Translations under genes and position numbers: made by a program
The notes under the pieces: model-generated
What the model was told of the DNA's origin: nothing
What the model saw: only the letters and a program-made list of their open reading frames with translations
Database searches by the model: none
DNA from: an uncultured Spirochaetales bacterium
Lineage (GTDB): Bacteria > Spirochaetota > Spirochaetia > Sphaerochaetales > Sphaerochaetaceae
Assembly (NCBI GenBank): GCA_902797395.1
Contig: CADBSO010000097.1
Span: 1 to 64,000, forward strand
Direction: 5' to 3'
Length of the DNA: 64,000 nucleotides
Shown here: piece after piece, positions 1-64,000 of the stretch
Numbering within the stretch: the first letter of the stretch is position 1
Layout: each line of letters opens with the position of its first letter

Positions 1-1
1 C

Positions 2-1288
2 GACGTGTCCGTCGTCGTGACGAGCCGCTGGGATGCGGAGAAGAGCTACGGGTATCCGATAAGCGTGCTCGCAAGCGTCAGCAGCATTTCCGTCAGCGGG
101 GATTCCTCCGTCAGAGTGGGTTCGACGCTGTCTTTGTCGGCTACGGCTCAGACCATCCCGTCCTCGGCCGGCGATTGGAAGAACGTGGCATGGTCGAGCA
201 GCGATCCTGCCATTGCGACTGTTTCCTCGTCCGGTGTGGTGACGCCCGTCTCTCTCGGAACGGTGACCATAACGGCGACAAGCTCGTATGACACGAGTGT
301 GAGCGGAACGAAGGCGGTGGAGGTTTTGCCTAATGTGACATCTGTGACGATAACCGGAGGCTCATCGGTGGTTCGAGGAATGTCGGGACAGCTTGCAGCG
401 AGCGTATCGTCCACTCCTTCCGGGTATGGCAGCGTGACATGGACCACTAGCGATTCTTCGGTGGCAAGCGTGGATGCGAATGGAATAGTAACGGGCGTGG
501 CGCCTGGCACTGCGACGATAACCGCTACCAGCACATATGATGATTCCGTTAAGGGAACCAAGTCCGTTACCATATCTTCGTATTCGTCGGGGGCGATGGT
601 CAGGCTCGAGGGCGGAAGCTATGCGTTTGGGCATGGTTCGATTACAACGACGCTATCGCCTTTTTACATTTCCAAATATGAGGTTAATCGGTCTTTGTAT
701 AGTACTGTGATGGACTCCAATCCGTCTAAGAGCGGCACTGCATCGGGTGAGAATAGCGGTAATCAGCCTGCCGATTCCATGACATGGTATCAGGCTGTGA
801 GCTTCTGCAATGCGCTTTCCGAACTTGAGGGATTTGATAAATGCTATACTATAAGCGGAAATGATGTCACTTGTGATTTTTCCAAGAACGGATACAGGCT
901 TCCTACGGAAACGGAGTGGGAATATGCGGCTACTGGAGGTCAGACATCTTCATATACTACGTTTGCTGGAAGTAATGACCAAGGTACGATTGATTGGTAT
1001 AGCGGTAACAGCAATGGCAAGACTCATGAGGTAGGCAAGAAGAACTCTAATGGGTATGGCTTGTATGACATGAGCGGAAACGTATGGGAATGGTGCTGGG
1101 ATTGGTATGCGGATTATGGCGGAAGCGGCAAAACGGATTACAGGGGGCCAAGCAGCGGAACGGATAAGCTTCAGAAAGGCGGCGGATATATTGGAAACAC
1201 TGACCATACTGTCGTATACAGGCGCAATTATGCTCCTGCAAACAGTTTGAGTGATGGAGGACTCCGCGTGGCAAGGTCTTCCGTGTAA
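2..1288 (+). CDS. Partial exported protein: two BIG2 Ig-like domains plus SUMF1/FGE-type domain
   Basis: The reading frame is open to the left edge, so the N-terminus is missing. Two tandem bacterial Ig-like (BIG2) repeats occupy about residues 27-107 and 110-192, each with the typical WSSSDPAIATV / WTTSDSSVASV core and a GTATITATS end. A SUMF1/FGE-type domain follows (about 195-428): YRLPTETEWEYAA, GLYDMSGNVWEW and a C-terminal GGLRVARS block. The catalytic cysteine pair of true formylglycine-generating enzymes is absent from the C-terminal part, so a scaffold or binding role is more likely than sulfatase activation. BIG2 plus FGE combinations are usual in spirochaete surface or exported proteins. 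Localisation cannot be shown because the signal region lies outside the window. Confidence 0.85.
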   Translation, partial: DVSVVVTSRWDAEKSYGYPISVLASVSSISVSGDSSVRVGSTLSLSATAQTIPSSAGDWKNVAWSSSDPAIATVSSSGVVTPVSLGTVTITATSSYDTSVSGTKAVEVLPNVTSVTITGGSSVVRGMSGQLAASVSSTPSGYGSVTWTTSDSSVASVDANGIVTGVAPGTATITATSTYDDSVKGTKSVTISSYSSGAMVRLEGGSYAFGHGSITTTLSPFYISKYEVNRSLYSTVMDSNPSKSGTASGENSGNQPADSMTWYQAVSFCNALSELEGFDKCYTISGNDVTCDFSKNGYRLPTETEWEYAATGGQTSSYTTFAGSNDQGTIDWYSGNSNGKTHEVGKKNSNGYGLYDMSGNVWEWCWDWYADYGGSGKTDYRGPSSGTDKLQKGGGYIGNTDHTVVYRRNYAPANSLSDGGLRVARSSV

Positions 1289-1402
1289 TCAATAGCGCTG
1301 CTGTTGTTTGCGCTTGAAATTCGCATCAGCGCAGCGCTTTGGCTCTATGTTCGGCAGATGGTTGGATTGCCAGTGATATGCTTCGTTTGGCAGTTTTCAT
1401 GA

Positions 1403-1507
1403 GGCGCTTTTAAAAATCCTGGAGTTTGGCATGCTTGTGCCTTTCAAGTTTGATAATCGTTTGAAATCCGCAGGCATTTTCCGGACAGCGGATTTTTGGA
1501 AGCGTCC
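1403..1507. repeat. Family B intergenic palindromic repeat, copy B1
   Basis: The ends form an imperfect inverted repeat: GGCGCTTTTAAAAATCC at the left and GGATTTTTGGAAGCGTCC at the right. The core contains a GGCAT...TGTGCC hairpin and resembles copies at about 19.3, 40.3, 46.0, 54.1 and 56.4 kb. It fills most of the gap between the FGE-domain gene and ileS. A separate weak hairpin (1294-1338, AGCGCTGC/GCAGCGCT, no T-run) follows the first gene. Confidence 0.55.
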
Positions 1508-1513
1508 TTTATT

Positions 1514-1542
1514 TTGAGGAAATTGACTAAAAGTTATAGAAT
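1514..1542 (+). promoter_or_regulatory. Predicted sigma70-type promoter of ileS
   Basis: TTGAGG, 17-nt spacer, TAGAAT. The -10 ends nine bases before the ileS ATG at 1552. No Shine-Dalgarno lies between them, so transcription should start within about 3 nt of the start codon (near-leaderless mRNA). Confidence 0.55.
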
Positions 1543-1551
1543 AGAGAAATT

Positions 1552-4500
1552 ATGTTCAAAAAAGTTGATTTGAAGGCGGATTTTCCTTCCTTGGAGAAGG
1601 ACATCCTGGATTTTTGGAAAAAGAAGAACATTTTTAAGAAAAGCATTAGAGCGCGTTCCCGCGATAGGGAATTCGTTTTTTATGATGGTCCTCCGTTTGC
1701 TACAGGCTTGCCTCATTATGGGCATTTCGTTCCGGGAACGATAAAGGATATAATACCTCGCTATAAGACGATGAAAGGCTATAGGGTGGAGAGAGGCTTC
1801 GGATGGGATTGTCATGGCCTTCCTGTTGAGAATGAGATGAAGAAGGAGCTCGGCATCTCTTCTAAAAAGGAAATCGAAGCCTATGGAGTCGATAAGTATA
1901 ACGAGAAATGCAGGTCCATAGTCTTGAAATACACATCCGAATGGAAGGAGCAAATCGAACGGATGGGCAGATGGGTTGACTTTGATAACGGATACAGGAC
2001 TATGGATCTTCCATATATGGAATCCATATGGGCTGTCTTCAAAGCGCTTTATGACAAGGGTCTCATCTATGAAGGGTTCAACATACTGCCATATTCTCCG
2101 CAGCTTGGATGTCCGCTATCGAACTTCGAGTTCAATCAGGGCGGATATAAGATGGTGTCAGATCCTGCGATAACCATCAGATTCAAGGTTAGAGGTCAGG
2201 ATGATACGTATCTTTTGGCTTGGACTACCACGCCTTGGACATTGCCGTCGAATCTGGCGTTGTGCGTCGGTCCTGAAATGACATACGCCAAGGTCAGGGA
2301 CAAAAGCGATGGGAACATCTATATTCTTTCCAAAGGCAGGATTTCGGCATATTATTCCAAAGAGGATGATTATGAGGTGCTGGAGGTATTTCCGGGCTCG
2401 CAATTGGCGGGAATGAGGTATGAGCCGCTTTTCCCGTATTTCAAGGATCTCGAGAGCAAGGGCGCGTTCTTCGTACTGACCGGAAATCACGTTACGGATG
2501 AGGATGGAACCGGTATAGTGCATACGGCGCCCGGATTTGGCGAGGATGATTATAGGGTTATGAAACCATATAAGAACATACCTGTGGTCTGCCCTGTAGA
2601 TGATTCGTGCTGTTTCACCTCGGAGGTTCCTGATTACGAGGGGGTTTTCGTCAAAGATGCGGATAAGGCCATAATGCAGCGCTTGAAGGAAGAGGGCAAG
2701 CTTGTGAAGCGCGAGAGCATAAATCACAATTATCCTTTTTGCTACAGGACGGGAGCACCCATAATATATCGCGCTACGAGTTGTTATTTTGTTGATGTGC
2801 CGAAGATCAAGAAGATGATGATCAAGGCTAATGGAAAGGTGAATTGGATTCCAGAGCATTTGAAGGACGGAAGATTCGGCAAATGGATAGAGGGCGCTAG
2901 GGAATGGGCCATTTCCAGAAACAGATTCTGGGGCAATCCGCTTCCGGTGTGGAAGAGCGAAAGCGGAAAATACGTTGAAGTGGTAGGATCCATAAAAGAG
3001 CTGGAGAGCAAATGCGGTCAGAAAGTGGTTGATTTGCATAAGCATTATGTGGATAAGCTGGAATGGGATGCGCCGGATGGCACCAGGATGCGCCGGATTC
3101 CTGATATTCTCGACTGCTGGTTCGAGAGTGGCAGCATGCCTTATGCGCAGCAGCATTATCCGTTTGAGAACAAGGCTAAATTTGAAAAGAACTTCCCGTC
3201 CGATTTCATTTGCGAGGGGCTTGATCAGACACGCGGATGGTTTTATACCCTCTTTGTGATTGCTGTCGGCTTGTTTGGAACATCTTCCTATAAGAATGTC
3301 GTTACCAATGGCATAGTTCTTAACAAGGACGGAAAGAAGATGTCGAAGAGCTTGAGGAATTTCACATCCCCAATGGAGATAATAGATAAATACGGAGCTG
3401 ATGCTCTTAGGTTTGCCCTTATGAATTCTCCGGTTACTAGGGCGGAGGATCTCAAGTTCTCTGAGGATTTGGTTAAGGATAGCATAAAGAATCTCATAAT
3501 ACCGCTTTGGAACGCATATTCGTTTTTTACAACATATGCTAATATAGACAAGTTCAGACCTGATAGCGAGAAATATCAGAAGCCGTTCAAGGCTGCCAAT
3601 CCACTGGACAGGTTCATAATATCCAGAACGCAGCTTCTTGTGAAATCCGTCACATCCGCTTTGGATGCATATCACATTGAGGATGCTACCGATGAGCTTC
3701 TTGCGTTTTTGGATGACCTGAACAATTGGTACATAAGACAAAGCCGCAGAAGGTTCTGGAAAAACGAAAACGATGGCGATAAGATGCAGGCGTATCGAAC
3801 GCTTTATTACGTGCTGTTCACTTTCTTGAAAGTAGCCGCTCCATTCGTTCCGTTCATAACGGAGAACATTTATCTCAATCTTAGAATAAAGCAGAATCCG
3901 ATAAGCGTTCACCTTTGCGATTACCCTAAATACAAGAAGTCGTTCAGGGACGAGGCTCTTGAAAGGCAGACTGCGCTTGTCCAGAAGGTTCTGTCGATGG
4001 CACGGCATTTGAGATCCGAAAAATCAATAAGGGTCCGCCAACCTCTTGCCAAGATGTTTGTGATCTCCGGCAATGCGGATGATATTGCAGTTTTGAAATC
4101 GCAGGAGAGCATAATCCGCGAGGAGGTGAATGTCAAGGAAATCGAATTTTCCGATGATGAGTCCGAACTCGTAACATATTCGGCAAAAGCGAATTTCAAA
4201 TCGCTTGGCCCTAAGCTCGGATCATCGATGAAAGCCGCAGCTGAGGCGATAAGCCGGCTTTCGAGCGACGATATCGCAGCTATCATGTCCTCATCGGAAA
4301 AGATAAGCATCAGCGTTCCGGAAGCCGGGGAAATAGAGATCTCATCGGACGATCTGGTGGTGAGCAGGATCGAAAAGGAAAATGTGTTTGTTGAGACCGA
4401 TGGCGGAATCACCATAGGGCTTGATTACAATCTCACTCCGATGCTGGTTCTCGAGGGTGATGCCAGGGATTTGGTGCGCGAGATTCAGAATGCGAGAAAG

Positions 4501-4701
4501 GAGGCTGGATTTGATGTTGCCGATCACATCAGAATTCGCGTTTGCCCTGATGACCGTTTCAAGGAGATAATGGAGGAATTCTCATCATATTTGAAGAAAG
4601 AGACTCTTTGCGATGAGGTGATTGAGGAATCATCCGAGCAGCCTGTTTCGATTTCCTGCGGCTGTGAGGTCACTATCGGTTTGGAGAAGATTGGAAGATG
4701 A
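1552..4701 (+). CDS. ileS: Isoleucyl-tRNA synthetase (eukaryote-like, type 2)
   Basis: Charges tRNA-Ile with isoleucine; cytoplasmic class I synthetase with editing. The class I signatures are intact: HYGH at residues 55-58 within PPFATGLPHYGHF, and KMSKS at 596-600. The CP1 editing domain lies between about 190 and 400 (TTTPWTLPSN and GTGIVHTAPGFGEDDY). At 1049 aa, with a long C-terminal domain and no C-terminal Cys4 zinc finger, it matches the eukaryote-like subclass found in spirochaetes and in mupirocin-insensitive organisms; drug insensitivity here is inference. The start is ATG without a visible ribosome-binding site, directly behind a good promoter. The stop overlaps the next gene by 4 nt (ATGA), so the two are probably cotranscribed. 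Confidence 0.97.
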   Translation: MFKKVDLKADFPSLEKDILDFWKKKNIFKKSIRARSRDREFVFYDGPPFATGLPHYGHFVPGTIKDIIPRYKTMKGYRVERGFGWDCHGLPVENEMKKELGISSKKEIEAYGVDKYNEKCRSIVLKYTSEWKEQIERMGRWVDFDNGYRTMDLPYMESIWAVFKALYDKGLIYEGFNILPYSPQLGCPLSNFEFNQGGYKMVSDPAITIRFKVRGQDDTYLLAWTTTPWTLPSNLALCVGPEMTYAKVRDKSDGNIYILSKGRISAYYSKEDDYEVLEVFPGSQLAGMRYEPLFPYFKDLESKGAFFVLTGNHVTDEDGTGIVHTAPGFGEDDYRVMKPYKNIPVVCPVDDSCCFTSEVPDYEGVFVKDADKAIMQRLKEEGKLVKRESINHNYPFCYRTGAPIIYRATSCYFVDVPKIKKMMIKANGKVNWIPEHLKDGRFGKWIEGAREWAISRNRFWGNPLPVWKSESGKYVEVVGSIKELESKCGQKVVDLHKHYVDKLEWDAPDGTRMRRIPDILDCWFESGSMPYAQQHYPFENKAKFEKNFPSDFICEGLDQTRGWFYTLFVIAVGLFGTSSYKNVVTNGIVLNKDGKKMSKSLRNFTSPMEIIDKYGADALRFALMNSPVTRAEDLKFSEDLVKDSIKNLIIPLWNAYSFFTTYANIDKFRPDSEKYQKPFKAANPLDRFIISRTQLLVKSVTSALDAYHIEDATDELLAFLDDLNNWYIRQSRRRFWKNENDGDKMQAYRTLYYVLFTFLKVAAPFVPFITENIYLNLRIKQNPISVHLCDYPKYKKSFRDEALERQTALVQKVLSMARHLRSEKSIRVRQPLAKMFVISGNADDIAVLKSQESIIREEVNVKEIEFSDDESELVTYSAKANFKSLGPKLGSSMKAAAEAISRLSSDDIAAIMSSSEKISISVPEAGEIEISSDDLVVSRIEKENVFVETDGGITIGLDYNLTPMLVLEGDARDLVREIQNARKEAGFDVADHIRIRVCPDDRFKEIMEEFSSYLKKETLCDEVIEESSEQPVSISCGCEVTIGLEKIGR

Positions 4702-5552
4702 GGTTCGCATTGAAGGGCGTTTTGGCTTTTGTCGTCTTTTCGGCCGTATTGGTCGCATCGTGCTCCGGGTTGTCGCCCAACATAAGGAACGGCAGAACGG
4801 AGCTTTTGAAGGCCGTGGGCAGGGAGGGCGATATTGTGGCCTATCTGAATGTGGATAGGTCCAAAGGCCTGATAGACGAGATTTCCGGCGGTTCTCGGGA
4901 CGAATTGTCGAAATACGTGTACGATGTGATTGTTGTCGGATCTGATGATTGCGAGTATGGCGCTATTGAGGGAGATATTCCGATAATAGGTCGTTCCATA
5001 GTGGCTAGCAAGCTCAATGGCAAGCCGACAAAGGTTGGTGATGTCGAATGTTTTGTGGCCAAATTGGGGGAGATGGACTTGTATTTTGATCTGGTCAATT
5101 CCGGCGTCATGCTGTTCTCGACATCCGGCGAAGGATTTCGGAAGGCAGTTGATATTTTTATCAAAAAAAGGGAAAATATAATGCCTGAGAGCGTTTCATT
5201 GCTGCTTCAGTCCGGTTGCATGGGCGTTTATGGGATCAGTCCGAGAGCGAAAATCAGCGAAGTGTTGAAGGATGGCAATGTAGAGACGGTGATGCTGTTG
5301 CTCGATCGTTCGGAAAACGAGAGCGAATATCTTTTGTCCGGGATCATGGAGATGAAGGATGAGAATGTTTTTCGCGCTACGAATGTGCTTTTGAGCGATG
5401 CGTATATTAGGGATTCCAAGGATAATGGCAGAAAGATCGATATGAAAAGGATGCTTTCGACATACAGGCCGAGCAGTGTGGATAAGTTCGTAGGGTATTA
5501 TGACTTCCGTGTTCCGGTGTCCCTGATTCTTAGAATGCTCGGCAAACAATAA
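4698..5552 (+). CDS. Predicted lipoprotein of unknown function
   Basis: 284 aa. The N-terminus is a lipoprotein signal: basic MRFALKG, hydrophobic stretch, and lipobox VASC with the acylated cysteine at residue 22. The mature part is a mixed alpha/beta sequence without a family I recognise and has no obvious catalytic motif. Its ATG overlaps the ileS stop (ATGA), so it is probably translated by coupling, and it is followed 8 nt later by a histidine kinase. It could be a periplasmic companion of that kinase, but nothing in the sequence proves it. Confidence 0.8.
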   Translation: MRFALKGVLAFVVFSAVLVASCSGLSPNIRNGRTELLKAVGREGDIVAYLNVDRSKGLIDEISGGSRDELSKYVYDVIVVGSDDCEYGAIEGDIPIIGRSIVASKLNGKPTKVGDVECFVAKLGEMDLYFDLVNSGVMLFSTSGEGFRKAVDIFIKKRENIMPESVSLLLQSGCMGVYGISPRAKISEVLKDGNVETVMLLLDRSENESEYLLSGIMEMKDENVFRATNVLLSDAYIRDSKDNGRKIDMKRMLSTYRPSSVDKFVGYYDFRVPVSLILRMLGKQ

Positions 5553-5560
5553 GCGATAAG

Positions 5561-6850
5561 ATGGATAAGAAAAAGAAACCTGCCAAAGCAAAGGGCAAAA
5601 AGGATGACGAGAAAAGGGCTGCGCAAAATTCCATAGCAGTCAAGGCGACTATTTTTGCGATGATCATGGGTCTTACGGTTCTATGGATCTATGCTGTGCA
5701 TGCCATGCGGAACAACTTGGATTTGTTTTTCTACAATAAAGTTACAAAGCATGTGAGCGAGTATTATTCCATGAGGTCTGATGCATATCGCAAGGAACGG
5801 AGCAAGTATCTCGAGGACAATCATATTTCCATTATCGTTGCATATACTTCAGCAAGAAGGATATTGGTTTCCACAACGGAGAACATGCCGTTTTCCGAGC
5901 TTCAAGCGGTTAATGGGAATGAGATAATACCACAGCAGAACATGTGGGAGAGAAGTGATAATCCGGAATTCATAGTCAAATCCCTCATAGATTTCAGCAA
6001 GGATCTTGATGGTGGGTATTATTATGTCAGATTGATGAACAAGGCGTATGCGGATGATCTGTTTCGCCTGAGGCTTCAAAGGGATACGGGGATAGTTTTC
6101 CTGATATTCCTCATGTTCCTGATAATGTATGTCTATAACAAATTCTCCCAGATGCGCGATGATTTGAAGCAGAGGAACGATTTGGTATCTCTTGGCTCCG
6201 CTACAAGAAGGCTCGCGCATGAAATAAAAAATCCGGTAGCTGCAATCATGATGCAGGTTTCATTGCTTGAGAGACTGCATCCTGATCAGGCGGAGGAATA
6301 TGAAGTCATAAAGACTGAAGGCAAAAGGATTGTGAGTCTTACCGATAGGATAAGGGAATTCATGGCTGATCCGGTTGGAAGCATAGAGCTTATCAATTTC
6401 CTTGATTTCATGAGGGAGGAAGTGGGCTATTTCAAGCCTGGCATAATTACGGCGAATTATTATATCTCCGATGAGGCGTCGTATGTGCATTTCGATAAGA
6501 CGAGGCTTAGAAGCATAATAATAAACGTCATTCAAAACGCAATCGACAGCCAGATTGAAAAGGGTACGTGTAAAGTCATAATCAATGTCAGTTCGATTCA
6601 GAATAACAGCAAGATCAAAGTTGAGATCATGGATTATGGAACCGGAATCAAGGACAGTGATAAGATAAGGCTGTTCAATCCGTTCTTTACCACAAAGAAC
6701 GTCGGAACCGGAATCGGCTTGTCGATAAGCAAGCAGTTCCTGAATGCCCGCAATGGATCCATTGATCTTGATAACAGGCTTGATGCGAACGGCAAGATCG
6801 AAGGTGTGACTTGCACGATAATTCTTGATAAGGGAAAGCCGAGCGGGTAG
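5561..6850 (+). CDS. Membrane sensor histidine kinase, orphan
   Basis: 429 aa. A lysine-rich cytoplasmic N-terminus (about 1-25) precedes transmembrane segment 1 (about 30-50), an extracytoplasmic sensor region of about 130 residues, and transmembrane segment 2 (about 178-196). The HisKA H-box has the phospho-acceptor at His220 (RRLAHEIKNP). The ATPase domain shows the N box (NVIQNAIDSQ), G1 (DYGTGIKDSD), F box (NPFFTTK) and G2 (GTGIGLSI). No HAMP domain is evident. No response regulator is encoded next to it, so its partner must lie elsewhere. It sits between a lipoprotein and cysE with small gaps, so the whole stretch from ileS may be one transcript. Confidence 0.93.
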   Translation: MDKKKKPAKAKGKKDDEKRAAQNSIAVKATIFAMIMGLTVLWIYAVHAMRNNLDLFFYNKVTKHVSEYYSMRSDAYRKERSKYLEDNHISIIVAYTSARRILVSTTENMPFSELQAVNGNEIIPQQNMWERSDNPEFIVKSLIDFSKDLDGGYYYVRLMNKAYADDLFRLRLQRDTGIVFLIFLMFLIMYVYNKFSQMRDDLKQRNDLVSLGSATRRLAHEIKNPVAAIMMQVSLLERLHPDQAEEYEVIKTEGKRIVSLTDRIREFMADPVGSIELINFLDFMREEVGYFKPGIITANYYISDEASYVHFDKTRLRSIIINVIQNAIDSQIEKGTCKVIINVSSIQNNSKIKVEIMDYGTGIKDSDKIRLFNPFFTTKNVGTGIGLSISKQFLNARNGSIDLDNRLDANGKIEGVTCTIILDKGKPSG

Positions 6851-6857
6851 GCATCGG

Positions 6858-7709
6858 ATGTCGGACATTACCAACAAGTACCTTCAGACGATTGAGGATG
6901 TCAGCAAGGGGATAATTGACAGGAAGAAGCACAGCTTGAAGAGGTTCCATTCGAATCTTGATTCGGAGATTGTGAAGTTCATAGATAGCTGTTCGCAGGC
7001 TATGTTTCCGCTTGTATTTGATAATGACGAATGTGGAAATAGCGAGCAGATCGATTTTCTCAGGAGAAGTTCGTTTGTAAGCAGAATTTTCCTTCATTTG
7101 TCGAATCTTCTTTTCTATTTGGGGAAATGCAGGGATGAGGCAGCTAGCCTTTCCGAAAGATTTCTCAGCAAAATTCCGGATATCTTCGAGATTCTTGAAA
7201 CGGATGCTGAGAGCTGTTATGAAAAGGATCCGGCGTGTACAAGCGTTGATGAGGCGATATTGTGCTATCCCGGCTTTAGGGCAGTGATGATATTCAGAAT
7301 CGCGCATGAGCTTTATCTTATGAATATCGAATACCTGCCGCGCCTTCTCACTGAATATGCTCATCGTCATACGGGAATAGACATACATCCGGGTGCTACG
7401 ATAGGAAGAAGCTTTTTCATCGATCACGGTTCCGGCGTCGTAATAGGCGAAACTACGGTGATCGGAGATGGAGTGGTGCTATATCAGCATGTTACGCTTG
7501 GGGCGAGAAAGTTTGAGCTGCAGGCGGATGGCAATCCTGTAAAAGGGATCAAGCGTCATCCGAACATAGGCGACAATTGCGTGATTTATGCCGGTGCGAC
7601 GATTTTGGGCGGTGATACGACAGTCGGAAGCAATAGCGTAGTTGGCGCTAATGTGTGGTTGGCTCATTCTGTTCCGGAAGGTTCTGTCGTTAAGAAAGGC
7701 GATGTTTGA
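6858..7709 (+). CDS. cysE: Serine O-acetyltransferase
   Basis: Transfers acetyl from acetyl-CoA to L-serine, the first step of cysteine synthesis, in the cytoplasm. The 283-aa protein has the helical N-terminal domain and, from about residue 175, the left-handed beta-helix of hexapeptide repeats (HRHTGIDIHPGATIG, HGSGVVIGETTVIGDGV, LGGDTTVGSNSVVGAN). The catalytic His regions (YAHRHTGIDIH and FFIDHGSGVVIGE) are intact. I chose the ATG at 6858, 7 nt after the kinase stop; an upstream extension would run back into that gene. The C-terminal tail after VPEGSVVKKGD is very short, so the classical flexible tail used for feedback inhibition or for binding cysteine synthase may be missing. Confidence 0.92.
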   Translation: MSDITNKYLQTIEDVSKGIIDRKKHSLKRFHSNLDSEIVKFIDSCSQAMFPLVFDNDECGNSEQIDFLRRSSFVSRIFLHLSNLLFYLGKCRDEAASLSERFLSKIPDIFEILETDAESCYEKDPACTSVDEAILCYPGFRAVMIFRIAHELYLMNIEYLPRLLTEYAHRHTGIDIHPGATIGRSFFIDHGSGVVIGETTVIGDGVVLYQHVTLGARKFELQADGNPVKGIKRHPNIGDNCVIYAGATILGGDTTVGSNSVVGANVWLAHSVPEGSVVKKGDV

Positions 7710-7742
7710 TTTTCTTTGGGGCAGTGGGGTGTTTTTGAAAGA

Positions 7743-7782
7743 TTGGCTATGTCCTGCTAGCTAAATTTTCAGGCATAGCCAA
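7743..7782. terminator. Hairpin between convergent cysE and ssb
   Basis: TTGGCTATG and CATAGCCAA are the outer arms, with an inner CCTG/CAGG pair, making a stem of about 13 bp. It sits between the ends of two convergent genes. T-runs are poor on both sides, so a bidirectional terminator is plausible but not strong. The arm GGCTATGTCC is shared with the start of repeat family C. Confidence 0.4.
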
Positions 7783-7860
7783 AAGGTTTGAGCACGACTG
7801 CGTTTCTAAAATCCGTATGTCTGCGCTGCCTGCAGCATTTTGAAATGAATTCAAAAATCC

Positions 7861-8286
7861 TCAAGGTACAAGATCATCTATCGTCTTTAATACTACCGTA
7901 TCGTCAATGCTGTCGTCATCCTGCTTAAAGTTCGCGGATTTTCCGTTTGCTTTGGAATAATTCACGAAGTCCAGATTGGTTCCTCTGATGAACACCCGTT
8001 CTTTTTTGGTTCCGTCGTCCGATATCCAAAAATCGCTTCTTATTTTACCGTAGACTCTGACTGATATCCCTTTTTTCAGGTGCGGAGAAACTTTTTGCGC
8101 AAACGATTCGCCCCATATCTCCACATGAATGAAGTTCGCTTTGCTTACTTCCTCGTTCTTTGAGTTCATGAAACTTTCATTGTTTGCGATTGTGAAAGCG
8201 GTGACGCTATTGCCTTCGGTTACATGACGCACCTCGGCATCTCTTGTTATATTGCCTTCTATGACGGCAAAGTTCAAATAAACCAT
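7861..8286 (-). CDS. ssb: Single-stranded DNA-binding protein
   Basis: 141 aa with the OB-fold of the SSB family. The N-terminus MVYLNFAVIEGNITRDAEVR matches the usual start of SSB, followed by HVEIWGE and the basic strands of the OB fold. The C-terminus is acidic (DDDSIDDTVV), but the classical DDDIPF tip is replaced by DDLVP. The start at 8286 is set by a good ribosome-binding site (AGGAGG, 6 nt before ATG); a longer frame upstream has no such site. It is a single-gene unit, not beside rpsF/rpsR as in many bacteria, so it may be an accessory SSB paralogue. Confidence 0.88.
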   Translation of the reverse strand: MVYLNFAVIEGNITRDAEVRHVTEGNSVTAFTIANNESFMNSKNEEVSKANFIHVEIWGESFAQKVSPHLKKGISVRVYGKIRSDFWISDDGTKKERVFIRGTNLDFVNYSKANGKSANFKQDDDSIDDTVVLKTIDDLVP

Positions 8287-8584
8287 GTTTTCCTCCTGAA
8301 GGATAAAGGAGCGAAAATGCGGTTTTGTCACTTGTGTGAGGGAGGTTTTTATGGCAAATGGTTGAGAATATTAGAATTCTCTGATGGAATTAAGCGTGGT
8401 TGTTGCAGCTTAAGCGAGAAAACAGCCAATGAATATGTTTCAAATGCAAACTGACAGGTGACTGATGGGGTAAAGCTGTGGAAAGCGATACTGCTATGGA
8501 AAATTCGCTGTCCAGAGAGCGTATCTATGATCTTCAGATTTGAAAGAAGCGGAGAAAATTGATCTTTGGGATGGTCTTGCATTA

Positions 8585-8655
8585 TGGACCCGACCGGAGT
8601 CGAACCGGCGTCTTAGCTATGCGAAAGCCATGTTATACCACTGAACTACGGGCCC
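8585..8655 (-). tRNA. tRNA-Ala (anticodon CGC)
   Basis: Cloverleaf read on the minus strand: acceptor GGGCCCG/CGGGTCC with the alanine identity pair G3-U70, D arm GTTC AGTGGTAT, anticodon stem TGGCT/AGCTA with loop TTCGCAT (anticodon CGC, codon GCG), T arm GCCGG-TTCGACT-CCGGT, discriminator A. The 3' CCA is not encoded. Confidence 0.92.
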
Positions 8656-8719
8656 GTGCAACCAATGTTTATTAATGATAGCATTTTTTGGTTTGTTTTG
8701 CAAAAAAACGGACGGAATT

Positions 8720-8867
8720 TTTTGAATTGCGGCGTAAATTTGCTGCTTTTTCTCAAAAATGCATCACGCGGCGTACCAACGTGCGTGGCATTTGTCGGTT
8801 TCTTGAAGAATGCTCTAGTTCAAAATAGCTTTCGTATTCTTTTGAGATGATTTTTGAAAAAACCTTG
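8720..8867. repeat. Family A palindromic repeat, copy A4
   Basis: The right half (about 8800-8867) is clearly related to the right arms at 56.1 and 59.1-59.2 kb: TTGAAGAATGC, CTAGTTCAAAATAG, then TTTTTGAAAAAACC at the tip. The centre holds an inverted pair AAATGC..CACG / CGTG..GGCATTT. The left arm is degraded. The right tip supplies the -35 box of the following gene. Confidence 0.6.
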
Positions 8868-8882
8868 ATAAAACACTATAAT
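8854..8882 (+). promoter_or_regulatory. Promoter whose -35 box lies in repeat A4
   Basis: TTGAAA, 17-nt spacer, TATAAT: near-consensus. The TTGAAA is part of the terminal TTTTTGAAAAAACC of the repeat. The -10 ends 10 nt before the ATG at 8893 and there is no Shine-Dalgarno, so the mRNA would be nearly leaderless. Confidence 0.65.
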
Positions 8883-8892
8883 TGAAAATGAT

Positions 8893-9510
8893 ATGGGAAA
8901 GATTGGTCGCAAAGGATTTTTTGTTTCTGTCGCGTTTGCGTTCTGTTTGGCTGTCATGTCTTTGGTTTCCTGCTCAACTTATGTTTCCGGCAGATGGATT
9001 ACTACTAGGATACCGGCTAAATACAACAACCCTGAATTTAATTATCTCAGAGCCAAGACAATAGCGTTGGAATCTTGCGGACTGGTTAATTTCACGCCAT
9101 TCCTCATAGGTGTTGAAAGGCAGGCAACCGGTTATGTATTTATCTTTTATGCCAAGGAGATTGACACGGTTTCGCGCATATTCGTTAGCGGTGACAAAGG
9201 CGAAGGAAAGGTGTTGCTGTTTGAGGATGAGGTCGTATCCGGCAAAAAATATGATTTCCTGAAGAACACTGATATGATCATTGATGCTGAAAGGGCTTTG
9301 AACAAGGTCATTAAGGGCGATGCGAAATTGAAGTCTCCTACAGAGGCAATGCCCGCATATACCTATAGCTGCAAATTCACAAGGACCAAGGATGATGATG
9401 CTTTTAGAGTTATATTCGGCACTGATAAGATGGAATACGATTTTGCGATAAAAGCCAATACGGGGGATAATAAGATTCTGAAGAGGGAGATAAAACCCCG
9501 CGACAAGTAG
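8893..9510 (+). CDS. Predicted lipoprotein of unknown function
   Basis: 205 aa. Lipoprotein signal with basic residues, hydrophobic core and lipobox LVSC (acylated Cys27). The remainder is a soluble domain rich in beta-strand-like stretches (FTPFLIGVERQATGYVFIFY) that I do not recognise. The start was chosen as the ATG at 8893; an ATG at 8888 is in another frame. It is followed 11 nt later by holA and is probably the first gene of a lipoprotein-holA-lptC transcript driven by the repeat-borne promoter. Confidence 0.75.
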   Translation: MGKIGRKGFFVSVAFAFCLAVMSLVSCSTYVSGRWITTRIPAKYNNPEFNYLRAKTIALESCGLVNFTPFLIGVERQATGYVFIFYAKEIDTVSRIFVSGDKGEGKVLLFEDEVVSGKKYDFLKNTDMIIDAERALNKVIKGDAKLKSPTEAMPAYTYSCKFTRTKDDDAFRVIFGTDKMEYDFAIKANTGDNKILKREIKPRDK

Positions 9511-9521
9511 TTTGGCATTCT

Positions 9522-10490
9522 GTGAAAAACGTTTATATCGTTCTTGGAGAGGAGAAGAAGGATGCGCAGGAGAAGATTAATCAGTTGCGCTCCGCATGTT
9601 TGGTGGAAAAGGCCGATGTGAGATTCGCTTTCGATTCTTATGATGTTGCCAGAACCATATCCGATATCGAAACGCCTTCGCTCTTTGGTGATTCTTTTTT
9701 TATCGTATTGGAGTGCGCGGAGATGCTTTCCGACAAGGATGCCGCTCTGCTGGCCAAGAGCATTCAATCGAATGATTTCAATGGCTTGATTGTTTTCAGG
9801 AGCGAACAGAACAGGATATCATCCCGCATTGAAAACGTGACGCCTGCGGCCAACAAATTCATTTTCTACTTGATGTTTGAAAGCCAGAAGCCTCAATTTG
9901 TGCGTTCTGTATTCAGAAAACTCGGATATGTCATTGATGCTGATGCCGTGGAGGAGCTTCTCGGTTTGGTGGATAACGATAAGGCTGCGATAGAAATGTC
10001 ATGCAAGCGTGTCGTTGACCTGATGTCTCTGCTCCGCAATGGAAGAAACAGCATTTCTCAAGCGGATGTCTCGGATTTTCTTGATTTTGATAAGGAAGAG
10101 GATTCCATAGAACTGTTTTCCCATGTGGCGAACCGAAGGCTCAGACCAGCATTGATGTCTGCTGAAAAAGCGTATAGAACTCAAAAAGGATTGTCCTCTG
10201 TGGTTCTTTCTCTTCTCGGATATGTTCGTAGGGCATCGTCTTATATTCAGAATATGAAAGAGCGTGGGAGCGATCCTTGGAAAGTGCATTTGATTTCAGG
10301 GGATATCACGGTTAGGTATCCTGCTGAAAAGGATTTTCTGAAGGATTTTGCCGCAAACTATAGTTTTGAAGCGTCCTTGCGAGCTGAATACCTGTTGCTG
10401 AAGTCCGAGAGCATCACTAGAAGCGGTCTGGATCCGGATATGCAGATGATTCAATTCGGAAGGGATTTGTCGAGGATTGTCAGATTATGA
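9522..10490 (+). CDS. holA: DNA polymerase III subunit delta
   Basis: 322 aa, about the family length. The delta subunit opens the sliding clamp within the clamp-loader complex in the cytoplasm. The N-terminal part shows the P-loop-less AAA+ fold typical of HolA (YIVLGEEKKDAQEKI, then a TPSLFGDSFFIVLECAEML strand pattern), followed by helical domains II and III. The start is GTG (VKNVY). Its stop overlaps the start of the next gene by 4 nt. The call rests on overall pattern and length, since this family has no catalytic residues. Confidence 0.8.
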   Translation: MKNVYIVLGEEKKDAQEKINQLRSACLVEKADVRFAFDSYDVARTISDIETPSLFGDSFFIVLECAEMLSDKDAALLAKSIQSNDFNGLIVFRSEQNRISSRIENVTPAANKFIFYLMFESQKPQFVRSVFRKLGYVIDADAVEELLGLVDNDKAAIEMSCKRVVDLMSLLRNGRNSISQADVSDFLDFDKEEDSIELFSHVANRRLRPALMSAEKAYRTQKGLSSVVLSLLGYVRRASSYIQNMKERGSDPWKVHLISGDITVRYPAEKDFLKDFAANYSFEASLRAEYLLLKSESITRSGLDPDMQMIQFGRDLSRIVRL

Positions 10491-11296
10491 GGTTTTTTGG
10501 AAAACCGCGGTTGCTTGCGCTTTTGGTTGCGCTTTCTTGCTTTTTCGTTTGCTTTCTGATTTGCTCGTGTGATGGAGGCGCTTCTTCTGATTCGGAAGAG
10601 GAACCCGATATAAGGCTTAATTCCACCCATTGCGTGATTTCGGAATCCGATCAGGAGCCGATTGTGATAGATGCCGAGGTTTTGGAGCTTTATTCCGAAA
10701 CGGATACGGTTGTTATGAGAAATGTAATATTCCGTCAAAACAAGAAGGATAGCGACAGGGTTGGAATTGCAGGAACGGCAGGTTATCTGAATTTGGATTC
10801 GAAGAATCAGGACGTTCATCTGGCTGATGGGGTAGAGCTTTTCATATATCCTGATGACGACGATGATGATGGCGACAACGCTTCTAAGCCTGCAGTTGAG
10901 GTTTCCGAGTCTGGTGTTGATAGCATTCTTGCGGATTCGCAACCGGACAATCAGGAGATGGATGATATAGGTTTGTCAGGTGATGCTGATGGCAACGCGG
11001 CCGGAAATTCTATTGCGGATGCGCCTGCGAATGAAAATCCGGGCGAAGACGCGAATGCGAGCATGAACGGGGCATCGGATAAAAACGCAAGCAATGCGAA
11101 CGAGGAGAATCCGCCGCCGATGGCGAACAGGATTCAAGCTGATGAGATTGTTTGGGGCAAGTATTCCAAGATGCTTGAGAGTCCGAAAAACGTTTCATTG
11201 GAGTGGGAAGGCACTGTTATAAGAGGAACCGGCTTCAAGGGCAACCTCAATACCGGCGAATTTTCTTTTGAAAGCGTTGAGGAAGGGCGATTGTGA
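10487..11296 (+). CDS. lptC: LptC-like lipid/LPS-export periplasmic protein with acidic insert
   Basis: 269 aa. The N-terminal hydrophobic segment ends in a possible lipobox (ICSC, Cys28). Two LptC-like stretches flank an unusual insert: the first half contains the beta-jellyroll start (EVLELYSETDTVVMRNVIF), and the end has NRIQADEIVWGKYSKMLE and GTGFKGNLNTGEFSFE, typical of LptC/LptA-type proteins (known role: handing lipid from the inner-membrane LptBFG complex to LptA). Between them, about residues 123-210 are low complexity and very acidic (runs of Asp, then Asn/Ala/Asp). The ATG overlaps holA by 4 nt. In a spirochaete the cargo need not be LPS. Confidence 0.65.
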   Translation: MRFFGKPRLLALLVALSCFFVCFLICSCDGGASSDSEEEPDIRLNSTHCVISESDQEPIVIDAEVLELYSETDTVVMRNVIFRQNKKDSDRVGIAGTAGYLNLDSKNQDVHLADGVELFIYPDDDDDDGDNASKPAVEVSESGVDSILADSQPDNQEMDDIGLSGDADGNAAGNSIADAPANENPGEDANASMNGASDKNASNANEENPPPMANRIQADEIVWGKYSKMLESPKNVSLEWEGTVIRGTGFKGNLNTGEFSFESVEEGRL

Positions 11297-11406
11297 TCGG
11301 GCGCTTGCATCGTTTTGTTGAAAAATTGACAAATCAAAAGAAAAAAAGGAAAATAAAAAAGTTATATCAAATCTGTTTCATTATCATGAAAAGGAGAATG
11401 TGAAAG

Positions 11407-11496
11407 GTGCCTTGCGGAAGAAAAAGAAAGAAGCATAAGATAGCCACTCATAAGAGAAAGAAGAAATTGAGAAAGAACAGGCATAAGCACAAGTAA
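11407..11496 (+). CDS. Small basic ribosomal protein, AURKAIP1/COX24 family (bS22-like)
   Basis: Only 29 codons. GTG start, then PCGRKRKKHKIATHKRKKK and LRKNRHKHK, ending in TAA. More than half of the residues are Lys, Arg or His, and the KIATHKRKK.LRKNRHK pattern is that of the bacterial AURKAIP1/COX24-domain peptides that bind the small ribosomal subunit (mS38/bS22 family). An AAAGGAG site lies about 13 nt upstream and AAAG directly before the GTG; an ATG-TGA start-stop lies between them. TTGACA at 11326-11331 may be its -35. A terminator follows at 11554. Confidence 0.82.
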   Translation: MPCGRKRKKHKIATHKRKKKLRKNRHKHK

Positions 11497-11553
11497 TATC
11501 TGCGTTTCATTCGGTGCGTTTGCATGTCCTAAAAACATTATTATGCTTACGAT

Positions 11554-11589
11554 AAGGAGTCACTGCCGATGGCGGGACTCCTTTTTTTA
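11554..11589 (+). terminator. Rho-independent terminator
   Basis: AAGGAGTC / GACTCCTT arms around a 14-nt loop, followed by a run of T. It ends the small ribosomal protein transcript. Confidence 0.85.
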
Positions 11590-11685
11590 AGGCAGTTTCG
11601 AAACCTTATGTCTGCAGATGCTTGAGAATCAGGATATTGGGGTTTCAGGAGCGCCGTTCAGAAATGCGCGGGAAGGTGGTTTCAA

Positions 11686-14469
11686 GTGTTGAGGAAGAAG
11701 ATCATTCGTCTTTCCAAGTTGTTTAGCGGAAAGCTGTCAAGATACTATCGGATAAATGCGGAATCGTATGAGTATAGGATTCTATCCATACTTCTTACTG
11801 AAAAGCAGGCTGATGTTGCCTTGGCGGCTGGTTTGAGGAAGGAAAGAACGGTTTCCGTCCTGTCCAGAAAATCTGGATATACCATTGAGGAAGTGACCAG
11901 GGTTGCGAATGATCTCGCTGAATTGGGGCTTTTCTCGACATGGATGGATGACGGCACGAGAAAATATTATATGGACGCGTTCTTCCCGGCAACGATGATG
12001 AATGTCCTTACTAATAAGACTGTTGTTGCGAATCATCCGGAACTTGGGGAGCTTTATGACAAATATGCGGCCAAACTGGATGACATGTTTCCCGATAACC
12101 GTGCTGTTGGAACTGGGATGGTGCGCGTTCTGCCTGTTCAGGATTCGGTTTCGATCGATTCTTCTGCGGCTGCGGTGCGCATCGGTACGCAGGATGACGA
12201 CGATGACGACGAGCCTGATGAATCTGATGGTTCTGATGAATCCGCTGAAGGCATTTCTGATGATGATGGAATTGTCAGCAAGTACGAGAAGATATCGTTT
12301 TATTTGAACAAGGCGAACAGGTTCTGCCTCTCGTCATGCGCTTGTGCGGTTGCCAGGCGTCTCACTTGCGAAGGTGACGGGTTCATAGAGGATGGCAAAT
12401 GTCTTCATTTGGACAGGATGGCGGAGTATTATATAGAAACATGTCGCGGGCGTGAGATTTCAAGGCAGGAGGCTTTTGATTTCATTAGAAAGACCGATGC
12501 TGCCGGGTATCTTCATGTGCTGGTGAATACATATGGCCGTGGCAGGGCGCTAACCATATGCACATCCAAGTATTCGACTTGTTTCGGGTTGCGGGGTGCG
12601 ATAAGCCGCGGCACATATGCGTCTGTTGCGTCGAATTTCATTGCAGGATATAGCGAAAGCGATTGCATTGCATGCAAGGAGTGCATGAAGAAATGTCCTA
12701 CGAATGCGCTTCGCATGTCCAGCCGCTTTTCCATGGCGGATATTCATAAGATATTATTACCTAAGCGCAGGAGGGAAAACGAAGCGGAGCATATCGATTA
12801 TCGTGATAGCTTCGAGGAATGCGACAAGTCAGGGACTTCCCCTTGCATTTCCTTTTGCAGACTTCAGATGCCGATCCAATCGTTTTTGGAGCTGACAAAG
12901 GCTGGTGAATATGAAAAGGCGTATGGGCTTATGCTTGAAAACAACCCGTTTCCATCGATCACTTCTTTGCTTTGCGTTTGCAAATCCGAAAGGAATTGCT
13001 TGAGATTCAGGATGGATGAGCCTGTCGCTATAAAGGATGTCGAGAGGTTTCTCAGCGAAAAGTGTTCGGGAACATATCCATTGCCTAACACGCAAAAGAT
13101 CGGCGGAGGGACTTATGATGACAGGATAGCGATCATAGGTTCTGGAGTGGCTGGGATGTCGTGCGCTTACTTTCTTGCGAAGAAAGGATACAGGCCTGTG
13201 ATTTTTGAGAAGCAGAGGATTCCCGGCGGGGCTTTGGCGACTCATGTTCCCGCATACCGAATAAAAAGGGATGTTGTTGAGCAAGAGATTCTGAAACTTG
13301 AAAGGATGGGCGTTGAGATCAGGTGCGGCATCAGTGTGGGCGAGGACATAACCATAGATGAGCTGAGAAACGCTGGATTCAGAGCATTTCTCATAGCGAT
13401 AGGGATGCAGAAGGGTGAGATCATGCCTGCTGTCGGCAATGATGCTGATGGCATATATACTGGAATGGACTATTTGCGCAAGCTGAATATGAATGAGATC
13501 ACAACGCATAAGGGCGCTGTTGTAATTGTTGGTGATGGAATAGTCGCTTTCAGCATTGCGCGGAGCATAATCAGAAAAAGCGGTAATGATGTTTTCCTTT
13601 TTACCAATTGTCGCCGTGAGGAAATCGATATGGAGCTGGAAGAGATCCTGAACACCGAATCCGAAGGCGTCGAGATAGCGAATGGGTGGGCTATAAGTGA
13701 AGTCCTTAATACTGATGGAAGGGTAAGCGCAGCGGTTTTTAAGAAGATAGTTCGTAAGAATCCATATGATATCAGTCGCAGTGATGAGGAAGACGACGAT
13801 GATGATGCTTATGATGATGAGGATACACGGACCATTGAGTGCGCTACTTTGATTTATGCCGGACAGCAGAAGGTTGATTGGCGTGGCTTGGACAAGCAGT
13901 TCGGAGTGGAGGTCAATCCTGAAAATGATCTGCCTATTATAAACGAGAGGACGCTTGAAACATCAGCGCCGGGGGTTTTCGTTGCAGGAGATATGGCCGA
14001 AGGCGAATTCGGAGCAGCCGATTCGATAAATGAGGGCAGGTTGGCGGCAGAATCGATACATAGGTATTTGAGGCAAGGTCAGAATCTGGTTGCTGGAAGA
14101 AGGAAGGGGAACTATAGCCCTGTGAATAAGGATGCGGTTAATTATCAGACAATTGACTATGTCCGCATTCAAAGAATCAATGCTGATTATGAGAAGAAGT
14201 ATATGAATAGAAGGAACTTTTCTCTTGGAAAGAAGACATATACTGAGGATCAGGCCAAACTTGAATCATCCAGATGCTTGAATTGTGGAAAAGTAGCGTA
14301 TGATGACGGCAAATGCATCGGATGCGGACAGTGTGTTGTGAAATGCCCTACCGGTGCGATATGGATGGAGAAGCGCGCCAGGCGTGATTCGTTTTCGAGC
14401 GGATACGATGCGAATGTCTCTGCGATGGTTTTAAGCAGGGTCGCCAGCTCCAAAGGCAAGCGAAAATGA
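11686..14469 (+). CDS. Fe-S flavoprotein: winged-helix-like N-domain, 4Fe-4S, GltD-type FAD/NAD(P) oxidoreductase
   Basis: 927 aa. Residues 1-130 look like a winged-helix domain seen fused to ferredoxin modules. A cysteine-rich part then leads to a 4Fe-4S motif (Cys327, 330, 333, 337; CIACKECMKKCP). From about 380 it follows the GltD/small glutamate synthase subunit pattern: N-terminal cysteines, FAD site GSGVAG (about 483-490), a second dinucleotide site near 613 (VGDGIVA, imperfect), the GVFVAGDMAEG block, and a C-terminal ferredoxin (Cys877, 880, 883, 887; CIGCGQCVVKCPTG). Two acidic inserts interrupt it (about 165-195 and 700-715). Such proteins pass electrons from NAD(P)H; the acceptor is unknown. 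YgfK-type proteins of selenium-linked clusters have a related GltD-like core. Start GTG behind AAGGTGG; the stop overlaps the next gene (ATGA). Confidence 0.85.
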   Translation: MLRKKIIRLSKLFSGKLSRYYRINAESYEYRILSILLTEKQADVALAAGLRKERTVSVLSRKSGYTIEEVTRVANDLAELGLFSTWMDDGTRKYYMDAFFPATMMNVLTNKTVVANHPELGELYDKYAAKLDDMFPDNRAVGTGMVRVLPVQDSVSIDSSAAAVRIGTQDDDDDDEPDESDGSDESAEGISDDDGIVSKYEKISFYLNKANRFCLSSCACAVARRLTCEGDGFIEDGKCLHLDRMAEYYIETCRGREISRQEAFDFIRKTDAAGYLHVLVNTYGRGRALTICTSKYSTCFGLRGAISRGTYASVASNFIAGYSESDCIACKECMKKCPTNALRMSSRFSMADIHKILLPKRRRENEAEHIDYRDSFEECDKSGTSPCISFCRLQMPIQSFLELTKAGEYEKAYGLMLENNPFPSITSLLCVCKSERNCLRFRMDEPVAIKDVERFLSEKCSGTYPLPNTQKIGGGTYDDRIAIIGSGVAGMSCAYFLAKKGYRPVIFEKQRIPGGALATHVPAYRIKRDVVEQEILKLERMGVEIRCGISVGEDITIDELRNAGFRAFLIAIGMQKGEIMPAVGNDADGIYTGMDYLRKLNMNEITTHKGAVVIVGDGIVAFSIARSIIRKSGNDVFLFTNCRREEIDMELEEILNTESEGVEIANGWAISEVLNTDGRVSAAVFKKIVRKNPYDISRSDEEDDDDDAYDDEDTRTIECATLIYAGQQKVDWRGLDKQFGVEVNPENDLPIINERTLETSAPGVFVAGDMAEGEFGAADSINEGRLAAESIHRYLRQGQNLVAGRRKGNYSPVNKDAVNYQTIDYVRIQRINADYEKKYMNRRNFSLGKKTYTEDQAKLESSRCLNCGKVAYDDGKCIGCGQCVVKCPTGAIWMEKRARRDSFSSGYDANVSAMVLSRVASSKGKRK

Positions 14470-14873
14470 CGGCCGTTTTTGACGGATACAAGGTAGCGAA
14501 CGATACTTTCATATATGCTTTAGCGCCAAATGGGTGCTTTGAGAGGGTGTTTGGAAAAGGCATTGCCGCGCTTCTCAGGAAGATATCATCTTCCAATAGC
14601 GTGAATGAGGCTTGCGCTGATCTGGGTCTTTCGTATACCAAGGCGATGCGGATGATAAAACGTACCGAGCAGACTCTTTCGATAGTTCTTCTTGATAGGC
14701 ATAAGGGTGGTAGTGGTCGCGAAGGATCAAGATTGTCCGATGATGCGGTTCGGCTTTTGGAATTATTTGACGAATTGGAATCAAGAAACAGAAAAGCGGC
14801 GTTGGAAAACAGCATTGCCTTTTTGGAGGAGTTGGAACGGATCAGGAAATCGAAGGCTAATAGCCGCGCTTAG
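14466..14873 (+). CDS. ModE/LysR-type winged-helix DNA-binding protein
   Basis: 135 aa. A single winged helix-turn-helix (NSVNEACADLGLSYTKAMRM, residues about 44-63) followed by a wing and a short helix, matching the N-terminal domain of ModE and of LysR regulators (the RHKGGSGREGS wing is the usual RGGGGGG.. region). There is no C-terminal molybdate-binding (MOP) or LysR effector domain. The ATG overlaps the flavoprotein stop by 4 nt, so the two are co-expressed. Control of molybdoenzyme or redox genes, such as the hydroxylase cluster at 30-33 kb, is a guess from family and context. Confidence 0.75.
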   Translation: MTAVFDGYKVANDTFIYALAPNGCFERVFGKGIAALLRKISSSNSVNEACADLGLSYTKAMRMIKRTEQTLSIVLLDRHKGGSGREGSRLSDDAVRLLELFDELESRNRKAALENSIAFLEELERIRKSKANSRA

Positions 14874-14882
14874 GCGGATCAG

Positions 14883-16544
14883 ATGCTGAAAAGACTTGAA
14901 ATAGACAACTTTATTCTTATCGACAAGGTGCGTTTGGATTTTGATGGTTCGTTTTGTTGCATAACCGGCGAGTCTGGAAGCGGAAAGAGCATGATACTTA
15001 AGGCTTTGAACTCTTTGAGAACCGGAAAGATTGAGCCTGATTGGCGTTTTGATTCCGAACGTGATGTGAGATTATCCGCGGTGATAAGCATTCGCAACGA
15101 TGTTGCAACGCCTGAGCTGATTTCGCTTTTTGAGGACAATTCCATTGAACTCGAATCCGGAGAGATTATTTTCGAACGCGTTTTCGGTTCCGGCAGGATG
15201 TCTTCTTTCGTGCAGGGCTACCGCAAGCCGGCGGCGGTTTTCAATAAGATGCTGTCTTTGCTTATCGCTCAGAATTTCCAGCGCGATGAAGCCAGGATTC
15301 TTGAAAAGGGCTATGCTTTGCAATATTTGGATTCCTTTTCCGGAACGGTCCGCGAATGCGAGAATCTCAAGAGGCTCAGGAGCGATTACGTGTCGTTATT
15401 GTGCAAAATGGAAATGGAACGCCGGGCGCTGGAGAAAAGTCTTGATGACAAGGAATACCTGGAGCATGCTGTTTCTGAAATAAGCGCCGCTGGAATAGTT
15501 CCGAATGAGGATGAGCAGATACGCGCTAAACTTAAGAGCCTCAGGGATCGGGAATCCGTGCTTGCCGGGGCGAAGCATGCTCACGATGTTTTCTCTCACG
15601 GCCCCGCATCAGTTGTCAATTCAATAAGAATCGTATCTTTGGATTATGAAAGCATAATGAGAAAGGATGAATCGGTTTCGCGCATTTGCGATAGGATATG
15701 CAATCTGTCCGCAGAGGCTGAGGAAGTGGCTGAGATCATAAGGAAGCATTATGAGGAGCTGCAATCCGATGATTCATCTCCCGAATCTCTTGTTAATCGT
15801 CAGGATGCGCTTTCGCGATTGAAGCGCAAATACGGAGGAACTCTTGAAAGCGTACTTGCTTTCAAGTCGGAAGCTCAGAATAAGCTTGAAATGATATCCG
15901 ATTCCGATGCCAAGTTGAGAAAGGTTGAGCGGGAAGCCGAATTGCTTGAGGCGGATATTCTGGCCAAACAGGATTCATTGGATTCCAAAAGGGATGCTAA
16001 AAGGATTGAGGCTGAGAAAACGGTTGATGGCATTTTAGGTAGGTTATCCATGAAGGATGCTCGCTTTGAGATAAGGTTGGAAAAAAGCCGTGATGCTCAA
16101 TCCGGATCTTCAGCTGAGTTTTTCATATGCGTGAATAAGGGGAAAGGCAGCGTTCCGTTGAACGAGGTGGTTTCCGGCGGTGAGATGTCAAGGATATTCC
16201 TCGCGATGCTTTGCGCTGTAGGCGGCAGCGGATCGGAGTGTGAGATTTTTGATGAGATAGATGCGGGATTGGGCGGTCAGTCCGCAAGCAATCTGGCTCA
16301 ATATTTGAAGGACTTGTCGGCGAACAACCAGATAATCGCCGTGACGCACCAGGCGATTGTGGCGGCGAAAGCCGATTGCAATGTCCGCGTTTGGAAGAAG
16401 ATGAAGGGCGGTCGTACGGTTGTTGAGGCTGAGGTGATGTCGGCTGATCAGAAGAAAAAGGAGCTTCAGCGGATGATAGCTGGTGATGTGGCGCTGTCGC
16501 AATCCGCAGGAATGGAGGAGCTTCTAAGGGTTTTGGGTCAGTAG
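14883..16544 (+). CDS. recN: DNA repair ATPase RecN
   Basis: 553 aa, SMC-like repair protein acting at double-strand breaks. Walker A GESGSGKS at residues 29-36, a central coiled-coil region (about 150-370, rich in Lys/Glu/Leu), the ABC signature VSGGEMSRIFLAML near 427-440, and Walker B CEIFDEIDAGLGG near 455-467. The N-terminus MLKRLEIDNFILID is typical of RecN. It starts 9 nt after the regulator and may share its transcript. The downstream gap (16545-16598) shows no clear terminator. Confidence 0.95.
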   Translation: MLKRLEIDNFILIDKVRLDFDGSFCCITGESGSGKSMILKALNSLRTGKIEPDWRFDSERDVRLSAVISIRNDVATPELISLFEDNSIELESGEIIFERVFGSGRMSSFVQGYRKPAAVFNKMLSLLIAQNFQRDEARILEKGYALQYLDSFSGTVRECENLKRLRSDYVSLLCKMEMERRALEKSLDDKEYLEHAVSEISAAGIVPNEDEQIRAKLKSLRDRESVLAGAKHAHDVFSHGPASVVNSIRIVSLDYESIMRKDESVSRICDRICNLSAEAEEVAEIIRKHYEELQSDDSSPESLVNRQDALSRLKRKYGGTLESVLAFKSEAQNKLEMISDSDAKLRKVEREAELLEADILAKQDSLDSKRDAKRIEAEKTVDGILGRLSMKDARFEIRLEKSRDAQSGSSAEFFICVNKGKGSVPLNEVVSGGEMSRIFLAMLCAVGGSGSECEIFDEIDAGLGGQSASNLAQYLKDLSANNQIIAVTHQAIVAAKADCNVRVWKKMKGGRTVVEAEVMSADQKKKELQRMIAGDVALSQSAGMEELLRVLGQ

Positions 16545-16598
16545 TTCTCGCTTTTGAAATCCGCACAGTTTTCCAGATGGCGGCTTTTCGTATTGCTC

Positions 16599-16628
16599 TT
16601 GAAAATAGTGCGGAAAACAAGTTATAAT
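16599..16628 (+). promoter_or_regulatory. Promoter with -10 abutting the start codon
   Basis: TTGAAA, 18-nt spacer, TATAAT. The -10 ends only 3 nt before the first of three consecutive ATG codons (16632, 16635, 16638). The expected transcription start falls on these ATGs, which predicts a leaderless mRNA. Confidence 0.65.
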
Positions 16629-16631
16629 TTC

Positions 16632-17216
16632 ATGATGATGCGAAAATTGCTTCTGATGTGTCTGTTGTCTGTTGTTTCGGTCTGCGCTTTCGCCGGAGGT
16701 TTGAGTTATGGGAGGATCGGCATTGAAGCGGGTCCGAAATACAATTTGGTTGATGCGGTTCAGGGGCGTGGTGATGGTACTAGGCCGATGAGGTTTCATC
16801 AATTTCAAATCGAGGAGGAGCTCGTTGAAAAGAACTGTTTTTCCGTGCTTTTCGCATTGGCTGTGAAGCTTAGCTTCATTCACGATGTCGCATCCACAAA
16901 TGATTTGTTTGATGTTATGCGCCAGAGGACGTTTTTGACATTTAAGGTCGGACCGGATTTCTCGTTTTCAAATTCATGGTTTGTTTTTGCTGATTTCATC
17001 GTAGGCGGCGCGTTCTATTCGGATAGTTTTGGCTCGTATCTTGTTTTGGGAGCTGATGCTGGCGCTGGAGTTTGGCTGATTGAGGCGGCAAACGGTAGGT
17101 TCAAAGGGTATCTGAAGGCATATTTCGAGTATATCCGCGGGTCATATTCGAATGAATTCGGCATAGGGCTTGGTTTTGGTGTGTCAGTTGGCGATTCCGT
17201 GAAGCGGGCGGAATAG
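16632..17216 (+). CDS. Predicted outer-membrane beta-barrel protein, small
   Basis: 194 aa. A signal peptide with cleavage expected after CAFA (about residue 20) is followed by alternating aromatic/polar strands (FLTFKVGPDFSFSNSWFVFA, YLVLGADAGAGVWL, EFGIGLGFGVSVG) typical of small beta-barrels. No specific family is recognised. Start taken at the ATG cluster because the -10 box overlaps any longer reading frame. Followed 23 nt later by the metacaspase gene; the pair may be an operon. Confidence 0.7.
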   Translation: MMMRKLLLMCLLSVVSVCAFAGGLSYGRIGIEAGPKYNLVDAVQGRGDGTRPMRFHQFQIEEELVEKNCFSVLFALAVKLSFIHDVASTNDLFDVMRQRTFLTFKVGPDFSFSNSWFVFADFIVGGAFYSDSFGSYLVLGADAGAGVWLIEAANGRFKGYLKAYFEYIRGSYSNEFGIGLGFGVSVGDSVKRAE

Positions 17217-17239
17217 GTTTTGGGATTGGGATTAGGATT

Positions 17240-18346
17240 ATGGTTTTGCGTTTCTTGAAAAGGCTTCATGTGTTTTTGGCTTTGCTGGCTTTTCTTGCAT
17301 TGTCTGCTTCCTGTTCGTTTTCAATGGGCAGGAACGCAAAGGTGTATATTGTGGGAATCGCTTGCAATTACGGGTGTGGAAGCAGTCTTATGTATCTGCC
17401 GGCAACCACAAATGATGCCAAGGAATTTTGCTTGTACTATAAGAAGGCATTGGATGTGAAGGGCATCAGCAACAGGCTTTTTCTGATGCTTGATGAAAGG
17501 GTGCCATCTAAAGATGGCAACAGCGCCAAATATGTCTATACTGATCCTGCGAGCGATTACGCTCCTACAGTTGGAAACATAACGGCATTGCTCAGGAGCT
17601 TTGCGACAGGCAGCGAATATTATGACAAGCTTAACGAGGATGACCTTCTGGTGGTGTTCTATTCCGGTCATGGCTCTGCTCCAAGTTCTTCAAAGGAGTA
17701 CTCTTACGAATCCACGGGGGCTTTCATATTGCCGGACTATGGTAATGGTGGGGTGTATTTGAATGATCCTTCGTATGTCAGATTCAAGAATGCGGATTTT
17801 GTGAATATTTTGAAAGAGCTGCCTTGTCAGGTCGCCTTGATATGCGATTCATGTCATTCCGGACATATCGTCGGAGTGATATCGGAAAACGGGGAAAGGA
17901 TTGATGATCCTGCATATGATATCGGTTCTGACACCGCTTATGCGGCTGATTTTTCGCATTTGGCGAAAACTACTAATGTCAGCGGGATTTTTGCTGCTCC
18001 GGCGGCAAAGCAGAGCTATGCTGATGACGGTGGGATTGTGGACGGTTTCAATGACGAGGCCCATTCGCTTTTTACGGGGTTTCTTTTGACTAGGGCGATG
18101 GGCTGGACCCACAGCAATAATGTTTTTTGTACGACTCCATCGTCGAGAACGCCGGCGGGCGGCGTGTTCTGCTCGCTTGAGCCGGGGACTGTCGTTTATG
18201 GAACTCCGCTTTCCGACGGTGCTTTGGCTTCGATGCGGTTGTCGCTTTCGGATATGGCGTCCGCATGCGGAAGCTTCGGAATATATGGCGCATATCAGCG
18301 GTCCGTGATTTCTTCAGGTCCGACCACACGCTACATATTGTGGTAG
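17240..18346 (+). CDS. Metacaspase-type C14 peptidase, predicted lipoprotein
   Basis: 368 aa. Caspase-fold cysteine protease with an intact dyad: His144 in FYSGHGS and Cys205 in CDSCHSG, the bacterial metacaspase signature. The N-terminus carries a lipoprotein signal with lipobox SASC (Cys25), so the peptidase should be anchored on the outside of the inner membrane or in the outer membrane. The p20 core runs from VYIVGIACNYG (about 35) to about residue 270; the C-terminal 100 residues are less conserved. Known members cleave after Arg/Lys, but substrate choice cannot be read here. It lies 23 nt after a barrel protein and 36 nt before cdsA. Confidence 0.88.
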   Translation: MVLRFLKRLHVFLALLAFLALSASCSFSMGRNAKVYIVGIACNYGCGSSLMYLPATTNDAKEFCLYYKKALDVKGISNRLFLMLDERVPSKDGNSAKYVYTDPASDYAPTVGNITALLRSFATGSEYYDKLNEDDLLVVFYSGHGSAPSSSKEYSYESTGAFILPDYGNGGVYLNDPSYVRFKNADFVNILKELPCQVALICDSCHSGHIVGVISENGERIDDPAYDIGSDTAYAADFSHLAKTTNVSGIFAAPAAKQSYADDGGIVDGFNDEAHSLFTGFLLTRAMGWTHSNNVFCTTPSSRTPAGGVFCSLEPGTVVYGTPLSDGALASMRLSLSDMASACGSFGIYGAYQRSVISSGPTTRYILW

Positions 18347-18382
18347 CCGTAATTTGAAGGCGAGGTTTGTTCGGGGAACGGA

Positions 18383-19264
18383 ATGGATAAGAGGAATTTA
18401 TTGGGCAGAATAGCGACATGCGTGGTTTTTCCGCCGCTGATATTCTGCGTTTTATATTATTTGAATCATTGCAATTGCCTGATTCCATCAGCGATCGTGT
18501 TTGCGGTTGCGTTGCGCGCCAGCAAGGAGATGGATGGCATATTGTTTTCAATCGGAGAGAGAAGGCTTCTCCCTTTTTGGCTTCCGCCGCTTTTGGTCGT
18601 GATTGATTGGGTGGGAATCTATCTTGGAGGAGGATACGAGGGACTGGGTTTTTTCGCTCTGTATTCGATGATTGTCGTGATTTTTCTTGTGGAGATCTTT
18701 GCCGGATCTTCGGATGATCCGCCGTATCGCGATTCGGTTCGCAGGGTAGCCAGGACAATTCTTCTGGTGGTTTATCCGAATTCATTTCTCATGATATGGC
18801 CTGAGATTATGAACTTGAATGAGAATGGGAATCTGATTTTCTTTTTCATGCTTGTGCTTGTGTTTTCAAACGATGTGTTTTGCTATGTTTTCGGAATGCT
18901 TTTCGGAAAAGGCAATCGAGGGTATGTCAAGGCAAGCCCCAATAAGAGTCTTGCGGGCTATATCGCTGGATTTGCTCTTACGCCGTTGCTTGGGTGTGTT
19001 TATGTTAGGGTGTTTCCGAGTGTAGGCGCGTATTTTGGGAGCCCTTATGTCGTTATAGGCCTTTCACTCATGACTGCTTTGGCGAGTGATATTGGCGATA
19101 TCATAGAGAGCGTGTTCAAGCGTTGCGGGCATATAAAGGATTCCGGTAATGTCATACCCGGACGCGGAGGCATGCTCGACAATATAGATTCCATAATGGC
19201 TTCATCTGCGCTTTTTTACTTTTTCACGAAAGCGATGTTTTCGCATATCAGCCATGCGCTCTGA
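18383..19264 (+). CDS. cdsA: Phosphatidate cytidylyltransferase
   Basis: Makes CDP-diacylglycerol from phosphatidate and CTP at the inner membrane, the entry to phospholipid synthesis. 293 aa with about eight hydrophobic segments. The CdsA signature is near the C-terminus: SDIGDIIESVFKRCGHIKDS followed by NVIPGRGGMLDNIDS, with the conserved Asp residues for metal binding; the usual PGHGG is PGRGG here. Its upstream neighbours are not lipid genes. The frame ends just before repeat B2. Confidence 0.93.
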   Translation: MDKRNLLGRIATCVVFPPLIFCVLYYLNHCNCLIPSAIVFAVALRASKEMDGILFSIGERRLLPFWLPPLLVVIDWVGIYLGGGYEGLGFFALYSMIVVIFLVEIFAGSSDDPPYRDSVRRVARTILLVVYPNSFLMIWPEIMNLNENGNLIFFFMLVLVFSNDVFCYVFGMLFGKGNRGYVKASPNKSLAGYIAGFALTPLLGCVYVRVFPSVGAYFGSPYVVIGLSLMTALASDIGDIIESVFKRCGHIKDSGNVIPGRGGMLDNIDSIMASSALFYFFTKAMFSHISHAL

Positions 19265-19307
19265 TATGGTTTGCGGCCGGGTTCGGATGTTATGCTGTTT
19301 TTGCTTT

Positions 19308-19532
19308 GGAGCGTTTTTTGGAAAACTCTGGAGTCCGAATCCGTTAAGGGCATCTCCAAAAACCTGCTGCTTGAAAATGCCTGCGGATTTTCGAGACGGA
19401 AAAACGGCAATTTTCCTTTCCGAGAAGAAAAGGAAAACAGGAATGCTGACCGTTCTCGAGGCTTTTTGCCGGTTTTATGGCCGGAAAGGTGTCAGGCAGG
19501 TTCGGACTCCGAGGTTTTTAGAAGTGCCCTTA
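19308..19532. repeat. Family B intergenic palindromic repeat, copy B2
   Basis: Fills most of the 340-bp gap between cdsA and pckG. GGAGTCCGAA (19330-19339) is matched perfectly by TTCGGACTCC (19501-19510). The outer tips GGAGCGTTTTTTGG and TTTTTAGAAGTGCCC are also complementary in part. The core contains CTTTCCGAGAAGAAAAGGAAAA and CGGTTTTATGGCCGGAA-type sub-hairpins. Confidence 0.6.
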
Positions 19533-19554
19533 AGCGTCTTTTTTGGCTAAAAAA

Positions 19555-19583
19555 TTGCAAAATAAAAAAAAATATAGTAGAAT
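19555..19583 (+). promoter_or_regulatory. Predicted promoter of pckG
   Basis: TTGCAA, 17-nt spacer, TAGAAT, in an A-rich stretch. The transcript would start near 19590, with GAGAGG serving as ribosome-binding site before the ATG at 19605. Confidence 0.6.
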
Positions 19584-19604
19584 GAAAAACTTGAGAGGAC
19601 TAGT

Positions 19605-21461
19605 ATGAATATTAGTGATATCAAAAACGACAAGCTTTTGTCATGGATTGAGCAGATAAGGGAGCTGTGCGCCCCGGATGATGTGTTCGTGTGTGACGGA
19701 AGTTCTGAAGAATATGATAGCCTTATGGGCAAGTGTGTGGCTGATGGTCTTGCCATAAAGCTTAATGACATGAAGAAACCCAATAGCTATCTTTTCAGGT
19801 CGGATCCTAGCGATGTGGCTCGTGTTGAGAAGAGGACATTCATCGCAAGCGAAAAGAAGAGTGATGCGGGTCCTACGAATAATTGGATTGATCCGAAAGA
19901 ACTCAGAGTTACGCTTGATGGTCTTGCCAAGGGCTGCATGAATGGAAGAACAATGTATGTGATTCCGTTTTGCATGGGACCTGTTGGTTCGCCGTATTCG
20001 AAGCTTGGCGTTGAAATCACTGACTCGGCTTATGTCGTATGCAATATGCATATAATGACAAGGGTTGGCACCAAGGTTCTTGATATGCTGAATGACGGAG
20101 CGGAGTTTGTTCCATGCTTCCATTCCGTTGGAAAGCCGTTGAGGGACGGGGAAAAGGATAACGGCAAGTGGCCGTGCGCTCCTATGGAGGAGAAGTATAT
20201 CGCTCAGTTCCCGGAAAAGAGGCAGATCTGGTCATATGGATCCGGATACGGCGGAAATGCGCTTCTGGGAAAGAAGTGTCTTGCGCTTAGGATTGCTACA
20301 GTGCTTGCAAGAGATGAGGGCTGGCTTGCGGAGCATATGCTTATCCTTAAGATAACGAATCCTTCCGGTAACAGCAAGTTCATAGCTGCGGCTTTTCCAT
20401 CGGCTTGCGGCAAGACCAATCTGGCGATGCTCATTCCGACCATTCCCGGTTGGAAAGTTGAAACGGTTGGCGATGATATAGCGTGGATGAGGTTTGCTGA
20501 CGACGGTAGGCTTTATGCGATAAATCCGGAAAGCGGATTCTTCGGAGTCGCTCCGGGAACTTCTGCGAGTTCAAATAAGAATGCGCTTATAGCGGCATCA
20601 AGCAACACGATATTCACCAATGTCGCCCTTACGGAAGATGGTGATGTCTGGTGGGAAGGCATCGGATATGATGCTCCTGGAAAGCTTGTTGATTGGCAAG
20701 GCAACGATTGGGTTCAGAAGAAAGGCGATAAGACGCAGAAGCCTGCGGCTCATCCGAATTCAAGGTTTACGGCTCCTGCGGGTCAGTGCCCGACGATTGC
20801 GAAGGAGTGGGATGATCCGAATGGCGTTCCTATTTCTGCCATTCTGTTCGGTGGAAGAAGGCCTTCTACTATTCCTCTTGTGCATATGGCAAGGGATTGG
20901 AATCATGGTGTGTTCCTTGGGTCGATTGTCGGTTCGGAGGTGACGGCTGCTACATTGGATGTCAAAGCCGGAACCATAAGGCGCGATCCGTTTGCAATGC
21001 TTCCGTTCTGCGGATATAATATGGCTAAGTATTTCCAGCATTGGATCGATGTTGGCAAGACGCCTAATGCGAAGCTTCCGAACATCTTTTTTGTCAACTG
21101 GTTCAGAAAGGACGAGGATGGAAGGTGGCTGTGGCCGGGATATGGTGAGAACAGCAGGGTTCTCAAATGGATATTCGATTGCTGCGACGGTGTTGCTGAT
21201 GCGGTTGATACTCCTATTGGCGTCATGCCGTCCGTTGATGCCATTGATAGGCCGGAAGGGGTTTCTGCCGAGGATATGGCTAAGCTTCTTAGCGTTGATG
21301 TTGAGGGTTGGCTCAAGGAAGCGCAGGATATCAGGCTTAATCATTACCCGAAGTTCAAGGATGATCTTCCGTCTGAACTTTCCGATTGTTTGAGGACTTT
21401 GGAGAAGAACCTTCTTGATGCGAAGGATGGAAAATTTGATTATAAGAAGCATAATTTCTAA
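19605..21461 (+). CDS. pckG: Phosphoenolpyruvate carboxykinase (GTP)
   Basis: Interconverts oxaloacetate and PEP with GTP/GDP; in anaerobes it often runs toward oxaloacetate to fix CO2. 618 aa, the normal length of the GTP-type enzyme. The kinase-1a P-loop FPSACGKTN contains Cys268 and Lys270, both characteristic of this class, and is followed by GDDIAWM (kinase-2). The substrate region [19 protein letters not shown] and [13 protein letters not shown] are intact. Single-gene transcript with its own promoter and a strong terminator immediately before the tRNA gene. Confidence 0.97.
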
Positions 21462-21502
21462 AATATAAGATATGGCGGGGTGTGATTCCTCGCAAAATAC
21501 CG

Positions 21503-21531
21503 ACGGATGCGTTTTCCGCATCCGTTGTTTT
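21503..21531 (+). terminator. Rho-independent terminator of pckG
   Basis: ACGGATGCG / CGCATCCGT, 9-bp perfect stem with a 5-nt loop, then TGTTTT. It ends at the base before the tRNA gene. Confidence 0.85.
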
Positions 21532-21605
21532 GGGGATGTAGCTCACTTGGCTAGAGCGATTGAATGGCATTCAATAGGTAGTCGGTTCGATCCCGATCAT
21601 CTCCA
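21532..21605 (+). tRNA. tRNA-Ala (anticodon GGC)
   Basis: Acceptor GGGGATG/CATCTCC with the alanine G3-U70 pair, D arm GCTC..GAGC, anticodon stem ATTGA/TCAAT with loop ATGGCAT (anticodon GGC), T arm GTCGG-TTCGATC-CCGAT, discriminator A. CCA is not encoded. Confidence 0.93.
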
Positions 21606-21628
21606 ATATTCGCTGTAGTTATTTATCT

Positions 21629-21865
21629 ATGATCAATACTTATGATGGAAACTATCTAATCAACACGGATGATGGTCAGTATGAAAGCACTGATTTGAGG
21701 AATTTTGAGAGACTTGAACACGAGAAGGATGTCTCTCGCGGTAATATCTGCCAAACATGCATAAACAATTATTCCTGTACGACCTTGTTGTCTTTTTCAA
21801 GGAAATCAAGAACATTTGTCAATGTCAGGCTGTTCTCAGACAAGTGCAATTGTTATAACAAGTAA
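21629..21865 (+). CDS. Possible small cysteine-rich protein
   Basis: 78 codons from ATG. No ribosome-binding site is visible. The C-terminal half has a CQTC pair followed by single Cys residues and CNC, which could bind a metal. It occupies nearly all of the gap between tRNA-Ala and the next gene and may be cotranscribed with the tRNA. I do not recognise a family. Chance cannot be excluded, but no other feature explains this stretch. Confidence 0.35.
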   Translation: MINTYDGNYLINTDDGQYESTDLRNFERLEHEKDVSRGNICQTCINNYSCTTLLSFSRKSRTFVNVRLFSDKCNCYNK

Positions 21866-21889
21866 TGTGATTGTAAGGAGATTGCAGGT

Positions 21890-23755
21890 ATGAAGAGAGA
21901 AGCTGAAGCGAAGCGGGCAAAGATCATTCTTGCTTTGGGGCTTTTGTTCATGATTGCCGGATCGTTTCTTTCGTCTTTTTTGACGAAAACGATTGGAAAT
22001 CTGAGCACGCGTGAGATACGCTTTGAAAATCCTTCGGGGAATTTGATTACTGCCGTCATGTATAAGTCGGGCTCGGTCGCTGATGGGGAGAAGAAGCCTG
22101 CTGTGATTATGGTTGCCGGTGAGTTCGAGAACAAGGAGAAGCTGGATTTTGCTGCAATGGAACTGGCGAAGAAAGGCTTGATTGTGATGGCAATTGATAA
22201 TCAGGGGCATGGTGAGACGGAAATCAATTCCGACACTCCGGAATATTTGAGCATAAACGATGCCGCGCAATACTTGTCGGGAATATCCTATATTGATAGT
22301 ACTAGAATAGGCGTAGTCGGATTCACCAAATACGCTGGCGATATGATCAATAAAGCCATATTGGATGATAACAACGGTTCCGACAGGCTTTTCTCATCAG
22401 TGCTCTATGTAGGCGCCGATCCGATCTTCATGCGTGGAAGCGCATATGCCAATTTGTATGAGGGCAGGCATGTCGGTGTGATTAGCGCGAAGTATGATGA
22501 TTTGTCTCATCATCGCGATATAAGGACAAGTGATGGGAAACCTGAGGCTTTCGCACCGACTTTTGCGGAGAGCTTCGATGCCATATCCTTTTTGAATTTC
22601 GGAAGGGATCCCAGCAGGCTTCCTGCGCAATCCGCAGATGCCATAAATACCATACATAGGTATGGAAACAGGGATAACGGCGCCATAAGGGTGATATATG
22701 TCGAAAGGGCTTCAAGGGCGGATATATATTATTCTCCGTTGGTGATAAGAGACGCTTGCAATTTCTTTGCAGAGGCGTATGGAACCCAGACAGGAACGGT
22801 AACCGGCCAGTTGTGGCTGTATAGCCTCGTATTCGGCTTGCTTTCGATCGTTGGCCTGATGCTTTTTGCCATGTCGATAAGCGTATTGATGTCAAGGACC
22901 CAGTTTTTCGCTGATGTGTCGATTCTTAACGATACGGACGAGGATTATATGGTGTTCCCCATGCGGATAAAGAATTACGATTACAAGGGGCTTATCTGGT
23001 TCTGGGCTGCCGCATTCGTGTCGGTCGTGTTCATGATTTGCACATATATGAGGCTTGCTGGTTTCGGATATTCGGCGTTCAGGGAGGCGATCTCACAGCG
23101 TGAGACATTCGCTATTTCCAGCTGGCTTTTCGTTTGCGGAATCTTCCTTCTTGTCGTGTTTTATCTTTGGTACAGGTTCTATGCGTCCAGCAATGAGTAT
23201 AATCTGGTTCGCATGGGTGTTGCCATACCGAAAGTCGTTTTAGGCAAAACGATTCTTCTTGCGTTGTTCGTATCTTTCATTTCATACATGATGATATTCA
23301 TCTGCAAGTATTTCTTCTCTTCTGACATGATGTTCTATGGAGTCTCGTTCAATACGTTCACCGTTAAAAGGCTTGTGATGTCGGTGTGGCCTTATATGCC
23401 GCTTATGATTGTGTTCTTCATAGGTCTTTCGATATTCCAGAATACGGTGCTGTACTGCAATATCTTGGGAAAGCTCAATGGGTTCTTCACTGCTTTGATG
23501 GCATCTGTTCCGGCATTGTTCTTCCCTGTTCTTCAGCATGTCGTATTCGTAAGCAGGAACAAGCCGCTGTTCTATAATTCGCTTGTTCCATACAATGAGT
23601 TTGTGATTTGGCTCATGCCTTTGGTACTGATCATGTTTGGAGTCACGCTGGCTTCCAGATATGTCTTCACAAGGACGAAGAACAGTTATCTGCCTGGAAT
23701 CGTAAATGCCATAATAGTTACGCTCATGATAGCTTCCAATACGAAGATGTTCTGA
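21890..23755 (+). CDS. Membrane protein with alpha/beta-hydrolase domain
   Basis: 621 aa. One N-terminal transmembrane helix (about 10-30), an extracytoplasmic alpha/beta-hydrolase-like domain (about 45-290; PAVIMVAGEFENKEKLDFAAMELAKKG split by the usual strand-helix pattern, then IDNQGHGET), and then about seven further transmembrane helices (320-615). The expected nucleophile elbow G-x-S-x-G reads GFTKYAG, so the serine is missing and hydrolytic activity is doubtful. The SD AAGGAG lies about 15 nt before ATG, with GCAGG closer. Related membrane alpha/beta-hydrolases occur in spirochaetes and Firmicutes without known function. The next gene, 18 nt downstream, encodes a similarly inactive phosphatase-like protein. 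Confidence 0.75.
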   Translation: MKREAEAKRAKIILALGLLFMIAGSFLSSFLTKTIGNLSTREIRFENPSGNLITAVMYKSGSVADGEKKPAVIMVAGEFENKEKLDFAAMELAKKGLIVMAIDNQGHGETEINSDTPEYLSINDAAQYLSGISYIDSTRIGVVGFTKYAGDMINKAILDDNNGSDRLFSSVLYVGADPIFMRGSAYANLYEGRHVGVISAKYDDLSHHRDIRTSDGKPEAFAPTFAESFDAISFLNFGRDPSRLPAQSADAINTIHRYGNRDNGAIRVIYVERASRADIYYSPLVIRDACNFFAEAYGTQTGTVTGQLWLYSLVFGLLSIVGLMLFAMSISVLMSRTQFFADVSILNDTDEDYMVFPMRIKNYDYKGLIWFWAAAFVSVVFMICTYMRLAGFGYSAFREAISQRETFAISSWLFVCGIFLLVVFYLWYRFYASSNEYNLVRMGVAIPKVVLGKTILLALFVSFISYMMIFICKYFFSSDMMFYGVSFNTFTVKRLVMSVWPYMPLMIVFFIGLSIFQNTVLYCNILGKLNGFFTALMASVPALFFPVLQHVVFVSRNKPLFYNSLVPYNEFVIWLMPLVLIMFGVTLASRYVFTRTKNSYLPGIVNAIIVTLMIASNTKMF

Positions 23756-23773
23756 TTTTCGGGAGGGTGCTTT

Positions 23774-24919
23774 GTGATTAGAAAATCATTCTGCCTGTTT
23801 GTTTCGCTGCTTGCATTCAGTGTCGGCAGCGCATTCGCCGGAAAGCTCAACCAGTTGTATTCCGGGATTCCTGCCTATGAAGGCAAAGTAGCTTCATTGG
23901 ATCGGAATGGCAATGTGGTTACGGATATTCCGAATTTGGATCTTATCGAGGCTGGGTATCTTCTTGGCGATACTGTCAACATATACTTCAACAACGGCTT
24001 CTATCTTGAAAACATACCGTTGCTTGACGGCGAGTATGTGCAGATGGGTGAGGCGTATCTTCTTGCTGCCAAGTCAGCAAAGGATGTGACGTTGGCAATC
24101 AGAGGGGCAAGGGTTTCAACGGCTGGCGATTTGAGGGTTGGCGATACGTTCTTTTTGAATGTCAATACCCAGAAGGGAGCTTTTGATATTGAATTTTTGA
24201 GAACCATAGCGCCATCCAACAACAGATTGGATTATGAAAGCGACGAGGTCTTCGCCAATTTCAGGCAGGTGTCGTCCGGGCATATCGCACCCAATAAGAT
24301 ATACAGGTCGTCAAGTCCGATAGACAATACTTTCGGCCGCGCGCTTTATGCTGATAATCTGATTCGCAAAGCCAATGTTAAGAGCGTGCTGAATTTAGCC
24401 GATACCGTTGATAACATAAGGCACAGGATTGCTTCGAAAGGGTATAGGAGCAACTACTACAAGGGTCTTGTCAACGAGGGGAGCGTAATCGGTTTGAGCA
24501 TGACAAGCGAGTTCAATACCGAGAGGTTCGCCAAGGATATAACGCAGGGGATCGCTTGCATTGTCCGCCACAGGATGCAGCCGCCTATTCTGATACACAG
24601 CACAGAGGGCAAGAGCAAGACAGGATATGTCTGCGCATTGCTTGAGACGCTCATGGGCGCTACATATGAGGAAATAGTCAATGACTACATGCTGAGCTAT
24701 TCCAACTATTATAGCGCGAAAAGCGCTAGCAAGATGGCGTATAATCTTGTTGTGGATAAGAGCATAAACGATATGCTTTTCACTATTTGCAAGGTCAAGA
24801 ACGTGGAAGGCCTCAGAAGGGTCGATATGTCGAAGGCCGCTAGGGAATACCTTGAAGGTCATGGCATGACCGGACGGGAAATAGATGAGCTGATGTCGCT
24901 GCTTTCATCCAATGTGTGA
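23774..24919 (+). CDS. Exported tyrosine-phosphatase-like protein, probably catalytically dead
   Basis: 381 aa with a signal peptide (cleavage expected after SAFA, about residue 23). The C-terminal 200 residues follow the tyrosine/lipid phosphatase fold (PF13350-like): IYRSSSPID, a VLNLADT strand, a P-loop, then EEIVNDYMLSYSNYY. The P-loop should read HC-x5-RTG but is HSTEGKSKTG: the catalytic Cys is Ser276 and the Arg is Lys282. The rest of the loop is conserved, which suggests a binding pseudophosphatase and not decay. Start GTG behind GGGAGGG. It follows the altered alpha/beta hydrolase by 18 nt and may act with it outside the cytoplasm. Confidence 0.8.
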   Translation: MIRKSFCLFVSLLAFSVGSAFAGKLNQLYSGIPAYEGKVASLDRNGNVVTDIPNLDLIEAGYLLGDTVNIYFNNGFYLENIPLLDGEYVQMGEAYLLAAKSAKDVTLAIRGARVSTAGDLRVGDTFFLNVNTQKGAFDIEFLRTIAPSNNRLDYESDEVFANFRQVSSGHIAPNKIYRSSSPIDNTFGRALYADNLIRKANVKSVLNLADTVDNIRHRIASKGYRSNYYKGLVNEGSVIGLSMTSEFNTERFAKDITQGIACIVRHRMQPPILIHSTEGKSKTGYVCALLETLMGATYEEIVNDYMLSYSNYYSAKSASKMAYNLVVDKSINDMLFTICKVKNVEGLRRVDMSKAAREYLEGHGMTGREIDELMSLLSSNV

Positions 24920-24946
24920 TTGGATCGGTTTCTCTGAGGTTTGAGG

Positions 24947-25597
24947 ATGGCATTGATTAACGATATTACAATTAACGAGCATTCGAGCATTAGGATCGCA
25001 GATAGGTTTTGCATTTATGTGGATCCGTTTATGATAAGACAAAACGCTCATGATGCGGATTTGATACTGATAACCCATCCGCATTATGACCATTATTCTC
25101 CGAACGACATCAAGAAGGTTTCCAAGGACGGCACTCTTATGATCGCCCCGGATAGCATGCGCGTTGAGATGTATCGCGTGTCGTCCAATGTGCATTTCAT
25201 GCAGCCGGGTGATGAGCATGAGACATTGGGGATCAGCATCAAAGCGGTTTCGAGCTACAACGCTCGGAAAGAGAATCATCTGAAGGCCGCAGGTTGGCTT
25301 GGATACGTTATGACGATTGGAAAGACGAGGGTCTACGTATCCGGTGATATGGATAAGTGCGACGAGGCCGAGGAAGGCTTTTGTGATATCGCTATGGTTC
25401 CGATTGGCGGCACCTATACTTTTGATTATAAGGGCGCTGCTAAGTTCGTGAACAAAATAAAGCCCAAGATTGTCGTTCCTACGCATTATGGTACGATTGT
25501 CGGCGAGTATGGGGATGCGGATAAGTTCGCTGAATTGGTTGACAAGGGCATAAAGGTTGTCATAAAGGTTCCCAAAAAGGAACCGGAAATGTTTTAG
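24947..25597 (+). CDS. Metal-dependent hydrolase, metallo-beta-lactamase fold (UlaG/UPF0173-like)
   Basis: 216 aa. Metal-binding motif THPHYDHYSPND, then a GDMDKCDEA strand, a central VPIGGTYTFD and a C-terminal PTHYGTIVGEYGD, the order seen in short UlaG/YtkL-type MBL proteins. Substrate unknown. I chose the ATG at 24947 over a TTG two codons upstream; GAGG lies 8 nt before it. No signal peptide, so cytoplasmic. It starts 27 nt after the pseudophosphatase. Confidence 0.85.
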   Translation: MALINDITINEHSSIRIADRFCIYVDPFMIRQNAHDADLILITHPHYDHYSPNDIKKVSKDGTLMIAPDSMRVEMYRVSSNVHFMQPGDEHETLGISIKAVSSYNARKENHLKAAGWLGYVMTIGKTRVYVSGDMDKCDEAEEGFCDIAMVPIGGTYTFDYKGAAKFVNKIKPKIVVPTHYGTIVGEYGDADKFAELVDKGIKVVIKVPKKEPEMF

Positions 25598-25635
25598 CAT
25601 AGGAAACCGGAAACGGAAATCGGGTTGGGATCATT

Positions 25636-27390
25636 ATGGAATTCAATGATATTTTGGCTTATCGGAAAGAGTTTTTCAATTACCTGCTTTCAAATATTGA
25701 TTCGTTTAATAATGTTTATAAGTCTTCTGTGTTTGCTCAGGGATTTGCAAAGTGGTATCTTTCGAATTTTGTTGCTGGAGATGTGCGCCTTGCGGAGGAG
25801 ATGATTGTTTGCGAATCCTTTTCCGACAGCGAAGGCGGCTATTTGGTTTTCACTAGAAGCGGAAGCGATCTTTCTTTCTATGTTTTCAGCGCTCCGGAAC
25901 AGTGCGGACAGGGTTTTGCAAGCAGCGCAACCGGATTGAGATCTGATATGTTTGCCGTATCCGGAAATTACGAATTCTGTCAGAGTGCCATTGAAACGAT
26001 ATTGAATAGCGGTATGTCTGCAACCGAAGATGATACTGATTCGTCTGATGCTGATGCGCCTGCTAGGTTTTCCTTGAGCGTATGCTATGTGACGTTGTCC
26101 GATACGATTTCGTTGCATGTTAAGAGATCCCTTAGAAAATGCGCGGTGTCTTTGAAGGGAAAGTATCGTGATGCGATAGCTACATCCAGCGCATCATTTG
26201 TGGTTAAGAATGATATCATCAGGAGATTTTCGAATCTAATGGTGGCGAAAAGCACGGATAATTACAATGTTCTTGGCTTGTTCAAAAGCATCGTGAAGAG
26301 CATTGAGTCATTTGCCGATGATGTGTTTTTCGGAAAGCATCGCGAGGCCAAACTGATTTTCATGTCAATGGTTTCCGGCGTGGATGCCACAATAATATCA
26401 CGAGGCGATGATTCCTTGATTAGGATTCTTGAGCAGAACATCGCAATGTATTTTGCGGATCGTGATTTTTCCGGTCATATCAAATACATGTCGTATGACC
26501 CGAAGATGTTTGATAGAGGGAGCGATGCCGGATTCAACGGAGTCTCTTCGTCGGTGTTTTACATTCCGAACAGGAGAATGATTGATGAGGGCTCTTTTAG
26601 CAAAATGATTGAGACCTTCCCTGATTTGCTTGCAGGGAATGTGACGAGTCGCCCCATCAACAAGTTGGATCTGGTTTATCTTAGGGAGAAAGCGAAAAGG
26701 GTTGGCATTTCACCCGAAATCAGGTTCTTTTTGTTTGAAGCGAAGAATAAATTTGACAATCTTGAGCTTAATTCCGTGAATTCAAAATATGAGGTTCCGG
26801 ATAGTGCTTGGATTGCCTTTTCCATGCTCTTCAGGATTTCCGCTGCTTTATCGATGAGAAAGGAAGTGGATTACAGCGATGTGGTTCTTCTTGAAAACGC
26901 CGCTTGCAGTTTTGCAGCTGATAAGACCGGTGATGACAGGTGGGTTTCGAGATTGATCAGGGATCTTCTGAAAACTTCCGCTTTCATGCCTTTGCGTTTG
27001 GAAACGATGATTCCTATGGGCGGCGACGGAATGCTCGAGTTTGATGCTGACGGTAGAAGCGAGAGTGATTCCGGGAACGGTGCGGACGAGGGTGTCTACA
27101 TAAATGATTTGCACGGATCGCATTTGGAAGTCAAGCTTACCGATGTCAGGATTTCCTTCAGGAAGGATGATTGCCTTTATTCGTTTGACGATGCCATGCA
27201 GATATTCGAGAAAAACGAGCAGAGACTCATGAATCTTTCGAAGAAATATGCGACATCGTTGAAAAGAGCGAATTATTATACGCATAAGTTCGATGCGGAT
27301 ATTCTGAATGCGATAAGCTTGAGGATGGGCGAGAATTCCGTGGAGAAGGCGAAGCTTGAGAAGCTGATCAAGAACAGAAGAAACGGCTGA
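25636..27390 (+). CDS. Unknown 584-aa cytoplasmic protein, weakly RavA/MoxR-like C-terminal part
   Basis: No signal peptide or membrane segment. There is no Walker A or B motif anywhere. Residues about 350-440 resemble the end of MoxR/RavA-type AAA+ proteins: a VGISPEIRFFLFEAKNKF helix, then PDSAWIAFSMLFRISAALSM and DYSDVVLLENA, where MoxR/RavA proteins have SDRRW..., GR..V..SD..LL. A short acidic linker (about 470-490) and a Lys-rich helical tail (about 535-584) follow. If the likeness is real, this is a MoxR relative that lost its ATPase core; that is inference. It precedes the U32 gene by 3 nt, so the two are probably cotranslated. Confidence 0.7.
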   Translation: MEFNDILAYRKEFFNYLLSNIDSFNNVYKSSVFAQGFAKWYLSNFVAGDVRLAEEMIVCESFSDSEGGYLVFTRSGSDLSFYVFSAPEQCGQGFASSATGLRSDMFAVSGNYEFCQSAIETILNSGMSATEDDTDSSDADAPARFSLSVCYVTLSDTISLHVKRSLRKCAVSLKGKYRDAIATSSASFVVKNDIIRRFSNLMVAKSTDNYNVLGLFKSIVKSIESFADDVFFGKHREAKLIFMSMVSGVDATIISRGDDSLIRILEQNIAMYFADRDFSGHIKYMSYDPKMFDRGSDAGFNGVSSSVFYIPNRRMIDEGSFSKMIETFPDLLAGNVTSRPINKLDLVYLREKAKRVGISPEIRFFLFEAKNKFDNLELNSVNSKYEVPDSAWIAFSMLFRISAALSMRKEVDYSDVVLLENAACSFAADKTGDDRWVSRLIRDLLKTSAFMPLRLETMIPMGGDGMLEFDADGRSESDSGNGADEGVYINDLHGSHLEVKLTDVRISFRKDDCLYSFDDAMQIFEKNEQRLMNLSKKYATSLKRANYYTHKFDADILNAISLRMGENSVEKAKLEKLIKNRRNG

Positions 27391-27393
27391 GGC

Positions 27394-28629
27394 ATGTCTG
27401 CAAGGATTCCTGAGCTTCTGTCGCCGGCCGGAAATGCAAGAAAGCTGAAGGTCGCATATGATTATGGCGCGGATGCCGCGTATATTGGCGTCTCTCCTTT
27501 TTCATTGAGAAAGGCTTGTGAGGGCGAATCGGCGGATTCTGAGATATCCAAACCGGTCGGCAAGAAGCTTTACGGAGCTCTGAACATGCTTTTCTACGAT
27601 CAGGACATAACTCTGTTGGAACAGATGGCTCCTCAGCTCGGAAAGGTTCCGTATGATGCTTTCATTGTAAGCGATTTGGGTGCGGCCAGGGTGCTTCGGG
27701 AGCGTTTGCCTGACGTTGATTTGCATTTGTCCACACAAAGCTCATGTATGAATTCCCGTGCTGTAAGAGAGTATGCGTCTTTGGGATTCAAGCGCATAAT
27801 TCTTGGCAGGGAAGCGAGTATTGACGACATCCGCAGGATAAAGGATAAAGCGGGCGATATTGAAATCGAGGTGTTTGTTCATGGTGCGATGTGCATGGCC
27901 GTATCAGGACGGTGCCTTCTTTCCGCTGCGCTGTCCGCAAGGAGCGGCAACAGGGGTGATTGCACTCAGCCCTGCAGATGGAAGTACAGGTTGGCTCTCG
28001 AAGAGGAGTCAAGGCCGGGTCAGTACATGCCTTTTTTTGAGGATGGGAATTTTTCGACAATTCTCAGCAGCCGGGATCTTTGCATGATAAATCATCTTCA
28101 GGATCTTGTGGATGCCGGCGTTGACAGCTTGAAAATAGAAGGCCGCATGAAAAGCATGTACTATGTGGCTGTTGTCACCCGTTCCTATAGGCATATGCTT
28201 GACGCGGTTCTTTGTCCTGATGCTTCTGCTAGAATGGAAAAGGTTGCGGATTGCGGAAAGTATGTTTCGGAGTTGGAAAACGTATCGCATCGCGAATACA
28301 CCACCGGTTTTTTCTATGGCGATGAGAGATATGGGTTTTCACCGGCGCGCGGAAATTACATTAGCAATTACAGGTTTTTGGGAGTCGTCGGAAAGAGGAA
28401 GTCGCCCGGAGTGTTCGAAGTCGAGGCAAAATACAAGATTGAAAAGGGCCAGACAATAGAACTCATAGGTCCGGAAGTGTTCTCCATTGCGATTTCGGAT
28501 TTTGTCATATACGATCAGGAGATGAACGAGAAGAATCAGGCGAACATAAATTCGATATCCTATTTGAAGTTTGGAGATTGCGATAGCGGATTGATTCGCG
28601 AGGGATTTCTGATTCGCGGTCGGATCTGA
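27394..28629 (+). CDS. U32-family protein (RlhA/TrhP/UbiU-type)
   Basis: 411 aa. The U32 signature is at 159-177: EVFVHGAMCMAVSGRCLLS. Four cysteines (Cys167, 174, 190, 194) have the spacing that binds a 4Fe-4S cluster in studied members of this family, which hydroxylate RNA bases or ubiquinone precursors instead of cleaving peptides. SLKIEGRMKS, also conserved, follows. The N-terminal TIM-barrel start PELLSPAGNARKLKVAYDYG is typical. The target (23S rRNA, tRNA or other) cannot be read. It begins 3 nt after the unknown 584-aa gene. Confidence 0.9.
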   Translation: MSARIPELLSPAGNARKLKVAYDYGADAAYIGVSPFSLRKACEGESADSEISKPVGKKLYGALNMLFYDQDITLLEQMAPQLGKVPYDAFIVSDLGAARVLRERLPDVDLHLSTQSSCMNSRAVREYASLGFKRIILGREASIDDIRRIKDKAGDIEIEVFVHGAMCMAVSGRCLLSAALSARSGNRGDCTQPCRWKYRLALEEESRPGQYMPFFEDGNFSTILSSRDLCMINHLQDLVDAGVDSLKIEGRMKSMYYVAVVTRSYRHMLDAVLCPDASARMEKVADCGKYVSELENVSHREYTTGFFYGDERYGFSPARGNYISNYRFLGVVGKRKSPGVFEVEAKYKIEKGQTIELIGPEVFSIAISDFVIYDQEMNEKNQANINSISYLKFGDCDSGLIREGFLIRGRI

Positions 28630-28656
28630 GCATGCCTGTCAGTAATAGGCTTATTT

Positions 28657-28684
28657 TTGATTTTAAAAAAAATATAAGTAGAAT
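28657..28684 (+). promoter_or_regulatory. Predicted promoter of the ygeY-like gene
   Basis: TTGATT, 16-nt spacer, TAGAAT. AAGGAG at 28708-28713 is the ribosome-binding site, unusually far (12 nt) from the ATG. GAATTCAAATTC between them is a short inverted repeat. Confidence 0.5.
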
Positions 28685-28725
28685 TATATCAAATCGATTT
28701 TTCTTATAAGGAGAATTCAAATTCT

Positions 28726-29943
28726 ATGGCAATAAGTGGACAGATTAGAAATCGTGCGCATGAACTTAGGGATTATACTGCAAAAAACCTCTCCAAGCTC
28801 ATTCAGATGAAGAGCTATTCCTCGCAGGAGGAGAACGTTTGCAGGCTCATCGTGGATCTCTGCAAGGAGGCTGGCTTCGATGAGGTTAAGGTCGATAGGC
28901 TCGGAAGCGTCGTCGGAAGGGTCGGATACGGACCGAGGACCATTGCGTTCGATGCTCATATCGATACCGTTGAGGTTGGAAATAGCGCGAACTGGACATT
29001 TGATCCGTTCAGCGGAGAGATCAGGGATGACCTTGTTCTTGGAAGAGGCGCTTCTGATCAGAAGGGTGGTGCCGCTTCGATGATCACTGCCGGAAAGATT
29101 CTCAAGGAGCTCAATTATGACGGCGAGTTTTCGGTTTTCTTCACTTTTACCGTAATGGAAGAGGATTGTGATGGAATGTGCTGGAAGTATCTTATTGAAG
29201 AAGAGAACTTCAAGCCCGATTTCGTTGTTTCCACTGAGCCTACAAGCTGCAGGATCTACAGGGGCCATAGAGGCAGAATGGAAATAAGAATCATACTCAA
29301 GGGAATATCCTGTCATGGTTCTGCTCCGGAAAGGGGTGTCAGCGCGGCTTATAAGGCTGCTAGGGCTGCTCTTGCAATTGAGAAGCTCAATGAGGATCTC
29401 CAGCCGGATGACGATCATTTCCTCGGAAAGGGAACGATCACCGTTTCTCAGATTCAGGTTTCCGGACCTTCGCAGTGCGCGGTTGCCGATTATGCGATGC
29501 TTTATTGCGACAGAAGGCTGACTTGGGGCGAGGATGCTGATCTTGCGATTTCTCAGGTAAGGCAGTATGTCAGCGAAGCCATCGGCGACAATGACTTCAC
29601 GGTTGAGATGCCTGATTACGAGAAAGTCGGTTGGACGAGGAAGCCATACTCTCAGGAGCTTTATTTCCCGACATGGAAAATCGAGAGGAATCATCCGCTT
29701 GTAGAAGCCGGTGTTGATGCTTATGAGGAACTGTTCGAGAGCGAGCCTACTGTTGATAAGTGGACATTCAGCACGAACTGTGTTGCCACTACGGGAAGAC
29801 ACAAGATTCCTGCGATCGGATTCGGACCTGGAGATGAGGATCAGGCTCATGCGCCTAACGAGATCACAAGGGTGCAGGATCTTGAGATATGCTCGGCTTT
29901 CTATGCTCTTCTTCCGTATAAGCTTGCTGGAAAGAATCTTTGA
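28726..29943 (+). CDS. ygeY: M20-family metallohydrolase, YgeY type (selenium/purine-cluster associated)
   Basis: 405 aa. M20 dizinc peptidase/deacylase fold: DAHIDTVEVG (first metal His/Asp), GRGASDQKGG (bridging Asp), MEEDCDG (catalytic Glu pair) and the dimerisation loop GISCHGSAPERG. The long, well-conserved sequence is of the YgeY type annotated as a putative selenium-metabolism hydrolase and encoded next to xanthine dehydrogenase-like enzymes and SsnA-like deaminases. Exactly that neighbourhood follows here. The substrate is unproven. Own promoter, and a strong terminator before the hydroxylase genes. Confidence 0.9.
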   Translation: MAISGQIRNRAHELRDYTAKNLSKLIQMKSYSSQEENVCRLIVDLCKEAGFDEVKVDRLGSVVGRVGYGPRTIAFDAHIDTVEVGNSANWTFDPFSGEIRDDLVLGRGASDQKGGAASMITAGKILKELNYDGEFSVFFTFTVMEEDCDGMCWKYLIEEENFKPDFVVSTEPTSCRIYRGHRGRMEIRIILKGISCHGSAPERGVSAAYKAARAALAIEKLNEDLQPDDDHFLGKGTITVSQIQVSGPSQCAVADYAMLYCDRRLTWGEDADLAISQVRQYVSEAIGDNDFTVEMPDYEKVGWTRKPYSQELYFPTWKIERNHPLVEAGVDAYEELFESEPTVDKWTFSTNCVATTGRHKIPAIGFGPGDEDQAHAPNEITRVQDLEICSAFYALLPYKLAGKNL

Positions 29944-29980
29944 TATGCAATCGGGCCCGGTGGGCTGATTGAACATCGGG

Positions 29981-30018
29981 AAAGCCTCTTTAATGCTTTG
30001 CATTAGGGAGGCTTTTTT
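29981..30018 (+). terminator. Rho-independent terminator after the ygeY-like gene
   Basis: AAGCCTC..TAATG / CATTA..GAGGCTT stem with a small loop, followed by TTTTT. Confidence 0.88.
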
Positions 30019-30116
30019 ATTAGGGTTTTTCAAAATTCCTCTTTATTATCGTTTGTCGTTTTTGTTGGATCAAAACGATTTTCACTATTTCATTTTGACT
30101 TCAAGGGGTTGGAATA

Positions 30117-32282
30117 ATGGCTGATATGAGAAATGACAAGGCTCGGAAGGATGCGATCTCCAAAGCTTCCGGAAGAGAGACCTATGTCGGAGACTTGTCG
30201 CTGGATGGCATGATTTATGCGTGTCTGGTCAGGACTTCAGTTCCGCGCGGGATTATAAAAAGCATAACGCTACCGCCGCTTCCTGACGGGTATTATTATT
30301 TTGATGACAGGAACATACCCGAAAATGGCAGGAACGAACTTTGGATGATCCAGAAGGATTGGAAGTGCTTTGCAGCTGGCAGTTCCGGGTATGTGGGCGA
30401 GACCATAGGCATATTGTGCGGACCGGATCGGACTCTTCTTTATAGTTTGCGCGATCAAATAAAAGTGGAATACGAAGAGCAGACTCCAGCTGTCTCCATA
30501 GAAGATTCGCTGGCTTTGGTTGGCGGCCCGATAATCGGAGAAAACAACTACCATTGCACTGTGGAGCTGCAGGCCGGAGATGGCGACATCGACGAGATAA
30601 TGAAGAACGCATATAGGGTCGTCGAGGAGAAATTCAGCACTGGCCATCAGGAGCATATGCATCTCGAAACCAATGGCATGATGGTCAATTATGAGGATGG
30701 CAAATACGTCTATTATGCTTCGTGCCAGTGTCCGTTCTACATCAGGAAATCGGTGGCCGGGATCATCGGCGCTACTCCTGAGGATATAATCGTAAGGCAA
30801 ATGTCCACGGGTGGCGCGTTCGGGGGCAAGGAACATTTTCCGGATGTTGTCGCAGGTCCTCTCATACTTGCGGAATATTATTTGAAAAAACCTATCAAAT
30901 TGATATTCAACAGGGAGGAGGATACTCAATTCTCCGTCAAAAGGCATCCTTCCGTAGTAAAATTCAAGACGGCTTTGGATAGGAAGGGAAATATCCTTGC
31001 GATGGATTCCATAGTTTATTATAATGCTGGAAGGTATCTTGCATCATCATATATAGTCATCCAACGCGGCTGCATGCATATTGAGGGTGTGTATAAGTTC
31101 CCTGTAGCAAGAACGCGGGGCTATTCCATGGCTACCAACACATTTCCTTCCTGCGCATTCAGGGGGTTCGGCGCGCCTCAGACGATTTTTGCTGTGGAAA
31201 CGCATATGACGCATATAGCTGAAAAGCTTGGCGTGGATCCTGTGGAATATAAGAGGAGATATCTCATAAAGCAGGGCGATACGACTATTACTAACGGAAA
31301 GATCGTTGAGAATGTCAGAACGCCTGAGCTTATAGAAAAGGTATGCAAGGCATCAGATTATTTTGAGAAGAGCAGGAAATACGGATTCGGAAGCGGAAAA
31401 GGAATCGGCTTTTCGCTGTATAATCATGGCGGCGCGTTTACGGGGAATGGCGAGAGCGCGATAATAAAGGCAGTGGTGAAAGTCTGCAAGCGGAAGGACG
31501 GAACCGTGCTGATAAAGGCTGGGCAGACCGAAATGGGACAGGGGTTCTCTTCTGCCGTATGCCGCATAGCGGCGAAAACGCTTGGCATTCCTTATGAGAA
31601 GGTCATATACAAATATCCAGATACGAGCGTTGTTCCGGATTCCGGTCCTACGGCTGCGTCCAGATCGACGATGGTGCCTGGGAATCTTGTGATGAAGGCT
31701 TGTGAGGAGCTTAAGGCCAGGTGGGATGAGGCTGATGAATTGGAGTGTGAGGCTCATTACGAGCATCCCGAAGGCTATCCGTGGGATCAGGCTTCGTTCC
31801 AAGGGTATGCGTATCTCGGATATGGTTGGGGCGCATGTGTTGTTGAGGTGGAAGTGGACCCCAGAACAGCCGAAACGAAAATCAAGGGCATATGGTCTGC
31901 GCATGATGTCGGCAATTGCATAGATCCGCTTATAGTGCATGGGCAGGTCAACGGCGGCATAGCGCAGGGAATAGGATGGGCTTCAACGGAGCTTCTGGAG
32001 AACAAGGGCGGCTATTTCAAGCAACATTCCATGAGCGACTATATAATACCGACTTCAATGGATCTGCCGGCGCAGGAGGTGTATTATGCGAACGAGCCGT
32101 ACAAGTGGGGTCCGTATGGCGCGAAAGGCATGGGAGAGCTCGTGTTCAATGGCAGCGGCGCGGCTTATGTTGACGCGCTTTCCAGAGCCATCAACAGAAA
32201 GATAGATTCCATACCTAATCCGACGGAGGTCATTATGGGACATATTCTTCATTCTGAAAAACTGACGGAGGACAAGAGATGA
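30117..32282 (+). CDS. Molybdenum hydroxylase, molybdopterin-binding subunit (xanthine dehydrogenase family)
   Basis: 721 aa. Oxidises purines or related N-heterocycles by inserting oxygen from water at a molybdenum centre; cytoplasmic. Key blocks: STGGAFGGKEHF (molybdopterin loop), AFRGFGAPQTIFAVETHM, GQTEMGQGFSSAV, and the catalytic Glu in GAKGMGELVFNG near the C-terminus. The standard N-terminal region with GRETYVGDLSLDGMIY is present. The order Mo, Fe-S, FAD is fully encoded by this and the next two genes. Substrate cannot be fixed; the neighbouring 8-oxoguanine deaminase and YgeY suggest purine catabolism. The stop overlaps the Fe-S gene (ATGA). Confidence 0.93.
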   Translation: MADMRNDKARKDAISKASGRETYVGDLSLDGMIYACLVRTSVPRGIIKSITLPPLPDGYYYFDDRNIPENGRNELWMIQKDWKCFAAGSSGYVGETIGILCGPDRTLLYSLRDQIKVEYEEQTPAVSIEDSLALVGGPIIGENNYHCTVELQAGDGDIDEIMKNAYRVVEEKFSTGHQEHMHLETNGMMVNYEDGKYVYYASCQCPFYIRKSVAGIIGATPEDIIVRQMSTGGAFGGKEHFPDVVAGPLILAEYYLKKPIKLIFNREEDTQFSVKRHPSVVKFKTALDRKGNILAMDSIVYYNAGRYLASSYIVIQRGCMHIEGVYKFPVARTRGYSMATNTFPSCAFRGFGAPQTIFAVETHMTHIAEKLGVDPVEYKRRYLIKQGDTTITNGKIVENVRTPELIEKVCKASDYFEKSRKYGFGSGKGIGFSLYNHGGAFTGNGESAIIKAVVKVCKRKDGTVLIKAGQTEMGQGFSSAVCRIAAKTLGIPYEKVIYKYPDTSVVPDSGPTAASRSTMVPGNLVMKACEELKARWDEADELECEAHYEHPEGYPWDQASFQGYAYLGYGWGACVVEVEVDPRTAETKIKGIWSAHDVGNCIDPLIVHGQVNGGIAQGIGWASTELLENKGGYFKQHSMSDYIIPTSMDLPAQEVYYANEPYKWGPYGAKGMGELVFNGSGAAYVDALSRAINRKIDSIPNPTEVIMGHILHSEKLTEDKR

Positions 32283-32761
32283 CAATAGAATTTTCATTGA
32301 ATTGCGAACATGTGTCCATAGATGTCGATCCGACAAAAAGGCTTCTTGATGTTTTGCGCGATGATTTCGGCCTAACCGGCGTCAAGGAAGGGTGCAGCGA
32401 AGGCGAGTGCGGCGCTTGCTGCGTTTTGCTAAATGGCCAGCTGGTGACAAGCTGCATAATTCCGATTGCCGGTGTTCATGGTCAGGATGTCAGGACAATC
32501 GAGTGGGTGCGTACCACAAGGCTTGGTGAGACCATCATACAGTCATATGCCGATGGCGGTGCCGTTCAGTGCGGATTCTGCATACCGGGAATGGTCATGG
32601 CCTCATATTATTTGCTTTCCAACAATCCGAATCCAACCAAGAAGGAAATAAGGAAGGGAATAAGCGGAAACATGTGCAGATGCACGGGATATGATCTTAT
32701 AGTAGAGAGCATATATCTGGCTGCGAAGAGGGTCGGAGAATTACATAAGGCGAGGGGTTAG
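32279..32761 (+). CDS. Molybdenum hydroxylase, 2Fe-2S subunit
   Basis: 160 aa, the usual length. The N-terminal plant-type 2Fe-2S domain has Cys39, 44, 47 and 59 (CSEGECGACC), and the C-terminal helical 2Fe-2S domain has QCGFCIPGM and NMCRCTGYD. It carries electrons from the Mo centre to FAD. The ATG overlaps the large-subunit stop and the FAD gene starts 2 nt after its stop, so the three are cotranslated. Confidence 0.96.
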   Translation: MTIEFSLNCEHVSIDVDPTKRLLDVLRDDFGLTGVKEGCSEGECGACCVLLNGQLVTSCIIPIAGVHGQDVRTIEWVRTTRLGETIIQSYADGGAVQCGFCIPGMVMASYYLLSNNPNPTKKEIRKGISGNMCRCTGYDLIVESIYLAAKRVGELHKARG

Positions 32762-32763
32762 CG

Positions 32764-33636
32764 ATGTCTGAAAAACTGCATATAGCACAGAATCTTGAGG
32801 ATGCTCTCCTTTTCAGAAAAGAAAACGATTGCATAGTGATGGCGGGGAGCAGCGATCTTATGGTGTCTGCATATCAGGGGTATGGCGCGCTTCCGAAGTT
32901 CGATAAGCCTGTGCTTCTGATAAGGAATCTTGAAGAGCTTATCGGCGTGCGCAGAAATTCCGATGGCACGGTTGAGATAGGGGCCTGCACCACTTCAAGG
33001 CAGATCGTGGAGAGTCCGGATACTCCATGGGTTCTCAAACAGGCGGCTGGGAGAATGGGCGCTGTCGCTCTTAGGAATTCGGCCACGATTGGGGGCAATA
33101 TAGCCAACGCTTCCCCAAAGGGTGATACGCCGGGGCCGTTGTATCTTCTGGATGCCGTTGTGAATGTCATGTCGCTTGATGGTGGCAGACGCAGCATTCC
33201 GATAAGGGATTTCATAATAAAATTCAGAACGATAGACCTTAAAAATGATGAGATCATCACGTCCGTGACCATTCCCGTATCGGACAAGGACATGACCTAT
33301 TGGTTTTATCATAAGATCGGAACGAGAGCGGCGAATGCCATATCCAAGCTGACGCTTTGCGCATGCGCAAAAGTGAGTTGGGGGGAAGTGAAGGACTTCA
33401 GGATAGCCGCTACCGCTTCAGGACCTGTTACCAACAGGAGCAGGGATGTTGAGAATATCGCTATCGGACTGAAGTTTGATGAGCTTGCCGCTAAAGCCAG
33501 CGAGATATCGGGGGCTTTCGATAAGGTGATAAGCCCGAGGGCGATGCCGGAGTTCAGGCGCGAGGCGACTAGAAGGATGATCGAGTTCTTCATTGACAAG
33601 GTATCGAAGAACAGCTATAAGAAATTTTACAATTGA
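32764..33636 (+). CDS. Molybdenum hydroxylase, FAD-binding subunit
   Basis: 290 aa. CO dehydrogenase flavoprotein/xanthine dehydrogenase FAD domain: AGSSDLMVSA (FAD pyrophosphate loop), NSATIGGNIANASPKGDTPG (second FAD loop), then the C-terminal domain with SKLTLCACAKV. It passes electrons to NAD+ or another acceptor. No 4Fe-4S insert, unlike 4-hydroxybenzoyl-CoA reductase. It closes the three-gene enzyme block, 35 nt before the deaminase gene. Confidence 0.94.
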   Translation: MSEKLHIAQNLEDALLFRKENDCIVMAGSSDLMVSAYQGYGALPKFDKPVLLIRNLEELIGVRRNSDGTVEIGACTTSRQIVESPDTPWVLKQAAGRMGAVALRNSATIGGNIANASPKGDTPGPLYLLDAVVNVMSLDGGRRSIPIRDFIIKFRTIDLKNDEIITSVTIPVSDKDMTYWFYHKIGTRAANAISKLTLCACAKVSWGEVKDFRIAATASGPVTNRSRDVENIAIGLKFDELAAKASEISGAFDKVISPRAMPEFRREATRRMIEFFIDKVSKNSYKKFYN

Positions 33637-33671
33637 TATGATTGGCATTTGAAAGGGAGAGCGCAACTCAT

Positions 33672-35030
33672 ATGGGAAAGATTCTTTTGAAGAACATAGG
33701 CGCGATGATGACGGATTGCGATTCCGAGGATAAGAGGGGCTATGATCTTCTTATTGATGGGAATAGGATCAGCAGGATCGCGAAGGGGATAGAACTCGAA
33801 TACGGCGTTCAGGTTATTGATTGTTCGGAATACATCGTGATTCCCGGTTTGGTGAATACGCATCATCATTTTTTTCAGACGCTGACGAGAAATATACCGG
33901 ATGTGGCTCAGGCGAAATTGTACGATTGGCTTGTTTTCTTGTATGAGGTGTGGAAGAACATAGATGACGAGGCGGTGTATTTCTCGTCTCTTACGGCCAT
34001 GGGAGAGCTTTTGAAATCAGGCTGCACCTGTTCGACGGATCATCATTATTTGTATTCCAAGGCCATGAAGGGAGATGTGATGGCAACGCAGTTCGCCGCC
34101 GCTTCCGCTCTCGGCATGAGATTCGCTCCCACGAGAGGGTCGATGAGCCTTTCAAAAAAAGACGGCGGACTTCCTCCCGATAGCGTGGTTCAGAGCGAGG
34201 ATGCCATACTCGCGGATTGCGAAAGGGTGATAAGCAGGTTCCATGACGCTTCGGAGGGCAGCATGCGCAGGATAATACTTGCCCCGTGCTCTCCGTTTTC
34301 CGTTACGCTGAATAGCCTGAAGGATGCGGCCGCATTGGCTAAAAAGCATTCGGTAAGGCTTCATACTCATCTCTGTGAGACAATGGACGAGGAGAATCAG
34401 ATGCTGGAGATGTACGGCAAAAGACCGCTTGAGCTCATGGATGATTGCGGCTTTGTCGGTGAGAATGTCTTCTATGCGCATGGGATCTGGTTCAATGACG
34501 AGGAATTGGAGTTCCTGAAGAAGACCAAAACCGGAGTGTCGCATTGCCCTTCCAGCAACATGAGGCTTGGCAGTGGAATATGCCGTGTCAGAGAGATGCT
34601 TGATATGGGCATCAATGTCTCATGCGGCGTGGACGGCAGCGCTTCGAATGACTCTTCGAATTTGCTCGCCGAGCTAAGAAACGCTCTTTTGCTCCAGAGG
34701 GTGAAATATAAGGAATCGGGTCTTACTGCTCGTGAGGCGTTCAGGATAGGCACTATAAATGGAGCAAGGACGCTTGGTTTTGAGAAAACAGGCGAGCTTA
34801 GGGAAGGCTGGCTGGCCGATATAGCGATATTCCCGATGAATGATATCGGCTATGTCGGAGCCAAGATCAGCCCTGTTGACAGTTTGCTTTTCACGCAGAC
34901 AAGGAATGCGGTTTACACGATTGTCAACGGGAAAGTGGTTGTTGATCACGGCAATCTTGTCGGAATGGATGAGAATTATATAGTATCCAATGCCAACAGG
35001 ATAGCTAAGGACTTGTACGAGAAAAGGTGA
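33672..35030 (+). CDS. 8-oxoguanine deaminase / SsnA-type amidohydrolase
   Basis: 452 aa. Metal-dependent amidohydrolase: NTHHHFFQTLTRNIP (HxH metal pair), SCG..STDHHYL, LHTHLCET, and a late VDGSASND Asp. The run RGSMSLSKKDGGLPPDSVVQ is distinctive of the family characterised as 8-oxoguanine deaminase, giving urate from 8-oxoguanine; SsnA and hydroxyatrazine hydrolases are relatives. With the molybdenum hydroxylase it would feed oxidised purine bases into one pathway. I chose the ATG at 33672; the longer frame begins at a TTG with no better support. GGGAG lies 12 nt upstream. Confidence 0.9.
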   Translation: MGKILLKNIGAMMTDCDSEDKRGYDLLIDGNRISRIAKGIELEYGVQVIDCSEYIVIPGLVNTHHHFFQTLTRNIPDVAQAKLYDWLVFLYEVWKNIDDEAVYFSSLTAMGELLKSGCTCSTDHHYLYSKAMKGDVMATQFAAASALGMRFAPTRGSMSLSKKDGGLPPDSVVQSEDAILADCERVISRFHDASEGSMRRIILAPCSPFSVTLNSLKDAAALAKKHSVRLHTHLCETMDEENQMLEMYGKRPLELMDDCGFVGENVFYAHGIWFNDEELEFLKKTKTGVSHCPSSNMRLGSGICRVREMLDMGINVSCGVDGSASNDSSNLLAELRNALLLQRVKYKESGLTAREAFRIGTINGARTLGFEKTGELREGWLADIAIFPMNDIGYVGAKISPVDSLLFTQTRNAVYTIVNGKVVVDHGNLVGMDENYIVSNANRIAKDLYEKR

Positions 35031-35042
35031 TTTGATTGCATT

Positions 35043-35975
35043 ATGGACGGCAATTCGGATAGGATATGTTTTCTGTTTCCCGGTCAGGGCGCGCAGAAAG
35101 TCGGAATGTTGAGCGGGTTTTTTCAGGAGTTCGAGTGCTTCAGGAGCATTTTCGAACAGGCTGGGGAGTGGACTGGAATTGACATAGCGAAAATAGTCTA
35201 TGAGCCCAATGATCTTATAAATCAGACCAGATATACCCAGCTTGCAATCCTTGTCGTAGAGTTGGGCCTATTGCGTGTTTTGAATCAGGCGGGGGTGGAG
35301 CCTTGTGTTATGGCCGGATATTCGCTTGGCGAATATTCGTGTCTCGTCAAGTCCGGAATACTGACTGAGGAATCTGCTGTCAAGCTGATCGTGAAGCGCG
35401 CGGAGCATATGGAAAGCGCTTGTCCTGCCGGGATGGGAGGCATGGCTGCCGTTATCGGAATGGATTGGGAAGCAATAGAAGGTGTCATCGGATCATACGA
35501 TAAGGTTTGGATCGCGAATTACAATTCAAAGCAGCTGGTTTCGATTTCCGGTGAGAAGGCGCAGGTTATGAGGGCTTGCGAGGATTTGAAGGCCGCAGGA
35601 GCCAAACGCGTGATTCCGGTCAATGTGTCGGGTCCGTTTCATACTCCGCTTCTCAAGGAAGCGAGTGATAAGCTTGGCGTGACCTTAAAGGAGTTTGCCT
35701 TTTTAGAGCCTGAAATAGTCTATTATGCGAATGTCAGCGGTGAAATCGTGAGCAAGGGTGATGATGTCAGATCGATTCTTGCCCGTCAGGTCAGTTCGCC
35801 GGTCAGATGGTCGCATTCAATGTCCGGAATATTGAAAAGCGGAATGGGAAGGTTTGTGGAGGTAGGTCCCGGAAAGGTCCTCAGGGGGTTCTTGAGGGAT
35901 GAGAAGGACATTGCTCTCTATGGCATGGAGAGCATTTCGGAATACGAGGCTTTGTTGAAAGATGTCGGAAAGTGA
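35043..35975 (+). CDS. fabD: Malonyl-CoA:ACP transacylase
   Basis: 310 aa. Loads malonyl groups onto acyl carrier protein for fatty acid synthesis. N-terminal CFLFPGQGAQKVGM, active serine Ser94 in AGYSLGEYS, and a GPFHTPLL block with the catalytic His near residue 200. It starts 12 nt after the deaminase gene, and its end overlaps fabG by 14 nt, so fabD-fabG-fabF are translationally linked. Its place inside a purine-degradation block is unexpected. Confidence 0.95.
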   Translation: MDGNSDRICFLFPGQGAQKVGMLSGFFQEFECFRSIFEQAGEWTGIDIAKIVYEPNDLINQTRYTQLAILVVELGLLRVLNQAGVEPCVMAGYSLGEYSCLVKSGILTEESAVKLIVKRAEHMESACPAGMGGMAAVIGMDWEAIEGVIGSYDKVWIANYNSKQLVSISGEKAQVMRACEDLKAAGAKRVIPVNVSGPFHTPLLKEASDKLGVTLKEFAFLEPEIVYYANVSGEIVSKGDDVRSILARQVSSPVRWSHSMSGILKSGMGRFVEVGPGKVLRGFLRDEKDIALYGMESISEYEALLKDVGK

Positions 35976-36708
35976 TAGGAAATCGGTTTTGGTTACCGGC
36001 GCGAGCCGTGGCATTGGCAGGGAAATAGCATTGAGGTTCGCAAAAGCGGGATACGATGCGGCTATTGTGTATTCGTCGGATGCGTCCAAGGATAAGGCAG
36101 ACGAGGTTGCGTCTCTTATTTCGTCTTGCGGATCAAAGGCTTTGGCTTTGAAGTGCGATGTGTCAAAAAGCGATGAGGTCAATGCCATGGTCGCATCGGT
36201 TTTGGATGCTTTCGGAAAGATTGACGTGCTTGTGAACAATGCCGGGATAACCAGGGACGGTTTGCTTATGCGCATGACCGATCAGCAGATCGATGCGGTG
36301 CTTGATGCTAATCTGAAGGGCGTGCTGTATGTAATTCGAGCATGTCTGCCGGCTATGATGAAGGCGAGAAGCGGAAGAATTGTCAACCTGTCGTCCATAG
36401 TGGGGCTGCACGGGAATCCGGGGCAGGCGAACTACAGCGCATCCAAAGCCGGAATAATAGGAGTTACGAAATCGATTGCGAAAGAGGTCGCATCACGCAA
36501 CATATTGGTAAATGCGGTTGCGCCTGGGGCAATAGATACGGATATGTTCGCATCGCTTGGCGATAAGATAAGGGAAGCGATTGTCGGAACCATACCGCTT
36601 GGAAGACCGGGAACGGCAGCCGAGGTGGCCGAAGCGGTGCTCTTTCTTGCGGGTCAGACATATATTACCGGTCAGGTGATTCAAGTAGATGGTGGAATGG
36701 GAATATGA
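35962..36708 (+). CDS. fabG: 3-oxoacyl-ACP reductase
   Basis: 248 aa short-chain dehydrogenase. TGASRGIGRE (NADPH site), NNAGITRDG, catalytic Ser in SSIVGL, YSASK (Tyr and Lys), and the C-terminal ITGQVIQVDGGMGI typical of FabG. It reduces 3-oxoacyl-ACP in fatty acid elongation. It overlaps fabD by 14 nt and fabF by 4 nt. No acyl carrier protein gene lies between fabG and fabF, unlike the common fabD-fabG-acpP-fabF order. Confidence 0.95.
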   Translation: MSESDRKSVLVTGASRGIGREIALRFAKAGYDAAIVYSSDASKDKADEVASLISSCGSKALALKCDVSKSDEVNAMVASVLDAFGKIDVLVNNAGITRDGLLMRMTDQQIDAVLDANLKGVLYVIRACLPAMMKARSGRIVNLSSIVGLHGNPGQANYSASKAGIIGVTKSIAKEVASRNILVNAVAPGAIDTDMFASLGDKIREAIVGTIPLGRPGTAAEVAEAVLFLAGQTYITGQVIQVDGGMGI

Positions 36709-37940
36709 ATAAGAGGAATGTTGTTGTTACCGGATTGGGGACGATAAACGGCATAGGAAACAATGTCGATGAATTTTGGAGCAATGCCAAGAAGGGCGTG
36801 TGCGGATTGTCGCATATAACGCTCTTTGATCCCTCTCTGGTAAGGGTTAAGGTGGTGTGCGAGGTCAAGGGCTTTGATCCTTTGAATTACATGGATATAA
36901 AGCGGGCTAAGAGAATGGAGCGGTTTTCACAGTTCGCAGTGGTTGCCGCAAACGAGGCGATAAAGGATAGCGGTCTTGATTTTGACAAGGAGGACAGATT
37001 TAGAGTTGGCGTTTGCGTTGGAAGCGGCATAGGCTCGATAGAAGGTGTTGCCAATAATGCGCTGATGCAGGAGAAGCGCGGTCCCAGAGGCATACATCCT
37101 TTGGTGATTCCGATGATAATACCGAACATGGCTTCAGCGCATATAAGCATAGCGCATGGCTTGCATGGAAAGAATATAAATGTCTCCACTGCTTGCGCCT
37201 CATCGAACAACTGCCTTGGCGAAGCGCTCAGGACCATACAATATGGTGATGCCGACATCATGATCGCCGGCGGCGCCGAAGCTGAAGTCACTCCTTTGAC
37301 TCTCAATGGCTTTTCTGCTCTTTCAGCGCTTTGCGAAAGCGATGATCCTAATAGGGCTTCAATACCGTTTGATAAGGAAAGATCGGGCTTCGTGATGGGC
37401 GAGGGAGCAGGTGTTGTCGTTCTTGAGGAGGAGGAGCATGCGAAGAAACGCGGCGCGAAAATATATGCAAGGCTTCTCGGCTATGGAACCACTTGTGATG
37501 CGTTTCATATGACTGCTCCTAGTGACGACAAGGCATATCAATCGAGATGCATGCGCAATGCCATAGATGATGCGGGTTTGAAGCCTGAAGACATCGACTA
37601 TGTGAATGCCCATGGAACAAGCACCAAATACAACGATCTTTATGAGACCAATGCGATAAAGGATTGCTTCGGCGAGCATGCTGCGAAACTTAAGATCAGC
37701 AGTACGAAAAGCATGGTGGGGCATTTGCTTGGAGCTTGTGGCGGAGTCGAAATGGTTGCGGTATGCAAGACGATTCAGGAAGGTATCATACATCAGACAG
37801 TGAACTATAAGGTTCCCGATCCGGAACTTGATCTCGACTATGTGGTTTCAGGTCCAGTCAAGCAGGATGTCAGATACGTCATCTCCAACTGTTTCGCATT
37901 CGGCGGGCATAATACGACAATAGTCGCAGGCAAATACTGA
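36705..37940 (+). CDS. fabF: 3-oxoacyl-ACP synthase II
   Basis: 411 aa. Condenses malonyl-ACP with acyl-ACP. The catalytic Cys164 lies in STACASSNN, with His in NAHGTSTKYND and the second His in KSMVGHLLGACG; the C-terminal SNCFAFGGHNTT is intact. Starts with ATGA overlap on fabG. The nucleotidyltransferase frame begins 4 nt after its stop. Confidence 0.96.
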   Translation: MNKRNVVVTGLGTINGIGNNVDEFWSNAKKGVCGLSHITLFDPSLVRVKVVCEVKGFDPLNYMDIKRAKRMERFSQFAVVAANEAIKDSGLDFDKEDRFRVGVCVGSGIGSIEGVANNALMQEKRGPRGIHPLVIPMIIPNMASAHISIAHGLHGKNINVSTACASSNNCLGEALRTIQYGDADIMIAGGAEAEVTPLTLNGFSALSALCESDDPNRASIPFDKERSGFVMGEGAGVVVLEEEEHAKKRGAKIYARLLGYGTTCDAFHMTAPSDDKAYQSRCMRNAIDDAGLKPEDIDYVNAHGTSTKYNDLYETNAIKDCFGEHAAKLKISSTKSMVGHLLGACGGVEMVAVCKTIQEGIIHQTVNYKVPDPELDLDYVVSGPVKQDVRYVISNCFAFGGHNTTIVAGKY

Positions 37941-37944
37941 TATT

Positions 37945-38544
37945 TTGGAAGTCATATTGCTGGCTGCAGGCTTGTCCAGACGCCTGGGGACAGGCGAGCA
38001 GAAGATTCTTAGGGAGTATCGGGGCGAAAAGCTTGTTTTGAGGTCGCTTAGGGCTTGCCTGTCTTGCTTTGATGTGATACTGGTGACCGGATACAAGGCG
38101 GATGAGGTCGCATCATGCGTAAGAGGCTTTTTGAATCGGGAGCGTTTTGACAATAGCTGCAGGATAGTGTTCAATGAGAACTTCAGGTCAGGTCAGCTCT
38201 CTTCGTGTCTTGCTGGCTTGGAATTCGCGCGAGGCGACTTCATGTTTGCTCTTTCAGACACCCCGAATCTTGATAGCGGACTCATCAGCGCGGCATATGG
38301 CGCATTCCTTTCCATGCCTGAGGGTTGTAATGTTTTGAGGTTGTTTGCCGGTGATAAGCCTGTTCATCCCGTTGTTTTCAGGTCATCGCTCAAAGGCATA
38401 TTGCAAGAGGATCATGCGGCCAATCCGGAATTGGAGAATATCAGGGAGATTCTTCGCTTTGACGACAGACTGAAGCCGTATTGTTTTGATGTTGGCGATG
38501 CCAAATACGCAAAGGATATGGATTTTCCGAATGATTTCGCATGA
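37945..38544 (+). CDS. MocA/YgfJ-like nucleotidyltransferase
   Basis: 199 aa. GT-A-type nucleotidyltransferase: EVILLAAGLSRRLG followed by EQKILREYRGEKLV, then LVTGYKADEV and FALSDTPNLDSG (the usual GDMP is ALSDTP). The YgfJ/MocA family attaches CMP to the molybdenum cofactor or a related ligand of molybdenum hydroxylases, which fits the hydroxylase genes 4 kb upstream. The start is taken as TTG (MEVILLAAG); no ATG is available. It could also serve a different sugar-nucleotide step. It is separated from the hydroxylase genes by the fab block. Confidence 0.75.
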   Translation: MEVILLAAGLSRRLGTGEQKILREYRGEKLVLRSLRACLSCFDVILVTGYKADEVASCVRGFLNRERFDNSCRIVFNENFRSGQLSSCLAGLEFARGDFMFALSDTPNLDSGLISAAYGAFLSMPEGCNVLRLFAGDKPVHPVVFRSSLKGILQEDHAANPELENIREILRFDDRLKPYCFDVGDAKYAKDMDFPNDFA

Positions 38545-38547
38545 TTT

Positions 38548-38565
38548 GTGTTAGAATTCTAACAC
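38548..38565. promoter_or_regulatory. Perfect 18-bp palindrome, candidate operator
   Basis: GTGTTAGAATTCTAACAC starts 3 nt after the nucleotidyltransferase stop and lies 17 nt before the -35 of the antiporter gene. There is no T-run, so it is not a terminator. Such symmetry suggests a dimeric repressor site (MarR, TetR or Fur type). The regulator is unknown. Confidence 0.5.
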
Positions 38566-38581
38566 GATAATTGGGATTCTA

Positions 38582-38609
38582 TTGTAAAACATTCCGCTTT
38601 TTGTAAAAT
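38582..38609 (+). promoter_or_regulatory. Predicted promoter of the NhaC antiporter gene
   Basis: TTGTAA, 16-nt spacer, TAAAAT. The -10 ends 10 nt before the ATG at 38620 and there is no Shine-Dalgarno, so the mRNA should be almost leaderless. Confidence 0.5.
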
Positions 38610-38619
38610 ATTTTCCATT

Positions 38620-40278
38620 ATGAATATGGAAAATTTTGGTGCTTGGGGGTTGATTCCTCCTATTTTGACGATTGCGCTGGCGTTCATCACGAAAGATGTT
38701 GTTGTGTCGCTGGTGGTCGGAATTTTTACCGGAAGCCTGATTCTTGCCGGTGGAAACCCGTTCTTTGCAATCGTGCGCATGACCGATGGCATAGCGAATA
38801 GCTTGGCTGACGGCTGGAATATCAGGATATTGCTTTTTTGCTTGCTTCTTGGCGGATATGTCGGTCTGATGATCAAAACCGGTGCCACTTCCGCATTTGC
38901 GGCTTGGGCGAGAAAGAGAATCAAGAGCAGGCGTTCGTCTCTGGTTCTGACATGGATTTGCGGTCTTGTCATTTTCATTGATGATTATTTCAATTCGCTT
39001 GCCGTTGGCACCGTTATGAGGCCTGTAACGGATAAGTTTGGTGTTTCGCGTGCGAAACTCAGCTATGTTCTTGATTCCACAGCTGCGCCGGTTTGCATAA
39101 TCGCACCCATATCATCATGGGTTATAACGGTCATGAGCCTTATTAAGAGCAGTGATGGGTTTTCGACTTTGAAAATGAGCGAGTTCAGTTTCTTCATCAG
39201 GAGCATCCCGTTCAATTTGTATGCTCTTCTTACCATAATCACGGTTCTCATGTTCTGTCTTTTCAAACTGGATTTCGGGCCTATGAGAAAATCCGAGGAT
39301 ATGGCGATGAATAAGGGCGTGCTGTATGATTCGAAGTTCGGGTCCCCTAGTGTTGAGGGCGAGGAGAACATCAAATTTCCGCCTGAGAATGATCGCGTCA
39401 GGACTTATGATATGATTATCCCTCTTTTGGTTCTCATATGCTCGGCTGTTGCGATGTTCCCGATTACCACTTACATGGATGCTGTGGATGGGGAGAGCAT
39501 AAGGACATTGTCGCAGAGCTTTTCATCAATGAGCGTTGCGCAGGCCTTCAATGAGACCGATGCTTCAAAGGCTTTGTTCTATGCGATAATAATCTCTACG
39601 GTATTCACATACGTGTATTACCTTTGCAGGCGCTTGTTTAATGTGGAGAAAGCTTCGCAGGCTCTGATTTCCGGCGTCAAGACGATGATTCCGGCTTGTT
39701 TCATACTGGCAATGGCATGGACTATCGGCAGCATAATAAAATCGGCTCCGGCTGACGGAGGATTGGGGCTTTCAAGCTATCTTGCGAATGTGTTTGTCAA
39801 AAACAACTTTCCTGTTGCCGTGCTTCCGTTTCTGGTGCTTGTGATGTCGGCCCTGATAAGCTTTTCAACTGGTACGAGTTGGGGTACATTTACAATTATG
39901 ATTCCCATTACGATGCCGATTGTCATAAATTTGGGAACAAGCAACGGGTATTCGCCCGAATCTCTTTTGAATTGCACGCTTTTCACCATCGCGGCGATTC
40001 TAAGCGGAGCGGTTTACGGAGATCATGTGTCGCCGATATCTGATTCGACAATACTCTCATCAACCGGAGGCGCTTGTCCGCACCTTGAGCATGTCGCAAC
40101 GCAGATGCCTTATGCGACAATGGTTCTTATCAGCGTTGCGGTTGGCATTCTCGCAGGCGGTTTGTGCGGATTCTCGATTGTTGTCAGCTGGTTGCTTTCT
40201 CTGCTTTGCTTGGCGCTTTGCTTCTATTTCCTTCCGAGATTCGAATTCATCAACAGGATTTTCGGAACCAAACGCTAG
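38620..40278 (+). CDS. nhaC: Na+/H+ antiporter, NhaC family
   Basis: 552 aa with about 12 transmembrane helices. The N-terminus GLIPPILTIALAFITKDVV, the IFIDDYFNSLAVGTVMRPV loop, SFSTGTSWGTFTIMIPI and GAVYGDHVSPISDSTILSS are hallmark stretches of NhaC-type antiporters. It exchanges Na+ for H+ (or an organic ion) at the inner membrane. NhaC-like carriers are sometimes encoded near purine or amino-acid catabolic genes and may move an organic substrate; this is not shown here. The candidate operator 55 nt upstream suggests its own control. Confidence 0.92.
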   Translation: MNMENFGAWGLIPPILTIALAFITKDVVVSLVVGIFTGSLILAGGNPFFAIVRMTDGIANSLADGWNIRILLFCLLLGGYVGLMIKTGATSAFAAWARKRIKSRRSSLVLTWICGLVIFIDDYFNSLAVGTVMRPVTDKFGVSRAKLSYVLDSTAAPVCIIAPISSWVITVMSLIKSSDGFSTLKMSEFSFFIRSIPFNLYALLTIITVLMFCLFKLDFGPMRKSEDMAMNKGVLYDSKFGSPSVEGEENIKFPPENDRVRTYDMIIPLLVLICSAVAMFPITTYMDAVDGESIRTLSQSFSSMSVAQAFNETDASKALFYAIIISTVFTYVYYLCRRLFNVEKASQALISGVKTMIPACFILAMAWTIGSIIKSAPADGGLGLSSYLANVFVKNNFPVAVLPFLVLVMSALISFSTGTSWGTFTIMIPITMPIVINLGTSNGYSPESLLNCTLFTIAAILSGAVYGDHVSPISDSTILSSTGGACPHLEHVATQMPYATMVLISVAVGILAGGLCGFSIVVSWLLSLLCLALCFYFLPRFEFINRIFGTKR

Positions 40279-40291
40279 GATTTCATTGCGT

Positions 40292-40396
40292 ACGCTTTTA
40301 AAAACCCGGAGTCCGATTCTGCCAATCCCTTTCAGGGTGGTTTTCCGCTTCTGAAGTCCATGGATGCTTTTTGGACAACGGGTTTCTGGAGGCGTC
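40292..40396. repeat. Family B intergenic palindromic repeat, copy B3
   Basis: Left tip ACGCTTTTAAAAACCCGG followed by AGTCCG; right tip GGGTTTCTGGAGGCGTC. The two tips are complementary in most positions. It lies between the antiporter and the promoter of the next lipoprotein gene. Confidence 0.5.
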
Positions 40397-40428
40397 TTTG
40401 TGTGCGGTTGTTGCTGCTGCGTTGCGGT

Positions 40429-40457
40429 TTGTCAAAGCTTGTGTTTTTTTATATAAT
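40429..40457 (+). promoter_or_regulatory. Strong predicted promoter
   Basis: TTGTCA, 17-nt spacer, TATAAT. The transcript would begin near 40464, and AGGGGG serves as ribosome-binding site before the ATG at 40480. Confidence 0.75.
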
Positions 40458-40479
40458 GATTGTAGTTAGGGGGTTTACT

Positions 40480-41364
40480 ATGAAAAGGATTGCTGTGTGC
40501 GCTTTGGCAGCGGCCGCTTTTCTGTTCGCTTCATGTTCTGTCGAGCAGGCTCTTGGCGGCGTTTGCGATACGACTAGCGCGTTGTCCGGAACCGGAACGA
40601 ATGTCTTTGTCGGCGGTGGAGCGGCAAGGGGCAACATGATTGATCGTATTGAAGACACTGTTGGTACTGTGTTGGATTCGTATGGCTCTGAAGAGAACAA
40701 GGAGAGGCTTGATGCCGCTAAGGCGGAGATTGATGAGAAGATTGGTCAGCTGGTCAGCGGCGATTTGGATGTTGCTGCGAACGATATAGGCGAGATAAAG
40801 GATCTGATAGTGCAGCTTCTGGATTCCATAACCATTGATCAGAAGATTCAGGATGAATTGCTTCTGGATGTTAGAAAGGCATCTGTGAATGAAGAGTCCA
40901 GAAAAGCGCTGAGGGATAAGTTCTCTTCGTATCCGATCGAGGAAGGCACGCCCGCATACGATACATATTATTACATTATGAACAAGCTTGCGGAATTGCT
41001 GAGGATGATGAACGACGGCAGAGGTGATTCCGAAGAGGAGTCACAATACAGGCTATGGCTGTCCGAGGGCACTATAACTTGTGATATGGACTTCGCGCCC
41101 ATATTCAATGAGATAAGCGCCCCTACGCTTTCCGATGTGGTAATGATGTCCATGATATCGAGCACGATCAGGAGCCTTATGAAGTTTGATGCTTTGAGCC
41201 AGCTTCAGGTGGCGGATGCCGCGCCTCTTATTGGAAGCGCGATAGACATGTATCTTGTCGCGGATGTTCTTAGAGGAGCTGTGGACGGTGAGTATAGTGG
41301 ATTCATTGGCATTATCCAGCTCATTGTCGATAAGTTTGAGATCAAGGGCGTTCTTACGATGTGA
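40480..41364 (+). CDS. Predicted lipoprotein, helical
   Basis: 294 aa. Signal MKRIAVCALAAAAFLF with lipobox FASC (Cys19). The mature part is strongly helical and rich in Glu/Asp/Lys/Leu (ERLDAAKAEIDEKIGQLVSG and similar), without a family I recognise. The upstream frame that extends to 40360 overlaps the promoter, so the start at 40480 is well supported. It is followed 11 nt later by a barrel protein, with which it probably forms an operon and may interact at the outer membrane. Confidence 0.82.
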   Translation: MKRIAVCALAAAAFLFASCSVEQALGGVCDTTSALSGTGTNVFVGGGAARGNMIDRIEDTVGTVLDSYGSEENKERLDAAKAEIDEKIGQLVSGDLDVAANDIGEIKDLIVQLLDSITIDQKIQDELLLDVRKASVNEESRKALRDKFSSYPIEEGTPAYDTYYYIMNKLAELLRMMNDGRGDSEEESQYRLWLSEGTITCDMDFAPIFNEISAPTLSDVVMMSMISSTIRSLMKFDALSQLQVADAAPLIGSAIDMYLVADVLRGAVDGEYSGFIGIIQLIVDKFEIKGVLTM

Positions 41365-41375
41365 TTTCCGCTTGA

Positions 41376-42647
41376 ATGATGAAGAAGATAGCGGTTTTAT
41401 TGTTTTTGTTCGCTCTTTGCGGCGCATCGCTTTTTGCTGATATAAGCAACAGCAGGGGCGATGCGTCGTCATATCTATTTCCTGGATTGTCGGATAGGCC
41501 GTTTCAATTCAGGGATAGCAGGCTCGAGCGCTTGGGCGGAACCGGAGTTGTTTTGAGCACGGGCATGTCGAGCTTGTATTACAATCCTGCCAACCTTGCT
41601 GACAACAGGATGTTTATGATTAATGTTCCGCAAATCAACTTGCGGCTTTACAATGCTACTAAGCTTTTGAAGATAGAAGGCATGCGCCAATTCATAAGCG
41701 ATCTGCTGGCGGGCAGGGAAATATCAACGGAAAGAAAGCTATACATAACAAAAATGGTGATTATGGAATATGGCTACGGCGTATATCCCATAGTTGACGC
41801 TCAGGTCGATGTTGGCTTCAAAGTGGAGGGCTTTGCGTTTGACGCATTGGTTTCGGGCGATATTACTCTCTATAACCTTACCGGAAGAACGATAGATTCC
41901 AAACTCATCCCTTCTTTTACCGCGGGAGTTTCCGTAGGCTATGGACATAAGTTTAAGGCAGGTAAGATTGAGATAAACGCTGGTCTCTCGTTTTCGTTGC
42001 TGATGCGGGTTTTTCTTGCGGGAACCGGACTTGCTGATTTTAACGAGATATCAAACGAGTTTCCGGGAAACTTGAAAACCGGCGTGGCCTTGCAGCCGCC
42101 GATTAATATTGGTGTTACGGCTAAGTTCCTGGATTGCCTCAAGGCTTCGCTCGTGATAAGGAACATCAATTTCTTCGGGACTAAGGTGTATAGCTACGGA
42201 GATTTCAATCATTTTCTTGCGAATATATTTCAGGTGTTTGGCGGAGGCAGGGACAGCGATTCGGAATCGAGTATGACGAATTTGGGTTCCGGACTGTTTT
42301 CATCCTCTGTTGATTTGGGGGTCGCATATAATCCCGAATGGGATTTGTTCAATCCGCGCGTGGAAATAGATTTCGTGAATATCTTTTCTTTCGGCAAGAA
42401 CGCTTATTACGATAACAGCAATTTCTTTTCGCATTTGAAGATAGGTGTGGAAATGTATTTGCTTAGCTTTCTTAAAATCGGCGCGGGTTTGAATCAGGGA
42501 AGAATCTGTTTCGGAGCTACATTGGATTTGTGGCCGATAGTCATTGATGTGGATTACGGATGGGTTGATGCGTCTCCGACGCTCGGAGAGGCTATGACAG
42601 ATAGGGTTTCCGTATGCGTCAAGCTTGGTTGGGATAGAAGCAAATAG
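41376..42647 (+). CDS. Predicted outer-membrane beta-barrel (FadL/UPF0164-like)
   Basis: 423 aa. Signal peptide ending near SLFA (about residue 22). The segment LGGTGVVLSTGMSSLYYNPA is typical of FadL/PorV/UPF0164-type barrels, in which the N-terminal part forms a plug. Alternating strands and glycine turns continue to the end, and the last strand ends RVSVCVKLGWDRSK without the classical terminal Phe. Treponema species have several such FadL-like proteins thought to take up hydrophobic compounds. The assignment is by pattern only. The lipoprotein gene lies 11 nt upstream. Confidence 0.7.
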   Translation: MMKKIAVLLFLFALCGASLFADISNSRGDASSYLFPGLSDRPFQFRDSRLERLGGTGVVLSTGMSSLYYNPANLADNRMFMINVPQINLRLYNATKLLKIEGMRQFISDLLAGREISTERKLYITKMVIMEYGYGVYPIVDAQVDVGFKVEGFAFDALVSGDITLYNLTGRTIDSKLIPSFTAGVSVGYGHKFKAGKIEINAGLSFSLLMRVFLAGTGLADFNEISNEFPGNLKTGVALQPPINIGVTAKFLDCLKASLVIRNINFFGTKVYSYGDFNHFLANIFQVFGGGRDSDSESSMTNLGSGLFSSSVDLGVAYNPEWDLFNPRVEIDFVNIFSFGKNAYYDNSNFFSHLKIGVEMYLLSFLKIGAGLNQGRICFGATLDLWPIVIDVDYGWVDASPTLGEAMTDRVSVCVKLGWDRSK

Positions 42648-42740
42648 TCTGGCTTGACCCGTTTAGCCGGTGATGTTTTATGCTGGAACGGCTTTTGCGT
42701 TGCGCCGAATGGCGCTTTCAAAAACCTTTGGAAATGTTTT

Positions 42741-42769
42741 TGCAATAATATTGTGCTTGGGATATAATG
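42741..42769 (+). promoter_or_regulatory. Predicted promoter of groES
   Basis: TTGCAA, 17-nt spacer, TATAAT. The transcript would start near 42776, giving a leader of about 74 nt. No CIRCE inverted repeat (HrcA site) is present in the leader or promoter. Confidence 0.7.
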
Positions 42770-42814
42770 ATATGATATAGCGCGTTTTTGCGTGCGATTA
42801 GCTTCTAAATTGAA

Positions 42815-42833
42815 TCGGATGTCATTTGTCCGA
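42815..42833 (+). other. Small hairpin just before the groES ribosome-binding site
   Basis: TCGGA / TCCGA, 5-bp stem with a 9-nt loop, 3 nt before CGGAGG. It is short, so any regulatory role (such as a temperature-sensitive structure) is speculative. Confidence 0.3.
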
Positions 42834-42849
42834 AACGGAGGGTGTTATT

Positions 42850-43116
42850 ATGAAAATAAAACCAATTGGTGATAGGGTTCTCATTAAAATAGAGGATGCG
42901 CCTGAGAAGACGAAATCCGGACTTTATATTCCCACACAGGCTCAGGAGAAGACGCAGACTGGAAAGGTTACGGCAGTTGGTGATTCCAAGGACATACCTG
43001 TGAAGGTTGGTGATATGGTGGTGTACAACAAGTATTCCGGAACTTCTCTTAAGGATGGGGATGATGAGTATCTTGTTGTGAAGTCAGAGGATCTTGTTGC
43101 AGTCGTTTCAAAGTGA
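42850..43116 (+). CDS. groES: Co-chaperonin GroES
   Basis: 88 aa. GroES caps the GroEL folding chamber. KIKPIGDRVLIKIEDAPEKT at the N-terminus, a mobile loop with KSGLYIPTQAQEK, and the C-terminal DEYLVVKSEDLVAVV are typical. Start at ATG 42850, set by GGAGG 6 nt upstream; a longer frame has no such site. groEL does not follow: the next gene is unrelated and a terminator intervenes. Separate groES and groEL loci occur in treponemes. Confidence 0.96.
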   Translation: MKIKPIGDRVLIKIEDAPEKTKSGLYIPTQAQEKTQTGKVTAVGDSKDIPVKVGDMVVYNKYSGTSLKDGDDEYLVVKSEDLVAVVSK

Positions 43117-43190
43117 TTGTGATATTCCAGAGATGCCTTAGAGCGGTTTTTGGGTTTTGACCGGATCCGCTGGATTTCAGGATTGTTCGC

Positions 43191-43217
43191 AAAGCCGCCT
43201 TCATGGCGGTTTTTTTA
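43191..43217 (+). terminator. Rho-independent terminator of groES
   Basis: AAAGCCGCC - TTCAT loop - GGCGGTTT, then TTTTT. It ends 6 nt before the ATG of the next gene. Confidence 0.9.
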
Positions 43218-43222
43218 TTGTT

Positions 43223-44779
43223 ATGCTGAAAAAAGTAAGAGACATATTCAAGGTTTGCGTCAAATGGCCGTTTATCACTAGCGCAATAGCTTTGGCAGCG
43301 TATTTCCTGCCGATGCGCAATGGTGATGACGCTGGCTTTGACTCCATTTTGGGAGTCAACTTGATTTTGTTGCTTCGTAGTTCGGCAGTGCTGGTTTTCT
43401 CAGCATTGTTCCTTCTTTATGCCAGGGGGCGCATTTCGGTCGCGAGAGAAAGTCTTTCCGATAAAGAACCCAAATGTGTTTATTTTTATTGTCTTGTCGG
43501 GTTTTTTGCGCTTATGGCTCTGGCTGTGGCCGCATTTGCAATGGCTCAGCCGCTTGGATTTCCGCAGATATTGAAGTTGGTGATAAGGATTTTCTCTCTT
43601 GCGATGTTTGAGGAAATCGTGTGCAGAGGGGTTTTTTTCGAGGACTCCTTGCGCGCATTCGGAAACGGAGCGGAAGGGGTCAGGAAGTCGTTCTATCTCT
43701 CATCTGCGGTGTTCGGAGTCCTTCATGTCATGGATTGGAACACATTGGCCAATATCACTAGCTGGCCGGTGCTTATGCTGGCGGTTTTGAAAACGATTCA
43801 GACATTCATCCTGGGGTGCTTCTTTTGCGCGCAAATGCTGCGCAGGAAAAGCCTCCTATGGTCTTCGTTTCTTCATTTCCTGTTCAATATCTTTCCGATT
43901 TTGCTTTCATTGCTATCCGGGCATGGGGAGGCGCTCGAGAACGGATATGCGGTTTTGCCGGATACTGTCAGCGGTGCCGTATCGTATGTCATATTCATAC
44001 TTATTGAGCTTCCGCTGTTTTTCGGTTCGCGGAAGATTCTTAAGGCTCGGAAGCTGGAGTGCCATGCGGCTGATAGCGCTGGAGATTTGATTGGCGCCAA
44101 CGATATTTGCAGCAACCGGCAGCGATCTAACGGCATATCATACAAGGAGTTTGCTAATAATATGGATACCAAGTCATTCTATAAGCTTTCATATGGCGTT
44201 TTTGTTCTGTCCGTCAAGTACGAGAACAAGTCCAACGCCTGTATTTCCAATACGTTTGTTCAGGTTGCGGCTGATCCTGCGAGAATCGCGATTTCCTGCA
44301 TAAATGCGAACTACACTACCGAGCTGATAAAGCAGAGCGGCAAGTTCATCGTGTCTGTGCTCGACAGGACTTGCACATTTGATTTGATAAGGCATTTCGG
44401 CATGCAGTCCGGTAGGAATGTCAGAAAGTTCGATGGGTTTGAGCATAAGGTTAGCGATAGCGGTGTGCCGTATGTTGATTCGCATTGCTGCGCGGTGTTC
44501 GAGTGCGATGTGATAAGTGGAATCAATCTGGGAAGTCATACGCTTTTCATCGCGGAAGTGAAGAATGCCCAGGTGCTTAGCGCAAATCCTCCGCTTACAT
44601 ATGCGGACTACCAATCGGATGTGAAGCCGAAGGCCGAAAAGCCCGCAACTGCGAAAAGGATAAAGGCCTGGAGATGCAGGATTTGCGGGTATGTGTATGA
44701 AGGAGAAAAACTGCCTGTTGATTACACATGTCCTCTTTGCGGCCATCCGGCTGACGACTTCGAGCCTGTCTACGAATGA
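43223..44779 (+). CDS. Fusion: CPBP (CAAX-type) membrane protease + flavin reductase + rubredoxin
   Basis: 518 aa in one open frame. Residues 1-285 are a CPBP intramembrane protease: EE-x3-R at Glu130/Glu131/Arg135 (FEEIVCRGVFF), FGVLH and HFLFN motifs, about eight membrane segments. From Met314 comes a flavin reductase-like FMN-binding domain (SYGVFVLSVKYENKSNACIS), and at about 465-518 a rubredoxin with CxxC pairs (WRCRICGYVYEG and YTCPLCGHPADDFEP). The last two together are the 'high-molecular-weight rubredoxin' that feeds electrons to O2-reducing flavodiiron proteins. AAGGAG at 44144-44149 and ATG at 44162 in frame suggest the redox part can also be made alone (205 aa). The start lies directly after a terminator. 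The stop overlaps cca (ATGA). Confidence 0.85.
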   Translation: MLKKVRDIFKVCVKWPFITSAIALAAYFLPMRNGDDAGFDSILGVNLILLLRSSAVLVFSALFLLYARGRISVARESLSDKEPKCVYFYCLVGFFALMALAVAAFAMAQPLGFPQILKLVIRIFSLAMFEEIVCRGVFFEDSLRAFGNGAEGVRKSFYLSSAVFGVLHVMDWNTLANITSWPVLMLAVLKTIQTFILGCFFCAQMLRRKSLLWSSFLHFLFNIFPILLSLLSGHGEALENGYAVLPDTVSGAVSYVIFILIELPLFFGSRKILKARKLECHAADSAGDLIGANDICSNRQRSNGISYKEFANNMDTKSFYKLSYGVFVLSVKYENKSNACISNTFVQVAADPARIAISCINANYTTELIKQSGKFIVSVLDRTCTFDLIRHFGMQSGRNVRKFDGFEHKVSDSGVPYVDSHCCAVFECDVISGINLGSHTLFIAEVKNAQVLSANPPLTYADYQSDVKPKAEKPATAKRIKAWRCRICGYVYEGEKLPVDYTCPLCGHPADDFEPVYE

Positions 44780-46020
44780 ATGCTTATCCATTGACAGATA
44801 ATTTAAAAGCTCTTGGCGAGATATTCCGCCGAAATGGGTTTTCCCTATTCGTGGTTGGAGGAGCGGTTCGCGATCATCTTTTGGGTAAGACGAACGATGA
44901 TGTGGATCTTACCACCGATGCCAGCCCTTCCGATATGCTTGGGATGTTTCCCAAATGCATTCCTACGGGAATCCGACATGGAACGCTGACTATTCCTTTC
45001 AGAATGTGCCATTACGAGTGCACTACGTTCAGGATAGATGGGGACTATGAGGATTCCAGACATCCAGACAGCGTTGATTTCACGAAGGATGTGCATGAGG
45101 ATCTGAAAAGGCGTGACTTTACGATAAACGCCATGTGTGCGGATTGCGTAACCGGAGCCATAACGGACGATTTTGACGGCATTGGCGACATGAGGCGGAG
45201 AATCATACGAACCGTAGGAAATCCGATGGAGCGCTTCAGCGAGGACGCGCTTCGTCTTATGAGAGCGGTTAGGTTCGCATCCAGGCTTGACTTTGATATC
45301 GATGGCGAAACATTCGAAGCCATGGGAAAGCTTGCCGGAACAATAACGAACATATCCGCGGAACGCATAAATTCCGAATTTTCAAAGATGCTGGAATGTG
45401 ATCATGCCGGCAAGGCGCTGGATCTTCTTTGCGAGTCCGGACTTCTTGGGTTCATCATGCCTGAGATTTCGCATCTGCGCGATTCGCGCAGCAGGCTATT
45501 AGGAATGGAAAGGATGCTTTCGGATAATAGCATTGAAAGCGCAAGGGTGGAGATTCGCATGGCGCTGCTGTTGTCGGATTTGAGTTCTGAAATCGCTGCA
45601 AGTATTCTGAAGCGCCTGAAATTCTCCAATAGTGAAATCCGCACGGTTTCCCTGCTTGTTGCGAATAAGTTGTCTGATAGGCGGTATTCCTGTGTTGAGC
45701 TGAAGCGAATAGCGCGTTTGATAGGTAGGAACCTGATGGAAACATATTTGGGTTTCAATGGAATCCTTTTGGGTGGTTGCCGTAATTTCAAGGATTCCGA
45801 ATCATGCATCAGGTCTTTTACGGATGCGAATGAGGCGATTGATTTGTCCGATCTTTGCATTAGCGGCAAGGATGTGATGAGTATGGGCCTGAAAGGCCGC
45901 GAGGTCGGAGCCGCGCTTGAGATGGCTTTGGAAATCGCATATGATGACCCTGCGATCAATAATGACAGGAATAGGTTTCTGGCCAGTTTGGAATCCAGGA
46001 TTCGCCATACGAGCAAATGA
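44776..46020 (+). CDS. cca: CCA-adding tRNA nucleotidyltransferase
   Basis: 414 aa. Adds or repairs the 3' CCA of tRNAs. The class II nucleotidyltransferase head has LFVVGGAVRDHLLGK and DDVDLTTDASP with the metal-binding DxD; RRDFTINAM and SEDALRLMRAVRFASRLDF follow; the C-terminal part is helical. It is needed here because both tRNA genes in the window lack an encoded CCA. The ATG overlaps the preceding stop. Confidence 0.95.
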   Translation: MNAYPLTDNLKALGEIFRRNGFSLFVVGGAVRDHLLGKTNDDVDLTTDASPSDMLGMFPKCIPTGIRHGTLTIPFRMCHYECTTFRIDGDYEDSRHPDSVDFTKDVHEDLKRRDFTINAMCADCVTGAITDDFDGIGDMRRRIIRTVGNPMERFSEDALRLMRAVRFASRLDFDIDGETFEAMGKLAGTITNISAERINSEFSKMLECDHAGKALDLLCESGLLGFIMPEISHLRDSRSRLLGMERMLSDNSIESARVEIRMALLLSDLSSEIAASILKRLKFSNSEIRTVSLLVANKLSDRRYSCVELKRIARLIGRNLMETYLGFNGILLGGCRNFKDSESCIRSFTDANEAIDLSDLCISGKDVMSMGLKGREVGAALEMALEIAYDDPAINNDRNRFLASLESRIRHTSK

Positions 46021-46032
46021 TTACCCGAATGG

Positions 46033-46148
46033 CGAATCCGAAAACCTGCTGCCTGGAGAGCGCCTGTGGATTTCAGATTCGGAAAATCGTTCGATTTTCA
46101 GGCCTGAAAGTCATTGGCGAAATTAAACCCCGAGGCTTTTGGAAGTGT
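46033..46148. repeat. Family B palindromic repeat, copy B4, overlapping a gene end
   Basis: Shares AAACCTGCTGCCTGGAGAGC and the tip CGAGGCTTTTGGAAGTG with copies B2, B5 and B6. The right part (46123-46148) encodes the last codons and stop of the hydrolase on the minus strand. Confidence 0.55.
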
Positions 46149-46971
46149 TTTGAAATAAAGCGAATTCTTTGATTTTTTCGGGCAGATTCGGAATTTCATC
46201 TACTATTCCGTGGCCGTATTCGGAGCCATACATGAGCAATTCGCTTTGAGGTATCAGTTGCGCAAGCGTTTCCGCGGCTTCGGGGAGCGTGATTTTGTCT
46301 CCTTTGCTTCCGATCACTAGTGTTCTGCATTTTATTTTGCTGACGGATTCAGATAGGTCGAATGTGAGACAGCTTTTTCCCAGCGTGATAAATCGTTTCA
46401 AAAGCTCATCTGATATTTCCGATATCATGCGGCTTAATCCTTCTCCCGCCAACGATTTTGCCACAGCAGGCGAATATATGTCATTCGCAAGCTGCCGCCC
46501 AAGCGCTGCTTTGTCTCCCTTTTCCGCAATTGCCAGCCATGTTCCTATTATGTCCTGTGTTTGTTTACATGATTTGCAGGTGGTAGCGCATAGCACGAGC
46601 GCATGGACCGCATCGGGATAATCTACTGCGAGTTGTTGCGCTATCATGCCGCCTTGCGAGCTTCCGAGAACCGTTGCATTTGATATTCCGGCGCTTTTCA
46701 TGGCTGAAGCGAGGTCGCTTGCCATGTCTTTGATGCCGTATGCAGAGGGTGGGAATTCCGGCCTATCGAATAGTGTTATGCGAAAATCATCCGCTAACGC
46801 CTCATATCTTTTTGCTATGAGCTCTGCCAAATCGCACAGCATTGTGGGCGACAGTCCTGGAAGTATGACGAAATCCCTTGTTCCGCTTCCGAATGAAAAG
46901 GATGCGATTCCGGTTCGCTCATCCTTGGAAAATCGAATCGCTTCGTTTTTTGCAATTGCGTTATCTGACAT
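46123..46971 (-). CDS. Alpha/beta hydrolase
   Basis: 282 aa. Classical fold: FVILPGLSPT (oxyanion region), nucleophile Ser in VLGSSQGGMIAQ, a late Asp in VIGSKGDKITLPE and a catalytic His in EYGHGIVDE. No signal peptide. Substrate unknown; the sequence fits the broad esterase/lactonase/hydrolase group. The start at 46971 is chosen because AAGGAG lies 8 nt upstream; the longer frame to 47022 lacks one. The extreme C-terminus (NTSKSLGV) is encoded by repeat B4, so the natural end of the protein may have been replaced. Confidence 0.88.
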   Translation of the reverse strand: MSDNAIAKNEAIRFSKDERTGIASFSFGSGTRDFVILPGLSPTMLCDLAELIAKRYEALADDFRITLFDRPEFPPSAYGIKDMASDLASAMKSAGISNATVLGSSQGGMIAQQLAVDYPDAVHALVLCATTCKSCKQTQDIIGTWLAIAEKGDKAALGRQLANDIYSPAVAKSLAGEGLSRMISEISDELLKRFITLGKSCLTFDLSESVSKIKCRTLVIGSKGDKITLPEAAETLAQLIPQSELLMYGSEYGHGIVDEIPNLPEKIKEFALFQNTSKSLGV

Positions 46972-47090
46972 TTTACTTCTCCTTTTCGCTTTATGATGCC
47001 GGCTGTTTCCTTTGATCTTCATTATAGTATTTCAGGCTTGTTTTCATCAAGGATCGGTCAGTTTTTGTTCGGGCATGATTCCTGTGCCTT

Positions 47091-47119
47091 TTGTTAAAGT
47101 TGTGAAAATAGTTTATAAT
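47091..47119 (+). promoter_or_regulatory. Predicted promoter ahead of the chorismate mutase
   Basis: TTGTTA, 17-nt spacer, TATAAT. The expected start site coincides with an ATG at 47126 that opens a 34-codon frame, 115 nt before the mutase gene. Confidence 0.65.
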
Positions 47120-47125
47120 GAGTAA

Positions 47126-47230
47126 ATGTTTATCAAATGGGGCGCGGTTTTGGCATTTTTCAAATCGGAAAGATGTCTGACAGGTTTGGATTTTGAGTTT
47201 TTCAGATGCGTCCCGGGATGGGAATTTTGA
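47126..47230 (+). CDS. Candidate Phe/Trp-rich leader peptide
   Basis: 34 codons, starting at the predicted transcription start (leaderless) and ending 10 nt before the chorismate mutase ATG. Nine of 34 residues are Phe or Trp: seven Phe and two Trp, for example MFIKWGAVLAFF at the start and PGWEF at the end. Aromatic-rich leader peptides control aromatic amino acid genes by attenuation or by stalling. No clear terminator hairpin was found in the leader, so coupling to the downstream start is as likely. It may also be chance. Confidence 0.4.
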   Translation: MFIKWGAVLAFFKSERCLTGLDFEFFRCVPGWEF

Positions 47231-47240
47231 GGTATGGCTT

Positions 47241-47504
47241 ATGACCATTGATGAGAAAAGAGATGAGCTGATGCAGCTCGATAGGGTGCTTGTTGATTAT
47301 TTTCAGAAGAGAATGGCTGCAGTAAAGGATCTGGCGGCTTTGAAGAAGAAGGCGAGTACAGGGCACATGGATGCCGATTTTGAAAACAAGAAGATGAGGG
47401 ATCTGCTTTCGGATACGGATGATGAATTCAAGGAGTATACTCTTAAATTCATAATGCACTTGCTAAAGCTCAGCAGGGAATATCAGTCTGAGATTTTCTC
47501 ATAA
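47241..47504 (+). CDS. Chorismate mutase, AroQ type (monofunctional)
   Basis: 87 aa, all helical. IDEKRDELMQLDRVLVDYFQ, followed by KRMAAVKDLAALKKK and a C-terminal LKLSREYQSEIFS, matches the three-helix AroQ pattern (Arg in helix 1, Lys in the KK-x-A region, and a final S-x-x-Q). Converts chorismate to prephenate for Phe/Tyr synthesis. The ATG at 47241 is preceded by TGAGG at 8 nt. No dehydratase or dehydrogenase domain is fused. A few active-site residues could not be checked by alignment. Confidence 0.72.
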   Translation: MTIDEKRDELMQLDRVLVDYFQKRMAAVKDLAALKKKASTGHMDADFENKKMRDLLSDTDDEFKEYTLKFIMHLLKLSREYQSEIFS

Positions 47505-47539
47505 GATGCTGTTCTGATCTATTGTTTCAAAGGAAGCAC

Positions 47540-48964
47540 ATGAACGCATTTGTTCCGATGAAGAAAGCGCTTATATCGTTTTCGCTTGCGCTGATAGCCG
47601 CTGGCGCTTTGTTTTCCGCCTCGCTTGACGACATCATAAGCAGAGCTAAAGCGGAAAGCAAATCATACAATGAATTGAGAGGGTCGGCGATCCGCAAGGA
47701 TTTGGATGCTCTTTTGAAGACCTACGACGCTCAGGACAGCTACAGGTTCGCAATTGATTCGTCCGTATCGACTGCTACGTCAGCGGGGGATTCGTTTGTT
47801 TCCTTGTCTCCGGAGTTCACATATTCGAGTGGTGGTGATAACACTACGAGCGTGAGGGTTTCATCGCCTATGACCTTGATTTACGCATCGCAGCTCGATT
47901 CTAAAAGCACATACAAGCCTGGCGTATCTGTCAGTCAGAAAATCAAAATCGATCCGACTGCTGACAATAGGAAGGACAATTCGAAAAGAATCGCAAGGCT
48001 TCAGGCGGATAGCCTTTTGGGGAAGATAGATGCGCAGTTTGAGGTTTCCGTTTGCAATGCTTTGATGGAGGTTTTGCAAAGGATGTCTGATTTTTCCACA
48101 TCCAAGGCATCCTACGATAAGCAGAAAGCCGAATTCGATGCTCTTGTCAGCAAGGGGCTCGTGGTTGAGGGTACTTACGATTACAAATCGAAGCTTTCAT
48201 CGCTGCTAGTCAGTGAGAAGTCGCTTGAGAAGGCAAGGCTTGCGCGCGATTTGGCGTTGGAATCGTTCAGGAGGGTTTGCGGATTCGATTTCGATTCGCT
48301 TTCCGTTTCTCCGGCGCTTGAAATTGGATTCAGTCCTCTTCAGGGTGGAAATTCCAAGGTCATGATCGCATATTTGGAGATGCTGAATGCGCAAAACGAA
48401 TATGACATTCTGGTCGGAAATGACGATCGCGCTTTGAATTTGAATGCTGCAGGTGATATGAGTATTGTTGGCAATTCGGTATCCTCGTATGCTATTTCCG
48501 GGAATGTGGGGTATAAGGACAAGTCATGGCAGGCGGGAGTAGGCGCATCCGCGGCTTTCGATAAGGAAAGGAATGCGGTGTATCCCAAGGTATCCATGTC
48601 ATTGTCGTACGATTTGGGTTCCAATGATTCGCGTTCCGACAATCTCAATAAGCAGATGGCTTTGATAAGCAAGGAAAGCGCGGCATATGATTATGAGATA
48701 GCCATGATGGACTATAAAAAGGAATGTCTGGAGATGCAAAGGAGCATATCCGACGCTCGGCTTGACCTTGAAAGGGAGACGGCCGCTTACGAGAATGCGA
48801 AGGCGGTTTACGAGAATGATCTGGACTTGCGGGACAAAGGCTATTATTCCGAATTTGAATTTGCGGAAAAAAAGGCTGCGTTTGCCAAGGCGGAGAACAG
48901 CTATAAGTCTTTTCTGCTTTCTCTCAGGATTCTGCGGTGCAATGCTGAAATCCTGAATCTTTGA
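47540..48964 (+). CDS. tolC: TolC-family outer-membrane efflux protein
   Basis: 474 aa. Signal peptide ends near LFSASL (about residue 27). Two halves, each with long heptad-like helices (for example ERETAAYENAKAVYEN and LLVSEKSLEKARLARDLAL) and barrel strands, give the internal repeat of TolC/OEP proteins. Forms the outer-membrane channel of a tripartite pump. The start at ATG 47540 has AAAGGAAG directly upstream; a TTG at 47522 is an alternative. The adaptor and MacB-type genes follow directly. Confidence 0.88.
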   Translation: MNAFVPMKKALISFSLALIAAGALFSASLDDIISRAKAESKSYNELRGSAIRKDLDALLKTYDAQDSYRFAIDSSVSTATSAGDSFVSLSPEFTYSSGGDNTTSVRVSSPMTLIYASQLDSKSTYKPGVSVSQKIKIDPTADNRKDNSKRIARLQADSLLGKIDAQFEVSVCNALMEVLQRMSDFSTSKASYDKQKAEFDALVSKGLVVEGTYDYKSKLSSLLVSEKSLEKARLARDLALESFRRVCGFDFDSLSVSPALEIGFSPLQGGNSKVMIAYLEMLNAQNEYDILVGNDDRALNLNAAGDMSIVGNSVSSYAISGNVGYKDKSWQAGVGASAAFDKERNAVYPKVSMSLSYDLGSNDSRSDNLNKQMALISKESAAYDYEIAMMDYKKECLEMQRSISDARLDLERETAAYENAKAVYENDLDLRDKGYYSEFEFAEKKAAFAKAENSYKSFLLSLRILRCNAEILNL

Positions 48965-48974
48965 TGGAGAGGGG

Positions 48975-50042
48975 GTGTTACGCTTGAAAATCAAATTCAC
49001 ACGCAAGCGAATCGTGATTATCGTCGTTGCGGCTGTTGCTGTGGCGATTGTTGCGGGTGCGGTTCTGCAAAGGGGCAGGAACAAGAGCAAAAAGAGCGAG
49101 GATTCCATAAGAACCGCGAAAGTCCGTGAAACCGAATTCACCAGCACGATAGATGTTACAGGGCATTTGGAAGCCGCTGATGTTCAAAAAGTGCAGTTTC
49201 GCGGCACTGGAGCCATAACCGATGTGTTGGTGAAAGTCGGAGATAAGGTTGAAAAGGGGCAGCTTCTCGCGACTATAGATGATACTTCGCAGCGTCGTAG
49301 CCTTCTGAGGGCTGAACAGGAATTGGAGAAGCAGCGCGCGACTGCAAGCGAAAAGGAGCTTGAGCTTCTTGAACTTGATTTGCAGATTGCGAAGAACAAC
49401 ATGGAGTATACCAAAGCGCTTGCGAATTTTGCTGGAGAAGTCACGGAAGTGAACATCCATGTTGGAGATTACACCGAAGCGGCCAAGACATTGGATCTGA
49501 TGCAGATTGTAGACAAGTCCTATTTGAAAGCTTATGTCGAGGTTGATGAGATGGATGTAAGGAATCTTCATGAAGGCATGGAGGTTTATTTGAATTTCGA
49601 TTCGCTTCCAAATGAACCGGTGAGGGCGGTTGTCCATTACATACCGTTTTTGGGTACGTATAATTCCTCTTCCGGCATAGGTATCAAAAAAGTTGAGCTC
49701 CGCATACCCGATCCGCCCGCAGGCATATTCCCCGGCTACAGCTTTTCCTCAACGATAGAATCCAAGAGCAGCACGAAATATCTTCTTGTCCAGAGTTCTG
49801 CGATAAAATCCCAGCGTGGAAAGAGCTATATAAGCAAAAAGAATGCTGATGGAAGCATTTCGCGGATTGAGGTGTCCGTCAGATATCTTGGAGAAGGGCT
49901 TTCACAGGTGTTGTCGGGCGATATAAAGGCAGGAGACGAATATGTGTTGAATTCCTCGTCCTCCAAAGGCGGATTTGGTGTTGGGACTGGTTCCGATATG
50001 GGAGGAGCGCCTCCTGAAGGCGGCGGCAGGCCGCCGTTCTGA
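48975..50042 (+). CDS. macA: MacA/HlyD-type periplasmic adaptor
   Basis: 355 aa. One N-terminal membrane anchor (IVIIVVAAVAVAIVAGAV, about 14-31). The lipoyl-like half-motif GAITDVLVKVGDKVEKGQLL precedes a coiled-coil hairpin (about 100-135), followed by beta-barrel and membrane-proximal domains. The C-terminus is Gly-rich (GGAPPEGGGRPPF). It links TolC to the MacB complex. GTG start with GGAG 5 nt upstream; a TTG at 48984 is possible. It starts 10 nt after tolC and is followed by the MacB-type genes. Confidence 0.9.
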   Translation: MLRLKIKFTRKRIVIIVVAAVAVAIVAGAVLQRGRNKSKKSEDSIRTAKVRETEFTSTIDVTGHLEAADVQKVQFRGTGAITDVLVKVGDKVEKGQLLATIDDTSQRRSLLRAEQELEKQRATASEKELELLELDLQIAKNNMEYTKALANFAGEVTEVNIHVGDYTEAAKTLDLMQIVDKSYLKAYVEVDEMDVRNLHEGMEVYLNFDSLPNEPVRAVVHYIPFLGTYNSSSGIGIKKVELRIPDPPAGIFPGYSFSSTIESKSSTKYLLVQSSAIKSQRGKSYISKKNADGSISRIEVSVRYLGEGLSQVLSGDIKAGDEYVLNSSSSKGGFGVGTGSDMGGAPPEGGGRPPF

Positions 50043-50074
50043 TCGGCAGCGCTTATTGGTTTTTGTATTTGAAT

Positions 50075-50746
50075 ATGAGTTGTGTAATCAGGGCTGTTGA
50101 CATAAGAAAGATCTATTCAATGGGTGAGGTGGAGGTCAGGGCGCTCGACGGCGTTTCGGCGGAGATAGAGAGTGGTGAGCTTCTTAGCATCATCGGACCG
50201 TCTGGAAGCGGTAAAAGCACTTTGATGAATATAATCGGTTGCCTTGACATACCGACTTCCGGTCATATTGAAATAGATGGCGTCCGCACTTCAGGCATGA
50301 GTGAGAAGGAATTGTCGAATATCAGAGGGAAAAAGGTCGGATTCGTATTCCAGCAATACAATCTTCTAAGTTATCTTACGGTAATTGAGAATGTGGCTCT
50401 TCCTTTGATTTATCAGAATGTCGGAAGCAGGGAGCGTCTCGAACGCGCAGCGGCGGCTTTGGAGAAAGTCGGCCTTTCAAATAGGCTGCATCATTTGCCG
50501 CGCGAGCTTTCCGGCGGACAGAAGCAGAGGACCGCTATCGCAAGGTCGATAGTGGCCGAACCGAGCATAATTTTGGCAGATGAGCCTACCGGAGCGCTTG
50601 ATAGCAGAACCGGACTCGAGATAATGTCGCTTTTCGCCAAGCTCAATGAAGATGGGGCGACGATAATAATAGTTACGCATGACAATTCCATTGCAGGGAT
50701 GTGCAGGCGAACGATAAGAATAAAAGACGGGAGAATTGACGAATGA
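50075..50746 (+). CDS. MacB/LolD-type ABC ATPase
   Basis: 223 aa. Walker A GPSGSGKST, Q-loop VFQQYNLLSYLTV, signature LSGGQKQRTAIARSIV, Walker B IILADEPTGALDS and H-loop VTHD are all intact. The LolD/MacB subgroup is recognised from YSMGEVEVRALDGVS and the MNIIGCLDIPTSG stretch. It energises the following permease. Start ATG 50075; a TTG four codons upstream has no better site. The stop overlaps the permease (ATGA). Confidence 0.95.
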   Translation: MSCVIRAVDIRKIYSMGEVEVRALDGVSAEIESGELLSIIGPSGSGKSTLMNIIGCLDIPTSGHIEIDGVRTSGMSEKELSNIRGKKVGFVFQQYNLLSYLTVIENVALPLIYQNVGSRERLERAAAALEKVGLSNRLHHLPRELSGGQKQRTAIARSIVAEPSIILADEPTGALDSRTGLEIMSLFAKLNEDGATIIIVTHDNSIAGMCRRTIRIKDGRIDE

Positions 50747-51936
50747 GCGGGTTTTATAAGGAATGCATCAGGATGGCGATCCATACCATGAAGTCCAATA
50801 AGCTCAGGACCGCACTTTCCGTTTTAGGCGTTATGATCGGGGTTGCTGCGCTGGTAGTCATACTGAGCCTTGGCGATAGCGTGACAAGCAACATGATGTC
50901 TACTTTCTCCGAGGGTGGAATCGATGTAATAACCATCATGCCGCAAAAATCCAGAAATTCGCGTGAAGTGCTGAATGAAAGCTTTACCTCTGAACTTAAA
51001 AGCAAGTTCCAGAGCATAGAGGATTGCATTGTCACCAATTCCCAAAACTGTTCATTTCGGTATATGTCTGAGACTCTATCCGGCAACGTGATAGGAACAT
51101 ATTCCGCTATGGATGATTTTTATTCGCTTAAATTCGATTCCGGAAAATGGTGGAGTCTGGAGGATAATATCAATTCCAGGCTCGTGTGCGCGATAGGCTG
51201 TGATGTTGCCGAGAAGCTTTTTCCCGGTGAGGATCCTGTTGGCAAGCAGATGAAGATATTCTATCGGAATAAAGCGGGAATCTATACTATTACCGGTGTT
51301 ATTTCCAAAACCGATTCGACATCATCGATCAGTTTTGATGGATCCGTCTTCATACCTTTCAATACCTTTACGGCTAAAGTGCGCCGCAGTGCGAATGTTG
51401 ATAGCTATATAATCAGGATAGCTGAAGGTTGGGATCCGTCTGTCGAATCTGGAAAGATAGAGGAGTATTTGTCCTCGCTCGTGTCATCTGATGGCTATAT
51501 GCTGTTTTCGCTTTCCAGTTTGAGGGAGACCATATCCAAGGGAATGGGGACCGTTACGATGTTCATAGCGCTCATAGGCGGAATCTCACTTCTTGTCGGC
51601 GGCATAGGAATCATGAACATAATGCTGGTTTCCGTGGCGGAAAGGACAAAGGAGATAGGGATATTGAAAGCCATAGGCGCGCAGCCGGTCAATATAGAGA
51701 TTCAATTCCTCATAGAGGCTGTGTTTCTTACTCTTTTTGGCGGTTTGCTGGGAATATCCCTTGGAATCGTTTTAGCGCTTTTGGTTGATTATATTCTTGT
51801 TTGGCCGCTTTCGGTTTCAGTTGTGTCCGTGTTTGCCGGACTTGTTTTTTCAGTTCTTGTTGGTGTGTTCTTCGGGGTGTATCCGGCGCGCAAGGCGAGC
51901 AGATTGAATCCAATTGACGCGCTATCAAGAGACTAG
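50743..51936 (+). CDS. MacB-type ABC permease
   Basis: 397 aa with four transmembrane helices: one N-terminal (LSVLGVMIGVAALVVILSLG), a large periplasmic domain (about 55-270), then three C-terminal helices. FtsX fold: LVGGIGIMNIMLVSVAERTK and EIGILKAIGAQPVNIEIQFL are diagnostic, as is RKASRLNPIDALSRD at the end. In MacB the ATPase and permease are fused; here they are separate. With tolC, macA and the ATPase it forms a complete tripartite pump; the substrate is unknown (peptide, antibiotic or lipoprotein). Confidence 0.93.
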   Translation: MSGFYKECIRMAIHTMKSNKLRTALSVLGVMIGVAALVVILSLGDSVTSNMMSTFSEGGIDVITIMPQKSRNSREVLNESFTSELKSKFQSIEDCIVTNSQNCSFRYMSETLSGNVIGTYSAMDDFYSLKFDSGKWWSLEDNINSRLVCAIGCDVAEKLFPGEDPVGKQMKIFYRNKAGIYTITGVISKTDSTSSISFDGSVFIPFNTFTAKVRRSANVDSYIIRIAEGWDPSVESGKIEEYLSSLVSSDGYMLFSLSSLRETISKGMGTVTMFIALIGGISLLVGGIGIMNIMLVSVAERTKEIGILKAIGAQPVNIEIQFLIEAVFLTLFGGLLGISLGIVLALLVDYILVWPLSVSVVSVFAGLVFSVLVGVFFGVYPARKASRLNPIDALSRD

Positions 51937-51974
51937 TGGCTTTTTGAAAACCTCTTATAATTGAATGCGCATTG

Positions 51975-52003
51975 CAAAAAAAAGCCCGCAATTTCTTGCG
52001 GGC
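51975..52003 (-). terminator. Rho-independent terminator of clpX
   Basis: On the minus strand: GCCCGCAA - GAAA-type loop - TTGCGGGC followed by eight T. Placed 44 nt after the clpX stop. Confidence 0.9.
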
Positions 52004-52046
52004 AGCAACACAAAATATTGTATTGCAAGCGATTAGCTTAACAAAT

Positions 52047-53426
52047 TTACAAATGCTCTCCAACGGCTTTGTTGCTATTATCCAGATTGATTACATTCAC
52101 ACCGCCGCCTTCTATGCTTTTTTCGGTCACGACGGTTTTCTTGTGTCCCGGAGATGAGGGGAGATCGAACATGGTCTCCAGCATGAGGTTTTCGAATATG
52201 CTTCTGATTCCTCTTGCGCCGGTTTTCTGGTCAATGGCTTTTTTCGCTATTGCCTTTATTGCGGCATCTTCGAACTCGAGTTCCGTATCATCCATTTTGA
52301 GCATTTCCGTAAATTGCTTTATTATGGAGTTTTTAGGCTTTGTCATGATATCCACTATCTGATCTTCGGTAAGTTCGTTCAGACAGGCGGTCACAGGCAG
52401 TCTTCCTATGAATTCCGGTATCAATCCGAAGTGGATGAGATCGTCCGGGAGTATCTGTGAATAAAGCTTTTCGTAGTTCTTGTCATCGTCATTCTCCAGC
52501 GTTGCGCCGAACCCCATTCCGGATGAAGCCACACGCTTTTCGATAATTTTCTCCAGCCCTACGAACGCTCCGCCGCATATGAACAGGATGTTTGAAGTGT
52601 TTATTTTCAGCATTTCCTGATTCGGATGCTTGCGTCCTCCCTGCGGTGGCACTGATGCTATGGTTCCTTCTATTATTTTCAGGAGCGCTTGCTGAACACC
52701 TTCTCCGGAGACGTCTCTGGTTATTGACACGTTTTCGCTCTTTTTGGCTATCTTATCGATTTCATCAATGAAGATTATTCCGTTTTCAGCTTTTTTGATG
52801 TTTCCATTGGCGTTTTGAATGAGCTTGAGCAGGATGTTTTCCACATCTTCTCCAACATACCCAGCTTCCGTAAGGGTAGTGGCATCTCCTATGGCAAATG
52901 GCACATTCAGTCTTCTGGCAAGAGTTTTCGCCAAAAGCGTCTTTCCGCTTCCGGTAGGTCCGATCAGCAGTATATTGGATTTATCTATCTCTATGGCTTC
53001 GGTTCTTATCTCGGTTTTGTCCGTTTTCTTTTCGGCTTCTCCGAAAAATGTGGAATCGCTCTGGCCCGAGGAATGTCCCGGCTCCTTTATCTTCTCGCGC
53101 TTGATTCTCTTGTAGTGATTATACACGGCGACGGAAAGTATCTTCTTCGCTTTTTCCTGACCTATCACATAATCATCAAGAAATTCCTTTATTTCTCTCG
53201 GCGTCGGAAGCTTGTCCTTCAGAAAATCGAAATTGGAATTGCCGAATTCGTTGAGATTCGGATCCACATTTTTCTGCCCGTCCATCTTGTCCAGTATGTC
53301 ACAGCATTGATGAGCACAGCTTTTGCAGATGGCGACTTCGACTCTCGGCGAGTATACGAGCTGGTTGTCTTCAGTGGCGGCAGAGCCGCAGAATGAGCAT
53401 CTTTTCTCTTTTTTCAGAATCGGCAT
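52047..53426 (-). CDS. clpX: ClpX, ATP-dependent unfoldase of ClpXP
   Basis: 459 aa, slightly longer than usual. The N-terminal zinc domain has Cys10, 13, 34 and 37 (RCSFCG...ICKSC). AAA+ motifs: Walker A GPTGSGKT, Walker [11 protein letters not shown], pore loop GYVG in [11 protein letters not shown], and RSIFENLM sensor-2 region. The IGF loop that docks on ClpP reads GFGA in [11 protein letters not shown], a variant place worth checking. Extra residues lie between the zinc domain and the Walker A (about 105-135). The stop of clpP precedes its ATG by 1 nt, so the two are coupled. Own terminator. Confidence 0.97.
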
Positions 53427-53427
53427 C

Positions 53428-54030
53428 TTACTTTTCCCCTGTCTTGTTCTTTCTGATCAGTATTTCATCCGCTATGCCGTAGGCTATCGCCTCTTGCGCG
53501 CTCAGAAAGTAATCGCGCTGGATGTCTTTTTCTATCTGGTCTGCCGTTTTGTTGCAATCTGATGCGAGATAGCCTACCAGTATCTTTTTCAATCTGATGA
53601 GCTCATTCGCTTGGATGCGGACATCAGATGCCTGGCCTTCAACACCACCGAACGGCTGGTGTATCATAACTCGTGAAGAGGGGAGCAGGTATCTGCCGCC
53701 TTTCGTTCCCGATGCGAGAATGGTCGCGGCCATTGATGCGGCTTGACCTATGCATATTGTCTTCACGGGACTGTTGATGTATTTTATCGTATCGTATATG
53801 GCCAGACCCGCTGTTACGCTTCCGCCCGGGGAGTTTATGTAGAGGTTTATGTCCTTTTTGGGGCTTTCCTGCTCTAGAAACAGAAGCTGGGCGATAATCA
53901 GATCGGCTGTTTGGTCATTGATTTCGCCGTCTAGAAAGATGATTCTTTCCTTTAGAAGCTTTGAGAATATGTCGTATGTTTTTTCTCCGATTCCGGATCT
54001 TTCTACGATGTATGGTATGAAATTTGACAA
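53428..54030 (-). CDS. clpP: ClpP protease subunit
   Basis: 200 aa serine protease of ClpXP. Catalytic Ser99 (GQAASMAA) and His124 (MIHQPFGG) are in place, and the expected Asp follows near residue 173 ([13 protein letters not shown]). The start at 54030 is TTG, giving [13 protein letters not shown], the usual ClpP N-terminus; AAGGAG lies 7 nt upstream. The longer frame to 54051 starts inside that ribosome-binding region. Coupled to clpX downstream. The gap to tig upstream is 347 nt and holds repeat B5. Confidence 0.96.
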
Positions 54031-54097
54031 ATCGTTTCTCCTTTTCTGCAAAGCCGGAATATCTTTTCTGCTGACTGCCGGCTTATTGGTTTTAGCG

Positions 54098-54248
54098 CGC
54101 CATCAAAAAACTGTCGTCTGGAGAGCGCCTATGTGTTCCAGATGCGGAAAGACGCCGGAAAACCGCAATATGGTTTTGCGGTTTTCGGGTGGATCTCAGA
54201 CCTGAAAGGCATGTGTGAATCGGACTCCAAGGCTTTTGGAGATGCCTT
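54098..54248. repeat. Family B palindromic repeat, copy B5
   Basis: Occupies the tig-clpP gap. Left GCGCCATCAAAAAACTGTCG then CTGGAGAGCGCC; right GAATCGGACTCCAAGGC then TTTTGGAGATGCC. The centre has an AAAACCGCAA/TTGCGGTTTT hairpin like the one in copy A1. The remaining 130 bases before tig show only short GGACAAT/ATGTCC-type pairs. Confidence 0.55.
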
Positions 54249-54377
54249 TTGAAAATTGCCCGGACGCAGAATCGGCTTTTATCGCGTTTCGCGTCCGATT
54301 AATTTCCAAAAGCCCTAAGCAGGACAATTGCATTCTGATGTCCTTCGGACTTTTGGAAATGCGGCTGATCGCCCGAA

Positions 54378-55844
54378 TCAGGCTTTATCTGACTCCGCTT
54401 CAGCCTTGCTGTCTTCGGTTTTGCTGTCTTCTGCTTTGGCCTTGCTGGATTCCTTTTTGGACTTTGCCGGGCTTTTCTTGCTCTCGGACTTGCCTTCGGA
54501 TTCGGATTCCGTTTTCTCATCCTCAAGGTATTTTCCGGAGATGTAATCCTCGTAGGTTATCTCCTTCTTGCCTTTCTTGAGGTTGTTGTTCTCGATGAGA
54601 TAGTCAATCGTAGCGGAGAAATCCATTTGATCCCTTATGGAATTCTCGATGCGCTTTTTCATTTCCTCGTCAGTGTCTTCGCTTATTTGCTTCTCAAGCA
54701 TCGCCTTGACTTTCTCGTCATCCGCCTTGATCGATTCCGCTTTCTCGACGGCATCGATTATGAGCCTGATTTTGATTGATTTCTCAACATCCGCTCTCCA
54801 TGGGGATGTGAAACTTGCCTTGGACTGTCCGATTTTGGTGAGGAACTTCTCGAAATCCTTGGAGGACATGTTGTATTGGCCTGCGGCTCTTCTGAATCCC
54901 AATTCAGTTTCGTATGCTATCATGGATTCCGGAATCGCTATGTTCGTGCTTTCAAGTATCTTGTCGCAGACGGCCGTGAGCTTTGTGTCCTTCATCCTTT
55001 CGTCGAGATCATCGGAGATCTGTTTTTTGATTCCTGCTTTGAGATCGGCGACGGTTTTATATTCGCTCTTTATGTCTTGCGCGAACTCATCGTTCACATC
55101 GGGAAGCTCCTTGACCTTTATTGTTTTGATGGCGACTTTTATTTTGATGTCGTCATCTCCGCTTTTTTTGACGAATTCCTTTTCATCGCCTTCCTTCAGT
55201 CCGATCACATCATCATCGAATTGGTAGATGTTCTTCTTTTCTCCTACGGTGAATGTGAAATCGCTGATCTTCCTGCCGGTTCCTTCTTCGCCTTCCTTTC
55301 CGATGACCTCGTAGTCGAGCGTAACCAGATCTCCATTTGCGATTTCCGCGCCATCGCCCTTGGTTTTCACTATAGAGTTCTGGTTCCTGTATCTCTCTAT
55401 TTCGCCGGCGACCATCTCATCTGAAACGACGACATTCGGAATCTCCACATCCAATCCCTTGTATTTTTCAAGCTTGATTTCCGGTGTTATATCGTATCTG
55501 ATTTTGAAGCTGATATCCTGTTCTTTTTTGAATGGAAGCAGCTTGTCATTATCCACGATTTCGGGTGTGGAATAGGGGAGGGCCCTCAACGATTCGTCAA
55601 CATTTTCGAACAATGACGATATGCTGTTGTTCATTGCCTCGAAGCATGAATCCCTGAGCACTTCCTCACCTATTTTGGCTTCGAGGACATTCATGGGAGC
55701 CTTGCCCTTTCTGAAACCGGGCAAAGTGATCTGCTTCTGATATTTCGCCAATGTCGCGTCATAGACTTTTTTGATGTCTTCCCATGTTGTAAGGAGTTCC
55801 GCTTCGGCTCTGTTCTCGCTAATCTTAGTTGCTTTGTTTTCCAT
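54378..55844 (-). CDS. tig: Trigger factor, with extended acidic/Lys-Ser tail
   Basis: 488 aa. Ribosome-associated chaperone and prolyl isomerase. The N-terminal ribosome-binding signature appears as GFRKGKAPMNVLEAK (usual GFRxGKxP), the PPIase domain runs about 150-240 (DLVTLDYEVIGKEGEEGTGR), and the C-terminal helical domain ends near 445. A tail of about 40 residues rich in Ser, Lys, Glu and Asp (KSESKKSPAKSKKESSKAKA) follows, which ordinary trigger factors lack. Ribosome-binding site AAGGATAGG. The promoter uses the left tip of repeat A1 as its -35. Order tig-clpP-clpX is the common one. Confidence 0.95.
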   Translation of the reverse strand: MENKATKISENRAEAELLTTWEDIKKVYDATLAKYQKQITLPGFRKGKAPMNVLEAKIGEEVLRDSCFEAMNNSISSLFENVDESLRALPYSTPEIVDNDKLLPFKKEQDISFKIRYDITPEIKLEKYKGLDVEIPNVVVSDEMVAGEIERYRNQNSIVKTKGDGAEIANGDLVTLDYEVIGKEGEEGTGRKISDFTFTVGEKKNIYQFDDDVIGLKEGDEKEFVKKSGDDDIKIKVAIKTIKVKELPDVNDEFAQDIKSEYKTVADLKAGIKKQISDDLDERMKDTKLTAVCDKILESTNIAIPESMIAYETELGFRRAAGQYNMSSKDFEKFLTKIGQSKASFTSPWRADVEKSIKIRLIIDAVEKAESIKADDEKVKAMLEKQISEDTDEEMKKRIENSIRDQMDFSATIDYLIENNNLKKGKKEITYEDYISGKYLEDEKTESESEGKSESKKSPAKSKKESSKAKAEDSKTEDSKAEAESDKA

Positions 55845-55966
55845 ATCCTATCCTTATTGGGCTGCTTCCGATCGGAACAGCCTTTGGTTTGAGAGCGCTT
55901 TTGAAACCGGCTGCGGCAATGCGCGACGCGGTTTCATGATATGTCGCATCCCGTAGTATTCTATAT

Positions 55967-55994
55967 ATTATAAATATATTCGAGGTTTTTTCAA
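55967..55994 (-). promoter_or_regulatory. Promoter of tig, -35 inside repeat A1
   Basis: Minus strand: TTGAAA (complement of 55989-55994), 16-nt spacer, TATAAT (complement of 55967-55972). TTGAAA belongs to the terminal GAGTTTTGAAAAAACCTC of the repeat read outward. Transcript start near 55960, leader about 115 nt. Confidence 0.65.
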
Positions 55995-56150
55995 AACTCT
56001 TCCTTTCATGCTGTTCGCTCTTTTGAACTAGGACGCAAATCCGATGGATTCTCCTTGAAAACCGCAAAATGCATGCGGTATTTCAGTATTTGCGGTTTTC
56101 TTGAAAATGCCCTGGTTTAAAATAGGCTTCGCATCATTTTGAAATGGGTT
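55982..56150. repeat. Family A palindromic repeat, copy A1
   Basis: Left tip GAGGTTTTTTCAAAACTC, then CATGCTGTTCGCTCTTTTGA; right arm CCTGGTTTAAAATAGGCTTC then GCATCATTTTGAAATGGGTT, partial complements of each other. The centre contains AAAACCGCAAA/TTTGCGGTTTT. The right tip (TTTTGAAAAAACC) is missing and is replaced by repeat C1. The gene gap 55845-56548 consists of this element, C1, a unique stretch (56201-56370) and B6. Confidence 0.75.
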
Positions 56151-56200
56151 GGCTATGTCCGAATATGTTTATTCTGCCATATCCAGTCGCCGGATATGCG
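56151..56200. repeat. Family C 50-bp repeat, copy C1
   Basis: Starts GGCTATGTCCGAATA and ends with the hairpin CATATCC/GGATATG then CG. It matches 63906-63955 at 47 of 50 positions. It is directly joined to the right arm of A1. Confidence 0.8.
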
Positions 56201-56370
56201 TCATTGTCTTGTTGTCAGTTTTCGGATGCGAGCGGATTGCTGGCGGATGCAGTTTTGCCGAATCGGTGTGATGCTGCGCCGGCATTTTGAAAAACCCGTT
56301 TGATTTGTTAAAATAAAATCGGTGGGTTACCCGGAAATTCCATGCATAGCCTTTTCCGGGATTGCTTTCG

Positions 56371-56533
56371 GGCGCTTCCAAAGACCTGCCGTCTGGAGAA
56401 ATTGCGGATTTCGGATGTGGAATGACATCGGAAATCCGTTCGGCAATGTCGGTCTTTGCTGTTTTTTCGGATAGTTTTTCATCAGACTTGAATGGCTTGC
56501 GCGAAAATGGATTTTGAGGGTTCGGAAGCGCTC
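56371..56533. repeat. Family B palindromic repeat, copy B6
   Basis: Left GGCGCTTCCAAAGACC then TGCCGTCTGGAG; right GGTTCGGAAGCGCTC. It ends 15 nt before the next ATG, so that gene's ribosome-binding site (GAGGGGAA) sits at the repeat boundary. Confidence 0.45.
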
Positions 56534-56548
56534 TTTTGAGGGGAACAT

Positions 56549-57511
56549 ATGAAGAGAATATTGTGCTTTAGCATCATTTACATGGCGATTGCCGCCGCGG
56601 CTTTTTCCGGTTCGCAGGCTACCGCTGCAACGCATATGCCGTCTGGCGCCGCTTCCGCAAGCGGTTCCTCATCCGCATCCGGTTCGGTTTCGTCCGCGTC
56701 TGCGGCTCATTCCGCTCATGTGTCTTCCGCCGCTCCTGCGACATACGCTGATCATGTTGAGGCAGATGCGCCCTCATCCGATTCCTCCGGGTCCGTGCGC
56801 TCGGAGGCCGTGTCTTCGCCTTCGTTGAAATCGTCATCATATGACTCTGGTTCGACATCATCGGTCAAAAATGTGGATATCGGCAAATATTCGTTTCTTT
56901 CGGAATATGCCGCATCGGAATCCGCAGGCGGCGGCGTCGTATTCAGAAGCATAAAGAATGACAGGCTTCATGTGGGTTTGTCGTTCGGTTCTTTTCTGCT
57001 ATTCGACGGTTCGGAGGGCAGATCAGATGACGGCTACTTGAGCAGGGAGGATTCCGCCAAGCATTATATAGGCTTGAGCGTTGCCGGAAAGCTTGGAGCG
57101 CTGAATGCGATGGCCGGAATTCATCTGACATATAATGCGCATTATCTTCCGATAGTGGCTTCCGTAGGTTATGATATTGAGATATCATCGGGAAGTTCGA
57201 ATTTCAGGGACACCTATTATATGCGCGATCCGAGCGCCATATCAAATCTCGGCTCCTCGGCGGAGCTTGAGACGGTATACCTTACGGTTGGCGTTTCCAG
57301 TGTGAATGCCATTCCCCTCTCATCAAGATACTCGTTCACAACATCGCTTATGGCTGATGTCGGCGGCTCGATAGCCATTCCGGGGGCTTCTTATCTTACG
57401 CTGAATGTCAGGTTCTCGTTTGGATGGGGGCATCTTTTCAGCAGGATTCTGGATCGTAGGGATTTTCTTGCCATGAATATCATGATTAGCGCCAGCATTA
57501 ATGTGCTGTAG
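56549..57511 (+). CDS. Predicted outer-membrane barrel with Ser/Ala-rich N-terminal linker
   Basis: 320 aa. Signal peptide (cleavage expected near AFSG, about residue 20). Residues 25-105 are almost only Ala, Ser, Gly, His and Asp (ASASGSSSASGSVSSASAAH), a flexible linker. From about 115 a beta-rich domain with alternating strands (RLHVGLSFGSFLLF, HYIGLSVAGKLGALNAMAGI, LTLNVRFSFGWG, MNIMISASINVL) suggests an eight-strand-type barrel. Family not recognised. The ribosome-binding site is GAGGGG, 5 nt from ATG. A terminator follows. Confidence 0.7.
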   Translation: MKRILCFSIIYMAIAAAAFSGSQATAATHMPSGAASASGSSSASGSVSSASAAHSAHVSSAAPATYADHVEADAPSSDSSGSVRSEAVSSPSLKSSSYDSGSTSSVKNVDIGKYSFLSEYAASESAGGGVVFRSIKNDRLHVGLSFGSFLLFDGSEGRSDDGYLSREDSAKHYIGLSVAGKLGALNAMAGIHLTYNAHYLPIVASVGYDIEISSGSSNFRDTYYMRDPSAISNLGSSAELETVYLTVGVSSVNAIPLSSRYSFTTSLMADVGGSIAIPGASYLTLNVRFSFGWGHLFSRILDRRDFLAMNIMISASINVL

Positions 57512-57579
57512 GGCTTTCGCCAGGGAGCTGGCTGAAGGGTTTCCGAAACCCTTGAAGTCAAATGTTTTTCGGAGCTTGA

Positions 57580-57623
57580 GCTCTGCCGAATCGCTGCGTG
57601 CGGTTTGGCAGAGCATTTTTTTT
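57580..57623 (+). terminator. Rho-independent terminator
   Basis: GCTCTGCC / GGCAGAGC arms followed by A and eight T. A further small hairpin GGGTTTCCGAAACCC lies just upstream (57537-57551). Confidence 0.88.
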
Positions 57624-57670
57624 GCAATTGAAATGCGTTTTGAATATAATAGGAAAATTATTTTTTTGGC

Positions 57671-57839
57671 GAGGTTTGCTTAAATTTCTTTCTTTATGCT
57701 GCTTGCTTTTTCGAATCAGGCATAAACTTGCGGACTTACCTCAAAAACGCGTGGATGCGAATAGCGCTCGCGTTTTTCAGAGAGTATCCTGATTCGGAAT
57801 GGTCATCGCACTATTTTGAAACTGATTATGAAAAACCTT
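57671..57839. repeat. Family A palindromic repeat, copy A3 (diverged)
   Basis: Left GAGGTTTGCTTAAATTTC then ATGCTGCTTGCTTTTTCGA; right CCTGATTCGGAATGG then CATCGCACTATTTTGAAAC and the tip ATGAAAAACCTTG. The centre has an AAAACGCG..CGCGTTTT pair. It fills the rest of the 350-bp gap before asnA; the tip no longer holds a good -35. Confidence 0.55.
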
Positions 57840-57861
57840 GTGAGCTTCCAAGGAGGGGTAT

Positions 57862-58896
57862 ATGGCAAGAATTTTTCCGGAAGGCTATAAGCCTGTATTG
57901 AATTCCAGACAAACCGAAAGCGCGATCAAATTTATCAAGGAGACATTTGAGAGGGAGCTTTCAGGTGAGCTTAAGCTTTCGCGCGTTACCGCGCCGATGT
58001 TCGTGGAACAGGGGACCGGCATTAACGACGATTTGTCCGGCTGGGAGCGTTCCGTGAAGTTCTCGGTATCCAAGCTTGGCGGTCGCAACATGGAGATAGT
58101 TCATTCTCTTGCGAAATGGAAGAGGATGGTTTTGGCTGATGAGAAATTTGATCAAGGCACCGGATTGTATACGGATATGAATGCGATAAGGGCGGATGAT
58201 GATGTGGATAACATCCATTCGATTTATGTGGACCAGTGGGATTGGGAGCGCGTCATTGACAGATCGGAATACAACTTGGATTTTCTGAAGAAGATCGTAA
58301 CGAAAATATATTCGGCTCTCAAGAGGACCGAGTTTCTCGTATGCCAGCATTGGACATCCTTGAGCTATAGGCTTGCGCGGGATATAACTTTTGTTCATTC
58401 GGAGGATGCTCAGAGGGAATATCCAGACTTGACTCCCGAGCAGCGCGAGAGAAAGCTTGCGGAAAAGTACGGAGCGGTATTTGTAATAGGAATCGGAGGA
58501 AAGCTTGCGGATGGAAAGCCGCATGGCATGCGTTCTCCTGATTATGACAACTGGACTGAGGACACTGGAAATGGCCACAAAGGCTTAAATGGGGATATAA
58601 TAGTCTGGGATGATGTGCGCAAGGATAGCCTCGAGCTCAGCAGCATGGGCATAAGGGTGGATGACAAGAGCCTTCTTCTTCAGCTGAAGATTTCCGAGAA
58701 AGAGGAGCGCAAGGATTTGTATTGGCACAAGCGGTTGCTTGCTGGTGATTTTCCGCTTACAATAGGCGGCGGATTGGGTCAGAGCAGAGTGTGCATGTTC
58801 CTTCTTCACAAGGCCCATATTGGAGAGGTGCAATCTTCTGTCTGGAGCGAGGAAACTCTTAAGGAAGCCGAATCGATTGGCGTGAAAATACTCTAG
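57862..58896 (+). CDS. asnA: Aspartate-ammonia ligase (asparagine synthetase A)
   Basis: 344 aa, normal length. Makes asparagine from aspartate, ATP and ammonia; cytoplasmic, related to class II aminoacyl-tRNA synthetases. APMFVEQGTGINDDLSG, the WKR block (HSLAKWKRMVL), GTGLYTDMNAIRADDD and the C-terminal GGGLGQSRVCMFLLHKAHIG are diagnostic. AAGGAGG lies 7 nt before the ATG. A strong terminator follows. Confidence 0.97.
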   Translation: MARIFPEGYKPVLNSRQTESAIKFIKETFERELSGELKLSRVTAPMFVEQGTGINDDLSGWERSVKFSVSKLGGRNMEIVHSLAKWKRMVLADEKFDQGTGLYTDMNAIRADDDVDNIHSIYVDQWDWERVIDRSEYNLDFLKKIVTKIYSALKRTEFLVCQHWTSLSYRLARDITFVHSEDAQREYPDLTPEQRERKLAEKYGAVFVIGIGGKLADGKPHGMRSPDYDNWTEDTGNGHKGLNGDIIVWDDVRKDSLELSSMGIRVDDKSLLLQLKISEKEERKDLYWHKRLLAGDFPLTIGGGLGQSRVCMFLLHKAHIGEVQSSVWSEETLKEAESIGVKIL

Positions 58897-58932
58897 GGGT
58901 CTTACGGCATTTTAGAAGCGTCCTAAAATTTG

Positions 58933-58980
58933 CCAGTTGCTTTCCGATGCGTTCTGCGTCGGAGGGCAACTGGTATTTTA
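58933..58980 (+). terminator. Hairpin terminator of asnA
   Basis: Outer stem CCAGTTGC / GCAACTGG, inner stem CCGATGC / GCGTCGG, then TATTTTAAA. The stem is long and the T-run modest. Confidence 0.7.
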
Positions 58981-58987
58981 AATTGCA

Positions 58988-59207
58988 GAGGCTTTTTCAA
59001 AACTCCTTCCTTCACGATGCTCGCTCTTTTGGACCAGAGCTTCATTTTTTCTCTTCTCAAGAAAAAATGCCAATGGATTCTTCGAGAAATGTTTTTTCTC
59101 GAGAAGAGAAAAAACACTAATACATACAGTATTCGCGATTTTTTCGAAGAATGCCCTGGTTCAAAATAGACTTCGCATCATTTTGAAATGAGTTTTGAAA
59201 AAACCTC
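58988..59207. repeat. Family A palindromic repeat, copy A2 (full length)
   Basis: 220 bp, both tips intact: GAGGCTTTTTCAAAACTC at the left and GAGTTTTGAAAAAACCTC at the right match as inverted repeats at 17 of 18 positions. The second arm pair is GATGCTCGCTCTTTTGGACC on the left and GGTTCAAAATAGACTTCGCA on the right. The centre has a 14-bp stem TTTTTTCTCTTCTC / GAGAAGAGAAAAAA. It lies between asnA and the flavoprotein gene. The remaining bases (59208-59279) contain a GGCGC..GCGCC hairpin. Confidence 0.8.
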
Positions 59208-59279
59208 TGTAAAAAATGGCGCTTTTGAACAACAGGGTTTCAGAGGCGCCAAAAAGGTGGTTTTCAGGGGGATAGCGAT

Positions 59280-59798
59280 ATGAGAATAGTTATAATGAAC
59301 GGCAGCGGCAGGGCGAATGGGAATTCGCGCGCTTTTGCGGATGCATTCAGGAGAGGTGCTGAGAGCAAAGGCCACGAAGTGGAAACGCTGAACATAGGTT
59401 CGATGAAGATAAACGGATGCATTGGATGCGAGGGATGTCATAATCTTGGAAAAGGATGCGTGCAGAATGATGATATGCAGAAGGTTTATCCGGCGCTTGA
59501 GGATGCGGATATGATTGTTTTTGCAAGCGCAGTGCATTATTGGGGATTTACCGGACAACTGGAAAGCGCAATCACCAGATTTTATGCTATGTCCGGCATG
59601 AAGCCGAAAGCAAGGAAATATGCGCTTATACTTTCAAGCGGTTCCGAAGGCGTATATGATGGAATCATCAGTCAATACAAGGACATGGTAAAGTATTTTG
59701 GCGCTTTGGATGCGGGAATCAAAACCGTTGCAGGGGAGTGTGATCAGAAGACCAAGGATAATCTTGATTCCATGTATGAGTTCGGAGCATCAATTTAG
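59280..59798 (+). CDS. Iron-sulfur flavoprotein / NAD(P)H-dependent FMN reductase-like
   Basis: 172 aa flavodoxin-like fold. FMN phosphate loop NGSGRANGNSR near the N-terminus; compact cysteine motif C-x2-C-x2-C-x6-C at Cys47, 50, 53 and 60 (CIGCEGCHNLGKGC) typical of iron-sulfur flavoproteins of anaerobes; ASAVHYWGFTGQLESAITR is the second FMN-binding stretch. Such proteins move electrons from ferredoxin to oxygen, peroxide or other acceptors. AGGGGGA lies 6 nt before the ATG. Single-gene unit. Confidence 0.9.
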   Translation: MRIVIMNGSGRANGNSRAFADAFRRGAESKGHEVETLNIGSMKINGCIGCEGCHNLGKGCVQNDDMQKVYPALEDADMIVFASAVHYWGFTGQLESAITRFYAMSGMKPKARKYALILSSGSEGVYDGIISQYKDMVKYFGALDAGIKTVAGECDQKTKDNLDSMYEFGASI

Positions 59799-59814
59799 AA
59801 GAGTTTTTTAAAAC

Positions 59815-59844
59815 TTGACATTTTTCGTATTTTATGTTTATTAT
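59815..59844 (+). promoter_or_regulatory. Strong promoter of the small gene
   Basis: Consensus TTGACA, 18-nt spacer, TATTAT. One of the best -35 boxes in the window. Confidence 0.75.
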
Positions 59845-59883
59845 ATGGTATCACAAGAAAAGAGATGCAGGAGGATGAGTCAA

Positions 59884-60078
59884 ATGGGAATGAATTGTAA
59901 GCTTAATGGTTACTTGAATTTCACACGGAAAGGATCCTTTTCGCAGAGGGAATCTGTTGGTTTTCTTAGGGCGTCTGAGAAGGAAGCCGTTGGAATGCAG
60001 GTTCGCTTTATTCCGGGTGCTGTAGCAGGAGATATGCGTATGCTTTCTTGTTCTGTGGGAAATAAGTATACAATTTGA
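59884..60078 (+). CDS. Small protein of unknown function, autonomous gene
   Basis: 64 aa from the ATG at 59884, which has a perfect AGGAGG 9 nt upstream; an ATG at 59875 is too close to that site. The sequence has no membrane segment and is mildly basic (NGYLNFTRKGSFSQRESVGF, then VRFIPGAVAGDMRML). I do not recognise a family. It has its own consensus promoter and a long structured terminator region, so it is expected to be expressed. The transcript may instead act mainly as an RNA. Confidence 0.6.
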   Translation: MGMNCKLNGYLNFTRKGSFSQRESVGFLRASEKEAVGMQVRFIPGAVAGDMRMLSCSVGNKYTI

Positions 60079-60081
60079 GCA

Positions 60082-60189
60082 GGGACGCAGGTCTCGTTTT
60101 TCGTAGGACTTTAGCGTCCCGGCATGATAAGCCGCAGTTCGCAATTAGTTGGCGTTGGAACCAAGGTTGCGGGCTGCGGCTATTTTTTT
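60082..60189 (+). terminator. Structured 3' region with Rho-independent terminator
   Basis: Two hairpins: GGGACGC / GCGTCCC (60082-60120, long loop with further pairing) and AGCCGCAG / CTGCGGCT (60130-60181, inner CGCAA/TTGCG and TTGG/CCAA), then a run of seven T. Confidence 0.8.
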
Positions 60190-60222
60190 GTTTGTGGGGT
60201 TTTAAGGGCGTTACGATAGCAG

Positions 60223-60918
60223 TTATCGCTTGAGTTTTTTCAAATATTCTTTCTGCTCGGCTGTTATCCTGTAGCTTTCGCAAGCCTTCTGTATTGTTTT
60301 ATTATGCGTCCAATCGGGTAGGCAGTCGTTATTCAGGATTTCAATCGTGTCGTTCCATTGCTTTGCCAATGCTGTGGCGAAAAACCATGCGATCATCATG
60401 TTCACATAGTACTCTCCGGAAACCGCTCTTAATGGAAGTTTGAGATATTCATATTTGTAGTTGTCGTCAAGAAAGTGCTTCATGAGCATTTCGATTCCGA
60501 AACGAATGGTAAAAGTCCTGTTCGATGCTATCCATGATTCGATTTTGCCGATGAGAGCGCTTTTGTTTTTCTTGAAAACATCCGGTGATAGTGAGTCGCA
60601 TACCGCCCAGTTGTCTATGTAGGGTAGGAATAATTCGATTTTTTTAATGCAATTTTGGAAATCCTTTGTTTTTGAGAGCAGGATTGCGTGAAGCATATTT
60701 TCATCGAAATACTTGTGCGGGAGCTTTGATAAAAACTGTTCGGCATCTTCGGTGTTTGCTATGGTTTTGGCGAGTTTTCTCAAGTCCGGGACCCTGACGC
60801 CTAGAAACGAATCGGATTCCGGTCCGGGCGTGAGCCGTTTTTGAAAGGCTGCATTTTCGCTGTCTGCTAAGTCAAGCAGCGATTCCAGTATGCTGTTGGG
60901 ATTTTTTTTGTTATTCAT
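60223..60918 (-). CDS. AlkD-like DNA alkylation repair protein (HEAT repeats)
   Basis: 231 aa, all helical, made of HEAT-like repeats. Motifs of the DNA alkylation repair family: SFLGVRVPDLRKLAKTI, HKYFDENMLHAILLSK, IDNWAVCDSLSPDVFKKN and the C-terminal RITAEQKEYLKKL. AlkD removes bulky or cationic alkylated bases; some relatives lack glycosylase activity. The catalytic Asp-Trp neighbourhood (DNWAVCD) is present. The start at 60918 is taken because an upstream terminator occupies 60926-60954; no strong ribosome-binding site is visible. Confidence 0.85.
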   Translation of the reverse strand: MNNKKNPNSILESLLDLADSENAAFQKRLTPGPESDSFLGVRVPDLRKLAKTIANTEDAEQFLSKLPHKYFDENMLHAILLSKTKDFQNCIKKIELFLPYIDNWAVCDSLSPDVFKKNKSALIGKIESWIASNRTFTIRFGIEMLMKHFLDDNYKYEYLKLPLRAVSGEYYVNMMIAWFFATALAKQWNDTIEILNNDCLPDWTHNKTIQKACESYRITAEQKEYLKKLKR

Positions 60919-60925
60919 GTTCCGG

Positions 60926-60954
60926 AAAAAAAAGACGCCCATAGAGGGCGTCTT
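60926..60954 (-). terminator. Rho-independent terminator of the ABC operon
   Basis: Minus strand: AAGACGCCC / GGGCGTCTT, 9-bp stem with a short loop, then a run of T. Ends the three-gene importer transcript. Confidence 0.92.
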
Positions 60955-60981
60955 GAATCTGTCGAAATAGCAATATGCCGT

Positions 60982-61773
60982 TTAGTCTGTAAGCAATGCG
61001 GCATCATCGGAGAATTCCTCTCCGCCGCGGCTTTTGAAGAATGAGATCAGTTTTGGCACAGTAAGCGATTTCTTTTCTTCGCCTTTGACATCCAATATGA
61101 CCTTGCCGCCATTCATCATTATCAGCCGATTTCCGAATCCGATAGCGAACTGCATATTATGTGTTATCATCATGCAGGTGAGCGAGTGCGTTTTTATGAT
61201 ATCCTCTGTCATCTGCATGATCCTATCGGCAGCCTGCGGATCGAGCGCGGCAGTATGCTCATCCAGAAGCAACAGCTTCGGATTGCTCTGCATTGTCATC
61301 AGCAATGTAAGCGCCTGACGCTGGCCTCCGGAGAGCAAGCCGACATTATCCTTGAGCCTGCCTCCCAAACCTATTTTATCAAGCATGCTGTTGAATTGCT
61401 CTCTTGCGCCTTTTTTGTAGAGGCTGAAGTTGAGACCCCGCATGCCTTTTTTTGATGACACTATGAGGTTGTCCTCGATGCTCATAGTAGGTGAGGTTCC
61501 TTTTGTCGGATCCTGAAACACCCTTCCGATAAGCATGGCCCTTTTGTATTCGCTCATATTCGTGACATCAGATCCATCCAGGATTATCTGTCCGCTAGTT
61601 ACTGGAAACGTTCCGCTGATAAGGTTGAAAAGCGTGCTTTTTCCGCTGCCGTTGCTGCCGATCAGACTTACGACATCGCCTTTTTCTATATGAAGGTCAA
61701 TGCCGTTTATGGCCTTCGTTTCGTTCACCGTACCCGGATAGAAGACCTTTATGAGATTTTTGATTTTCAGCAT
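60982..61773 (-). CDS. ABC importer ATPase (TrpXYZ-type)
   Basis: 263 aa. Walker A GSNGSGKST, signature LSGGQRQALTLLMTM, Walker B LLLLDEHTAALDP and H-loop ITHN. The DEHTAALD variant and the partner genes identify the COG1101 type that pairs with a COG4120 permease and a COG2984 binding protein. Energises uptake. Stop is 27 nt before the terminator; the permease gene ends 4 nt upstream. Confidence 0.93.
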   Translation of the reverse strand: MLKIKNLIKVFYPGTVNETKAINGIDLHIEKGDVVSLIGSNGSGKSTLFNLISGTFPVTSGQIILDGSDVTNMSEYKRAMLIGRVFQDPTKGTSPTMSIEDNLIVSSKKGMRGLNFSLYKKGAREQFNSMLDKIGLGGRLKDNVGLLSGGQRQALTLLMTMQSNPKLLLLDEHTAALDPQAADRIMQMTEDIIKTHSLTCMMITHNMQFAIGFGNRLIMMNGGKVILDVKGEEKKSLTVPKLISFFKSRGGEEFSDDAALLTD

Positions 61774-61777
61774 CTCC

Positions 61778-62710
61778 TCACCTCGTTTCCTTTTTCTGCA
61801 GGATTCCTTTGAGAACCTTGTATTTCGCCAATGAGTTTCCTTGCGCGGATTTCAATTTGGCGACTGCAAGCGATAGTATGACCAGAAGTCCTGTGAGCAG
61901 CTTGAAATCGTTTGGAGTGATTCCGATCAGGTAGCCGTATTTTCTTCCGTAGAAGAGCAACGCCTTATAGATTATGGAGCCGATTATGGCGCGTATCGTT
62001 ATAAGCGATATCTTATTGGTTGAGAAAATGAATTCTCCGATCATTATCGCCGCTAGACCCTGAACAACCATTCCTTGTCCGAGATTCACATCCGCAAAGC
62101 CCTGATATTGCGTCAGGAGGCCTCCTGAAAGTCCTATCAGCCCATTGGAAAGCCCCAATCCGATGACTTTGAGTATGGTGGGATTTATAGCCATGCTTAT
62201 TACCGTTTGCTCATTTCCGCCCATGGCTCCGATGCATAGTCCAAGATCGCTTCTGAAGAACATATCCATAAGCACTTTGATCAGAACCGTTATGAGCAGG
62301 GTTATGATGAGAGATGATACGGCAGCAGGCAGGAATGATAATATTCTTGCCACGTTGGTGTAGACCGTTGAGACTTTGAGCAGCGGCAGATTCGCTTTAT
62401 TTCCCAATATTCTCAGGTTCACGCTGTACAGCATTGTCATCGTAAGGATTCCGGCTAGAAGACCTGGAACCTTCAGCTTCGTATGGATGAGGGCCGTGAT
62501 GACACCGCAAAGCACTCCGGCAACAAATGACATCAGCAACGCCAGCGTTACTGGCCAGCCGTTGATGATGAGGACGCCGGCTGTGGCGGCGCCCGTAACT
62601 ACAGAACCATCGCAAGTAAGATCGGCCAGATCCAGGATTCTGAAGGATATGAGAATCCCCAGAGCCATTATCGAAAAGATCAGGCCGTCAACAAAAATTC
62701 CTTCTATCAT
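61778..62710 (-). CDS. ABC importer permease (TrpXYZ-type)
   Basis: 310 aa, about eight to nine transmembrane helices. The DLTCDGSVVTGAATAGVL stretch and NGLIGLSGGLLTQYQGFADV are typical of this branched-chain-permease-like family (COG4120). It forms the membrane channel for the solute delivered by the binding protein encoded 9 nt upstream. Confidence 0.92.
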   Translation of the reverse strand: MIEGIFVDGLIFSIMALGILISFRILDLADLTCDGSVVTGAATAGVLIINGWPVTLALLMSFVAGVLCGVITALIHTKLKVPGLLAGILTMTMLYSVNLRILGNKANLPLLKVSTVYTNVARILSFLPAAVSSLIITLLITVLIKVLMDMFFRSDLGLCIGAMGGNEQTVISMAINPTILKVIGLGLSNGLIGLSGGLLTQYQGFADVNLGQGMVVQGLAAIMIGEFIFSTNKISLITIRAIIGSIIYKALLFYGRKYGYLIGITPNDFKLLTGLLVILSLAVAKLKSAQGNSLAKYKVLKGILQKKETR

Positions 62711-62719
62711 TTTTCCGGA

Positions 62720-63724
62720 TCACTTCTTTGTGATTTTGCCGTTTTCCTTGATCACGGTTGCGCTTTTCTTAAGGTTGTCCGGAACATTGATGCCGAGTTT
62801 CTTCGCAACATCAAGATTGATATGCAGTTCGAACTTCGAAGGATCGGTGAGCTTGACGCTGCCGAGCGTTCCCGGATTGGTTCCCTTGAGAATCTTCTCT
62901 ATCATCGCTCCGGCTTCCAAGCCGATGCTGTAGTAATCGAATCCCCATCCGATGAGACAGTCGAGGTCGTCGGCATTGCTCGGGTCAGCGACGAAGAGCG
63001 GTTTGTTCTTCTGGGCCATTACTTCGCTTACAGCAGCCAAGGCGCTTATTACGGTATTATCCGGAGCTATGTACATGCCGTCGATTCTGTCGGCTATGGT
63101 CTGCGCGGCATTCTTGACCTCAGCGGTATTTGCGACTGAGGAGGTGACGAGCTTCAAGCCGTATTTGTCGCATGCGGCCTGTACCATGTTCTTCAGGGCC
63201 ACTCCGTTGGCTTCTCCGCTGGCATATATGTTTCCGATGGTCTTGGCTCCGGTAAGCTCGCTGAAAATCTTGATTTGTTCTTCAACGGGGGTGATGTCCG
63301 ATACGCCGCAGACATTGCTTGATGCGTTGCCTTTCCACGAATCAACAAGTCCCGCATCTACAGGGTCGGTGACCGCAGCGAAAACAATTGGGACTCCTGA
63401 GGAGGCCGGAAAGGTGTTGACCAGCGATTGGGCGGTAGGAGTTGCTATTCCTACGACAACATTCTTTTTCTCATCTTTGAACTTTTGCGCGATCTGAGCG
63501 CTTGTAGCTACGTCCCCATTGGCATTCTGCACATCATATTCCGCATCTATGCCGTGCTTGGCGAGGTAATCCTTGATGCCTTGCTCAGACGCATCAAGCG
63601 CAGGATGGGCGATGATTTTGGAAATTCCGATCTTTATTTTTCCTGCTTTCGCGGACTTCTTGCTGCATGATGCCGCTGTGAAAAGCGTCATCACGGCGAT
63701 AAGGACGATCATAAGCTTTTTCAT
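62720..63724 (-). CDS. ABC importer substrate-binding lipoprotein (PF04392 type)
   Basis: 334 aa. Lipobox TAASC (Cys20) after a typical signal. Periplasmic-binding fold with the ABC_sub_bind features GISKIIAHPALDASEQGIKD, then VVGIATPTAQSL, VPIVFAAVTDPV and LIGWGFDYYSIGLEAGAM. Studied relatives bind aromatic amino acids (TrpX in streptococci, related proteins in spirochaetes); the ligand here is inferred as an aromatic amino acid or similar compound. GGGAGAG precedes ATG. First gene of the operon, with a promoter about 110 nt upstream. Confidence 0.92.
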   Translation of the reverse strand: MKKLMIVLIAVMTLFTAASCSKKSAKAGKIKIGISKIIAHPALDASEQGIKDYLAKHGIDAEYDVQNANGDVATSAQIAQKFKDEKKNVVVGIATPTAQSLVNTFPASSGVPIVFAAVTDPVDAGLVDSWKGNASSNVCGVSDITPVEEQIKIFSELTGAKTIGNIYASGEANGVALKNMVQAACDKYGLKLVTSSVANTAEVKNAAQTIADRIDGMYIAPDNTVISALAAVSEVMAQKNKPLFVADPSNADDLDCLIGWGFDYYSIGLEAGAMIEKILKGTNPGTLGSVKLTDPSKFELHINLDVAKKLGINVPDNLKKSATVIKENGKITKK

Positions 63725-63834
63725 GTTTCTCTCCCGTGTCTTCCAAGCGGATTTGTTTTCATGAAATCCGTGCGGCCATTTTGGGTCCGCAAGGCTTTTC
63801 CGAGCCGCTTGCGATTGTTTTTATTAAGATTTTT

Positions 63835-63863
63835 ATAATATTATATTTAGGACTTATTTGCAA
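63835..63863 (-). promoter_or_regulatory. Predicted promoter of the ABC importer operon
   Basis: Minus strand: TTGCAA (63858-63863), 17-nt spacer, TATTAT (complement of 63835-63840). Leader of about 100 nt before the binding-protein ATG. Confidence 0.6.
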
Positions 63864-63885
63864 AAACGGGTGTATTTTGGTCATA

Positions 63886-63905
63886 GATGTTTTTTCAAAA
63901 CTCAT
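63886..63905. repeat. Family A tip, copy A5 (isolated left end)
   Basis: GATGTTTTTTCAAAACTCAT matches the left tip of family A (GAGGTTTTTTCAAAACTC). The rest of the element is absent; repeat C2 follows at once. Confidence 0.6.
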
Positions 63906-63955
63906 GGCTATGTCCGAATACATTTATTCTGCCATATCCAATCGCCGGATATGCG
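63906..63955. repeat. Family C 50-bp repeat, copy C2
   Basis: 47 of 50 positions identical to 56151-56200. Contains the hairpin CATATCC/GGATATG. Joined directly to a family A tip, as in copy C1. Confidence 0.8.
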
Positions 63956-64000
63956 CCGCACATGCGCGCTTTGGGTCGCAAAGCCATTTGGATAGGCACG

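Follow-up and report, generated by a model that had tools for sequence, protein, structure and literature searches.

The tips of a species-specific MITE in the genome of an uncultured Spirochaetales bacterium carry host-type -35 boxes, and we consider it probable that some of these boxes have been completed by a flanking -10 box into hybrid promoters. Two such sites lie in the window, the 64,000-nt stretch of contig CADBSO010000097.1 analysed here, ahead of tig and of a lipoprotein-holA-lptC unit. In the mechanism that we favour, a MITE of 170-220 bp carries the inverted repeat GAGGTTTTTTCAAAACTC at both ends, so that each tip reads TTTTGAAAAAACC outward, matching the common host -35 region TTTTGAAAAAAC, and each insertion puts an outward host-type -35 box at both edges. 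A TATAAT present or arising in the flank 15-18 nt beyond TTGAAA would then create a hybrid sigma-70-type promoter, from which transcription may proceed. The family, its tips and target duplications, the -10 boxes with their spacing, the downstream genes and the likeness to the host -35 are read directly from the DNA.

A MITE family with inverted ends

Genome-wide, the 13-mer tip was found 116 times in the 2.01-Mb draft (59 on the plus and 57 on the minus strand), compared with 0 for the reversed control. Exact TTTTGAAAAAACC tips in the window lie at 8852-8864(+), 55984-55996(-) and 59193-59205(+), with a one-mismatch tip at 58990-59002(-); overall, 8 window matches with at most one mismatch were recovered versus 0.18 expected. 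Using fetched stretches covering 110 of the 116 tips, a profile search identified about 80 distinct elements dispersed on many contigs and measuring 170-220 bp, of which 48 are full length. When 21 full copies were aligned, the core measured ~170 nt and was bounded by an 18-bp inverted repeat (GAGGTTTTTTCAAAACTC...GAGTTTTGAAAAAACCTC); a hairpin insert is optional. Identical flanks of 4-7 nt, mostly 4, were present at 18 of the 43 elements with both ends readable (shuffled mean, 1.2), and the full copies are all too short for a transposase of their own. By its size and inverted ends, multiple copies, target duplications and lack of its own transposase, the family is a non-autonomous MITE, in agreement with an earlier note on this DNA, which had described a mobile-type repeat.

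Four elements are present in the window (Table 1). Among the copies that the earlier note had labelled A1 to A4, A2 and A3 proved to be the two ends of one element; that neither has a -10 box was confirmed. A decayed element had been missed from that list. Elsewhere in the genome, two tips pointing in the same direction lie 34 nt apart at L047 (1458-1505) and L053 (1730-1776), and the L047 arrangement suggests that one MITE was inserted into an end of a second.

Table 1 Features of the window discussed in the text.
Feature	Coordinates (strand)	Description	Evidence
MITE copy A4	8720..8865 (+)	Decayed, without left end; model positions 40-173	nhmmer 55 bits, E 1e-15
A4 -35 TTGAAA	8854..8859 (+)	In A4 right tip	
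A4 -10 TATAAT	8877..8882 (+)	Outside element, spacer 17	Perfect match
Lipoprotein-signal ORF	8893..9510 (+)	First gene of unit; no Pfam family	Signal read from sequence
holA (DNA polymerase III delta)	9522..10490 (+)		PF06144 above cut-off; TIGR01128 74.9 bits, cut-off 80
lptC	10487..11296 (+)		PF06835; TIGR04409
tig (trigger factor)	54378..55844 (-)		TIGR00115 270 bits; Pfam Trigger_N/C
A1 -10 TATAAT	55967..55972 (-)	Outside element, spacer 16	Perfect match
A1 left terminal inverted repeat	55982..55999 (-)	Outward GAGTTTTGAAAAAACCTC; -35 TTGAAA 55994-55989	
MITE copy A1	55982..56150 (+)	Model positions 1-161	nhmmer 132 bits, profile of 21 full copies
Decayed MITE	57671..57837 (+)	Mutated tips	nhmmer 75 bits
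Full-length MITE (220 bp)	58988..59207 (+)	Tips are A2 and A3; no -10 at either	nhmmer 162 bits

A second repeat, (ATG)GCTATGTCCGAA..., is found next to many tips, and its translation reads like the beginning of a protein (MAMSESLTD... or MAMSEYIYSAIS...). This repeat was seen in the window at 56150-56200 and 63888-63955, and at L013, L024, L039, L046, L052, L057 and L061. In A1, the tig-facing left end is intact and this second repeat, here starting GGCTATGTCCGAA, stands in place of the right tip.

Candidate promoters ahead of tig and lipoprotein-holA-lptC

The earlier note had read the tips as outward -35-like boxes, and at A1 and A4 TTGAAA indeed lies inside TTTTGAAAAAACC. Both sites have the layout of a fusion promoter, with the -35 inside the terminal repeat and the -10 outside: TTGAAA-16-TATAAT at A1 (55994..55967(-)), ahead of tig, and TTGAAA-17-TATAAT at A4 (8854..8882(+)), ahead of the lipoprotein-holA-lptC unit, each as first described. 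They are the top promoter-like sites of their regions, with 11 of 12 consensus positions each.

From the A1 candidate promoter, transcription would start at about 55960, giving tig, which begins at 55844, a predicted leader of ~116 nt. This predicted leader contains an inverted repeat, GAAACCG...CGGTTTC (55903-55935). The A4 candidate would start nearly leaderless transcripts at about 8889-8890, only 3-4 nt before the ORF start at 8893, a shortness that counts against this site. In the fetched DNA, TATAAT sites that combine a -35-like box with an ATG ORF downstream include 11 in which the ATG follows TATAAT by 6-10 nt (8893, L024, L072, L086, L112, L114, L115, L119, L126, L131 and window 16599), with none thereafter until 18 nt; given this distinct cluster, A4 is not odd for its host. 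The clustering also points to leaderless transcription as a frequent feature of this genome. We infer that the predicted hybrid sites are probably active as promoters, and the units downstream may, as the earlier note had proposed, depend on them.

The -35 of A4 might instead come from a native TTTTGAAAAAACCTT promoter that the element came to adjoin. The A4 tip reads GAT...CCTT, not GAG...CCTC, as do several promoters with the motif and no repeat body, and separate TTTTGAAAAAACCTT promoters at L053 and L054 are preceded, at 14-19 nt, by a full element. However, the right end of A4 is continuous with its tip (subterminal similarity p 0.0025) and the 18-nt terminal repeat of A1 is complete, CCTC included, and we regard such an origin as very unlikely.

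A recurrent hairpin ending GAAGCGCC(C) was observed directly 5' of several native promoters. Its sites are L041, L048, L059, L082 and ~59218-59250 in the window. The hairpin end is similar to TAAGGGCACTTCTA, the terminal repeat of an IS5-type insertion sequence on contig C126 (L136, 1256-2498).

Perfect -10 boxes outside element ends

We analysed the flanks of 124 distinct element ends, counting TATAAT spacing from TTGAAA and shuffling each flank column, a null that retains the AT-rich first 10 nt. Perfect TATAAT boxes at spacing 15-18 were found at 5 ends (4%) versus 0.54 expected, compared with 2 versus 1.9 at spacings 8-14. Only three of the five cases go beyond A1 and A4, the two that had prompted the test; leaving these two out gave 3 versus 0.46 (P = 0.012), and 2 versus 0.35 (P = 0.042) at the stricter 16-18 spacing of the earlier note. 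A co-directional ATG ORF lies at most 160 nt downstream of each of the five ends with perfect boxes, versus 48 of the 119 others (P = 0.013). These data support a small set of candidate hybrid promoters at element ends.

At the same 124 ends, -10 matches of 5/6 showed no excess (10 versus 7.2 expected), and we rejected the strong form of the proposal, a general -10 enrichment outside tips. At element ends, the excess over shuffled sequence for which the earlier note had proposed a test is confined to perfect boxes. Its suggestion that the repeat distributes half-promoters holds in that an intact element always has a -35 box facing outward at both ends, but a perfect -10 is found at just the five ends counted above.

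The element may simply prefer AT-rich intergenic targets, in which case each TATAAT would be accidental and tig and the holA unit would use other promoters. The first 10 nt beyond element ends are 71-78% AT, which by itself yields more -10-like matches; the lack of a 5/6 excess points the same way, and tig has a second, weaker candidate promoter, TAGAAT-16-TATCAT, 119 nt upstream. Yet the perfect boxes exceed a position-matched null and have genes downstream in all cases, and A1 and A4 outrank every other candidate in their regions. We judge an accidental neighbourhood rather unlikely.

Tip motifs without a repeat body

The strongest -10 association was found at exact motif copies lacking a detectable repeat body: 11 of these 25 copies have a -10 (≥5/6) at 16-18, versus 0.39 expected (P = 6e-13). 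Outside the repeat, TTTTGAAAA(A)AC is frequent among the genome's -35 sequences, and in the TTGAAA class of host promoters TTGAAAAAAC is the most frequent reading. In TTGAAA...TATAAT promoters without the full motif (n = 25), the TTGAAA box is mostly followed by A A A and next by C/A, and the preceding letters of host promoters of this form are often TT. The tip thus matches the host's ordinary -35 sequence TTTTGAAAAAAC. Since TTTTGAAAA(A)AC is common outside the repeat and the body-less copies hold most of the -10 signal, the link between motif and promoters appears to be largely a host property matched by the tip.

These body-less TTTTGAAAAAACC promoters could also be the ends of old copies whose bodies have eroded and whose -35 boxes were kept by selection; on this reading, a substantial fraction of the strong promoters in the genome would derive from the repeat, and A4 would represent an intermediate. 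Consistent with such a history, a -10 occurs at 13 of 35 body-less or weak-body tips versus 4 of 74 good-body tips (P = 6e-5), and the CC-extended TTGAAAAAACC with TATAAT was found 10 times here and 0 times in 60 relatives, in which the 13-mer itself is near chance level (it is absent from two same-genus genomes). L040 has both a -10 and a weak trace of the right end (p 0.011), and A1 and A4 have each lost one tip while keeping the one on the promoter side.

However, the 11 body-less tips that have a -10 show no significant similarity to the element's subterminal sequence (p 0.19-0.86), whereas the 9 body-less tips with such similarity (p < 0.05) have no -10. Several of the body-less promoters carry CCTT, not the element's CCTC, and the host -35 is independently near the motif. 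For body-less sites we therefore favour a native motif close to the host -35 over eroded tips. It is correspondingly unlikely that many body-less TTTTGAAAAAACCT -35 regions are eroded, selected tips and that the MITE rewrote part of the promoter repertoire, supplying about one-tenth of the best-matching TTGA...TATAAT promoters in the genome after divergence from the same-genus relatives.

Distribution and search for an autonomous partner

A scan of GTDB genomes, from which the window's own genome was possibly excluded, gave no match to a 28-nt element end. Neither of the two same-genus genomes has the element at tig, where other candidate promoters lie 40-60 nt upstream of the gene; any dependence of tig on the element would thus be species-specific. 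The closest named match to Tig, from a Treponema MAG, shares only 33% identity. Tig orthologues in same-genus genomes are only 41-44% identical, making promoter alignment uninformative; the ORF directly upstream of holA in these genomes is not the lipoprotein gene.

A PF01609 search of the draft genome identified a single transposase, of IS5 type (L136, contig C126), whose ends (TAAGGGCACTTCTA) differ from the MITE ends; no partner transposase with MITE ends was found in this search. Tip pairs spaced by 1-2 kb were also screened as possible autonomous copies, and two candidates were rejected. The pair of element ends at L039, 1.8 kb apart, encloses an AAA_14/DUF4143 ATPase gene (188-1642) and shows no target duplication; the ORF enclosed at L013 has no family.

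Discussion

Fusion promoters made from an outward -35 in the terminal repeat of an insertion sequence and a -10 in the flank are well documented, for example for IS2, IS256, IS257 and ISAba125, with insertion often into AT-rich DNA (PMC9330008). The MITE described here shares this layout; unlike insertion sequences, it is non-autonomous and multicopy and has a box at both ends, whereas an insertion sequence usually has the box in a single end, where it is used by the transposase promoter of a circle intermediate.

Correia elements (CREE) of Neisseria are MITEs of ~70-160 bp present in 100-250 copies, and strain FA1090 has 18 potential Black promoters (PMC2649163); the elements carry a partial -10 inside the element beside the -35 and mainly duplicate a TA target (PMC2649163, PMC9330008). 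As in a Black promoter, an end-borne -35 would be completed by flanking sequence at a minority of MITE copies. In contrast to CREE, which supply part of the -10, the -10 here lies wholly outside. With a different terminal sequence (GAGTTTTGAAAAAACCTC ends), no internal -10 and duplications mostly of 4 bp, the present elements are not CREE. Other prokaryotic MITEs with sigma-70-like promoter sequence include MITEAba12, BrickBuilt, QMITE1 and SonMITE_1 (PMC10969869), which our family resembles by description, as a non-autonomous repeat with such a sequence. The family is new and the mechanism is known, as insertion sequences and Correia elements already work in this way.

The family offers a clean natural case of a mobile repeat with host-matching -35 ends, which could rewire essential genes upon insertion. 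Together, the ~25 body-less sites and the two element-free same-genus genomes provide a way to ask whether tips outlive the repeat as promoters.

Follow-up and report, generated by a model that had tools for sequence, protein, structure and literature searches.

BOX elements of Streptococcus pneumoniae are short interspersed repeats in which constant end modules surround variable middle modules; they carry terminal inverted repeats and target duplications, and an insertion-sequence partner has been proposed for them (PMC3049150). Prokaryotic MITEs are described in a 2024 review as elements of 50-500 bp that are normally intergenic and are moved in trans (PMC10969869), and REP sequences are palindromes of 20-40 bp (PMC3733652); these statements reflect excerpts of the three sources. 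The repeat that we call family A, found in a 64,000-nt stretch of DNA that was analysed as a whole (the window), is a new, species-restricted MITE family. We consider it very probable that family A is a non-autonomous DNA transposon that was recognised at its ends, in trans, by the DDE transposase of a same-ended insertion sequence, and that its cores were exchanged after or during its spread.

Family A is likened to BOX by its architecture alone and not by its sequence. MITEs made of ends plus a modular core have a precedent in BOX, but BOX varies in the number of tandem boxB units, whereas family A swaps alternative single modules at two positions (PMC3049150). Like family A, Correia and ERIC are small MITEs without a transposase, normally intergenic and present in tens to hundreds of copies, but they occur in other host groups, and the excerpts of the review, with which the comparison was made by description, give no module exchange at two positions for them (PMC10969869). 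Family A does not belong with the REP sequences, since its elements are 170-220 bp long and have 4-bp duplications. Thus, the original prediction that constant arms with exchangeable cores are unusual for REP or ERIC-like elements is right in that such cores are uncommon there, but modular cores are known from BOX. Our literature search returned no report of a Sphaerochaeta MITE, of the tip sequence, or of a Sphaerochaeta transposase with inverted repeats. The Sphaerochaetaceae therewith gain a well-documented MITE family with a likely transposase source, and the free combination of its core modules offers a way to measure, within a single genome, how very short dispersed repeats recombine.

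Copy A2 (Table 1) has the overall shape of a long imperfect palindrome. Its tips, GAGGCTTTTTCAAAACTC and GAGTTTTGAAAAAACCTC, are complementary at 17 of 18 positions, with one mismatch, and both this pairing and the length of the copy agree with what had been predicted. Folded as DNA, A2 reaches -48.1 kcal/mol, compared to a mean of -21.6 kcal/mol for shuffled sequences (z = -8.6; 0 of 200 shuffles as good), and the 4-bp flanks of A2 are a decayed target duplication. All of the further copies and the lone tip that had been predicted in the window were located. The window contains six matches to the tip pattern with at most three mismatches (0.08 expected), of which the one at 30021-30038, with three mismatches, is probably due to chance. 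The core hairpin AAAACCGCAAA/TTTGCGGTTTT, which had been taken for a different core in A1, is indeed present in the sequence, but we read it as one version of the short core that is common in the family and not as a module of its own.

Table 1. Positions of family A features in the window and of same-ended insertion sequences in related genomes
Feature	Position	Strand	Remarks
MITE copy A2, full length	58988..59207	+	220 bp; left core in its long hairpin form, right core hairpin hp1
A2 left terminal inverted repeat	58988..59005	+	tip-pattern matches (genome, window)
A2 right terminal inverted repeat	59190..59207	+	tip-pattern matches (genome, window)
A2 left 4-bp flank, TGCA	58984..58987	+	one mismatch to right flank
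A2 right 4-bp flank, TGTA	59208..59211	+	pairs with TGCA
A2 left core module, long form: hairpin ATTTTTTCT..AGAAAAAAT	59044..59068	+	
A2 right core module hp1: hairpin GTTTTTTCTC..GAGAAAAAAC	59091..59115	+	
MITE copy A1	55982..56150	+	right tip missing; another repeat family starts at 56151
Old, diverged full-length MITE copy	57671..57839	+	
Diverged MITE copy without left tip	8720..8867	+	
Lone MITE tip	63886..63903	+	interrupted by other repeat family from 63906 (same family as at 56151)
Insertion sequences with 18-bp ends GAGGTTTTTNCAAAACTC	Sphaerochaetaceae loci L113-L119, L155-L161		

The family is widespread in its host genome, as had been suspected. In this genome (G000; 2.01 Mb in 148 contigs, 87.5% complete and broken at repeats), we found 169 matches to the 18-base tip with at most three mismatches, compared to 5 for the reversed pattern, which served as a control. 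A profile made from 13 full copies and searched against the window plus 72 loci retrieved on the basis of tip matches (251,836 bases) gave 45 full-length copies of 170-220 bp and 41 partial hits, the latter counting pieces of one copy separately and including at least one look-alike (window 19374-19467). The copies are single and dispersed on many contigs in both orientations, and are not arrayed; several contigs stop inside a copy, as expected since repeats break the assembly. Deletion derivatives that keep both ends are frequent, and some of them have a target duplication. Thus, family A combines the features of a MITE: it is short, lacks a transposase of its own, and has 18-bp inverted tips, a 4-bp duplication and many dispersed copies; an autonomous element bounded by matching ends was found in other genomes of its family, though none in the host itself. 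The description of the element as MITE-like, with neither transposase nor coding content, is supported, and the cores carry no genes.

With the whole element as query, real copies were found in 1 of 61 genomes, the host (up to 13 best candidates scored per genome). Outside the host there were just matches of 24-33 bases, in 3 of 139 genomes (up to five best candidates scored per genome) and in 3 of 394 genomes (up to two). Since real copies are found in the host only, family A looks like a recent expansion within one lineage. Exact 25-base scans of viral contigs and genome contigs, collections that may omit the host's own records, gave no match. We also sought an empty site in the congeners at one locus; the only sizeable matches there, one per congener, were to the part of the locus that we take to be asnA-like, and no empty site was seen. 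The host genome measures 2.0 Mb, compared to about 1.2 Mb for its two congeners (G001 and G002), and repeat expansion may be part of this larger size.

We examined target duplications in the 32 copies with exact GAGG/CCTC ends and enough flank; the 13 of 45 full copies without such ends were excluded. A 4-bp duplication was exact in 14 of the 32, compared to a mean of 0.99 and a maximum of 6 in 5000 shuffled pairings. Lengths of 2 or 3 bp gave no excess, and lengths of 5 to 9 bp gave 0 to 2 exact cases each. The exact 4-bp duplication is absent in the other 18 copies, a few of which fit 5 or 6 bp better. Thus, the target-site duplications looked for do accompany the family, with a length of 4 bp. 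In half-elements, duplications were read by eye as GAAA/GAAA in contig C4 and ATTT in contig C98. The insertion sites of family A are at gene edges, between genes, since the longest open stretch across the joined flanks is short: its median was 487.5 nt for the 42 copies (of 45) that had 200 or more flanking bases on each side, compared to 1188 nt for 500 random window positions.

A search for the tips in 139 genomes of the same family revealed tip pairs 1.5-1.6 kb apart in several relatives. The DNA enclosed by these pairs encodes a transposase of 382-401 aa, with a match to Pfam DDE_Tnp_1 above the cut-off in 3 of 3 proteins. Against the NCBIfam IS1182 equivalog, three transposases scored 97.2, 75.4 and 78.7 bits, compared to a curated cut-off of 270, and IS5 models were likewise below their cut-off. 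Since these scores are far under the curated cut-off, the partner transposase is a relative of the IS1182/IS5 transposases and not an IS1182 member. The insertion sequences have 18-bp ends and a 4-bp target duplication in common with the MITE, but differ from it in their length of about 1.5-1.6 kb and in encoding the DDE transposase. In genome G123, all 11 tip-bounded elements examined have an exact 4-bp duplication (nine elements measure 1615-1624 bp, and the other two 1043 and 245 bp); among three elements from other genomes, those at L113 and L117 have none and that at L114 stops at a contig end.

The transposase (E 1e-10) is present in 25 of the 139 genomes, and its bearers in a collection of named genomes are Sphaerochaetaceae and other spirochaetes, such as 'Sphaerochaetaceae bacterium STD2_244' and Candidatus Ornithospirochaeta. 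At the same threshold, a transposase of the partner group was not found in the host, which is 87.5% complete, or in its two congeners. Thus, the transposase with matching tips that had been envisaged does exist, in 1.6-kb elements of relatives; the search of the host, whose genome is incomplete and broken at repeats, found no partner in the same cell. We considered and rejected one resident candidate, the only PF01609 match in the host (contig C126), an element that is presumably IS5-like; its ends, AAGGGCACTTCTA, fit another repeat family. The host genome also has six rve matches.

The 245-bp element of G123 (L140) has the same ends as the insertion sequences (one tip with one change) and the 4-bp duplication TAGA. 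It looks like a plain internal deletion of G123's resident insertion sequence and is an incipient MITE, alike to family A in its ends and 4-bp duplication, but without the palindromic core modules. In contrast, we found no similarity between the family A MITE and the partner insertion sequences past about 20 terminal bases. Because nothing but the ends is common to the MITE and the insertion sequences that we found, the MITE is not a plain internal deletion but consists of two ends that enclose unrelated palindromic DNA. We infer that the partner group probably mobilised family A: a DDE transposase encoded between the same 18-bp ends would have recognised the MITE ends in trans and inserted the MITE into AT-rich gaps between genes, making 4-bp target duplications.

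Core type in family A does not track the arms, and the cores are exchangeable. The left core of full copies has two forms, a short ATAAATC or a 30-base hairpin, and the right core has three, a short TCAAAAACCCCAA, hairpin hp1 or hairpin hp2. All six left/right combinations are present among full copies (20 short/short, 15 short/hp1, 4 short/hp2, 3 long/hp1, 2 long/short and 1 long/hp2), where a copy without a recognised hairpin was scored as short, as was therefore the diverged copy at 57671. When mapped onto an arm tree, the six core types required 20 changes, compared to 21.3 after label shuffling (53 of 200 shuffles needed no more changes); this tree has weak resolution, with stars on 2 of 42 inner branches, and random placement of cores on it is therefore partly expected. 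The arms differed by 0.132 in same-core pairs and by 0.143 in different-core pairs, in a test that excluded copy 57671. Cores differ in 25 of 40 nearest pairs, compared to 70% of all pairs, and the closest pair (C126:29468 and C11:38788) has arms 0.8% apart and different right cores. The right core type is slightly linked to arm distance (Mantel r = 0.09, p = 0.047), and left and right arm distances are weakly correlated (r = 0.23, p = 0.038). Thus, constant arms with exchangeable cores stand up quantitatively, but the variety of cores comes down to a few reassorting modules and variants that arose by deletion, and is not open-ended.

The strong hairpin fold of A2 and the location of copies between genes could also be read to mean that family A represents terminators of transcription or some other conserved structured RNA, dispersed by chance, which we regard as highly improbable. 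Strong terminator-like hairpins do occur at 57580-57614 and 58931-58975, but these lie apart from the copies that begin at 57671 and 58988, on their upstream side, and A2 itself contains a single weak 5-pair terminator-like site. Moreover, Rfam gave no match in the window copies (two tRNAs were the only matches in the window) or in the copy-bearing loci L002, L003, L011 and L028, and terminators do not carry 4-bp target duplications or insertion-sequence tips. In the 45-copy alignment we counted 15 double changes, compared to a shuffle mean of 6.7 and maximum of 13, a weak signal with a poor 19-pair consensus structure. We likewise give very little credence to an integron-like system, in which a site-specific recombinase swaps cassettes between constant arms. 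Such a system would account for constant arms, imperfect palindromes and exchangeable cores, and contig C4 has a 237-aa gene flanked by two half-elements; however, family A copies occur singly at scattered sites, in either orientation and with no arrays, their cores are gene-free, and the 4-bp duplication and the same-ended DDE transposase point to transposition. The C4 half-elements are opposite in orientation and one has its own duplication (GAAA/GAAA). We rejected the C4 gene as cargo carried between two tips, as it lies between two separate half-elements.

If family A is a mobile element, its cores might differ through repeated independent deletions and palindrome-templated changes, with no exchange between copies, an account that we find rather unlikely but worth weighing. 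Deletion derivatives do end at short repeats, such as AAAACC, and hp1 and hp2 have the loop CTTGAGAAAAG in common while their stems differ in sequence yet stay paired, which suggests palindrome-templated change. Against this, TCAAAAACCCCAAAT, a short module that cannot be derived from hp1 by simple deletion, is found in identical form alongside either left module, and repeated independent origin is therefore unlikely. We tentatively entertain, as a serious possibility, that dispersed copies actively exchange core modules, independently at each of the two positions, and that this outpaces the divergence of the arms; the family would then be a recombining population of palindromes in which hairpins change in sequence but keep their pairing. 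In the reading that we favour, copies exchanged core modules and lost pieces at short direct repeats after or during their spread, which left constant arms with reassorting cores; the swaps may have occurred through recombination between copies or through template switching within the palindrome.

We also considered an outward promoter as a general role of the tips, based on the left tip of A1, where TTGAAA is 16 bp from TATAAT. This was rejected: a good -10 at the A1 spacing is present in 2 of 80 tips, no more than at other offsets.

Two other repeats were noted. A second family, whose elements measure about 200 bp and end in the tips GGCTATGTCCGAA/TTCGGACATAGCC, is present in the window from 56151 onward and at 63906-64000, as well as in L052, L056, L009, L018, L029 and L064; copies of family A are interrupted or cut short by this second family, which is also found at several contig ends. 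A third repeat, with ends like GGGCGCTTCTAAAAACC, is present in the window at 19358, 46041 and 54106 and in L049, L055, L057, L058 and L094. The IS5-like element G000:C126:18009 has ends (AAGGGCACTTCTA..) that match this third repeat, and is therefore its likely partner. In addition, the transposase gene of this IS5-like element, at L094:1417-2442, is, by eye, much G+C-richer than its surroundings, which suggests that it arrived recently.
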